Origin: Clostridiaceae bacterium
GTDB lineage: Bacteria; Bacillota; Clostridia; Tissierellales; Sporanaerobacteraceae
DNA: 39,075 nucleotides
Direction: 5' to 3'
Assembly: GCA_019391515.1 (NCBI GenBank)
Contig: JAHXQP010000012.1
Coordinates: 1-39,075, forward strand
The translations under genes were made by a program, and so were the position numbers. Below the pieces are notes generated by a model. That model searched no databases. It was given only the letters and a program-made list of their open reading frames with translations, and was not told the origin of the DNA. Shown here in pieces: positions 1-39,075 of the stretch; the first letter of the stretch is position 1, and each line of letters begins with the position of its first letter.

Positions 1-113
1 GAACTAATTACTTCTGTATATTTAACATACAGACTTAAGTTATGAATTATATTTAAATCAAAGTTATTAACTTAAGGACTTTTTTACACTGTTTAATTTT
101 CTAGGTTCTTTTG
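1..113 (-). other. rRNA operon leader (inverted copy 1)
   Basis: This is the transcribed leader of an rRNA operon that would start just outside the left edge. Read on the minus strand it matches 38939-39051 at 110 of 113 positions. It lies downstream of two tandem consensus promoters, as in rrn operons. It contains a self-complementary CTTAAGTTA / TAACTTAAG pair and an AAGAACCTAGAAAATTAAACAG stretch of the kind seen in Firmicutes 16S leaders. No 16S sequence is inside the window here, so the rRNA assignment is inferred. Confidence 0.75.
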
Positions 114-135
114 TTGCTTTTTTGCTGACTTATTT

Positions 136-164
136 AGTATATCACCTTAAGAACTTTTTGTCAA
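136..164 (-). promoter_or_regulatory. rrn promoter P2, leftward
   Basis: Minus-strand TTGACA (164-159) and TATACT (141-136) are separated by exactly 17 bp, a near-consensus sigma-A promoter. It sits closest to the rRNA leader, so it is the proximal of two tandem rrn promoters. Confidence 0.8.
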
Positions 165-221
165 CATTATTCTAAAAAAATAGTTTGAAGTTTTTTTCTG
201 TTGACCAGGCGACTGTTCATT

Positions 222-250
222 ATTATACAAGCCTTTTTCATTTATGTCAA
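222..250 (-). promoter_or_regulatory. rrn promoter P1, leftward
   Basis: Minus-strand TTGACA (250-245) and TATAAT (227-222) are separated by 17 bp, a perfect sigma-A consensus. Its -35 box begins only 4 bp after the sigB stop codon, and no terminator lies between them. Confidence 0.85.
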
Positions 251-254
251 TACC

Positions 255-1046
255 TTAACTTAAAGTTTTCTTCATTTCTTTTCTAAATTTATCAATTACT
301 TTCTTTTCTATTCTAGAAACAGTCATCTGAGATATACCTAGTTTATCTGCTATAGAAACTTGTGTCTTCTTATTGAAAAACCTATCTACAAGTATTTGCT
401 TTTCCATTTCATTTAAGTTTTTCATCGCTCTTAAAACAAAATCATTATTTTCTATTTTATCAAAATAAAGATCTTCTTCTCCTATAAGATCCGCTAGATT
501 TACATCTTTATCATCATTATTAGAGTCATAAGTTATATCTAATGATTGAGGAGTATATACTTTGCTTGCCTCCATGGCCTCCAAAACCTCTTCTGTACTG
601 GAACTTAAATACTCTGCTATATCTTCTACTGTTGGTGAGCGTTGTAGTTTTTGACTAAGCAAGTCTTTTGAATTATTTATTTTCTTTGAAAGCTCCTGTA
701 TTCTTCTTGGCACCCTTATGGTCCAACCTTTATCTCGAAAGTACTTTTTAATTTCCCCTATAATAGTTGGAGTTGCAAAACTTGAAAACTCAAATCCTTT
801 ATCTACATCAAATCTATCTACAGCATATATTAATCCTATAGAAGCTACTTGATATATATCCTCATAGTCAATCCCTCTATTAGCATATTTTTTAGATAGT
901 ATTTCTGCTATATAAAGATGTCTTTCTATTAACTCTTCTCTAATATTTAAATCTCCAGTTTTCTTATATTCTTTAAACAAAACTTTTGTATCAGTATCTT
1001 TTATATTATCAAAGTCTTTATTTTTTCTTAAACCTTGACTAACCAT
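255..1046 (-). CDS. sigB: RNA polymerase sigma factor, SigB/SigF family (probable SigB)
   Basis: Alternative sigma factor that redirects RNA polymerase to stress or developmental promoters. The 263-aa product has the sigma-70 layout: region 2 with a YEDIYQVASIGLIYAVDRFD core and FATPTIIGEIKKYFRDKGW, region 3 with VPRRIQEL and RSPTVEDIAEYL, and a region 4 helix-turn-helix (VSIADKLGISQMTVSRIEKKV). The start chosen is ATG at 1046, which has AGAGG about 8 bp upstream; the ATG at 1055 abuts that ribosome site. It overlaps the end of rsbW by 8 bases, so translation is probably coupled. The adjacent RsbV- and RsbW-like genes point to the SigB group. SigF with SpoIIAA/AB is the alternative, but the partners resemble RsbV/RsbW more. 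Confidence 0.88.
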   Translation of the reverse strand: MVSQGLRKNKDFDNIKDTDTKVLFKEYKKTGDLNIREELIERHLYIAEILSKKYANRGIDYEDIYQVASIGLIYAVDRFDVDKGFEFSSFATPTIIGEIKKYFRDKGWTIRVPRRIQELSKKINNSKDLLSQKLQRSPTVEDIAEYLSSSTEEVLEAMEASKVYTPQSLDITYDSNNDDKDVNLADLIGEEDLYFDKIENNDFVLRAMKNLNEMEKQILVDRFFNKKTQVSIADKLGISQMTVSRIEKKVIDKFRKEMKKTLS

Positions 1047-1413
1047 CAATACCATCCTCTATTTTTTTTATCATTTTTATACCCTTATCTGTAAATTCAA
1101 CTTCATCCATCAAAGATCTTATTATCAATATTCCTAATTCCTTTTCTTTAGCATTTTTTCTAGAGTTATCTATTTTTTGAGTTACATTTTCAACAAACAT
1201 AATTAATTTATCTTTACAAAGTTCATATTCAATATTCAATGTTTCTGATTTTTCCATTGCATTTATACACGCTTCCGCAATAGCTACTTTAATATCTTCT
1301 ATCTCTTCAATATTAAAATCAATTTTGCTTCCTATAGATGAAGTAGTTAGTCTAATAACCCCTACATAATCCGGTCTACTTGGAACTGTAAGCTTAATAA
1401 AATCTTTATCCAT
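1039..1413 (-). CDS. rsbW: Anti-sigma factor, serine kinase (RsbW-like)
   Basis: GHKL-fold kinase that would bind and inhibit the sigma factor and phosphorylate the RsbV-like antagonist. The N-terminal stretch LTVPSRPDYVGVIRLT is typical of RsbW rather than SpoIIAB. The ATP-binding N-box appears as IKVAIAEACINAM and a second motif as KELGILIIRSLMDEV. The product is 124 aa from ATG 1413, which has GGAG 8 bp upstream; a GTG at 1422 overlaps the rsbV stop and is also possible. It is shorter than the roughly 160 aa of Bacillus RsbW. It is the middle gene of rsbV-rsbW-sigB. Confidence 0.85.
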   Translation of the reverse strand: MDKDFIKLTVPSRPDYVGVIRLTTSSIGSKIDFNIEEIEDIKVAIAEACINAMEKSETLNIEYELCKDKLIMFVENVTQKIDNSRKNAKEKELGILIIRSLMDEVEFTDKGIKMIKKIEDGIDG

Positions 1414-1418
1414 CTCTT

Positions 1419-1736
1419 TCACTCCTTGATTATAAATACCTTGTCCAATCCAGTTATATCAAATAATTTCCTAATATTTGATTTTAAGTTTATAAGAATT
1501 ATATTATTTTCACTTTCTTTAACTTTCTTCAAAATACTAATTAAAACACCCAAACCTGTACTATCAATATAATCTAATTTTTCTCCATCTATTAATAAAT
1601 CTGTTTCTTTTTCTTTTAAAGACTCTAATAATTTTTCTTTTAATTTAGGAGAAGTATATATATCTACTTCTCCAGCCGGCTTTACAATCCAAATATTTCT
1701 TTCATTATCATAGTTTGCATTTACATTTAATGCCAT
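1419..1736 (-). CDS. rsbV: Anti-anti-sigma factor (RsbV-like, STAS domain)
   Basis: Antagonist that, when unphosphorylated, captures the RsbW-like kinase and frees the sigma factor. The 105-aa product is a single STAS domain: GEVDIYTSPKLKEKL near residue 22, then YIDSTGLGVLISILKK, whose serine is the expected phosphorylation site, and a C-terminal LFDITGLDKVF. ATG 1736 follows GGAGG. It is the first gene of the operon and its stop overlaps the possible GTG start of rsbW. No upstream regulators such as RsbU, RsbX or the stressosome genes are in the window, so the phosphatase input must be encoded elsewhere. Confidence 0.9.
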   Translation of the reverse strand: MALNVNANYDNERNIWIVKPAGEVDIYTSPKLKEKLLESLKEKETDLLIDGEKLDYIDSTGLGVLISILKKVKESENNIILINLKSNIRKLFDITGLDKVFIIKE

Positions 1737-1775
1737 AAGCCAAAACCTCCTTAATACTATTATAGTATTACAGTA

Positions 1776-1804
1776 ATTGTATAATAAAAAAAAATTAATG
1801 TAAA
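1776..1804 (-). promoter_or_regulatory. Candidate rsbVW-sigB promoter
   Basis: On the minus strand TTTACA (1804-1799) and TACAAT (1781-1776) are 17 bp apart, about 40 bp upstream of rsbV. It resembles a sigma-A promoter. I see no clear SigB-type GTTT/GGG(A/T)A(A/T) pair. Confidence 0.5.
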
Positions 1805-1828
1805 GTATTTTACTAGGTATTATTAAAT

Positions 1829-1864
1829 AAAATAAGCATACTTAATTTTAAGTATGCTTATTTT
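1829..1864 (-). terminator. Terminator after gyrA
   Basis: A perfect 15-bp stem (1829-1843 with 1850-1864) with a 6-base loop ends in A/T tracts on both sides, immediately after the gyrA stop. It would terminate gyrA and separate it from rsbV. Confidence 0.85.
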
Positions 1865-1867
1865 GAT

Positions 1868-4294
1868 TTATTCTTCTTCTACGTACTTGGCTACAGCAAC
1901 AACTTCATCTTCTTCATTTACTTTCATTAAAGTAACTCCCTGGGTGTTTCTGCCCATTTCCGATATTTCTTTTACATTCAATCTTATAATAGTTCCACAA
2001 TTAGAGATCATCATAATTTCATCATCTTTATCTACTACTTTTGCAGAAACTAAAGGTCCTGTTTTTTCTTTCACATGATAAGTTTTAAGCCCTTTTCCTC
2101 CCCTAGTTTGTGGTCTATACTCATCTAAAGGAGTCCTTTTACCATATCCATTTTTACTAATTACTAATAAATCTTTTCCTTCTTCTACTAAATCCATTCC
2201 TACTACTTCATCTTTTTTATTTAAATTAATACCTTTTACACCCATAGCAGTTCTACCCATTTGTCTTACATCTTCTTCTTTAAATCTAATAGCCATACCT
2301 TTAGCAGTTACAATAATAAGTTCTTCTTCTCCATAAGTTTTTCTAACACTTATTAATTCATCATCATCTCTTAATCCTATAGCGATTAAACCTGTCTTTC
2401 TTATATTTTTAAAATGTTCAAATTTAGTCCTTTTAGTTATACCGTTTTTAGTAACAAAAACTAAATTGCTATCTGGTTCATACTCACTTATAGGAATTAC
2501 TGCATTTATTTTTTCATCTCCTGCTAAATTTAAAAGATTAACTATAGCCATTCCTTTAGATTGTCTGCCACCTTCAGGAATTTCATAAGCTTTTAGTGAA
2601 TGTACTCTTCCTGCATTAGTAAAGAACATTATTGTATCATGGGTTGATGTAATAAATAAATGTTCTACAAAATCTTCTTCTCTTGTAGTTAAAGCTGCAA
2701 CCCCTCTTCCACCTCTTCTTTGAAGTCTATAAGTATTTTCTGGAATTCTTTTTATATATCCAAAGTGGGTTAAAGTTATTATTACATCTTCTTTTTTTAT
2801 CATATCTTCGATATTTATTTCTTCTTCTGAAGGAACTATCATAGTCCTTCTTTCGTCTCCATATTTTTCTTTTATCTCTAAAAGTTCTTCTTTTATTATT
2901 CCATAAATTAATTCTTCACTTGCAAGTATTTCCTTTAGTCTACTTATTTCTTTAATCAATTCCTTATATTCTTCTTCTATCTTATCTCTTTCAAGACCAG
3001 TGAGCCTTCTAAGCCTCATATCCAATATAGCTTGAGATTGTCTCTCTGAAAGACCAAATTCAGACATAAGCTTATCTTTAGCTACCTTATCATTCTTTGA
3101 GCCTCTGATTATACTTATTACTTCATCTATATGGTCAAGAGCAATTTTTAGACCTTCTAATATATGGGCCCTATCTTCTGCTTTTTTCAGGTCATATTGA
3201 GTCCTTCTAACTATTACTTCCTTTTGAAAATCTAAATAATGTTTTAACATTTCTTTTAGATTCAATATTTTTGGCTCATCATTAACTAGAGCTAGCATGA
3301 TAATACTAAACGTATTTTGCATTTGTGTTTGTTTAAATAAGTTGTTCAGCACTACTTTAGGAATAGCATCTCTTTTCAATTCTATTACTATTCTCATACC
3401 TTCCTTATCCGATTCATCTCTTAAGTCTGAAATTCCTTCTATTTTCTTATCTCTTACAAGGTCTGCTATTTTTTCAATTAACCTTGCTTTATTTACTTGA
3501 TAAGGAAGCTCTGTAACCACTATTCTATTTCTGTTTTTTCCAAAGTCCTCTATCTCCGTTTTAGCTCTTACAATTACTTTACCTCGTCCTGTTCTATAGG
3601 CTTTTTTTATTTCTTCCATGCCCATTATTATGCCATAGGTTGGAAAATCTGGTCCTCGTATAATGTCTATTAGACTTTCTATATTTATTTCTGGATCATC
3701 TATAGTTGCTATTATACCATCTATTACTTCACATAGATTATGAGGAGGAATACTAGTTGCCATACCTACAGCAATACCTGAGGAGCCATTTACTAAAAGA
3801 TTAGGAAATCTACTTGGAAGTACCCTAGGTTCTTTTAATGATTCATCAAAATTTAATCCATAATCTATAGTATCTTTATTTATATCTCTAAGCATTTCTG
3901 TAGCAAGTTTTGTCATTCTCACTTCTGTATAACGCATAGCTGCTGCTCCATCTCCATCTACAGATCCAAAGTTTCCATGACCATCTACAAGAAGATATCT
4001 AGTATTAAAGTCTTGAGCAAGTCTTACCATAGCATCATAAACAGATGTATCTGAATGAGGATGGTATTTACCTAGAACATCACCGACAACCCTAGCAGAT
4101 TTTTTATATTGTTTTTCTGGAGAAATACCTAATTCATTCATAGCATATAGTATCCTTCTATGAACTGGTTTTAATCCATCCCTTACATCTGGAAGTGCTC
4201 TACTTACAATAACACTCATGGCGTAATCTAAATAGGATTTTTTCATTTCATCTTCTATATTTACCGATATAATATTGTTTTCTTCCTTATCCAT
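1868..4294 (-). CDS. gyrA: DNA gyrase subunit A
   Basis: Breakage-reunion subunit of gyrase, which with GyrB introduces negative supercoils. The 808-aa length is typical. The catalytic tyrosine is Tyr122 in AAMRYTE. The quinolone-resistance region reads [12 protein letters not shown] (residues 78-89, Escherichia coli numbering), with Ser where most GyrA proteins have Gly81 and Thr at position 83. The C-terminal beta-pinwheel carries the GyrA box QRRGGRG, which supports true gyrase rather than ParC. ATG 4294 has AAGGAGG upstream. A hairpin and an extended -10 promoter separate it from gyrB, so it is probably transcribed on its own. Confidence 0.98.
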
Positions 4295-4348
4295 TATTCG
4301 ATCCTCCTTACACGATATCCGACTAAGAAAATCTTCTTAATCTATTGT

Positions 4349-4357
4349 ATTATATCA
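4349..4357 (-). promoter_or_regulatory. Candidate gyrA promoter (extended -10)
   Basis: Minus-strand TGATATAAT provides a consensus -10 with the upstream TG of an extended -10 element. It sits about 55 bp before gyrA and after the gyrB terminator. No good -35 box is visible. Confidence 0.5.
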
Positions 4358-4428
4358 TATTTCAAAACTATCTTTGATTTCCTATTAATGATTATTAGCA
4401 AAGATCATACTTTTAATCATAAAAGTAA

Positions 4429-4462
4429 TTTTAACCCTTAGTAGTGTTACTAAGGGTTAAAA
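4429..4462 (-). terminator. Terminator after gyrB
   Basis: A perfect 15-bp stem (4429-4443 with 4448-4462) with loop GTGT lies about 40 bp beyond the gyrB stop. It is flanked by a T-rich tract in the minus direction. Confidence 0.8.
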
Positions 4463-4501
4463 CATATCTGTCAAGAAAGATTTTTATTTACTATAACTTA
4501 T

Positions 4502-6415
4502 TTATATATCAAGGTTTTTAACTAATTTTGCATTCTTTTGAATGAATTCTCTTCTAGGTTTTACTCTATCCCCCATTAACATTGTAAATATTTCATCTGC
4601 TGCAATTGCATCTTCTACTGATACTTGAAGCATAGTCCTAGTCTCAGGGTCCATTGTAGTTTCCCAAAGCTGTTCTGGATTCATTTCTCCTAAACCCTTG
4701 TATCTTTGAATAGGATATTCCTTATTCCTTCCCAGTTCATTCATAATTTTATCAAGTTGATTATCGCTATAAGCATAATAATCATTCTTACCTTTAGATA
4801 TTTTATACAAAGGTGGCTGTGCTATATAAATATATCCATTTTCAACTAATGGTTTCATATATCTAAAGAAAAATGTTAACAATAAAGTTCTGATATGAGC
4901 TCCATCTACGTCGGCGTCAGTCATAATAATTATCTTTCCATATCTTAACTTATCAATATCAAATTCGTTACCAATTCCAGAACCAAAAGCAGTAATCATA
5001 GCCTTTATTTCTTCATATCCAAGAACTCTATCAAGCCTTGCTTTTTCCACATTCATTATCTTTCCCTTTAGTGGAAGTATAGCTTGATATCTTCTATCAC
5101 GACCTTGTTTTGCACTACCTCCCGCCGAATCCCCTTCGACTATGAAAACTTCTGTTATCTCCGAATCATTAAGAGAACAATCAGCAAGTTTTCCAGGAAG
5201 AGTTGTATTGTCTAAAATACTCCTTTTTCTTGACAATTCTCTTGCTTTTCTTGCCGCTTCTCTAGCATGAGAAGCTTTCATTGCTCTTTCAATAATAACT
5301 TTTGCATCTTTAGGGTTTTCTTCTAAAAACCTATCAATGTTTTCAGAAACCAAGGTATCCACTATACCTCTCATTTCACTATTACCTAGTTTAGTTTTAG
5401 TTTGACCTTCAAATTGAGGATTCATAAGTTTTACTGATAAAACAGCTGTAAGTCCTTCCCTTACATCATTTCCTTGGAAATTATCATCTTTTTCTTTTAA
5501 TATATTATGTCTTCGAGCATAATCATTTATAGCTCTTGTAATAGCAGATTTAAAACCACTTAGATGCGTTCCACCTTCATGAGTATTTATATTATTGGCA
5601 AAAGAAAATATATTTTCTGAATAACTCTCTGTATACTGCATAGCTAGCTCTACAGTAGAATTATCCTTTTCTGCCTCAAAATACATTATATTTTCTTGGA
5701 TTTTAGTCTTATTTGTATTTATATATTCAACAAAAGCTTTTATGCCGCCTTCATAGTGAAATTCTTCTTTTTCATTGCTCCTTTTATCCTCTAATAAAAT
5801 TTTAATTCCCTTGTTTAAAAAAGCCATTTCTCTAAATCTAAATTCCAAAATTTCATAATCAAAAACTACATCGTCAAATATCTCTTTATCTGGTTTAAAT
5901 GTAATAGTTGTACCTGTTTCTTCACTATCACCTATAATTTTTAACTCAGTAGTAGGAACTCCTCTACTAAATTTTTGCTCATATATTTTGCCGTTTCTCT
6001 TTACTTCTACTTCTAAATACTCTGAAAGAGCATTTACTACAGATATCCCTACTCCATGGAGCCCTCCTGACACTTTATAAGCCCCATTATTAAATTTTCC
6101 TCCAGCATGAAGAATCGTAAGAACTGTTTCTACAGTAGATTTCCCAGTTTGAGGATGGGTTTCTACAGGAATACCACTTCCATTATCTGATACAGATACA
6201 GAATTATCTTCATTTATAGTTATACAAATAGTATCACAAACTCCTGCTAAAGCTTCATCAATACTATTGTCCACTACTTCATATACTAAATGATGAAGTC
6301 CCTTAGGTCCAGTACTTCCTATATACATACCTGGTCTCATTCTTACAGGTTCCAACCCTGTGAGTACTTGAATTTCATCTGCTGTATATTTTCTATTATT
6401 ATATTCTTTTGTCAT
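4502..6415 (-). CDS. gyrB: DNA gyrase subunit B
   Basis: ATPase subunit of gyrase. The 637-aa product shows the GHKL ATPase motifs [13 protein letters not shown] and GGLHGVG, the transducer region, and the TOPRIM domain with [28 protein letters not shown] and [14 protein letters not shown]. The C-terminus carries the expected [24 protein letters not shown] 6415 has GGAGGG 6 bp upstream and is preferred over the in-frame TTG at 6418. It follows remB by 33 bp, which suggests transcription from the dnaA-recF side into gyrB. Confidence 0.98.
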
Positions 6416-6448
6416 CAACTTCCCTCCAATCTATACTAAAGCTAAAAA

Positions 6449-6721
6449 TTAAATAAATTGATTAGCTATTTTTTTCATTTTATTATTTCTTTTAAATAAA
6501 GTAGAAGAAGAAATATTCGATGTATATATAGTATTATCTGTAATAATGTAAGTTTTTATTTCTTTTTCATCTATTTGGTCGGGATTATATATATTACCTT
6601 TTTTTTTCATTATATCTATGAACATTTTTGTATCATAAGAATATAGAGAAGTCTCCTTATCTACAATTGCAATAATTTTATTTACAGGTATAGCAAGATT
6701 TTTTCCAATATGAAGAAACAT
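6449..6721 (-). CDS. remB: Extracellular matrix regulator RemB-type protein (DUF370)
   Basis: Small protein of the DUF370/RemA-RemB family. In Bacillus the homologue YaaB/RemB lies between recF and gyrB, and it takes part in matrix and biofilm gene control. The 90-aa product opens with MFLHIGKNLAIPVNKIIAIVD, a typical family start. It sits between recF (23 bp away) and gyrB, the same position as in Bacillus, and probably belongs to the dnaN-recF-gyrB operon. What it controls in this organism cannot be read from the sequence. Confidence 0.85.
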   Translation of the reverse strand: MFLHIGKNLAIPVNKIIAIVDKETSLYSYDTKMFIDIMKKKGNIYNPDQIDEKEIKTYIITDNTIYTSNISSSTLFKRNNKMKKIANQFI

Positions 6722-6744
6722 TTTTATCTAACTCCTTCATGTAA

Positions 6745-7863
6745 CTAATTTGCATTTACATTTCCATTTTCAATGCAAAAAATTTTCTTTTCTAACGAAT
6801 CAAACTCTTCTAAATCTATAATATCTGTTGATGTAATTATGGTCTGCAAATCTCTAAAAGTATGAATTAAATACTTTCTTCTATCTTTATCCAATTCTGA
6901 TAACACATCATCTAATAAAAGCACTGGAAAGTCTTCCTTTTCTTCTTTTATAATATCTACTTCAGCAAGTTTCATAGATAAAACTGCTGTTCTTTGCTGG
7001 CCTTGAGAAGCAAAGGTTTTAGAATCCATATTGTTTATAAAAATATCTATATCATCCCTATGAAGCCCTATTTTTGTGGTACCCTTTAGTATATCATTAT
7101 TTATATCTTTTTCTAGCTTTTCCATGAAATTTTTTTCTATATTTTCTATATATAGTATATCATCAAATCTTTCAACTACATTAGTTCTGTATTTTAAAAA
7201 CAATTCTTCTTTTCCATAAGTGATGTCTCTATGAATATTCCTAGATGATAGAGCTAGATTTTCTACAAATCTAGCTCTATCAATAATTACTTTACTTCCA
7301 GACTTAACCATCTGCATATTAAATATATCGATTAGATGTTTATTTTTTTTATTCATTCTCATATTTTTAAGTAAATTATTCCTTTGAAATAATATTTTAT
7401 TATATCGATTTAAATTATATCTATATACAGGTTTTATTTGGGATATCTCTCTATCGATAAAGTTTCTTCGTTCTGACGGACCATCTTTTATAATTCTTAA
7501 ATCTTCTGGAGAAAAAACTACCACATTTAATCCACTATATAAATCTCTATTTTTCTCAAGCTCTAATTTATTTATTTTGATCCTCTTAGGTTTATTTCTT
7601 TCAAGTTTTATTTCTATAAATTTATCTATATGATTTCCAAATACTTTGGCCCCTACATAACATTGGTTCTTTTTTATATTTATCATATCTTTATCTCCAT
7701 TGGTTCTAAAAGACTTCCCTGCAGAACATAAATATATAGATTCAAGTAAATTTGTTTTTCCTTGAGCATTCTTCCCTATGAATATATTTACTTTTTTATT
7801 AAGCTCTAAATTTAAATTCATATAGTTTCTAAAATTAATAAGTCTAACACTATCTACGTACAA
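6745..7863 (-). CDS. recF: DNA replication and repair protein RecF
   Basis: SMC-like ATPase that helps load RecA at gapped DNA during recombinational repair and fork restart. The 372-aa product has an N-terminal Walker A GKNAQGKTN, the ABC signature region ASQGQQRTAVLSMKLAE and Walker B PVLLLDDVLSELD. TTG at 7863 is chosen as start: it gives the family-typical N-terminus MYVDSVRLINFRNY and has AAGGGG about 7 bp upstream. A GTG at 7872 sits too close to that ribosome site. The gene follows yaaA and precedes remB on the same strand. Confidence 0.96.
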   Translation of the reverse strand: MYVDSVRLINFRNYMNLNLELNKKVNIFIGKNAQGKTNLLESIYLCSAGKSFRTNGDKDMINIKKNQCYVGAKVFGNHIDKFIEIKLERNKPKRIKINKLELEKNRDLYSGLNVVVFSPEDLRIIKDGPSERRNFIDREISQIKPVYRYNLNRYNKILFQRNNLLKNMRMNKKNKHLIDIFNMQMVKSGSKVIIDRARFVENLALSSRNIHRDITYGKEELFLKYRTNVVERFDDILYIENIEKNFMEKLEKDINNDILKGTTKIGLHRDDIDIFINNMDSKTFASQGQQRTAVLSMKLAEVDIIKEEKEDFPVLLLDDVLSELDKDRRKYLIHTFRDLQTIITSTDIIDLEEFDSLEKKIFCIENGNVNAN

Positions 7864-7894
7864 ATAAAGCACCCCTTAAGTCCGACTATCTATA

Positions 7895-8104
7895 TTATAT
7901 CACAAGAATCTTTCCTATATCTTTTATTTCAATTTCGTCTCCCTTCTTAATTTTTTTACCTCTTTCTATAATTGTTTCTCCATTTAATTTAACATATCCT
8001 TGCTTAATTAATATCTTCCCTTGACCTCCCGTACTCAATACTCCTGAAAATTTTAGTAATTGATCTAATTTTATATAGTCCGTTTCAATCTTTACTTTTT
8101 TCAT
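7895..8104 (-). CDS. yaaA: S4-domain RNA-binding protein YaaA (RlbA)
   Basis: A 69-aa protein made almost wholly of an S4 RNA-binding domain (LDQLLKFSGVLSTGGQGKILI, then VKLNGE). It is a constant neighbour of recF in Firmicutes and is thought to act in ribosome assembly. The start at ATG 8104 follows AAGGGATG; the longer reading from 8140 overlaps dnaN and lacks a better ribosome site. It lies 16 bp after dnaN and probably belongs to the same operon. Confidence 0.9.
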   Translation of the reverse strand: MKKVKIETDYIKLDQLLKFSGVLSTGGQGKILIKQGYVKLNGETIIERGKKIKKGDEIEIKDIGKILVI

Positions 8105-8120
8105 AATACATCCCTTCTCT

Positions 8121-9227
8121 TTAATAATCATCTTTAGCAAGTCTAACTGGCAATACTAAATAAATATAATTGTCATCTTCAATAGGTTTTATTATACAAG
8201 GATTTAAACTTCCCATAAAGAAAAGTTCTATTTCCTCTTCTTCTATGGCTTTTATTCCATCTAAAATATATTTTGAGTTAAAAGCTATATTTACATCTTC
8301 TCCTTCTAATTCTACAACCATATTTTCATGAACATTTCCAATTTCTGAATTAGACTTTATTGCTAATTTATCTTCAAATAAATTTATTTTTACAAGATTT
8401 GCCTTTTCTTCTTTTGCTAAAAGTGAAGCTCTTTCTAGACTATCTTGTAACTCTTTTCTATTAACTTTAACCTTAGTTTCATGATCTTCCCTTATTATAT
8501 CTCTATAATTTAAAAATTGTCCTTCAAGCAGCCTTGAAAAAACCAATGTATCCCCAATATTAAATACTATATGTCCAGGAGTTAAAGTAATTTCTATATC
8601 TTCCTCATCTTCTTCAAGTATTTTATTTAGTTCACTTAAAGTCCTTCCTGGAATTACAACCTTTATATCTTCAGATGAATCTATTTTTACATTTCTTAAA
8701 GCCAATCTATACCCATCAAGAGCTACAAAAGAAGCATTTCCATCAATTATTTCAAAAAGTACACCTGTAAGAATAGGTCTTGTCTCATCTTGAGTCGTAG
8801 CAAATACTGTTTGCCTTATTATATTTTTGAATAAATCCATAGGTATTTTTAAAGATAATTGATCTATTAACGTAGGTAGTTCTGGATACTCTAAAGCAGG
8901 ATTACCTATTAAATTAAATTGTGATGAATCACATACAATATTCATTTTATTTTCAGATGTACTTATGTCTATTTCTGAGTTTGGTAATTTTTTAACTATG
9001 TCTCCAAATAATCTAGAGTTAATAACTATAGAGCCTTCTTCTAATACATTTGCTTCTATATAAGATTCTATACCTATTTCTAAATCTGTGCCTGTTAATT
9101 TTAATCTTCCCTCTTTAGCTTCTAAAAGAATACCATCTAATATTGGTAATGTAGTTTTACTGGAAATTCCTTTTTGAACTATATTTATATGTTTTGCTAA
9201 TTTTTTTTGTTCTACTTGTATTCTCAA
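8121..9227 (-). CDS. dnaN: DNA polymerase III sliding clamp (beta subunit)
   Basis: Ring-shaped processivity clamp that tethers DNA polymerase III and many repair proteins to DNA. The 368-aa product shows three repeated clamp domains, with KGISSKTTLPILDGILLEA near the N-terminus, TRPILTGVLFEI in the middle and a C-terminal YLVLPVRL. It starts at TTG 9227, with AGGAGG upstream (9237-9242). It is separated from dnaA by a 261-bp gap that carries the unwinding element of the origin. Confidence 0.97.
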   Translation of the reverse strand: MRIQVEQKKLAKHINIVQKGISSKTTLPILDGILLEAKEGRLKLTGTDLEIGIESYIEANVLEEGSIVINSRLFGDIVKKLPNSEIDISTSENKMNIVCDSSQFNLIGNPALEYPELPTLIDQLSLKIPMDLFKNIIRQTVFATTQDETRPILTGVLFEIIDGNASFVALDGYRLALRNVKIDSSEDIKVVIPGRTLSELNKILEEDEEDIEITLTPGHIVFNIGDTLVFSRLLEGQFLNYRDIIREDHETKVKVNRKELQDSLERASLLAKEEKANLVKINLFEDKLAIKSNSEIGNVHENMVVELEGEDVNIAFNSKYILDGIKAIEEEEIELFFMGSLNPCIIKPIEDDNYIYLVLPVRLAKDDY

Positions 9228-9254
9228 TTGAAAAGTACCTCCTTTTTATTTTTA

Positions 9255-9344
9255 TGTGGATGTGTAAAAGATATATAAAATGATAAACTAATATAGTAGT
9301 AATAGTAATAGGGGGTGTTGATATGTGGATAAGTATGTGTAAAA
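9255..9344. other. oriC unwinding module (DnaA boxes plus DnaA-trios)
   Basis: Between dnaN and dnaA lies the arrangement of the Bacillus basal unwinding system. A TGTGGATAA DnaA box is at 9324-9332, with a weaker TGTGTAAAA at 9336-9344. A short G tract follows at 9312-9315. Six consecutive DnaA-trios (TAG TAG TAA TAG TAA TAG) occupy 9294-9311. Beyond them is an AT-rich stretch at 9270-9293, with another box-like TGTGGATGT at 9255-9263. The trios are where DnaA would spread onto single strand, so duplex opening is predicted near 9270-9311. Confidence 0.8.
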
Positions 9345-9460
9345 CTTATTTTTAACAAATTTTCGCCATTTAATAAAATGTTAATAACCCTTTAATAACT
9401 TAGCAACTTATCACCATTATTAACAACAGGAAAATTAATTTTAAATTATAAACATAATAT

Positions 9461-9481
9461 AAACATGATATCAACATGTTT
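9461..9481. repeat. Short hairpin between dnaA and dnaN
   Basis: AAACATG (9461-9467) and CATGTTT (9475-9481) form a 7-bp stem 8 bp after the dnaA stop. No T tract follows in the minus direction, so a terminator role is doubtful; it may be part of the origin spacer. Confidence 0.35.
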
Positions 9482-9488
9482 TTGTTAG

Positions 9489-10823
9489 CTATTCCCCTTT
9501 AATTTCTTTAACTGTTTCATCTATTTTCATTTTGAAGTTTTTATCAGATTCTATATCGCCGGAAATCTTATCACAGGCATGTATTACTGTAGTATGATCT
9601 CTTCCTCCAAATTCATCGCCTATTTTAGGAAGTGATAAATCAGTAAGCTCTCTACATAAATACATTGCTATTTGTCTTGGATACGCAATAGATCTAGTTC
9701 TTTTTCTAGAGTTAAAATCATCCATTTTAATATTAAAATTTTTAGATACTATTTCTTTTATTAAATCTACAGTAATCTCTCTAGGTTTATCATCAGAAAT
9801 TATATCCTTTAATGCCTCTTCTGCTAATTCAACAGTTACTTCTTTATTTGTTAAAGATGAATATGCAACTATCCTTATTAATGCTCCCTCTAACTCTCTT
9901 ATATTGGATTGAATCTTTGTAGCTATGTATAGCATTACATCATTAGGTACATCAATATTTTCTAATTTTGCTTTCTTTTTGAGTATTGCTATTCTCGTTT
10001 CTAAATCTGGAGTTTGAATATCTGCAATAAGTCCCCATTCAAATCTAGATCTTAATCGATCTTCAAGAGTTGGAATTTCTTTAGGAGGTCTATCACTAGA
10101 TATAATAATCTGTTTATTCGCTTCATGAAGTGCATTGAAGGTATGGAAAAATTCTTCTTGAGTTCGTTCTTTTCCAGCTATAAATTGTATATCGTCAATT
10201 AATAGAATATCTACGTTCCTATATTTGTTTCTAAACTCATCATTTCTATCATCTCTTATAGAGTTTATAAGTTCATTTGTAAACTTTTCAGAAGATACAT
10301 ATACTACTTTGGTTTTTGGGTTTTGATTAAGGACATAGTGACCAATTGCATGCATCAAATGAGTTTTACCTAATCCTACTCCTCCATATATAAATAGAGG
10401 ATTATATGCTTGTGCAGGAGCTTCTGCTACTGCTAAGGAAGCTGCATGAGCAAATCTATTACTATTTCCTATAACAAATGTATCAAAAGTATATTTAGGG
10501 TTTAGTTGAGATCTAGAAGTACTATCAATGATCTCAGGTTTAGGAGTTTGTCCCATATCCTTAGATATTTTTTCCCCTGGTATTATAAATTCTATATTAT
10601 AATCCTTGTTTGCCACTTGACTTACTGCATTTTTAATTAAATTTAAATATCTACCTTCTAATATACCTTTTGTAAACTCATTTGGAGCGGCTAACACAAT
10701 ACTATTTTCCGTTGAAGAAATTGGTTCTATTGTTTTCAGCCAAGTATTAAAGCTTACTTCGGTAAGTTCAACTTTTATTAGATTTAAGGCATTGTTCCAA
10801 ATACTTTCTAAATTAGAGTTCAT
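9489..10823 (-). CDS. dnaA: Chromosomal replication initiator DnaA
   Basis: AAA+ initiator that binds DnaA boxes and opens oriC. The 444-aa product has the N-terminal helicase-interaction domain ([17 protein letters not shown]), a short linker and then the AAA+ domain beginning [18 protein letters not shown]. Walker A is GGVGLGKTH, Walker [10 protein letters not shown], and the DnaA signature in the C-terminal helix-turn-helix is [18 protein letters not shown] 10823 has an AGGAGG site just upstream. DnaA boxes on both sides imply autoregulation. Confidence 0.98.
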
Positions 10824-10870
10824 TTTCCATCCTCCTATATATTATGAAATTATTACCAAACCATAGGATG

Positions 10871-10900
10871 TTTATAACTTATATAAAAAAATATCAACAA
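10871..10900 (-). promoter_or_regulatory. Candidate dnaA promoter
   Basis: Minus-strand TTGTTG (10900-10895) and TATAAA (10876-10871) are 18 bp apart, about 50 bp before dnaA. The DnaA box at 10903-10911 lies directly upstream, where bound DnaA could affect transcription. The match to consensus is only moderate. Confidence 0.4.
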
Positions 10901-10902
10901 AA

Positions 10903-11255
10903 TTATCCACAACAAATACTGTATTATTTTAATAAAAATAAAAAAATATAATTTTGGCTATTTGTGGATAAGCTATTGATAAAATGTGAATAATAGGAAC
11001 ATAAGTATTAAAATAAAATTATCCACAATATAAAATAAAAAAATATGTGGGTAAAATCCTTGATTATTGCAGTTTTTATTAAATAATATACAAAAAAAAT
11101 AAAACTTATACACAATGTATCCACAATCTGTGTATAACTGTGGAAAAGTTAATAATTTAAAAATATATCCACATGTCTTATAATCATATCAAAAAAAATA
11201 AGATACATCAATAAAAAAACATAAGTTATCCACAATAAAAACAAGTTGTGGATTT
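10903..11255. other. oriC DnaA-box cluster upstream of dnaA
   Basis: This gene-free stretch between dnaA and rpmH is very AT-rich and packed with DnaA boxes. Perfect TTATCCACA boxes are at 10903-10911, 11019-11027 and 11226-11234 on the plus strand and at 10963-10971 on the minus strand. Variants are TGTGGGTAA 11046-11054, TTATACACA 11106-11114, GTATCCACA 11117-11125, TGTGTATAA 11129-11137, TGTGGAAAA 11139-11147, ATATCCACA 11165-11173 and TGTGGATTT 11247-11255. Together with the 9255-9344 module it makes a two-part origin flanking dnaA, as in Bacillus. Confidence 0.9.
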
Positions 11256-11289
11256 TTAAGAATGTGTATTAATATATGTCTTAAAAATC

Positions 11290-11318
11290 TTGACATTAAT
11301 AGCTGCTATAACTATAAT
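11290..11318 (+). promoter_or_regulatory. rpmH promoter
   Basis: TTGACA (11290-11295) and TATAAT (11313-11318) with a 17-bp spacer form a perfect sigma-A promoter, about 90 bp before rpmH. It probably drives rpmH-rnpA and onward. Confidence 0.85.
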
Positions 11319-11410
11319 CAATAGTAGTATTTATCTTTTATGGTATAATAGGATGGAACTTTTAATTTCAATATACAAATAGATTATTGTAGTAAAAGGA
11401 GGTGTACTTA

Positions 11411-11545
11411 ATGAAGAGAACTTATCAACCTAAAAAAAGACAAAGAAGTAAAGAGCATGGTTTTAGAAAAAGAATGAGTACAAAACAAGGTAGAAGAATT
11501 CTTAAAAATCGTAGAAGAAAAGGCAGAAAGAGATTGACAGCATAA
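11411..11545 (+). CDS. rpmH: 50S ribosomal protein L34
   Basis: Small basic protein of the large ribosomal subunit. The 44-aa product starts [21 protein letters not shown] and ends in a run of basic residues ([11 protein letters not shown]), the full family length. ATG 11411 follows an AAGGAGG site. It is the first rightward gene from the origin and lies directly before rnpA, the universal bacterial arrangement. Confidence 0.97.
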
Positions 11546-11570
11546 GGCCGCAGATAAGTGGCCTTTTTAT
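11544..11570 (+). terminator. Weak hairpin after rpmH
   Basis: AAGGCC (11544-11549) pairs with GGCCTT (11560-11565) and is followed by a T tract. The stem is only 6 bp, so it probably attenuates, leaving much more L34 than RNase P protein message. Confidence 0.55.
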
Positions 11571-11614
11571 TAAACATAAGATAATTCTCTAAATTAGATT
11601 CAAGGAGATTTTTA

Positions 11615-11953
11615 ATGGATAAAAAATATAGATTGAGAAACAATATTCACTTTAAAAAAGTATATAATAGAGGAAAGAGTTATGGAAATCGTTTGGTTGT
11701 AATGTATGTTCATAAAAATGGAATGAACTATAATAGAGTAGGTTTTTCTGTGACAAAGAAGATTGGAAATAGTGTAGTAAGAAATAAAGTGAGAAGAAGA
11801 ATGAAAGAATCCTATAGACTGAATTGTGATAAAATTAAAGATGGATACGATTTAATTTTTTTGCCTAAGGTAATGGCAAATAAAGCTAATTACAGAGAAA
11901 TTGAGAGTGCTATGCTCCATCTTCTGAAAATTTCCCATTTGTTAAAGAAATAG
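11615..11953 (+). CDS. rnpA: Ribonuclease P protein component
   Basis: Protein subunit of RNase P, which matures tRNA 5' ends with the catalytic RNA. The 112-aa product carries the hallmark basic stretch RVGFSVTKKIGNSVVRNKVRRRMKE. ATG 11615 follows AAGGAGA. It is preceded by rpmH and followed 10 bp later by yidD, the standard order. Confidence 0.96.
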   Translation: MDKKYRLRNNIHFKKVYNRGKSYGNRLVVMYVHKNGMNYNRVGFSVTKKIGNSVVRNKVRRRMKESYRLNCDKIKDGYDLIFLPKVMANKANYREIESAMLHLLKISHLLKK

Positions 11954-11963
11954 GTGAAAATAT

Positions 11964-12179
11964 ATGAAAAGAATAGCTATTGGGATAATAAAAATTTACC
12001 AAAAATATATTTCTAAATATATTTTTCCTTATAGAAGTTGTAGATTTTATCCTACTTGCTCAGCTTATACTATAGAAGCTATTGAAAAATATGGTTTTTT
12101 AAAAGGTATATATATGGGCGCTAAAAGAATATTGAGATGTAATCCTTTTAATTCAGGAGGATATGATCCAGTTAAGTGA
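11964..12179 (+). CDS. yidD: Membrane protein insertion efficiency factor YidD
   Basis: Short membrane-associated protein that assists YidC-dependent insertion. The 71-aa product has the family core [20 protein letters not shown] with the conserved cysteines, and the C-terminal [14 protein letters not shown]. It lies between rnpA and yidC, with yidC beginning 14 bp after its stop. Confidence 0.95.
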
Positions 12180-12193
12180 TAGGAGGTCAATTG

Positions 12194-12907
12194 ATGAGTA
12201 AACTCTTTGCCAAACCTTTAGGTGCATTATTGAAACTCGTATTCGATTTAGTATCTAAAATAGGTACAGAACCTGAGCATATTTCCTTTTATGCTATAGC
12301 TATAATTATAACTACTATTATATTTAAATTTATTTTGCTTCCTATTGGATTGAAGCAAACTAGATCTATGAGTAAGATGCAAAAAATTCAACCTGAGTTA
12401 AAAGAACTTCAGGATAAATATAAAGATGATCCTCAAACCCTTCAAGCAAAGACAATGAAAATTTATAAAGAAAACAATGTTAATCCTTTTTCAGGTTGTC
12501 TTATTTTAATAATTCAACTACCAATAATATTAGGTTTTTTTAAAGCTTTAAGAGATCCCGTTATGTACGTATTCAAAGACCCAAAAATGTATGAAGCTTT
12601 GAATAAGGTATTTTTATGGATTCCTAATTTAGAAAAACCAGATCCTTATATGTGGGGATTGCCTTTATTGGCAGGACTTACAACTTTTTTACAAAGTCGT
12701 CTTATGAGTAGCCAAGCAGCTCCAGATGATCCAGCAGCAAGTACTCAAAAAACTATGAATATTATTCTTCCTTTGATGATATGGTGGTCAGCTAGAGCTT
12801 TTCCAGCTGGACTTGCGTTATATTGGACTATTAGTAATACCTTCCAAATAGTGCAACAAGTTATTACTAATAAGTCTTTGGGTAAAATTAAGGAGGAGTC
12901 AAACTAA
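12194..12907 (+). CDS. yidC: Membrane protein insertase YidC/SpoIIIJ/Oxa1 family
   Basis: Insertase that places membrane proteins in the cytoplasmic membrane, with or without Sec. The 237-aa product has five hydrophobic stretches typical of the short Gram-positive form. These include FYAIAIIITTIIFKFILLPIGL, the cytoplasmic loop MQKIQPELKELQDKY, NPFSGCLILIIQLPIILGFFKAL, and a late ALYWTISNTFQIVQQ. The ATG at 12194, with AGGAGG upstream, is chosen over an upstream GTG at 12176 that overlaps yidD. There is no lipobox cysteine near the N-terminus, unlike Bacillus SpoIIIJ. Confidence 0.95.
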   Translation: MSKLFAKPLGALLKLVFDLVSKIGTEPEHISFYAIAIIITTIIFKFILLPIGLKQTRSMSKMQKIQPELKELQDKYKDDPQTLQAKTMKIYKENNVNPFSGCLILIIQLPIILGFFKALRDPVMYVFKDPKMYEALNKVFLWIPNLEKPDPYMWGLPLLAGLTTFLQSRLMSSQAAPDDPAASTQKTMNIILPLMIWWSARAFPAGLALYWTISNTFQIVQQVITNKSLGKIKEESN

Positions 12908-12908
12908 T

Positions 12909-13535
12909 ATGAGATCTGTTGTTAAGGTATCTAAAACGGTAGAAGATGCTATTAATGAAGCACTTAAGGAATTAGATGCACAAAGAGAAGATATTTCAAC
13001 AGAAATTATTGAAGAGCCAAGTAAAGGTTTATTTGGTTTTATAGGTGCTAAAGATGCTAAAGTTAGAGTGACTGTTGTTAATGATCCAGTAGACATTGCT
13101 GAAAATTTTATGGATAAGCTTCTTAATGGTATGAAAATTAAAGCTAAAAGTAATATAAAAAGAGAAGGTTCTACATTATATGTATATATTGATAGTATAA
13201 GTTCTACAGATATGGGTATTACAATTGGAAGAAGAGGAAATACTTTAGATGCAATTCAATATCTTTTAAGCTTAACTGTTAATAGAAATAGAGAGAAATA
13301 TATTAAAGTATTAGTAGATATTAAAGGATACAGAAAGAAAAGAGAAGAAACATTAATTAGGCTTGCTCAAAAGATGGGACGAAAGGCTAAATATAATAAT
13401 GGTCCTATAAAATTAGAGCCTATGAATCCTTATGAAAGAAGAATAATTCATTCAGCATTACAAAATGTAGATGGAGTAACTACTCACAGTGAAGGTGAAG
13501 AACCTTATAGGAGAGTTGTAATAGAGGCTAAATAA
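12909..13535 (+). CDS. jag: RNA-binding protein Jag/KhpB
   Basis: RNA-binding partner encoded next to YidC (SpoIIIJ-associated protein). The 208-aa product has the Jag-N domain (VSKTVEDAINEALKELDAQ, then EEPSKGLFGFIGAKDAKV), a KH domain with GITIGRRGNTLDAIQYLL, and a C-terminal R3H domain including MNPYERRIIHSALQ. ATG 12909 lies 1 base after the yidC stop, and its ribosome site sits inside the yidC 3' end. A hairpin immediately after its stop closes the rpmH-jag unit. Confidence 0.95.
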   Translation: MRSVVKVSKTVEDAINEALKELDAQREDISTEIIEEPSKGLFGFIGAKDAKVRVTVVNDPVDIAENFMDKLLNGMKIKAKSNIKREGSTLYVYIDSISSTDMGITIGRRGNTLDAIQYLLSLTVNRNREKYIKVLVDIKGYRKKREETLIRLAQKMGRKAKYNNGPIKLEPMNPYERRIIHSALQNVDGVTTHSEGEEPYRRVVIEAK

Positions 13536-13558
13536 ACCCAGTATTATACTGGGTTTAT
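13532..13558 (+). terminator. Terminator after jag
   Basis: A perfect 12-bp stem (13532-13543 with 13547-13558) with a 3-base loop overlaps the jag stop codon. The tail is TATTAT rather than a long T run. Confidence 0.7.
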
Positions 13559-13583
13559 ATTATCTAAAGAAGGTGGTGATATA

Positions 13584-14963
13584 ATGGCTGATACTATTGC
13601 TGCTATTTCAACAGCTATGGGAGAATCGGGAATTGGAATAGTTAGGATGAGCGGAAAAAATAGTTTGGATATAGGAAGAAAGATTTTTAAAGGAAAAATT
13701 CATGAAGATTTTAAAGATGTGGAAAATAGAAAACTTACTTATGGGCATATATACAATCCTAAAGATAAAAAAATAGTTGATGAAGTGCTAATAGTTTATA
13801 TGAAATCACCTCATACCTATACTAGGGAAGATGTTGTGGAAATCTACTGTCATGGAGGGGCTATATCTGTAAAGAAGATATTGGAATTACTTCTTGAAAA
13901 CGGTGCTCGCTTAGCAGAACCAGGAGAATTTACAAAGATAGCTTTTTTAAATGGTAGACTAGATTTATCTCAGGCAGAAGCAGTTATGGATTTAATTAGA
14001 GCAAAAACCGATAAAAGTTATGATGTATCTTTAGAACAACTTGAAGGAAGTCTTTCTTTTAAAATAGAAGAAATAAGAAATATATTATTAGAAATGCTTG
14101 CTCATGTTGAAGTATCTATAGATTTTCCTGATGAAGATATAGAAGAAGTAACCTATGAAGAATTGGAAAACAGCGGGAATAAGGTTTTATTGGAAATAGA
14201 CAATCTTTTAAGTACAGCTGATAAAGGTAGAATTTTAAGGGATGGTTTAAATACTGTAATACTTGGAAAGCCTAATGTAGGAAAATCTTCGCTACTTAAT
14301 GCTATATTAAGAGAAAATAGAGCAATTGTTACAAATGTTCCAGGAACAACAAGAGATATAATAGAAGAATATGTAAATATTGATGGAATTCCGCTAAAGA
14401 TAGTAGATACAGCAGGTATAAGGAGTACGGAAGATTTAGTCGAGAAAATAGGTGTAGATAGAGCTAAAAAAGTAGTAGAAGGAGCAGATCTTGTAATAGG
14501 AGTCTTTGATGCTTCCAGAGAATTGTCTTTAGAAGATAAAGAAATAATAGAAATATTGAAAGAAAAAAATTCAATTATACTTTTAAATAAAACAGACTTA
14601 CCTAATGAATACAATATTGAAGATTTAAAAAAATTAATTCCAAATAAAAAAATAATCTTAACCTCAATAGCTAAAGGTGAAGGAATAGAAGAATTGGAAG
14701 AAACTATTAAAGATATGTTTTATTCAGGAGAAGTTAAAGTTTCAGATGAAATTATGATAACCAATATAAGACATAAGAATCAACTAATAAAAGCAAAGAA
14801 AAATATAGAAGAAGCAATAGAAGGAATTAAATTAGATGTCCCTTTGGATTGTGTAGAAGTTGATATTAGAAATTGTTGGGATAATTTAGGGGAAATATCT
14901 GGAGATACTATTTCAGAAGATATATTAGATAAAATATTTGCAGAGTTTTGTATCGGGAAATAG
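13584..14963 (+). CDS. mnmE: tRNA modification GTPase MnmE
   Basis: With MnmG, it makes the cmnm5 modification on wobble uridine of several tRNAs. The 459-aa product has the folate-binding N-terminal domain starting ADTIAAISTAMGESGIGIVR, and a helical domain split by a GTPase domain. The latter shows GKPNVGKSS, the switch DTAGIRST and NKTD. The C-terminus ends FCIGK with the conserved cysteine. ATG 13584 follows AAGGTGGTG. The next gene, mnmG, starts 25 bp later, so both are probably one transcript. Confidence 0.97.
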   Translation: MADTIAAISTAMGESGIGIVRMSGKNSLDIGRKIFKGKIHEDFKDVENRKLTYGHIYNPKDKKIVDEVLIVYMKSPHTYTREDVVEIYCHGGAISVKKILELLLENGARLAEPGEFTKIAFLNGRLDLSQAEAVMDLIRAKTDKSYDVSLEQLEGSLSFKIEEIRNILLEMLAHVEVSIDFPDEDIEEVTYEELENSGNKVLLEIDNLLSTADKGRILRDGLNTVILGKPNVGKSSLLNAILRENRAIVTNVPGTTRDIIEEYVNIDGIPLKIVDTAGIRSTEDLVEKIGVDRAKKVVEGADLVIGVFDASRELSLEDKEIIEILKEKNSIILLNKTDLPNEYNIEDLKKLIPNKKIILTSIAKGEGIEELEETIKDMFYSGEVKVSDEIMITNIRHKNQLIKAKKNIEEAIEGIKLDVPLDCVEVDIRNCWDNLGEISGDTISEDILDKIFAEFCIGK

Positions 14964-14988
14964 CTGATATAAGGAGGAAATATCTTAG

Positions 14989-16899
14989 ATGGAAGATATA
15001 AAAAAATATTTAGGAGGAAATTACGATATTATAGTAGTTGGAGCAGGCCATGCAGGTTGTGAAGCGGCATTAGCTAGTAGCAGAATGGGTATGAAAACTT
15101 TAATGCTAACTATGACTTTAGATTCTATTGCTTCAATGCCTTGTAATCCTAATATTGGAGGCACTGGGAAAGGACATTTAGTTAGAGAAATAGATGCCCT
15201 AGGTGGAGAAATGGCGTTAAATATAGATAAATCTTTCATACAGAGTAGAATGCTAAACACATCTAAAGGACCAGCTGTCCATTCTTTAAGAGTTCAAGCA
15301 GACAAAAAGAAATACCATATGGAAATGAAAAAAGTTATTGAAGATGAAGAAAACTTAGATTTAAGGCAGGGAGAAGTAATAGATATAATAGTTGAAGACA
15401 ATATGGTTAAAAGTGTAGTAACAAGAACAGGGGCTGTATACAATGGAAAAGCAATTATATTATGTACAGGCACCTATTTAAAAGGAAGAATATATATAGG
15501 CGAAGTAGATTATGCAAGTGGACCAGATGGTCTCTTTCCTTCAAATATACTATCTGATTCTTTAGAAAGACTTGGAATTGACCTAAGGAGATTTAAAACA
15601 GGTACTCCAGCAAGAGTCCATAAAGATAGTATAGATACTTCAAAGATGGAAATACAGCCAGGAGATGAAGAAATAGTTCCATTTTCATTTTTAAATATAG
15701 ATAAAAAATTTGATATAAATCAGGTGCCCTGTTACCTCACCTATACAACAGAAGAAACCCATGAGATTATAAGGGAAAATTTAGATAGATCTCCTATGTA
15801 TTCAGGTGTAATTGAAGGTGTAGGACCAAGATATTGTCCTTCTATTGAAGATAAGGTAGTTAGATTTGCTGATAGGAATAAACACCAGATATTTATTGAA
15901 CCAGAAGGATTAGATACAAAAGAAATGTATGTTCAAGGAATGAGTAGTACTCTTCCAGAAGAAGTTCAAATAGAAATGTATAAAAAAGTTATTGGTCTTG
16001 AAAATGTTAAATTCATGAGAAGTGCTTATGCCATTGAATATGATTGTATAGACCCTACAATACTTAAAACTACGTTGGAACATAGGGGAATAAACCATTT
16101 ATTTTTTGCAGGCCAAATAAATGGTTCTTCGGGATATGAGGAAGCGGCAGCTCAAGGACTGATAGCTGCAATAAATGCAGTTCAAAATATAAAAGGTAGA
16201 GAACCATTTATATTAGATAGATCTGAAGCTTATATAGGGGTTCTTATAGATGATTTAGTAACTAAAGGAACTAATGAACCTTACAGGATGATGACATCTA
16301 GAGCAGAGTATAGACTTACACTAAGACAGGACAATGCAGACTTAAGACTTACGGAAAAAGGTTATAAAATAGGTCTTGCTAGTGAAGAAAGATATAAGAA
16401 AGTGATTCGTAAAAAAGAGTTAATAGAGAAAGAGCTAGAAAGATTAAAAGATACTATTGTAACCCCAACAAAAGAAATAAACTCCTTTTTAGAAAGAAAT
16501 AATAGTGCAAAGTTGAAGACTGCTAGTAGTTTATATGACCTAATAAAAAGACCTGAACTTGGATATGAAAAATTGAAAGAAATAGATATAGATAGAGAAG
16601 ATATACCTAGAGAAATTCGACTTCAAGTTGAAACTCATATAAAATACGAAGGATACATAAGAAAACAAATGTTTCAGATAGAACAGTTTAAGAAACTAGA
16701 AAACAAAAAACTTCCAGAAGATATGGATTATAAGGATGTTAAAGGGTTGAGCAATGAAGCAATACAGAAATTAAATGATATAAAACCAGATTCAGTAGGG
16801 CAAGCTTCGAGAATATCAGGCGTTTCACCTGCCGATGTAAATGTTTTATTAATATATCTTGAGCATAAAAGAAGAAATAGGAGTGGAAAGGATGACTAA
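14989..16899 (+). CDS. mnmG: tRNA uridine 5-carboxymethylaminomethyl modification enzyme MnmG (GidA)
   Basis: FAD-dependent partner of MnmE in wobble-uridine modification. The 636-aa product has the N-terminal dinucleotide-binding motif [18 protein letters not shown], the family signatures [22 protein letters not shown] and [11 protein letters not shown], and the C-terminal tRNA-binding helices ending [20 protein letters not shown] 14989 follows AAGGAGG. Its stop overlaps the rsmG start (ATGACTAA), which couples translation. Confidence 0.97.
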
Positions 16900-17608
16900 T
16901 GTAGACGCTTTAGTTAAAAATGCTGAAAATCTAAAGATCTCTTTAAAAAAAGAGGATATAGATAAGTTTATTTTATATAAGGAACTACTTAAAGAATGGA
17001 ATGAAAAAATAAATATAACAGCTATAAAAGATGATAAAGAAATAGATATAAAGCATTTTTTAGATAGTATTACTTTGACAAATACAGGTTTGTTTAATGG
17101 AAAAATTAGAGTAATAGACATTGGAACTGGAGGAGGTTTTCCAGGCCTTCCATTAAAAATAATTAATGATAATATAGATTTAGTACTTTTAGATAGTTTA
17201 AATAAGAGGATTAATTTTTTAGATGAAGTAATATCTAAATTAAAATTAAATAATGTAGAAACTATTCATGGAAGAGCCGAAGACTATGGAAAAGATGACA
17301 ATTATAGAGGAAAATTCCATATTGCTACTTCTAGAGCTGTTGCTTCTTTAGATGTTTTAAGTGAATATACTTTACCTTTTGTAAAAGTTGGAGGCCATTT
17401 TATTGCCATGAAAGGTGAAGATATTGAAGAAGAATTAAAAAATGCAGAAAATGCTATAAAAACTTTAGGTGGAAGATTTAAAGAGAAGATTTTAATTAAA
17501 TTGCCAAGTACAGATATAGTCCATAGTTTGATAATAATAGAGAAGATAAAAGAAACTTTGCCAAAATATCCTAGGCAAGCAGGAAAACCAAAGAAAAAAC
17601 CCTTATAA
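16892..17608 (+). CDS. rsmG: 16S rRNA (guanine527-N7) methyltransferase RsmG (GidB)
   Basis: SAM-dependent methyltransferase acting on G527 of 16S rRNA. The 238-aa product shows [19 protein letters not shown], the SAM-binding motif [17 protein letters not shown], and [21 protein letters not shown]. The start is ATG 16892, with GGAGTGGAAAGG upstream, overlapping the mnmG stop. A longer in-frame reading from 16859 would lie inside mnmG and lacks support. Confidence 0.95.
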
Positions 17609-17715
17609 TTTATATAATATTGTTGAACGAAAGATTATTAAAAAAGAAGGAAGATTTATTGATATATAGAATATTTATTAAGTAAGGTAAAGTCCAAAAG
17701 GAAGAGGGATGAAGG

Positions 17716-18510
17716 ATGAAGAATATTCAATCTGAAATCAAAAATATACCTATAGATTCTATAAAACCAAATCCTTATCAACCTAGAAAAAATTTCAATA
17801 AACAATCTTTAGAAGAATTAAGTCAATCTATAAAAACTTATGGCCTTATACAACCTATAAGTGTTAGACAGTTATGCGAAGAGAGCTATGAGCTTGTGGC
17901 AGGAGAAAGACGATTGAGAGCTTCTGAGATTGCAGAGCTAGATGAAATCCCTGCTATAATAGTTGACTATAAAGACCAAGATTCCGCAATGATTGCATTG
18001 ATAGAAAATTTACAGAGAGAGGATTTAAATTTTGTTGAAGAAGCTGAAGGTTATTATAATTTAATTAAAGATCATGGGTTTACTCAACAAGAGTTAGCTG
18101 AAAAGCTTGGAAAGAGTCAGTCTACTATTGCTAATAAGTTGAGAATACTTAAACTTTCTGATGAGATTAAAAAAAGTTTAATAGACAATAAATTGACTGA
18201 AAGACATGCAAGAGCCCTCTTAAAACTTCCTGATGATCAGATGAAAGAAGAAGTATTAAATAAAGTAATTAAAGAGGACTTAACAGTAAAGAAGACAGAA
18301 AAATTGATTGAAGATATATTAGATGATTTGACTAAAGAAGAAGAATCTGAACCTAATCAAAATGTAAAAGGACTTATTAATTTTAAAATATATTTAAATA
18401 CCCTTAAAAATGCATATAATGCTATAAAAGAAACAGGTATTGAAGCTAAATACAAGGAAAAAGATATGGGGGATCATATAGAAGTAGTAGTACAGATTCC
18501 TAAAAGATAG
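17716..18510 (+). CDS. noc: Nucleoid occlusion protein Noc (ParB-like)
   Basis: ParB-family CTPase-like protein that in Bacillus blocks septum formation over the nucleoid. The 264-aa product has the ParB N-terminal domain (KPNPYQPRKNF, ELSQSIKTYGLIQPI, the CTP-binding loop ELVAGERRLRAS and ALIENLQRE) followed by the helix-turn-helix FTQQELAEKLGKSQSTIANKLRIL. Position before soj/parB identifies it as Noc. It begins almost at the ParB core and lacks the obvious amphipathic N-terminal helix of Bacillus Noc. No Noc binding site like ATTTCCCGGGAAAT was seen. Confidence 0.85.
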   Translation: MKNIQSEIKNIPIDSIKPNPYQPRKNFNKQSLEELSQSIKTYGLIQPISVRQLCEESYELVAGERRLRASEIAELDEIPAIIVDYKDQDSAMIALIENLQREDLNFVEEAEGYYNLIKDHGFTQQELAEKLGKSQSTIANKLRILKLSDEIKKSLIDNKLTERHARALLKLPDDQMKEEVLNKVIKEDLTVKKTEKLIEDILDDLTKEEESEPNQNVKGLINFKIYLNTLKNAYNAIKETGIEAKYKEKDMGDHIEVVVQIPKR

Positions 18511-18525
18511 ATATATCCACACTTT

Positions 18526-18557
18526 AAAAATAGTAGACAAATGTCTACTATTTTTTT
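18526..18557 (+). terminator. Terminator after noc
   Basis: A 14-bp perfect stem (18526-18539 with 18542-18555) with a 2-base loop is followed by a T run. It separates noc from soj. Confidence 0.85.
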
Positions 18558-18616
18558 CTGTAAAATTAGTATATAGTATATAATATAGGTATAAAGCTAT
18601 TTTAGGGGTGTGAAAA

Positions 18617-19390
18617 ATGTCTAGAACCGTTTCTATATTTAATCAAAAAGGTGGAGTAGGTAAAACTACTACCATTATTAATTTAGGAGCTGCTATAGGT
18701 AAGAAAAATAAAAAGGTTTTAATAGTTGATGTAGATCCTCAGGGTAATACTACAAGTGGACTTGGTCTTAACAAGAGAAATTTAAATACATCTACATATG
18801 ATTTACTAATAAATGAAGTTCCAATTGAAGAAAGTATTGTAAAAACTAGTGCAGAAAATGTATTTTTAGTTCCTTCCAATGTAGAACTGGCAGGAGCAGA
18901 AGTAGAATTGGTTAAATTAGAAAATAGAGAATTAAGGCTAAAAAAAGCTTTAAAGAAAGTATATAACGAATATGATTATATATTTATTGACTGTCCTCCA
19001 TCCTTAGGGATATTAAGTATAAATGCATTGGTAGCTTCTAATAGTGTTTTAATTCCTATTCAATGTGAGTACTATGCCTTAGAAGGAGTAAGTCAGTTAG
19101 TAGATACAATCAAACTAGTTAAAAGAAGTTTGAATCCTAGTTTAGAAATAGAAGGAGTAGTATTGAGCATGTTTGATGGTAGGACAAACCTATCAATTCA
19201 GGTGGTTGATGAAGTAAAGAAGCATTTTAGGGGAAAAGTTTATACCAGTATCATACCTAGAAATGTAAGACTTGCTGAAGCACCAAGTTATGGCTTATCT
19301 GTAATAGACTATGATCCAAAATCTAGAGGTGCAGAAGCTTATATTGATTTAGCAGAAGAGTTTTTAGAATTGTCAGAGGAGGAGTTTTAA
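18617..19390 (+). CDS. soj: Chromosome partitioning ATPase ParA/Soj
   Basis: Walker-type ATPase that works with ParB-parS in origin segregation and, in Bacillus, modulates DnaA. The 257-aa product has the deviant Walker A KGGVGKTTT at the N-terminus, DVDPQGNTTSGLG, Walker B YIFIDCPPSLG and the usual EAPSYGLSVIDYDPKSRGAEAY near the C-terminus. ATG 18617 follows GGGGTGTG. parB begins at the next base after its stop, and a GAGGAG site inside the soj end serves parB. Confidence 0.97.
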   Translation: MSRTVSIFNQKGGVGKTTTIINLGAAIGKKNKKVLIVDVDPQGNTTSGLGLNKRNLNTSTYDLLINEVPIEESIVKTSAENVFLVPSNVELAGAEVELVKLENRELRLKKALKKVYNEYDYIFIDCPPSLGILSINALVASNSVLIPIQCEYYALEGVSQLVDTIKLVKRSLNPSLEIEGVVLSMFDGRTNLSIQVVDEVKKHFRGKVYTSIIPRNVRLAEAPSYGLSVIDYDPKSRGAEAYIDLAEEFLELSEEEF

Positions 19391-20290
19391 GTGGCAACTA
19401 GGAAAAAGGGATTGGGGAAAGGATTATCAGCATTAATACCTGATGATCCAATAGAGGAACTATTAAAAATTGAAGATGAAGATAAAAATGAAAGAATTGC
19501 AAATATTAATATTTCTCTTATAAAGCCAAACGAAAATCAACCAAGAAAAGAGTTTGATGAAGAGTCGTTATTAGAGCTTTCTCAATCTATAAAAACTTAT
19601 GGAATTATACAGCCTATCATTGTAAGAAAACTAGAAAAAACTTATGAAATAGTAGCAGGTGAGAGAAGATGGAGAGCTTCAAAAAAAGCAGGATTAAAGG
19701 AAATACCTTGTATCATAAAAAACATGGAAGAACTGGATTCTATTAAAATTGCTTTAATAGAAAACTTACAAAGACAAGACCTAAATCCTATAGAAGAAGC
19801 AGAAGCTTTTGAAGAATTAATGAAAAATCATGGATTTACACAAGAGGAAGTTGCAAAGGTTGTAGGGAAAAGCAGATCTTATATAGCAAATACTATCAGA
19901 TTATTAAAACTAGACGAGAACACAATAAATCACATAGAAGAAGGAAGAATTTCTAGTGGACATGGTAGGGCTTTACTTTCTATAGATAATCCAAATGAAA
20001 GAGAAAATATAACTAAAGAAATTATAGACAAAAAACTTAATGTAAGAGATACAGAAAAAATGGCTAAAGAAATTAAAGAAGTTAAGAAAGAAAAAACTTC
20101 AATGGACAATGTATTTGCAAATACTTTCTTAGAAGATACTATAATATCAGATGCAGAAGAAAGACTAATGCAACATTTTGGTACAAAAGTTCAAATATCA
20201 AAAGGGAAAAATAAAGGGAAAATTGAAATTGAATACTATGGTGATGAAGATTTAAACAGAATATTAGAAATTATTATAGGGGAAGAATAA
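19391..20290 (+). CDS. parB: Chromosome partitioning protein ParB/Spo0J
   Basis: CTP-dependent clamp that loads at parS, spreads and recruits SMC. The 299-aa product starts at GTG 19391 with the conserved KKGLGKGLSALIPDD peptide, which in relatives stimulates ParA. It then shows the ParB fold (KPNENQPRKEFDEESL, IVAGERRWRAS, ALIENLQRQDLNPIEEA), the helix-turn-helix FTQEEVAKVVGKSRSYIANTIRLL and a C-terminal dimer domain. A parS site begins one base after its stop codon. Confidence 0.97.
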   Translation: MATRKKGLGKGLSALIPDDPIEELLKIEDEDKNERIANINISLIKPNENQPRKEFDEESLLELSQSIKTYGIIQPIIVRKLEKTYEIVAGERRWRASKKAGLKEIPCIIKNMEELDSIKIALIENLQRQDLNPIEEAEAFEELMKNHGFTQEEVAKVVGKSRSYIANTIRLLKLDENTINHIEEGRISSGHGRALLSIDNPNERENITKEIIDKKLNVRDTEKMAKEIKEVKKEKTSMDNVFANTFLEDTIISDAEERLMQHFGTKVQISKGKNKGKIEIEYYGDEDLNRILEIIIGEE

Positions 20291-20306
20291 TGTTTCACGT
20301 GAAACA
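20291..20306. other. parS site 1
   Basis: TGTTTCACGTGAAACA is a perfect 16-bp parS palindrome, placed immediately after the parB stop codon. It is the nucleation site for ParB clamps. Confidence 0.95.
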
Positions 20307-20375
20307 TTATTAAAATTAAAAATCAATATTCATATACTCTTTTTTCTCGCTCTAAAGTTTAAGTATTTAAAAATG

Positions 20376-20410
20376 GAAAGATACATATAATGTATATTAG
20401 AGTATCTTTC
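20376..20410. repeat. Hairpin in leader of the 129-aa gene
   Basis: GAAAGATAC (20376-20384) pairs with GTATCTTTC (20402-20410), and a smaller ATACAT/ATGTAT pair lies at its base. No T run follows closely, so it could be a weak parB terminator or a leader structure. Confidence 0.4.
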
Positions 20411-20440
20411 TATTTAAGAGTTAATTATAGATGGGAAAGG

Positions 20441-20830
20441 ATGGAGAATGTGATAATTGATTTTAATGAAAAGGTAACTAAGAAGAAATTAAAGGAACTA
20501 ATTGTACAAGAAGGAAGAGAAGACTTGCTGCCACATTTAGAAGATTTGAAAGTAGATGAAATTGATAAAAATACTATAACTGCTATAAAAACATTATTTA
20601 ATAATAAAGATTTAATATCCTGTGAACTAAAAGAATTTGTTAGGAATGAATATTATAAATATGAAAATATGATTATTTTAATTTGTATAATTGAATATAT
20701 TCAAAGGATAATTATTTCCTTAGAGGAAAATATAGATGGAAAAACAATAGATACATTAGAATATTTAAATGAAATTAAAATAAAAATTTTAAATACAGAG
20801 TTGAAAAAGAAAATAGTAGAGTTGATATAA
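20441..20830 (+). CDS. Unrecognised 129-aa protein between two parS sites
   Basis: I do not recognise this protein. From ATG 20441 (site GGGAAAGG upstream) it is 129 aa and soluble-looking. It is rich in Lys, Glu and Ile, with an N-terminal IIDFNEKVTKKKLKELIVQEG and a central more hydrophobic segment (NMIILICIIEYIQRIIISL) that could be an amphipathic or buried helix rather than a clear membrane span. Base composition is like its neighbours. Its upstream side holds parS 1 and its stop codon lies inside the palindrome carrying parS 2, so ParB spreading should cover it. Confidence 0.7.
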   Translation: MENVIIDFNEKVTKKKLKELIVQEGREDLLPHLEDLKVDEIDKNTITAIKTLFNNKDLISCELKEFVRNEYYKYENMIILICIIEYIQRIIISLEENIDGKTIDTLEYLNEIKIKILNTELKKKIVELI

Positions 20831-20875
20831 AAGCTATTAAATGTTTCACGTGAAACATTTAATAGCTTTTATATC
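20824..20875 (+). terminator. 52-bp perfect palindrome, probable terminator with parS at centre
   Basis: Bases 20824-20849 are exactly complementary to 20850-20875. The arms hold ATAAAAGCTATTAAA and its complement, and the centre is parS. It overlaps the stop of the 129-aa gene. As RNA it would fold into one long hairpin that ends in a T-rich arm. Confidence 0.75.
20842..20857. other. parS site 2
   Basis: A second perfect TGTTTCACGTGAAACA, about 550 bp from the first, at the exact centre of the 52-bp palindrome. Confidence 0.95.
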
Positions 20876-20946
20876 TTAACATGTACCTTTTATTAATAGC
20901 TAGAATATTATATTTATAGTGATAGTAATTAATAAAAGGATGTGAT

Positions 20947-21573
20947 ATGGTGTTAAATACACTATTTATTGTAGTAGCTGTATGCTTAGATTCTTTAGCT
21001 ATAGGTATAGCTTATGGTATAAGAGAAATTAAAATACCTAAGTTATCTTTATTGATGATAGATTTTGTATGCACAATTTTTTTATTTATATCTATGTTTT
21101 TAGGTGGTGTAGTAAAAAAAATACTGCCAGGAAATATACCATCTATTATTAGTTTTTTAATTCTATTTTCATTAGGTCTATATTTTATTTTAGAAAGTCT
21201 TATGAACGTTTTAATAGAAAGACAGAAAAAATCAGATAAAAAGCTAGAAATAAAGTTTTCTAACGTAAAAATAGTTATAGATGTAATAGTAGATTGTACC
21301 AAGGCAGATATGAACAACTCTGGAGATATAGATATAAAGGAAGCAATATATTTAGGAACAGCTCTTTCTTTAGATGCATTAGGAATAGGTTTTGGAGCTG
21401 CCATGGGAAATATTAACTATATTCAGGTGCTAATTTTTTCTTTTATTTTTAATATATTTGCTATAGTTTTAGGTTTATATGTTGGGGGAAAAATAGTTTC
21501 AAAAACGGAAATAGATTTTTCATGGATATCAGGAGCAATACTTATTTTTCTTGCATTATGTAAGCTGAACTAA
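20947..21573 (+). CDS. ytaF: Sporulation membrane protein YtaF-like (MntP/DUF204 family)
   Basis: Small membrane protein of the family that includes the manganese exporter MntP and sporulation protein YtaF. The 208-aa product has six hydrophobic segments in two halves, with the paired acidic motifs VCLDSLAIGIAYGI and TALSLDALGIGFGAA. A hydrophilic loop (DCTKADMNNSGDIDIKEAIYLG) resembles YtaF proteins. ATG 20947 follows AAGGATGTGAT. Its stop lies in the following terminator. Assignment to YtaF rather than a metal exporter rests on this loop and is moderately sure. Confidence 0.75.
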   Translation: MVLNTLFIVVAVCLDSLAIGIAYGIREIKIPKLSLLMIDFVCTIFLFISMFLGGVVKKILPGNIPSIISFLILFSLGLYFILESLMNVLIERQKKSDKKLEIKFSNVKIVIDVIVDCTKADMNNSGDIDIKEAIYLGTALSLDALGIGFGAAMGNINYIQVLIFSFIFNIFAIVLGLYVGGKIVSKTEIDFSWISGAILIFLALCKLN

Positions 21574-21597
21574 GGATCTTTTAAAAGGTCCTTAGTT
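21568..21597 (+). terminator. Terminator after ytaF-like gene
   Basis: A 9-bp outer stem (21568-21576 with 21589-21597) plus an inner CTTTTAAAAG stem is followed by a T run. It includes the upstream gene's stop codon. Confidence 0.85.
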
Positions 21598-21684
21598 TTT
21601 TTATACCTTTAATAGAAATTGTAATATTGAAAAGTATATTGATATATATATATATTAATACATAGGAATGGCTGGTGGATAAAT

Positions 21685-22635
21685 ATGGATACAGTTATTG
21701 TTTTTGTGATTTTTTTCATTGGTCTTTTGACTATAGTTAAAGGAGGAGATCTATTTGTAGATGCGGCAATTTGGATAGCTAAAAAAACAGGAATTCCTTC
21801 TATGATTATAGGTGCTACTATTGTAAGTATTGCTACAACTCTTCCAGAATTCTTTGTCTCTACCGTAGCAAGTAATGAAGGGTATTCAGATATGGCCCTT
21901 GGAAATGCTATAGGATCTATTATATGTAACATTGCTTTCGTTATAGGACTGTGCTCTTGTATTAAACCCATAAAAATTAAAAAGGGTCTTTTTAATGTAA
22001 AGGGTTTTATGATGATAGGTTACTTAATAATATTTTATATCTTTGCTAGAAATGGAATAGTTACTTTTAAAGAAGGTTTTATTCTTTTAGCATTGTTTTT
22101 ATTTTTTATTATGATAAATATCTTAGAGTTTAAAGTTGGAGATGAAAACACAGGAAAAATCAAAAGAGAGTCTATACATGGTGAAAAAGATGTTATATTA
22201 AATATAATTAAGTTTATATTGGGAGCTTGGTTTATAATAATAGGTGCTCATATGTTGGTAGATAGTGGTATAAAGATTGCTAGAATATTTAAAATTCCTC
22301 AACAAGTAGTAAGCTTAACTTTACTTGCTGTTGGCACTTCTTTACCTGAGTTAGTTACATCAGTTGTTGCTATTATAAAGGATGAAGAAAATATTTCTGT
22401 AGGTAATATAATAGGAGCAAATATTTTAAACTTAACTATAGTGCTAGGTTCTTCATCTCTTGTTAGCGACAATGGATTATTTATATCGGATCAAACCCTT
22501 TATTTAGATATTCCAATAGCTCTTTTAGTTATGACTGTATTTGTTTTTAGTGGGGGAATAAAAAAGGAGATTGATAGAAAGTCAGGTTTATTACTTTTAA
22601 CTATATACATAGTATATCTTATTATATTATTTTAA
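21685..22635 (+). CDS. Calcium/sodium antiporter (CaCA family, YrbG-like)
   Basis: Cation/Ca2+ exchanger of the plasma membrane. The 316-aa product has about ten membrane spans in two inverted halves. Each half carries an alpha-repeat: GATIVSIATTLPEFFVSTVAS with GNAIGSIICNIAFVIG in the first, and AVGTSLPELVTSVVAI with GNIIGANILNLTIVLG in the second. The acidic residues in TTLPEF and TSLPEL are the expected ion ligands. ATG 21685 follows GGTGG. It stands alone between two hairpins. Confidence 0.85.
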   Translation: MDTVIVFVIFFIGLLTIVKGGDLFVDAAIWIAKKTGIPSMIIGATIVSIATTLPEFFVSTVASNEGYSDMALGNAIGSIICNIAFVIGLCSCIKPIKIKKGLFNVKGFMMIGYLIIFYIFARNGIVTFKEGFILLALFLFFIMINILEFKVGDENTGKIKRESIHGEKDVILNIIKFILGAWFIIIGAHMLVDSGIKIARIFKIPQQVVSLTLLAVGTSLPELVTSVVAIIKDEENISVGNIIGANILNLTIVLGSSSLVSDNGLFISDQTLYLDIPIALLVMTVFVFSGGIKKEIDRKSGLLLLTIYIVYLIILF

Positions 22636-22663
22636 TATAAAAATAATATTGTAATCTATATTG

Positions 22664-22707
22664 ATATATATCTAATGAAGAATTTAAATTCCTCATTGGA
22701 TATATAT
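22664..22707 (+). terminator. Terminator after cation exchanger
   Basis: An imperfect long hairpin: ATATATATC (22664-22672) with GATATATAT (22699-22707), inner AATGA/TCATT, and a perfect GAATTTAAATTC core. It is followed by an AT-rich tail. Confidence 0.6.
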
Positions 22708-23107
22708 TATTTATATTTAAATCATATAATATTGATGAAAAATTTAAGGCTTTACTTAAAATTTTGAAAGAAATAGTCAAAAAATATCAAAATGCTTGAC
22801 AAAAATACAACAAGAGTATATATCTATAACTAATAGATTATTGATTATATATGGAAATTGATGCAATTATATTACAGTTATACCATAAAAAGCTCCATTA
22901 ATCATATAAAAACATAAAATATTTAATATATTAATGGAAATCCCCCATCTAAGATAAAAAGAAATGTAATTCAAAGTTTAAAATATAACAAAAAATAAGG
23001 CTCAAGATTTAATGTATATTTATTAGCTGATATTTACATACTTTCTATATAGAGGATATAATTAATAATCTATAAAAGCTTTAAATTATTAATAAGGAGG
23101 GATTTTT
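22708..23107. other. Gene-free 400-bp region before the alanine symporter
   Basis: It contains a sigma-A promoter at 22796-22824 and then about 280 nt of AT-rich leader. A 9-bp stem is present at 22894-22902 with 22930-22938, and a strong AAGGAGGG ribosome site lies before the symporter. I found no coding sequence and no match to the glycine, T-box or purine riboswitch cores. Confidence 0.6.
22796..22824 (+). promoter_or_regulatory. Promoter of alanine symporter gene
   Basis: TTGACA (22796-22801) and TATATC (22819-22824) are 17 bp apart. Transcription from here would leave a leader of roughly 280 nt before the symporter ATG. Confidence 0.65.
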
Positions 23108-24445
23108 ATGAATTTTGGTGCTATAGTAGATACTATAAATGATTATTTGTGGGGATATGTTTTAATATTTTTATTAGTTGGTACAGGACTTTATTTTTCT
23201 ATTAGATTAAGATTTCCTCAGATAAGACAAATAAAAAGAGCATTTAAACAAACATTTGGGGGACTATTTAATAAAGATGTAGAGGCGGATAAAGATGGGA
23301 TGTCTTCTTTCCAGGCATTAGCTACAGCTATAGCTGCTCAAGTTGGAACAGGAAATTTAGCTGGAGTAGCAACAGCCATAGCTTCAGGAGGACCAGGAGC
23401 TATATTTTGGATGTGGATAAGTGCTTTTTTTGGCATGGGAACAATATTTGGAGAGGCAGTTTTAGCTCAAACTTATACTGATAGAATTGATGGAGAAATT
23501 ACTGGTGGACCTGCTTATTATATTAGTAAAGGTTTAAATAACAAAGCATTGGCTGCTTTTTTTTCTGTAGCAATAATTATAGCATTGGGATTTGTTGGAA
23601 ATATGGTTCAATCTAATTCTATGGCCACAGCAATAAACAATGCTTTTCATATTCCTAAATTCATAATAGGAATAGCAATAGCAATTCTTGCAGCACTTAT
23701 ATTAGTAGGAGGTATGACTAGAATAGCTAATTTTACTGAATTAGTAGTTCCTTTCATGGCTCTTATTTATATAGTAGGAGCATTAATAATAATTATTAAA
23801 AACGCATCTCATATAGGACCAGCATTTAGAATGATATTTCAGGGAGCTTTTTCATCGAAAGCTGTTGGTGGTGGAGTTTTAGGAGTTACTGCTAAAGAAG
23901 CGGTAAGATTTGGAATATCAAGAGGATTATTTTCTAATGAGGCAGGAATGGGTTCTACACCTCATGCTCATGCAGTTGCTAAAGTAGATCATCCTGCTGA
24001 ACAAGGTTTGGTAGCTATGGTAGGAGTAATATTTGATACCATGATTATATGTACTTTAACAGCATTAATTATTTTAACTACGGATGCTCATACTACAGGA
24101 ACAACAGGAGCTGAAATGACTCAATTAGCATTTGCAACTGGTCTTGGAAAGTATGGCTCACCTTTTATAGCAATAAGCTTGTTCTTCTTTGCTTTTTCTA
24201 CTGTTATAGGTTGGTACTTCTTTGGAGAAGCCAATATAAAATATTTATTTGGTAAAGGCGGGGTAAGATATTATAGATGGATAGTTTTTGGTTTTATAAT
24301 ATTGGGTTCTTTTTTAGAGGTTCAATTAGTTTGGGATATTGCAGATATGTTTAATGGTATTATGGTATTTCCTAACTTAATTGCTTTATTTGCTCTTAGT
24401 CCAGTTGTAGTTAAATCTCTTAAAGACTATGAGTCGAAAATATAA
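23108..24445 (+). CDS. Sodium:alanine/glycine symporter (AGCS family)
   Basis: Secondary transporter that moves alanine or glycine with Na+ (or H+) across the membrane. The 445-aa product has about ten to eleven membrane spans and the family motif AAQVGTGNLAGVATAIASGGPGA. It also has FGEAVLAQTYTDRIDG, TGGPAYYI, LFSNEAGMGSTPHAHA and IGWYFFGE. ATG 23108 follows AAGGAGGG. It is a single-gene unit with its own promoter and a 56-bp palindrome after it. Alanine is a product of AKP thiolase encoded 10 kb away, which may be why this carrier is kept here. Confidence 0.93.
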   Translation: MNFGAIVDTINDYLWGYVLIFLLVGTGLYFSIRLRFPQIRQIKRAFKQTFGGLFNKDVEADKDGMSSFQALATAIAAQVGTGNLAGVATAIASGGPGAIFWMWISAFFGMGTIFGEAVLAQTYTDRIDGEITGGPAYYISKGLNNKALAAFFSVAIIIALGFVGNMVQSNSMATAINNAFHIPKFIIGIAIAILAALILVGGMTRIANFTELVVPFMALIYIVGALIIIIKNASHIGPAFRMIFQGAFSSKAVGGGVLGVTAKEAVRFGISRGLFSNEAGMGSTPHAHAVAKVDHPAEQGLVAMVGVIFDTMIICTLTALIILTTDAHTTGTTGAEMTQLAFATGLGKYGSPFIAISLFFFAFSTVIGWYFFGEANIKYLFGKGGVRYYRWIVFGFIILGSFLEVQLVWDIADMFNGIMVFPNLIALFALSPVVVKSLKDYESKI

Positions 24446-24472
24446 ATAAGTTGTTTCAAAAATTTGAAAGTG

Positions 24473-24528
24473 AATATAAAATATATTATTGGGTAATGAA
24501 TTCATTACCCAATAATATATTTTATATT
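24473..24528 (+). terminator. 56-bp perfect palindrome, terminator after symporter
   Basis: Bases 24473-24500 are exactly complementary to 24501-24528, with GGGTAATGAATTCATTACCC at the centre and no unpaired loop in the DNA. The trailing arm is T-rich (TATATTTTATATT). Confidence 0.8.
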
Positions 24529-24560
24529 TGTTAAAAAAATGACATAAAAGGAGTGGTTAA

Positions 24561-25370
24561 ATGCTTGGACCAAATGAAATTGCTTCAAAAAACATTGAAA
24601 TAGGAATTAAAAAATCAAAACTGGGCAATAATAAAAAAATTTTATTATCTATTCTTGCTGGTATGTTTATAGGATTTGGAGCTCATGGAAGCCTTACTAT
24701 TATGCAAAGTTTAGGAAGTATAGATATAGGGTTGTCTAAATTTTTAGGGGCTTTAGTATTTCCAGTAGGTCTTATGTTAGTAATAATGGCAGGAGGAGAA
24801 TTGTTTACAGGAAATAATCTAATGGTACTATCTTTAATGGATGGAAAAATAAAAACTAAGGATATGATTTCAAGTTGGCTCTTAGTATATATAGGTAATT
24901 TTTTAGGTTCATTATTCCTTGCTTTTTTAGTTTATAGGTCTGGACTAGTAAATGAAAGCATAAAAGATTTGTCAATAAATATAGCTATTGGAAAGATAGA
25001 AATGTCTTTTATTCAAGCTTTAATTAGAGGATTTTTATGCAATATATTAGTTGTATTGGCTGTATGGATGGCATCAGGAAGTGAAAGTTTTGCTTCAAAG
25101 ATATTATCTATATGGTTTCCTATAATGTTATTTACATTGATAGGTTATGAACACAGTATAGCTAACATGTTCTATATTCCACTAGGAAAATTCTTAGGAG
25201 CCAATATCAGTTTTAAACAAATGTGGTTAAATAATTTAATCCCTGTAACTATTGGAAATGTTTTAGGCGGAGGATTATTCATATCAGTTATATATTATTT
25301 TGTATTTATATTTAAAAAAGAAGAAGAGAAAGAAGAGCTCAAATACAAAGAACAGTTTGATTTTAAGTAG
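24561..25370 (+). CDS. Formate/nitrite transporter family (FocA/NirC-type) channel
   Basis: Pentameric membrane channel for small monovalent anions such as formate or nitrite. The 269-aa product has six hydrophobic helices. Motifs include GMFIGFGAHG, GLMLVIMAGGELFTGNN, RGFLCNILVVLAVWMAS and GYEHSIANMFYIPLG, whose histidine is the conserved pore residue. ATG 24561 follows AAGGAG. The next gene encodes a cyclodeaminase of one-carbon metabolism, so formate is the likelier substrate. That is an inference. Confidence 0.9.
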   Translation: MLGPNEIASKNIEIGIKKSKLGNNKKILLSILAGMFIGFGAHGSLTIMQSLGSIDIGLSKFLGALVFPVGLMLVIMAGGELFTGNNLMVLSLMDGKIKTKDMISSWLLVYIGNFLGSLFLAFLVYRSGLVNESIKDLSINIAIGKIEMSFIQALIRGFLCNILVVLAVWMASGSESFASKILSIWFPIMLFTLIGYEHSIANMFYIPLGKFLGANISFKQMWLNNLIPVTIGNVLGGGLFISVIYYFVFIFKKEEEKEELKYKEQFDFK

Positions 25371-25425
25371 ATAATAAATTTCTAATATGTTATAATTTTT
25401 GTAATAAATTATAGGGGGTGTACTA

Positions 25426-26064
25426 ATGTTAGTTGATAAAACTATAAAAGATTATGTAAATCAAGTAGCTAGCAATGAGCCAGCTCCAGGGGGTGGAAGT
25501 GTTTCTGCATTAGTTGGAAGTTTAGGTGCAGCTTTAACTAGCATGGTAGGAAATTTAACAATTGGGAAAAAAGCATATGAAAAATTAGATGGAGTACATA
25601 GGAGAGAGCTAGATGAAAATTTAGTTAAAGTACAAGACTCCATTAAAAAATTAAACATTTTTATAGATAAAGATACAGAAGCTTTTAACAAAGTAATGGA
25701 GTCTTTTAAGCTGCCAAAGAAAACCGAAGATGAGAAAAGAGCTAGATCTTTAGCTATTGAAGAAGCTACTAAAGGTGCTTTAGAAACACCTTTAGAATGT
25801 GCCAAAGAGTGTTTAGAAGTTTTAAGACTCCAGAAAACTTTTGCTTTATATGGCAATCCAAATGCAATAACAGATGTAGGAGTTGGAGCGTTACTTGCTT
25901 ATTCAGGATTAGAAGGAGCTCTTTTTAATGTAAAAATAAACTTAGCAGGATTAAAAGATGAAGAATATATAAAAAATATAGAAGAAAAAATGAAAAATAT
26001 ATTAAACGAAGGAAAAAAACTACGTAAAGAATTATTGGAAATTGTCTATGAAAAGCTAGGATAA
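25426..26064 (+). CDS. fchA: Cyclodeaminase/methenyl-THF cyclohydrolase family protein (FchA-like)
   Basis: Folate enzyme of the formimino-THF cyclodeaminase / 5,10-methenyl-THF cyclohydrolase family. The 212-aa all-helical product begins DKTIKDYVNQVASNEPAPGG and has GGSVSALVGSLGAALTSMV followed by FIDKDTEAFNKVMESFKLPK, the family's conserved blocks. ATG 25426 follows AGGGGGTG. The formate-channel gene upstream and adenine deaminase downstream fit purine or formate one-carbon metabolism. Sequence alone does not tell cyclodeaminase from cyclohydrolase activity. Confidence 0.85.
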   Translation: MLVDKTIKDYVNQVASNEPAPGGGSVSALVGSLGAALTSMVGNLTIGKKAYEKLDGVHRRELDENLVKVQDSIKKLNIFIDKDTEAFNKVMESFKLPKKTEDEKRARSLAIEEATKGALETPLECAKECLEVLRLQKTFALYGNPNAITDVGVGALLAYSGLEGALFNVKINLAGLKDEEYIKNIEEKMKNILNEGKKLRKELLEIVYEKLG

Positions 26065-26077
26065 ATGAATGGTAATT

Positions 26078-26110
26078 AAGGGTACTCAGTTGAGTACCCT
26101 TTTAGTTTTT
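26078..26110 (+). terminator. Terminator after fchA-like gene
   Basis: An 11-bp perfect stem (26078-26088 with 26091-26101), GGGTACTCA/TGAGTACCC, is followed by T-rich sequence. Confidence 0.85.
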
Positions 26111-26286
26111 TAAATTATAAATATGAAGTGCTTATAAAAACTTTTCCACAAAAAGAGATTTCTTTCAAAAATTCAGGTAGAATATATGGAGAAAGGGTTT
26201 TAGTAAAATTTTATTATAATAAATACAAAAAATCAATATAGATGTGATTTAAAATTTGAAATAGAAATTTAGAGGAGGCATATAAA

Positions 26287-28005
26287 GTGGAAAGGACTGA
26301 GCTTAAAAATTTAATATCTATAGCTGTAGGTAAGAAAAAGGCAGATTTAGTACTTAAAAACTGTTCTATTATAAATGTATTAACTAATGAGATAATAGAA
26401 GGGGATATAGCAATATACAATGGCAAGATTGCAGGAATAGGGAATTATACAGGAGAAGAAGAAGTTGATGTAGAGGGGAAATTTGTTGCTCCAGGGTTTA
26501 TTGACGGACATGTTCATATTGAATCTTCTATGTCAAGTCCAAGTCAATTTGCTAAGGCTATAATACCTAGAGGTACAACTACTATTATAGCTGATCCTCA
26601 TGAAATAGCTAATGTAAGTGGTATTGATGGAATTAAATATATATTAGATGATAGTGAAAATATACCATTAGATGTATATATAATGCTTCCAAGCTGTGTA
26701 CCTGCCACTCCTTTTGAAAATTCTGGAGCTAACCTTAAAGCTGAAGATTTAAGAGAGCTTATAGATCATGAAAGAGTATTAGGATTGGGAGAATTAATGA
26801 ATTATCCAGGGGTTATAAATGGAGATGAAGAAGTATTAGATAAAATACTTCTAGCAAAGGGTAAGAAAATTGATGGCCATGGTCCATTAATAAGTGATGG
26901 TCAATTAAATGCTTATATAGCGGCAGGAATATCTACAGAACATGAATGTTCTACAGTTAAAGAGATGAAAAACAGATTAAGACTAGGAATGTATGTTTTA
27001 ATAAGGGAAGGTTCAGCAGCAAAAAACTTAAAAGAATTAATTAAGGGAGTAAATAAAGAAAATTTAAATAGATGTTTATTCTGTACTGATGATAAACATC
27101 CAGATGATATATTAAGTGACGGTCATATAAATTATAATATTAAACTAGCTATAGAAGAAGGAATGAATCCCATAGGTGCTATAAAAATGGCTACTATAAA
27201 TGGAGCGGAATGTTATGGATTAAAGGATAGAGGAGCTATTGTTCCAGGATATATAGCAGATTTAGTGGTTATTGATAATTTAGAAGATTTTAATATTTTA
27301 AAAGTTTTTAAGAAAGGAAAAATGGTAGGAGAAGATTATAAACCGCTATTTGAAGTAAGCTCAACAGACACATTAAAGGTTGAAAACTCTGTAAATATTA
27401 AAAAGCTTACATTAAAGGATTTAGATATAGGACTTAAATCAAATAGTGCAAATGTTATTAAGCTTTTTTCACACAGTTTATTTACTGAAAAAGTAGAAAG
27501 GGAAGTAGAAGTAAAAGGTGGTAAATTTATATTTGGGAAAGAAGATATTTTAAAAGTAGCAGTAGTAGAAAGACATAATGGAACAGGTAATATTGGTCTT
27601 GGATTGGTTGAGAATTTTGGTTTAAAGGGAGGAGCTATTGCCTCAACTATTGCTCATGATTCTCATAATATAATAGCTATTGGAGATAGTGATGAGGATA
27701 TATTAAAAGCTATAGAAGAAATTGAAAAAATAGGCGGAGGAATAACTATTGTTTCAAATAAAAAGGTTTTGAAAAGTCTGCCACTTCCTATAGCAGGGCT
27801 TATGTCAGAAGATAGCTTGGAAAAAATTAACGATAAATTTAAAGAGATGCTTTCTATAGCTTATAAAGAATTAGGTGTAAATAGTGAGATAGATCCTTTT
27901 ATGACTCTTTCTTTTATTGCGTTACCAGTAATACCAGAACTAAAGATTACTGATATGGGATTATTTGATGTAAGTAAATTTAAATTTGTAGATATTTCAG
28001 ATTAA
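26287..28005 (+). CDS. ade: Adenine deaminase
   Basis: Metal-dependent amidohydrolase that turns adenine into hypoxanthine and ammonia. The 572-aa length is typical. The metal site is visible in FIDGHVHIESSMSSPSQF, with further ligands in IIADPHEIANV, IDGHGP and the STEHE region, and the C-terminal adenine deaminase domain has KGGAIASTIAHDSHNIIAIG. It begins at GTG 26287, preceded by GAGGAGGC. It has its own gap upstream and a strong terminator downstream. Together with the FchA-like gene it fits purine salvage or fermentation. No purine riboswitch is visible upstream. Confidence 0.95.
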   Translation: MERTELKNLISIAVGKKKADLVLKNCSIINVLTNEIIEGDIAIYNGKIAGIGNYTGEEEVDVEGKFVAPGFIDGHVHIESSMSSPSQFAKAIIPRGTTTIIADPHEIANVSGIDGIKYILDDSENIPLDVYIMLPSCVPATPFENSGANLKAEDLRELIDHERVLGLGELMNYPGVINGDEEVLDKILLAKGKKIDGHGPLISDGQLNAYIAAGISTEHECSTVKEMKNRLRLGMYVLIREGSAAKNLKELIKGVNKENLNRCLFCTDDKHPDDILSDGHINYNIKLAIEEGMNPIGAIKMATINGAECYGLKDRGAIVPGYIADLVVIDNLEDFNILKVFKKGKMVGEDYKPLFEVSSTDTLKVENSVNIKKLTLKDLDIGLKSNSANVIKLFSHSLFTEKVEREVEVKGGKFIFGKEDILKVAVVERHNGTGNIGLGLVENFGLKGGAIASTIAHDSHNIIAIGDSDEDILKAIEEIEKIGGGITIVSNKKVLKSLPLPIAGLMSEDSLEKINDKFKEMLSIAYKELGVNSEIDPFMTLSFIALPVIPELKITDMGLFDVSKFKFVDISD

Positions 28006-28006
28006 A

Positions 28007-28038
28007 ATTAGACAAAGAGGTTTTCCTCTTTGTCTAAT
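28007..28038 (+). terminator. Terminator after ade
   Basis: A perfect 14-bp stem (28007-28020 with 28025-28038) with loop TTTT is followed by a T-rich tract. Confidence 0.9.
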
Positions 28039-28156
28039 GAAATTTTATTTTTTCTTTCAAAATATCAAAAATACATATAGACTAAAGTTTTAAGTTTTAA
28101 ATTGAAAATCATATAATTTAGTAAAATATTTAATCATTACAGAAAGGCAAATAATA

Positions 28157-30187
28157 ATGAAAAAATTCAATAAATTAATATTATTTTTAATTTTAGCAAT
28201 GGCTTTTATATCTATACTATGTAATGAAATTGTAAAAAGTCAGTATGATGTAAATTTAATTCAGTTTTTTTATAAATCTACTGATCTTTCTAAAAGTGAA
28301 AAGGAGTGGTTAGAAGAAAACCCTGATATAGTATATTGTGCAGATCAGAATTCTCCGCCTTTAAGATATGTAGATAAAGAAACCAAACAATTTAAAGGTA
28401 TTTCAATAGATATAATTCGTGCGTTATCTATTGAAATAGGAGTTGAAATCAAGATAAAACCTTTACCTTTTAGTAATTCAATAGAAAGTCTTGAAAAAGG
28501 AGATACAGATATATGTGACTTATTTCCAAATAATGAACGAAGTAAAAAATTTTTATTTTCAGATCCAATTTATAATTTGAGAGGAGTAGTACTTGTACGT
28601 AATAAAGGAAATAGTATAAAAGGTTTCAATGATATCAACGGGAAAAGGATTGCAACACCAGAGAAAGATTACTCAATAGAATTTTTAAGTGGAAGATTTA
28701 AAGGGGTAGATTTTAAATTTACGAAGGATATTGAAGAAGCAATAAAATTATTAGAAGAGGAAAAAGTTGATGCCGTAGTTGGGGATGAAGCAGTTATAGG
28801 ATATTTTCTTGAGATTCTAAAACTTAAAGATGAAATGCATATATTGGACCCTTATTTATATGAGGAAGAAGTAATACTTGCGGTACCTAAAGATAAAGAA
28901 ATTCTCATAAAAATTTTAAATAAATCAATATTAGGAATTAAAAAGAAGAAGGTAATGGAAAAAATACAACAAAAATGGTTTGGTATTTCTGTGCCCATTG
29001 CCTTTGAAAAAAAATCGAGTAAGATACTTTTATACTCTACTTTTGGAATATTGTTTCTATTTTTAGTGGCTTTTATTTTTTATATTTGGAACAAAAAACT
29101 CAAAGATGAAGTAGAAAAAAGGACTAAAGAACTTATTATAAGTAGGAATGATCTTCAGACTACTTTTGACGGCATAACTTATTTTATGATGATTTTTGAT
29201 GAAAATTTAAATATTTTAAATTTAAATAATTCTGTTTCTGAATATATAGGTAAAAGTAAAGAAGAAATAGTTAATTTAGGAAGTGGATTTTTGAAAGAAA
29301 TCTTATTTGATGGGGATTGTATTGGATTTATAATAAAGAAAACTTTTCAGGATGGAAATGAAAGAAAAGTTGAAATTAAAAATCAAGATGATAAAATTTA
29401 TGAACTTAATACCTTTCCTTTAAGGGATGATAAAGAAGAGATATTGAAAGTTTTAGTTTCTATAAAGGATATAACAGAAAATAAGATAAATGAAAGCAAT
29501 CTTTTACAAACAAGCAAAATGGTAGCAGTAGGTCAATTAGCTGCAGGAGTAGCACATGAAATAAGGAACCCTTTAGGACTTATTAAAAATTATACCTATA
29601 TTTTAAAAAAAGAAATAAATAAACTTCAAATAAAAAATAGTAGAATAAATAAATCAATATATAATATTGAAAATTCTGTTCAAGGAGCAAGTCAAATAAT
29701 AGCTAACCTTTTAAATTTTTCTAGAATATCAAATAGAGAAAATAAAGAAGTTGATATAAATATTTTTGCAAAAGATATTATACAATTAGAAAAAAAGACA
29801 TTGGAAAAACAAGGGATATCTTTGATAGTGGATATAGAAGAGAAAACTTATTGTAATATTAATGAAGAGGCTTTAAAGCATATACTAATTAATTTAATAT
29901 CAAATTCAATTGATGCTATGCCCAATGGAGGAAGTTTAAAAATAAAAGGATATAAGAAGAGAAAAAAACTATGTATTTCAATTGAAGATACAGGCATAGG
30001 AATATCAGATAAGGATTTATCTAATATATATAACCCTTTTTATACTACAAAATTGCCTAATAAAGGTACTGGGTTAGGCCTTTATATAGTATATAATGAA
30101 ATTCAAAAACTTGGTGGGGACATTTCAGTAAAAAGTAAGTTGAGAGAAGGAACTAAGTTTAGCATAATATTGCCAGACCAATTATAG
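28157..30187 (+). CDS. Sensor histidine kinase with periplasmic solute-binding (SBP_bac_3) domain
   Basis: Membrane sensor of a two-component system, 676 aa. Residues about 5-25 form a membrane anchor. Residues about 40-275 resemble a family 3 amino-acid-binding protein (CADQNSPPLRYVD, GISIDIIRALSIEIG, GDTDICDLFPNNERSKKF). A second membrane segment (LLYSTFGILFLFLVAFIFYIW) follows, then a PAS-like domain, and a HisKA domain with the phospho-accepting His467 in AAGVAHEIRNPLGL. The ATPase domain ends the protein (LINLISNSIDAMPNGG, DTGIGI, GTGLGL). The partner regulator starts 12 bp after its stop. The ligand is unknown; an amino acid such as ornithine would fit the domain and the target genes. 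Confidence 0.9.
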   Translation: MKKFNKLILFLILAMAFISILCNEIVKSQYDVNLIQFFYKSTDLSKSEKEWLEENPDIVYCADQNSPPLRYVDKETKQFKGISIDIIRALSIEIGVEIKIKPLPFSNSIESLEKGDTDICDLFPNNERSKKFLFSDPIYNLRGVVLVRNKGNSIKGFNDINGKRIATPEKDYSIEFLSGRFKGVDFKFTKDIEEAIKLLEEEKVDAVVGDEAVIGYFLEILKLKDEMHILDPYLYEEEVILAVPKDKEILIKILNKSILGIKKKKVMEKIQQKWFGISVPIAFEKKSSKILLYSTFGILFLFLVAFIFYIWNKKLKDEVEKRTKELIISRNDLQTTFDGITYFMMIFDENLNILNLNNSVSEYIGKSKEEIVNLGSGFLKEILFDGDCIGFIIKKTFQDGNERKVEIKNQDDKIYELNTFPLRDDKEEILKVLVSIKDITENKINESNLLQTSKMVAVGQLAAGVAHEIRNPLGLIKNYTYILKKEINKLQIKNSRINKSIYNIENSVQGASQIIANLLNFSRISNRENKEVDINIFAKDIIQLEKKTLEKQGISLIVDIEEKTYCNINEEALKHILINLISNSIDAMPNGGSLKIKGYKKRKKLCISIEDTGIGISDKDLSNIYNPFYTTKLPNKGTGLGLYIVYNEIQKLGGDISVKSKLREGTKFSIILPDQL

Positions 30188-30199
30188 GGGGAATAGAAA

Positions 30200-31543
30200 A
30201 TGAATTCTCAATTTAAAATATTAGTAGTTGATGATGAAATAGAGTACCAAGAAGTTTATAAAATGATATTAGAAGATGAAGGATATATTGTTGATACTGC
30301 TTCTTCAGGAAAAAAAGCATTAGAAAAATTGGACAGGGAATATTTTAATTTAGTACTGGCAGATTTGATAATGGAAGGAATGAATGGAATTGAGATGCTC
30401 AAAGAGATTAAGAAAAAAGATGAGGAAATAGAAGTCATTATAGTTACGGGTTATGGTTCCATTGAAAGTGCAGTAGAGGCTATTAAACAAGGTGCTTTTA
30501 GTTATTTTATAAAAGATCATGATCCTGAAGAGTTAATTTTAGAAATAAAAAAGGTAAGAGATATATTTAAACTAAAGTTTGAAAATAAAACTTTAAAGGA
30601 AGGGAATAAAGAAAAAGGTTATTTAATCGAAACTAATAACTTAAAATTTAAAGAAGTTTTAGAAGTTGCAGCAAAGGCAGCTAAAAGCGATTCTAGTATA
30701 TTTATAACAGGAGAATCAGGGGTAGGAAAGGAGATAATGGCAAGATATATTCATAAATTAAGTTTAAGGGAAGGAAAATTTGTACCAGTTAATTGTCAGG
30801 CATTATCAGAAAATCTATTGGAATCTGAATTATTTGGCCATGAAAAAGGTTCATTTACAGGAGCTATTGAGAAAAGAATAGGAAGATTTGAAGAGGCTAA
30901 TGGGGGCACTCTATTTTTAGATGAAATAGGAGAGATGCCAATAAGTATACAAATAAAACTTTTAAGGGCTCTTGATACAAAAATCATTGAAAGAATTGGC
31001 AGCAATAGGCCTATTGAAGTAGATTTAAGATTTGTAACTGCTACCAATAAAGATATGCAAGAGGCTATTAAAAGTGGAGATTTTAGACAAGATTTATACT
31101 TTAGGATAAACACTATTCCTATAAGAATTCCACCACTAAGAGAAAGACGAGAAGATCTTCCTATGTTTATTGATTTTTTTCTTAATAAATATGAAAAAGA
31201 AACAAAAAAAAGAATTTCGAAAGTAGAAGATGAAGTAATAAATTTTCTTTTAAGTTATGATTATCCTGGGAATATAAGGGAGTTAAGAAATATAATTGAA
31301 AGATTGATTGTGCTTTCTGATGACGGAGTAATTAGGAAAAAATATTTGCCAGAGTACCAAAAAAATTCTTCTTATAAATCTTTAACTTTAAAAGAATATA
31401 GAGAGTTAGTAGAAAAGGATTATATAGAAAAAACTTTGTTAGAATTTGATTTAGACAAAGATTTAGCATCTCATTTTCTTGGCATAAGCAAAAGACAATT
31501 ATATAATAAAATTTCAGAATATGATATCAATCTAGTAAAATGA
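30200..31543 (+). CDS. Sigma-54-dependent response regulator (NtrC family)
   Basis: Enhancer-binding activator of sigma-54 RNA polymerase, 447 aa. The receiver domain has VVDDEIEY and phospho-accepting Asp55 ([11 protein letters not shown]). The AAA+ domain shows Walker A GESGVGKE (about residues 171-178), Walker [11 protein letters not shown] and the sigma-54 contact loop GSFTGA (217-222), a Ser variant of the usual GAFTGA. The C-terminal Fis-type helix-turn-helix is [20 protein letters not shown]. It is encoded with the upstream kinase, and a consensus sigma-54 promoter lies just after it, so the adjoining nhaC-ortAB genes are the obvious target. Confidence 0.95.
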
Positions 31544-31580
31544 AAAAAGCTTCACAATTTTGTGAAGCTTTTTTCATTTT
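31537..31580 (+). terminator. Terminator after response regulator
   Basis: A 21-bp near-perfect palindrome (31537-31557 with 31560-31580) with a 2-base centre overlaps the stop codon of the regulator. It includes GCTTCACAA/TTGTGAAGC and ends in a T-rich arm. Confidence 0.85.
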
Positions 31581-31591
31581 ACTTTTAAGCG

Positions 31592-31605
31592 GGCAAGCGT
31601 TTGCC
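31592..31605. promoter_or_regulatory. Candidate activator-binding inverted repeat
   Basis: GGCAAGCGTTTGCC is an inverted repeat with one mismatched pair, G+C-rich in an AT-rich gap. It is centred about 30 bp upstream of the sigma-54 -24 element. It is the best candidate operator for the adjacent NtrC-family regulator. Confidence 0.6.
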
Positions 31606-31627
31606 GAGATTTATGGACTTTGACTAT

Positions 31628-31643
31628 TGGCATTAAAGTTGCA
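31628..31643 (+). promoter_or_regulatory. Sigma-54 (-24/-12) promoter of nhaC-ortAB
   Basis: TGGCATTAAAGTTGCA matches the sigma-54 consensus, with GG (31629-31630) and GC (31641-31642) separated by the required 10 bp. It lies 43 bp upstream of the antiporter start and directly after a sigma-54 activator gene. Confidence 0.88.
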
Positions 31644-31686
31644 ATAATTATTTATATATAAAAATTGAAACAAGGAGGAGAAGGAT

Positions 31687-33117
31687 TTGGATAGCACTAA
31701 ACAGAAAAGAAAATTAGAATTTTATGGCGGAGGTTGGGTTTCGTTTTTACCATTTTTATTTTTTATAGCTATAGCAATTTATATAAGTGTTTTAAAAGCT
31801 CCTGACATAAAAGGTATGTGGGTGGGAGCTGTTACAGGTATTATAGTAACATTTTTCTTTGCAAAAGATAAGATGAGATATTCAGAAGTAATCATTGAAG
31901 GAATGTCTGATGAGCTAGCTATAACTCCGGTAGCTTGTTGGATTTTTGCAGGATTATTTGCAACAATTCTTAAATCAACAGGTTTAGTAGAAGGTATAAC
32001 ATGGGCAGCTTATCATATTGGAGCTAAAGGTAGACTTTATACTATTATTACATTTTTTGCTTGTGCATTATTTGCCACAGCTTCTGGGACAGGTTTTGGA
32101 ACTATAATTGCAGGAGTTTCACTTCTTTATCCAGCAGGAGTTTTTTTAGGGGCCAATCCTGTAGTGCTTGTTGGAGCTATTATAGGTGGAGGAGCTTTTG
32201 GAGATAATTTAGCACCAGTATCAGATACAACTATTTGCTCTGCTACAAGTCAAGGAGCAGATGTTGGAGGAGTAGTGCGTTCAAGGTTAAGATATTCAAT
32301 TGCAGCTTCTATAATCACATTAGTGTTTATGATTATATTTGGAGGAAGCGGTGCAGGGGCAAGTGAAGCAATTCCTTATGAAGAACTTTCTCAATATATG
32401 AATCCAAAAGGATTGATAATGCTTATTCCAGCTATAATTACTATTTATGCAGCTATTAAAAAAGGTGATCTTATATATGCAACTACATTAGGAACTGTTC
32501 TTTCTACAGTAGTTGCTCTTGCTGCAAATCTTGTAACTGTAGATCAATTAATAGGAATTGAAGATGGAAGTGTTACAGGAATAATTGTCGAAGGAATAGG
32601 CGGAATGGTTGATATTTGTATATTAGCATTGCTTATATTTGCTTGCGTTAATATTATGCAAGAAGGTGGAGGAGATAAAAAATTATTAGGAGTTGCTGAA
32701 AAATTTGTAAAAACTGCACGAGGAGCAGAAGCTTCAATTGCTGCATTAGTTATAGTTATGGCAAGTATAATGGGGTTAAATGCGCCACCAATACTAGCTG
32801 TTGGTACTTCTTATGCAAAACCTATGGGCGAAAAATTTAAAATTCATCCTTATAGAAGAGCAAATATATTAGATGGTACAGCAAATACACTAGTATATTC
32901 TGTGCCTTGGTCTACAGCATTACTCCTTGCTCAATCTCTCACAAAAGATGTTAGCATACAGTATGGTTCAGCTATTCCTATAGTCACAGCAGACCAAATG
33001 TGGCCTTATATTATATATTGTTGGGCTATGTTAGCCGTTATGATATTTGCTATTATTACAGGTTGGGGTAGGACATATATAGATGCTGAAGGGAATGAAG
33101 TCAAAACTTTATCTTAA
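31687..33117 (+). CDS. nhaC: Na+/H+ antiporter NhaC family protein
   Basis: Polytopic membrane antiporter of the NhaC type, 476 aa with about eleven or twelve hydrophobic segments. Motifs include FATASGTGFGTIIAGVSLLYPAG, IIGGGAFGDNLAPVSDTTICSAT and SIMGLNAPPILAVGTSYAKPMG. It starts at TTG 31687, with AAGGAGGAG upstream. NhaC-type carriers occur in ornithine-degradation clusters of Clostridium sticklandii relatives, where they may move ornithine or alanine, or support pH. It leads a sigma-54-driven unit with ortA and ortB; the true substrate is not decided by sequence. Confidence 0.87.
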   Translation: MDSTKQKRKLEFYGGGWVSFLPFLFFIAIAIYISVLKAPDIKGMWVGAVTGIIVTFFFAKDKMRYSEVIIEGMSDELAITPVACWIFAGLFATILKSTGLVEGITWAAYHIGAKGRLYTIITFFACALFATASGTGFGTIIAGVSLLYPAGVFLGANPVVLVGAIIGGGAFGDNLAPVSDTTICSATSQGADVGGVVRSRLRYSIAASIITLVFMIIFGGSGAGASEAIPYEELSQYMNPKGLIMLIPAIITIYAAIKKGDLIYATTLGTVLSTVVALAANLVTVDQLIGIEDGSVTGIIVEGIGGMVDICILALLIFACVNIMQEGGGDKKLLGVAEKFVKTARGAEASIAALVIVMASIMGLNAPPILAVGTSYAKPMGEKFKIHPYRRANILDGTANTLVYSVPWSTALLLAQSLTKDVSIQYGSAIPIVTADQMWPYIIYCWAMLAVMIFAIITGWGRTYIDAEGNEVKTLS

Positions 33118-33169
33118 TGAATAGAATTTAATTCTTAATAAATATTATAAAAATAAGGGGATGAGTTAA

Positions 33170-33481
33170 TTGAATTATGATGCTAAAAAAGGAAGTTGGG
33201 TTCAAGTTCATCAAATTATATTAAAACCTGAAGAAAGAACAGCAAAGATTCCAGAAGAAACTAAAAAGGTACCGTTAGAGTTGTGGGTTAAAGGTTATTT
33301 AAATGTAGAGGGAAATATTGGTGATGTAGTTGAAATAACTACTTTAACAAAGAGGAGAGTAAAGGGAGAATTAGTAGAAATAAATCCAATATATGATTAT
33401 GGTTTTGGTGAAGAATTTGTACCTGAATTAGTACGAATAGGTGAAATGGTTAAATCAATAGTTAGAGGAGATGATAAATAA
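33170..33481 (+). CDS. ortA: 2-amino-4-oxopentanoate thiolase, alpha subunit
   Basis: Small subunit of AKP thiolase, which cleaves 2-amino-4-oxopentanoate with CoA into alanine and acetyl-CoA in ornithine fermentation. The 103-aa product has AKKGSWVQVHQIILKPEERTA, the block VPLELWVKGYLNVEGNIGD and FGEEFVPELVRIGEM, which I recognise as OrtA. It begins at TTG 33170; a nearby ATG at 33161 stops after two codons. Its stop overlaps the ortB ATG (TAATG), so the two subunits are translationally coupled. Confidence 0.88.
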   Translation: MNYDAKKGSWVQVHQIILKPEERTAKIPEETKKVPLELWVKGYLNVEGNIGDVVEITTLTKRRVKGELVEINPIYDYGFGEEFVPELVRIGEMVKSIVRGDDK

Positions 33482-34884
33482 TGGCTTTAGATATGTCTTA
33501 TAAAGGTGTAATGTCTAGACAAGATGAGATTATAAAAAAATCAACTAGAATTGAATATTCTGACTATGAAATAAATAAACTTACTTTTGATTATGAGAAA
33601 ATGATGAAAGATACGGGAATTAACCTACAGGATATAATAAGAATTCAAAGGGAGACAGGAGTAGGGAACACCCCTTTAATAGAACTAAAAAATTTAACTA
33701 GATTAGTAAGGAAAATATCTCCAAATGGTAAAGGGGCTAGAATATTTGTAAAAGATGAACAGTGTAATCCATCAGGAAGTTTTAAAGATAGACGTGCTTC
33801 TATATCTGTTTATATGGCTGAAAAGCTAGGATATAAAGGCGTAGCAGCCGCAACAAGTGGAAATTATGGTGCTGCCGTTGCAAGCCAAGCTGCTATGAGA
33901 AATTTAGATTGTATTATTGTACAAGAATGCTATGATTCAAAAAAAGTTGGACAACCAGAGATTTTAGAAAAACAAAGAAAATGTGAATGCTTAGGTTCAG
34001 AAGTTATTCAACTTTCAGTAGGGCCAGAGTTATTTTATAGTTTCTTAAGGTCTTTAGAAGAAACTGGGTTTTTCAATGCATCATTGTACTCACCTTATGG
34101 AATAGCAGGAGTAGAATCTTTAGGGTATGAAATAGCTATGCAATGTAGGGAACAAGCAGGAAAGGATCCTGATGTGGTTATAGCAACTAATGCTGGTGGT
34201 GGCAATTTGACAGGTACTGCAAGGGGCCTTATAAAAGCTGGCGCAGTAGATACTAAAATTTATGGTGCAAGTGTAGACTTATCTGGTCTTCATATGGCAT
34301 CTGATATTGATTTTAATAGAAAATCTTTTACTACTGGACATACAGGTTTTTCAATTCCTTTTACTACCTGGCCAGATAGGGCTGATGTACCTAGATCAGC
34401 AGCAAGAGCTTTAAGATATATGGATGAATATTTATTGGTAAAACAAGGGGAAGTATTTTTTATAACAGAAACCCTTGCCCAACTGGAAGGAATGGAAAGA
34501 GGGCCTGCTGGAAATACATCATTGGCAGCTGCTTTTGCATTAGCTAGAGAATTAGATGAAGATCAAGTAATAGTTGTTCAAGAAACAGAATATACAAGTG
34601 CAGGCAAACATCCATTAGCTCAATTATCTTTTGCAAGACAAAATGGAATAGAAATTAAGTTTGGAAATCCTGATGAAGAGATACCAGGAAAGAACATTAT
34701 TCTTCCAGAACATCCATCTTTAATAAACAGTAGACATTATGAAATGGATAAATTAAGAAGCTCATATATAAAAAATGCTCTTAAAGTAGTAGATGTTGAT
34801 GAGCTGCAAGATATAGATATAGAATTTTTAGCAGAAGAAACCAACACAAATGTAGATTATGTTAAAAAAAATTTATATAAATAG
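33481..34884 (+). CDS. ortB: 2-amino-4-oxopentanoate thiolase, beta subunit (PLP-dependent)
   Basis: Catalytic subunit of AKP thiolase, 467 aa, a fold-type II PLP enzyme related to threonine synthase. The PLP lysine is Lys102 in NPSGSFKDRRAS. The phosphate-binding glycine loop is ATNAGGGNLTGTARG, and AATSGNYGAAVASQAAM is the substrate loop. It pairs with ortA (TAATG overlap). The other ornithine-pathway genes (racemase, aminomutase oraS/oraE, dehydrogenase ord) are not in this window, so they must lie elsewhere if the pathway is complete. Confidence 0.92.
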   Translation: MALDMSYKGVMSRQDEIIKKSTRIEYSDYEINKLTFDYEKMMKDTGINLQDIIRIQRETGVGNTPLIELKNLTRLVRKISPNGKGARIFVKDEQCNPSGSFKDRRASISVYMAEKLGYKGVAAATSGNYGAAVASQAAMRNLDCIIVQECYDSKKVGQPEILEKQRKCECLGSEVIQLSVGPELFYSFLRSLEETGFFNASLYSPYGIAGVESLGYEIAMQCREQAGKDPDVVIATNAGGGNLTGTARGLIKAGAVDTKIYGASVDLSGLHMASDIDFNRKSFTTGHTGFSIPFTTWPDRADVPRSAARALRYMDEYLLVKQGEVFFITETLAQLEGMERGPAGNTSLAAAFALARELDEDQVIVVQETEYTSAGKHPLAQLSFARQNGIEIKFGNPDEEIPGKNIILPEHPSLINSRHYEMDKLRSSYIKNALKVVDVDELQDIDIEFLAEETNTNVDYVKKNLYK

Positions 34885-34910
34885 CATAATGTTAAAAAAA
34901 TAAATTAGAG

Positions 34911-35030
34911 AAAAAACAAGCTATATGCCTATTATTTAAATTGTAAAGAGTTTAGTATAAATATAAATCTTCCACTCCAAAATTTATTTATATATTTACA
35001 ATTTAAAAGGTGAATAATAGCTTGTTTTTT
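34911..35030 (+). terminator. Long terminal inverted-repeat hairpin after ortB
   Basis: Arms of about 36 nt at 34911-34947 and 34995-35030 pair through a 14-bp end (AAAAAACAAGCTAT) and a 13-bp inner stem (TTTAAATTGTAAA), with unpaired middles. They enclose a 47-nt loop, and the trailing arm ends in a T run. It could terminate nhaC-ortAB, encode a small RNA, or be a decayed miniature element. Confidence 0.6.
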
Positions 35031-35079
35031 ATTTATTGTTTATTACTATATAATTTTAATTATTATAATACATATAATA

Positions 35080-35088
35080 TGGTATAAT
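35080..35088 (+). promoter_or_regulatory. Promoter of cysteine desulfurase-family gene
   Basis: TGGTATAAT is an extended -10 element about 30 bp upstream of the start codon. The -35 region (35060-35065) is weak. Confidence 0.5.
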
Positions 35089-35119
35089 TATGATACTAGT
35101 TTACTCTGGAGGTGTTATT

Positions 35120-36262
35120 ATGATTTATTTTGATAATGCTGCAACTTCTTTTCCTAAACCAGAAGTAGTTTATGACAGCACTTTAGAGGCTATGAGGGAA
35201 TATGGGGCTAATCCAGGAAGGGCTGGACACAAGTTAGCTTTAAGAGCTGGAAGAGGTCTTTATGAAACAAGAGATATTCTTTCAAAGATATTCAATATAA
35301 AAAATCCAATGAATCTAATATTCACTTATAATTGTACAGATAGTTTAAATTTAGGAATAAAAGGATTTTTAAAAAGAGGAGACCATGTAATTACTACTTC
35401 TATGGAGCATAATTCTGTCTTAAGACCGTTAAAGCACTTGGAAAGAGAAGGAGTAGAGATTACTATTATAAATGGAGATACAAAAGGAAGAATTAATCCA
35501 TCGGATATTGAGAAAAACATAAAAGAGAATACTAAGATGATAATAATAACCCATATATCGAATTTAACAGGAACAATTATGCCTGTAAAAAAAGTTGGTA
35601 AAATAGCTAAAAAACATGATATTATTTATATGGTAGATGGTGCTCAATCAGCAGGAGTTTATGATATAGATGTTGAGGATATGAATATTGATCTATTAGC
35701 TTTTCCTGGGCATAAGGGACTTCTTGGGCCTCAGGGAACAGGAGGACTTTATGTAAGGGATGGAATTCAGCTTAAGGAACTAAAAGAAGGTGGAACAGGG
35801 AGTAGCTCTGATTCGTTATATCAGCCAGATATAATGCCAGATAAATATGAGAGTGGAACTCCAAATGCTCCAGGAATTATAGGTTTAGGAAATGGTGTTA
35901 ATTATATATTAGAAAAAGGTATAAATAATATTAGGGAACATGAAGAAAAATTAACTAATTATTTTATTGAAGAGTTATTAAAAGTTGATGGGGTAAAAAT
36001 ATATGGACCATTAGACATAAAAGAACAAGCCCCAGTAGTATCTATTAATATAAGAGATGAAGATTCATCGGAGATAAGTTATATTTTAGATGAAGAATAT
36101 GACATTGCAGTTAGATCTGGTCTCCATTGTGCACCTTTAGCTCATAAAACTATAGGAACCTTTAAACAAGGAGTAATAAGATTTAGTTTTGGGGCATTTA
36201 ATACATATGAGGAGATAGAGTTAGGAATAAGGGCCATTAAAGAAATTTCTAAAGAAGTTTAA
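35120..36262 (+). CDS. Class V aminotransferase / cysteine desulfurase-family protein
   Basis: PLP enzyme of the NifS/SufS group, 380 aa from ATG 35120 (GGAGG upstream). The N-terminus YFDNAATSFPKPEVVY and motif STTSMEHNS-like TTSMEHNSVLRPL are typical. The PLP lysine is Lys199 in FPGHKGLLGPQG, and a candidate sulfur-accepting Cys337 lies in RSGLHCAPLAHK. It belongs to the cysteine desulfurase-like subfamily often found in Clostridia. The sulfur acceptor is not encoded nearby, so a role in Fe-S or thio-modification is inferred. Confidence 0.9.
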   Translation: MIYFDNAATSFPKPEVVYDSTLEAMREYGANPGRAGHKLALRAGRGLYETRDILSKIFNIKNPMNLIFTYNCTDSLNLGIKGFLKRGDHVITTSMEHNSVLRPLKHLEREGVEITIINGDTKGRINPSDIEKNIKENTKMIIITHISNLTGTIMPVKKVGKIAKKHDIIYMVDGAQSAGVYDIDVEDMNIDLLAFPGHKGLLGPQGTGGLYVRDGIQLKELKEGGTGSSSDSLYQPDIMPDKYESGTPNAPGIIGLGNGVNYILEKGINNIREHEEKLTNYFIEELLKVDGVKIYGPLDIKEQAPVVSINIRDEDSSEISYILDEEYDIAVRSGLHCAPLAHKTIGTFKQGVIRFSFGAFNTYEEIELGIRAIKEISKEV

Positions 36263-36281
36263 ATAGGAAGGAGAAACACTT

Positions 36282-36800
36282 ATGGAACAACTAAGGGAAA
36301 TTATAATAAATTATAATGTAGAAGTAACTATAATACTTATGTTTGCATTTATTCTTGTTTTGATACTTTATATTATTTCCGAGTTTAGAATAAATCATAT
36401 TACTGATAAATATAATGCCTTAGTTAAAGGGGTTGAGGCTGTAAATTTAGAAGAGCTAATATCGGAGGCTCTTAAAGAAGTAGAAAAAATCAAAGAAGAC
36501 TATGATACTATGGAAGAAAAATACGATGAAATAGATAGAAGACTTAAATTTGCAATTCAAAAAGTTGGATTTATAAGGTATAATGCATTTGCTGACATGG
36601 GAAGTGAGCTAAGTTTTTCTATAGCTCTTCTTGACGATAATTTAGATGGACTAGTTATAACTAGTATATTTGGAAGAGATTATTCCACGTCTTATGCTAA
36701 AGCTGTAGTTAATGGGGAATCAAAACATTCTCTCTCAGTAGAAGAGATGCAGGCTATGGATAGAGCCATCAAAGTTGAAAAATATGCAGGGATTGTTTAA
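36282..36800 (+). CDS. DUF4446 family membrane-anchored protein
   Basis: 172-aa protein of DUF4446, a family of unknown function that is usually close to parB in Clostridia. A single hydrophobic segment near the N-terminus (VTIILMFAFILVLILYIIS) is followed by a coiled-coil-like stretch (LEELISEALKEVEKIKEDYD) and the conserved domain RYNAFADMGSELSFSIALLDDNLDG. ATG 36282 follows AAGGAG, 19 bp after the previous stop. In this genome a large insert separates it from parB. Confidence 0.85.
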   Translation: MEQLREIIINYNVEVTIILMFAFILVLILYIISEFRINHITDKYNALVKGVEAVNLEELISEALKEVEKIKEDYDTMEEKYDEIDRRLKFAIQKVGFIRYNAFADMGSELSFSIALLDDNLDGLVITSIFGRDYSTSYAKAVVNGESKHSLSVEEMQAMDRAIKVEKYAGIV

Positions 36801-36812
36801 ATAGGAGGAACT

Positions 36813-37673
36813 ATGGGCGATATACTTTTTATTGTAAATCCAATAGCTGGTAGCGGGAAGACTGAAAAATTTGTTCCTTTAATCAAAGAATCAATGGAAG
36901 AATCAAAAAAAAGTATAAGATAATTGTGACTAGAGAACCCAAAGAAGCAGTTAGTTTAGTAGTTATGGTTCCATAAAAGGTTATGAAACTATAGTAGCTG
37001 TAGGAGGAGATGGAACTATAAATGAAGTTGCTTCGGGTATATTGTCAAGTGGTATTGGAACATTAGGAATTATTCCAGGAGGAACAGACAACGACTTGGC
37101 TAGAACTTTGAATATTCCCAATGATCCTAAAAAAGCTATCGAAACTATTTTGAAAGTCAATAAGAAAAAAATAGATGTAGGTTTTGCAAATGATAATATG
37201 TTTTTAAACATTGCAAGCATTGGACTAGATTCAGAAATAGTTAAAAATACAGAGAAAATTAAAAGTAAAATTAGAGGAAGATTTACCTATATGCTTGGAC
37301 TTTTTAATACTTTATTTAAATATAGAAACAAGAAAATCCAAGTTCCACTTGATAATATAATTATAGATGAAGAGATTATGTTTTTGCAGTTGGCAATGGA
37401 AAGTATTATGGTGGTGGAATGAAAATTTGTCCTATGGCAACAATTGAAGATGGATATTTTCATGTATGTGTTGTTAAAAAAGCTCCAAAAATAAAGTTGC
37501 TATTATTTTTCCCTTTAATTTTCAAAGGAATTCATACTAAATTTAAAAAGAATGTAGATATATATAAAGCCAGAGAGATAAAAGTTAAAACCAATGAGAA
37601 GACTTATTTGAATATAGATGGAGAGGCTGCATTTATTATTAATAATAGGGGAATTGATATAGTCTGTGAATAA
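36813..37673 (+). pseudogene. Diacylglycerol kinase-family gene broken by three frameshifts
   Basis: The start is ATG 36813 with AGGAGG upstream. The pieces together read as one lipid kinase of the DagK/YegS family: MGDILFIVNPIAGSGKTEKF, then TIVAVGGDGTINEVASGIL and LGIIPGGTDNDLARTLNIP, then GNGKYYGGGMKICPMA, then the C-terminal TYLNIDGE. The frame breaks in the poly-A at 36905-36912, near 36955-36966, and in the poly-T at 37381-37385. Each break is repaired by one added base, so each is a one-base deletion relative to an intact gene. Decay and homopolymer sequencing error both fit. Confidence 0.8.
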
Positions 37674-37722
37674 AAAACTTTCTAAGAAGCATAATAAAAC
37701 TAAAACTTCTAGGAGGCTTTTT

Positions 37723-38001
37723 ATGGCTAAGAAAGTAGCTGTTCAAAATGGATTAGATGATATAAAGAAGGAATTGGAGAAAATTGGATATACAATAGTA
37801 GATATGGATAGTCAAGAAGCTGAAGCTATAGTATATCTGAAGACAGATGAAACAATCCCTTATATAAGTAGTTCAGTTAATATGAATACAAAATTTGATT
37901 TTGAAAGACAAAGTGGAGCTATTTTAATAAATGCAGAAGGAAGAACTATAGAAGATATAGATAAGATAATAAAAAATAGAATATATACCCCGTTGTTTTA
38001 A
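37723..38001 (+). CDS. UPF0180/YkuS-like small protein
   Basis: A 92-aa soluble protein that looks like the UPF0180 (YkuS) family of Firmicutes, function unknown. ATG 37723 has AGGAGG upstream; a longer reading from 37666 would begin inside the preceding gene end and is rejected. The N-terminus is KKVAVQNGLDDIKKELEKIG, followed by YTIVDMDSQEAEAIVYLK and a C-terminal helix (EDIDKIIKNRIY). It converges with yyaC across a strong hairpin. Confidence 0.7.
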   Translation: MAKKVAVQNGLDDIKKELEKIGYTIVDMDSQEAEAIVYLKTDETIPYISSSVNMNTKFDFERQSGAILINAEGRTIEDIDKIIKNRIYTPLF

Positions 38002-38026
38002 ATAAAGTACGTTACCAGATTTAATT

Positions 38027-38080
38027 ATATAATATAGACTATCCTGAAGTTAGCTAACTTCAGGATAGTCTATATTATAT
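38027..38080. terminator. 54-bp perfect palindrome, bidirectional terminator
   Basis: Bases 38027-38053 are exactly complementary to 38054-38080, with TCCTGAAGTTAGCTAACTTC at the centre. It sits between the convergent UPF0180 and yyaC genes and has A/T-rich ends on both sides, so it would stop both. Confidence 0.88.
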
Positions 38081-38084
38081 TTAT

Positions 38085-38681
38085 TTAGGATATATCTTTT
38101 CCTTCTTCTGATTTTATGATTTTTAATAAGGATATATATATACTTTTAGAAATAATTTCTGCCATATTCATGACTAGGCTGAGGCGAGTATTTTGTAAAA
38201 CTACATATTCCATAACCCCCCCTACATTTACTATTCCTGTAATACTTATATCACCTATTTTAGGTAATATCTTATTTACCCCAAGTCCTGGACTTAAAGG
38301 TCCATCTTTAATATTTAAATAACCTATTCTATCAACTCTTCCGAGAGAAGCATCTATTGCAATGACAAAAGGATTTGAGAAGTTTTTATATATGTAATCA
38401 ATTTTTTCTTTAAGGTTTTTCGCATGTACAGGTTTTTCTAATGTTCCTAAAACATATGTATCTTTATATAATGAGATAATAGGTTTTAATTTATATCCTA
38501 CTAAGGGACCTAGAGCATCTCCTGTAGATCTGTCAGAGCCTATACATAGTATAACTAGTTCTTTATAGTGATTTACATATTTGTCTAATAGTTGTTCATA
38601 AACTAAATCAGCAAAGCTAGATATAGCATAAGGGGATTTTGAATCTACTGTTTTTTTCCTAGCATTAGAATGTAGGTTCAT
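38085..38681 (-). CDS. yyaC: Sporulation protein YyaC (DUF1256)
   Basis: Protease-like fold protein related to the spore GPR protease, made during sporulation in Bacillus. The 198-aa product has VILCIGSDRSTGDALGPLVG, GTLEKPVHAKNLKEK, IAIDASLGRVDRIGYL and GPLSPGLGVNKILPKIGDISITG, all conserved blocks. ATG 38681 follows AGGAGG. It is encoded leftward, against the surrounding genes, and implies that the organism sporulates. Confidence 0.93.
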   Translation of the reverse strand: MNLHSNARKKTVDSKSPYAISSFADLVYEQLLDKYVNHYKELVILCIGSDRSTGDALGPLVGYKLKPIISLYKDTYVLGTLEKPVHAKNLKEKIDYIYKNFSNPFVIAIDASLGRVDRIGYLNIKDGPLSPGLGVNKILPKIGDISITGIVNVGGVMEYVVLQNTRLSLVMNMAEIISKSIYISLLKIIKSEEGKDIS

Positions 38682-38740
38682 ATAAAACCTCCTAAAGATA
38701 ATTCTTGATAATATTTATATTGTAAAAGTTTTCATATTAG

Positions 38741-38770
38741 AAGTATTACCTAAAAATACCTTATAAATAC
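38741..38770 (-). promoter_or_regulatory. Candidate forespore-type (SigF/SigG) promoter of yyaC
   Basis: Minus-strand GTATT (38770-38766) and GGTAATACTT (38750-38741) are 15 bp apart. The second box matches the SigF -10 pattern GGnRAnAnTW, while the first matches GYWTA at four of five. It lies about 60 bp upstream of yyaC. Confidence 0.4.
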
Positions 38771-38818
38771 TCCAAAAACATAGACTCTATAATTTTAATG
38801 AAAAACTTTTAAAAAAAC

Positions 38819-38847
38819 TTGACAAGATAATAAAAAGGTGATAGTAT
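38819..38847 (+). promoter_or_regulatory. rrn promoter P1, rightward
   Basis: TTGACA (38819-38824) and TAGTAT (38842-38847) are 17 bp apart. It is the upstream member of a tandem pair pointing out of the right edge. Confidence 0.8.
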
Positions 38848-38897
38848 GTTTAATTGTCGCCAACAAAACGAATTCAAAAAAGTATTTCAAAATGTTG

Positions 38898-38926
38898 TTG
38901 ACAGGAAATAAAATTTATGGTACATT
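38898..38926 (+). promoter_or_regulatory. rrn promoter P2, rightward
   Basis: TTGACA (38898-38903) and TACATT (38921-38926) are 17 bp apart and directly precede the rRNA leader. Confidence 0.8.
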
Positions 38927-38938
38927 ATTAAAGTAACT

Positions 38939-39075
38939 CAAAAGAACCTAGAAAATTAAACAGTATAAAAAAGTCCTTAAGTTAATAACTTTGATTTAAA
39001 TATAATTCATAACTTAAGTCTGTATGTTAAACATACGGAAGTAATTAGTTCTGAAGGATAAAACTTTTATTATGA
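38939..39075 (+). other. rRNA operon leader (inverted copy 2), possibly reaching 16S start
   Basis: Bases 38939-39051 are the reverse complement of 113-1 with three differences. The leader holds the CTTAAGTTA / TAACTTAAG pair and a GTATGTT/AACATAC hairpin. The final bases (TTTTATTATGA) look like the run-in to the 16S 5' end, which in many Clostridia continues GAGTTTGATCCTGG, but that part lies outside the window. Confidence 0.7.

Follow-up and report, generated by a model that had tools for sequence, protein, structure and literature searches.

The question raised by this locus is why a long perfect palindrome at a gene end should have a parS site at its exact centre, and whether a single DNA element may both load the ParB clamp and end transcription. 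The site lies in a 39,075-nt stretch of Clostridiaceae bacterium contig JAHXQP010000012.1 (hereafter the window), where the gene order is rsmG, noc, parA, parB, parS #1, a 146-aa ORF (ORF146), parS #2 and ytaF (Table 1). ParB and Noc of the window differ at HTH residues, R and T in the former versus Q and K in the latter, which we take to be determinants of specificity for parS versus the Noc site. ORF146 matched no Pfam or NCBIfam family, gave PHROGs matches at E 0.055 or worse only, and had no relative among the viral contigs searched; a search of 150 genomes from the order found it in two, which both belong to the genus of the window.

Table 1. Features of the noc-parA-parB region and other palindromes in the window
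Feature	Position	Strand	Remarks
noc	17716–18510	+	TIGR04285 above its cut-off
Terminator-like stem 3' of noc	18526–18555	+	14 bp, loop 2, tail score 5.1; without parS
parA (soj)	18617–19390	+	
parB (spo0J)	19391–20290	+	
parS #1	20291–20306	.	Exact; abuts the stop codon of parB; at the middle of palindrome 20286–20311 (26 bp); tail score 1.9, not terminator-like
ORF146	20390–20830	+	146 aa, no assigned function; stop codon in left arm of palindrome
Perfect 52-bp palindrome	20824–20875	+	Putative intrinsic terminator hairpin with parS at apex; stem 20833–20866, U-rich tail from 20867
parS #2	20842–20857	.	Exact 16-bp consensus; centre of the 52-bp palindrome
ytaF	20947–21573	+	TIGR02840; downstream of palindrome, same strand
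Loopless perfect palindrome	24473–24528		Without parS; gene end
Loopless perfect palindrome	38027–38080		Without parS; gene end

The two arms of the palindrome (20824–20849 and 20850–20875) are each 26 nt long, 100% complementary and 0 nt apart, and the core TGTTTCACGTGAAACA at 20842–20857 is exact. The first-pass annotation, which had described a perfect palindrome centred on parS with 18 bp of extra symmetry on each side and overlapping the stop codon of the upstream gene, was borne out on both points, the TAA of ORF146 (20828–20830) lying inside the left arm; its 'T-rich arm' was refined to the stem listed in Table 1 followed by TTTTATATCTTAACA from position 20867. When up to three mismatches to parS were allowed, the only other match in the window was parS #1, also exact (0.07 expected), and throughout the 2.84-Mb assembly these two were the only exact sites, a third match having two mismatches. 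Located 551 bp downstream of parS #1 in the rsmG-noc-parA-parB region, parS #2 is like the chromosomal parS of ParABS systems in carrying the exact 16-bp consensus palindrome (as given in the available text of PMC7022226) beside noc-parA-parB, but differs in being extended symmetrically into a terminator-like hairpin. The probability of 18 additional matched pairs at the local base composition is approximately 2.6e-10, and half-palindromes reached at most 12 when the window was resampled 40 times under a first-order Markov model; a chance origin was therefore excluded. An assembly fold-back artefact was also rejected, because both arms recur in a contig of Anaerosalibacter bizertensis and the sequences outside them show no likeness to one another. 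An Rfam search of positions 16000–24000 returned no match.

RNA folding of the palindrome gave −32.7 kcal/mol compared with −8.55 kcal/mol for shuffled sequences (z −11), so that a stable RNA hairpin, as looked for in intrinsic terminators, overlaps the stop codon of ORF146. The stem is AT-rich. With TransTermHP-type scoring recoded for the present analysis and the published cut-offs (−2.5 for the tail and −2 for the hairpin), the site scored 3.8 and −17.1 respectively; a stricter terminator scanner did not list it. We consider it probable, judging from these features and the comparisons below, that the palindrome is an intrinsic terminator closing the parA-parB-ORF146 unit before ytaF and that its apex is a working parS.

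The same palindrome is predicted to fold stably as single-stranded DNA (−20.9 kcal/mol), which would suit a cruciform extruded in supercoiled DNA as the functional form. Such stability is true of any long palindrome, and within a 199-kb sample of this genome (the window plus 160 kb of contig C28, with gene ends from a simple ORF caller) there are four other loopless palindromes of 44–56 bp, none with parS: the pair listed in Table 1 (54–56 bp), one at a gene end in L297 and one in L302 that is not at a gene end. Extrusion would also be expected to abolish the duplex bound by ParB, and we regard a functional cruciform as very improbable. The sample contained 24 perfect stems of at least 14 bp with loops of 0–8, of which 20 lay at gene 3' ends, a zone comprising 10% of the bases; two of the other four were within called ORFs and two in neither class. 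Very long perfect AT-rich stems without parS were observed at the gene ends at 24473–24528, 38027–38080 and 31534–31583. The terminators of this genome seem to be unusually palindromic, and since long palindromes at its gene ends are commonplace, the peculiar part of the site is the parS at its tip.

The first-pass annotation would have been refuted had the flanking symmetry been absent from all close relatives. Such symmetry was found in two of them. The ParB of A. bizertensis (locus NZ_VULR01000019.1) is 94% identical to that of the window, whose source is a relative of Anaerosalibacter (Tissierellales). In A. bizertensis both arms are identical to those of the window, and one base differs within the 52 bp (regional mean, 1.3); it is at the centre, which reads CACATG and leaves the stem intact. 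DNA identity between the two is 98.2% for ORF146, 94.4% for parB and 94.2% for parA. CACATG replaces CACGTG in every parS found in G242 (L281 and L282), G013 and G029, among the matches listed, and is a natural variant of parS that is no longer a perfect palindrome. Since CACATG is the only form found in those three genomes, among the matches listed, the centre in A. bizertensis may still be bound.

At the window locus itself the arms are common only to A. bizertensis, with no arm changes. G002 has a single parS within a 42-bp palindrome. The left flank of the G002 site matches that of parS #1 in the window and its right flank matches that of parS #2. The left arm is the end of ORF146 in the window and the end of parB in G002, and the right arms are homologous; they differ at five of 13 shared arm positions, and at every one of the five the base pairs with the left arm of the same palindrome. 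Whichever state is the older, re-matching of the arm followed the arrival of a new gene end beside parS. The 551-bp segment 20307–20857 with ORF146, which sits between the two parS sites of the window, is missing from G002, where the junction is the single parS; the segment was possibly gained or lost via recombination at parS.

Orthologous sites were examined in f7, one Tissierellales family in which parS lies 3' of noc, in many genomes approximately 12 bp away. The alignment comprised 12 sites from 11 genomes, selected for a parS-centred hairpin, G094 supplying two rows; G011, G086 and G051 (where the stem-loop is a separate one), G062 (whose examined stretches showed no parS on the noc side) and five of 20 family genomes without a pattern match were left out. 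The 16-bp core was invariant across the 12 rows, bar two central bases in two rows. For the ten flanking pairs, 93.3% of the cells were paired, and nine of the ten had changed on both sides. None of 500 shuffles reached the observed pairing or covariation score, nine of 500 equalled the count of additional pair types, and shifting the partner columns by one lowered the pairing to 62–69%. The tail score in the noc direction was 3.6–5.3 at 11 of the 12 sites, the exception being G241 (1.9, without a T-tail). Compensating changes, as looked for in terminators, were found both at these sites after noc and between the window and G002. As a pattern, separate constraint on the core letters and on the pairing of the arms is shown in f7.

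In the three relatives with a near-noc parS off the hairpin centre (G011, G086 and G051), a strong separate stem-loop adjoins; in G086 the parS is approximately 110 bp 3' of noc, and in G051 the core has one mismatch. In G051 (L212, around 746) both arms of the separate stem-loop after noc have half a parS at their base, as though a palindrome had been re-centred beside parS.

To see how widely such sites occur, we drew parS sites from 80 named loci and from genomes of the genus, family, order and class, excluding from the counts those close to a contig or locus end, which gave 230 distinct exact sites, among the matches listed, and 208 after clustering by flank similarity. For each of the three genera considered, three genomes were available. 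At least six extra symmetric base pairs on each side were present in 44 of the 208 clustered exact sites, among the matches listed, whereas redealing the left and right flanks among sites gave a mean of 0.97 and a maximum of 7 in 2000 shuffles; at least ten were present in 18 of 208, among the matches listed, against 0.03 expected. The search of relatives for parS inside longer palindromes that the first-pass annotation had proposed thus found them repeatedly, and since the fusion recurs in Clostridia, the site in the window is one case of a type. Examples with tails are L148, L109 (a T run following GGGGTGG) and L096, which sits where two genes converge. In a further locus, L029 (3938–6505) from a Bacillota MAG, TGTTCCACGTGGAACA recurs 17 times within 2.6 kb immediately 3' of a parB, an unusually dense parS-like array.

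As controls, 31 non-parS perfect palindromes of at least 16 bp were found in 843,645 bases of loci, five of them with a half-length of at least 15, and Noc-type sites had at least six extra base pairs on each side in three of 38 cases compared with 49 of 222 for parS, among the matches listed. We set aside extension as a generic property of palindromes, as it is commoner at parS than in the Noc-type control, yet it is not exclusive to parS. Since three of the 38 Noc-type sites are extended, terminators may recruit palindromic sites more generally. By eye, the Noc-type palindromes TATTTCCCGGGAAATA at L196:1508 and L237:1525, two of the three extended ones, resemble apexes of T-tailed hairpins.

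If ParB or a partner favoured a longer symmetric DNA site, the symmetry would be selected at the DNA level. Of 195 sites, among the matches listed, 145 have A on the left at position 9 outside the core and 134 at position 10, a preference that would fit a longer site, and a 20-bp site, AATGTTTCACGTGAAACATT, is suggested in the sampled Clostridia. Past these positions the excess in the 195 sites, among the matches listed, is of complementarity alone and not of common letters, and 65 of 195, among the matches listed, have no extra symmetry whatever, both of which argue against such a site as the reason for long arms. To tell RNA pairing from DNA pairing, G.U was counted against A.C as a strand-specific wobble test; the counts were 6 to 1 in f7 (p 0.125) and, when 142 sites among the matches listed were scanned more strictly, 0 to 1; they do not show RNA pairing to matter, as a DNA-level explanation would have it. 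Core mismatches analysed by orientation were mostly at the centre, i.e. in the hairpin loop. On balance, we judge selection for a longer DNA site to be improbable as the source of the symmetry.

Terminator-like tails behind parS-centred hairpins were found in 65 of 442 directions, among the matches listed, compared with a mean of 20.1 and a maximum of 28 in 100 shuffled-flank sets. Of the oriented sites among the matches listed, one of 30 that were fused, two of 25 that were extended and 22 of 117 that were plain had a separate canonical terminator nearby (fused versus plain, p 0.046); at another threshold the same contrast was three of 47 versus 22 of 117, among the matches listed (p 0.055). 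These tails bear on whether the symmetry may be a mutational by-product, in which a hairpin forms at parS as the DNA replicates, one arm is copied onto the other by template switching, and the palindrome grows without any selection as a terminator. Template switching is reported in the accessible part of PMC7202029 to bring inverted repeats of E. coli closer to perfection, and its likeness to our case is seen in G018, G032 and G044, which differ beside the noc-side parS by a 5–6-bp indel complementary to the opposite arm, as if templated, and have half-palindromes of 14, 14 and 22 respectively. Interior mismatches are scarce (four in 142 sites, among the matches listed), as template switching predicts. 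Long symmetry is found away from gene ends too: a half-length of at least 14 was reached by 33 of 135 sites after gene ends, 12 of 62 away from them and four of 24 inside called ORFs, among the matches listed, and tails showed just a modest excess after gene ends (29 of 155 directions, versus 36 of 287 in other places), among the matches listed. Against a by-product stand the excess of tails over the shuffled flanks, the gene-end location of most long stems in this genome, and covariation across many lineages with the T-tail retained. Quasipalindrome template switching differs in being a mutational process and not a function, and it can provide variation without excluding selection. We therefore hold a by-product to be unlikely, and the best reading is that the arms have probably been kept matched by selection, template switching perhaps helping. 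The fusion of parS and terminator proposed by the first-pass annotation thereby gained comparative support from the compensating arms, the tails above the null, the separate stem-loop in three relatives and the other long stems at gene ends, whereas the cruciform that it also raised found none.

The nearest precedent is provided by the DUS terminators of Neisseria and the USS terminators of Pasteurellaceae, in which, according to the accessible parts of PMC1852404 and PMC2397512, intrinsic terminator hairpins have taken over a DNA site that serves another purpose. As described there, those hairpins consist of two inverted copies of a non-palindromic motif and occur many times per genome; the parS hairpin has one palindromic parS as its apex, arms without a common motif, one to few sites per genome and a segregation clamp as the partner protein. 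The parS hairpin would work like the USS/DUS terminators but is not a member of that class. In the stability module of the IncU plasmid RA3, a tested Rho-independent terminator follows orf11 at the end of the partition module with parS after it, but the two are apparently separate elements (PMC7414963, as far as its available text goes). The first-pass annotation had known of no described fusion of parS and terminator, and none was found in the parS literature as represented by titles and the openings of abstracts, with few subscription papers covered. What seems to be new is a parS probably co-opted into an intrinsic terminator.

Termination, ParB binding and the evolutionary route that we infer would run as follows. 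At the DNA level, ParB would recognise the 16-bp centre and load as a clamp, as the exact match and the locus suggest. At the RNA level, the core and the AT-rich arms would fold up as a long hairpin with a U-rich tail behind it, and RNA polymerase would be released just past parS, a view drawn from the fold, the tail, the place and the comparison. Two layers of constraint may then act on the element, one, for ParB, on the sequence of the core and the other, for the hairpin, on the complementarity alone of the arms. A parS would be a ready-made hairpin tip that, if placed just 3' of a stop codon, could be recruited as a terminator apex; template-switch mutations may lengthen and perfect the arms, and selection for termination may retain them. 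A further step would be a regulatory fusion, in which ParB loaded at the site alters termination at the hairpin there, either strengthening it as a roadblock or competing with RNA polymerase, and so feeds back on noc/parAB expression, while termination keeps transcription from sweeping the ParB clamp off. We regard this step as tentative and rather unlikely, and that ParB and termination influence each other is speculation.

If the proposed role is true, centromere sites would be more than binding sites in spare DNA, and in a number of Clostridia they would also stop transcription of the segregation genes. It would tie the loading of the ParB clamp to transcription in a way that can be tested, and would offer a natural series of fused, side-by-side and separate arrangements for asking whether transcription through parS matters.
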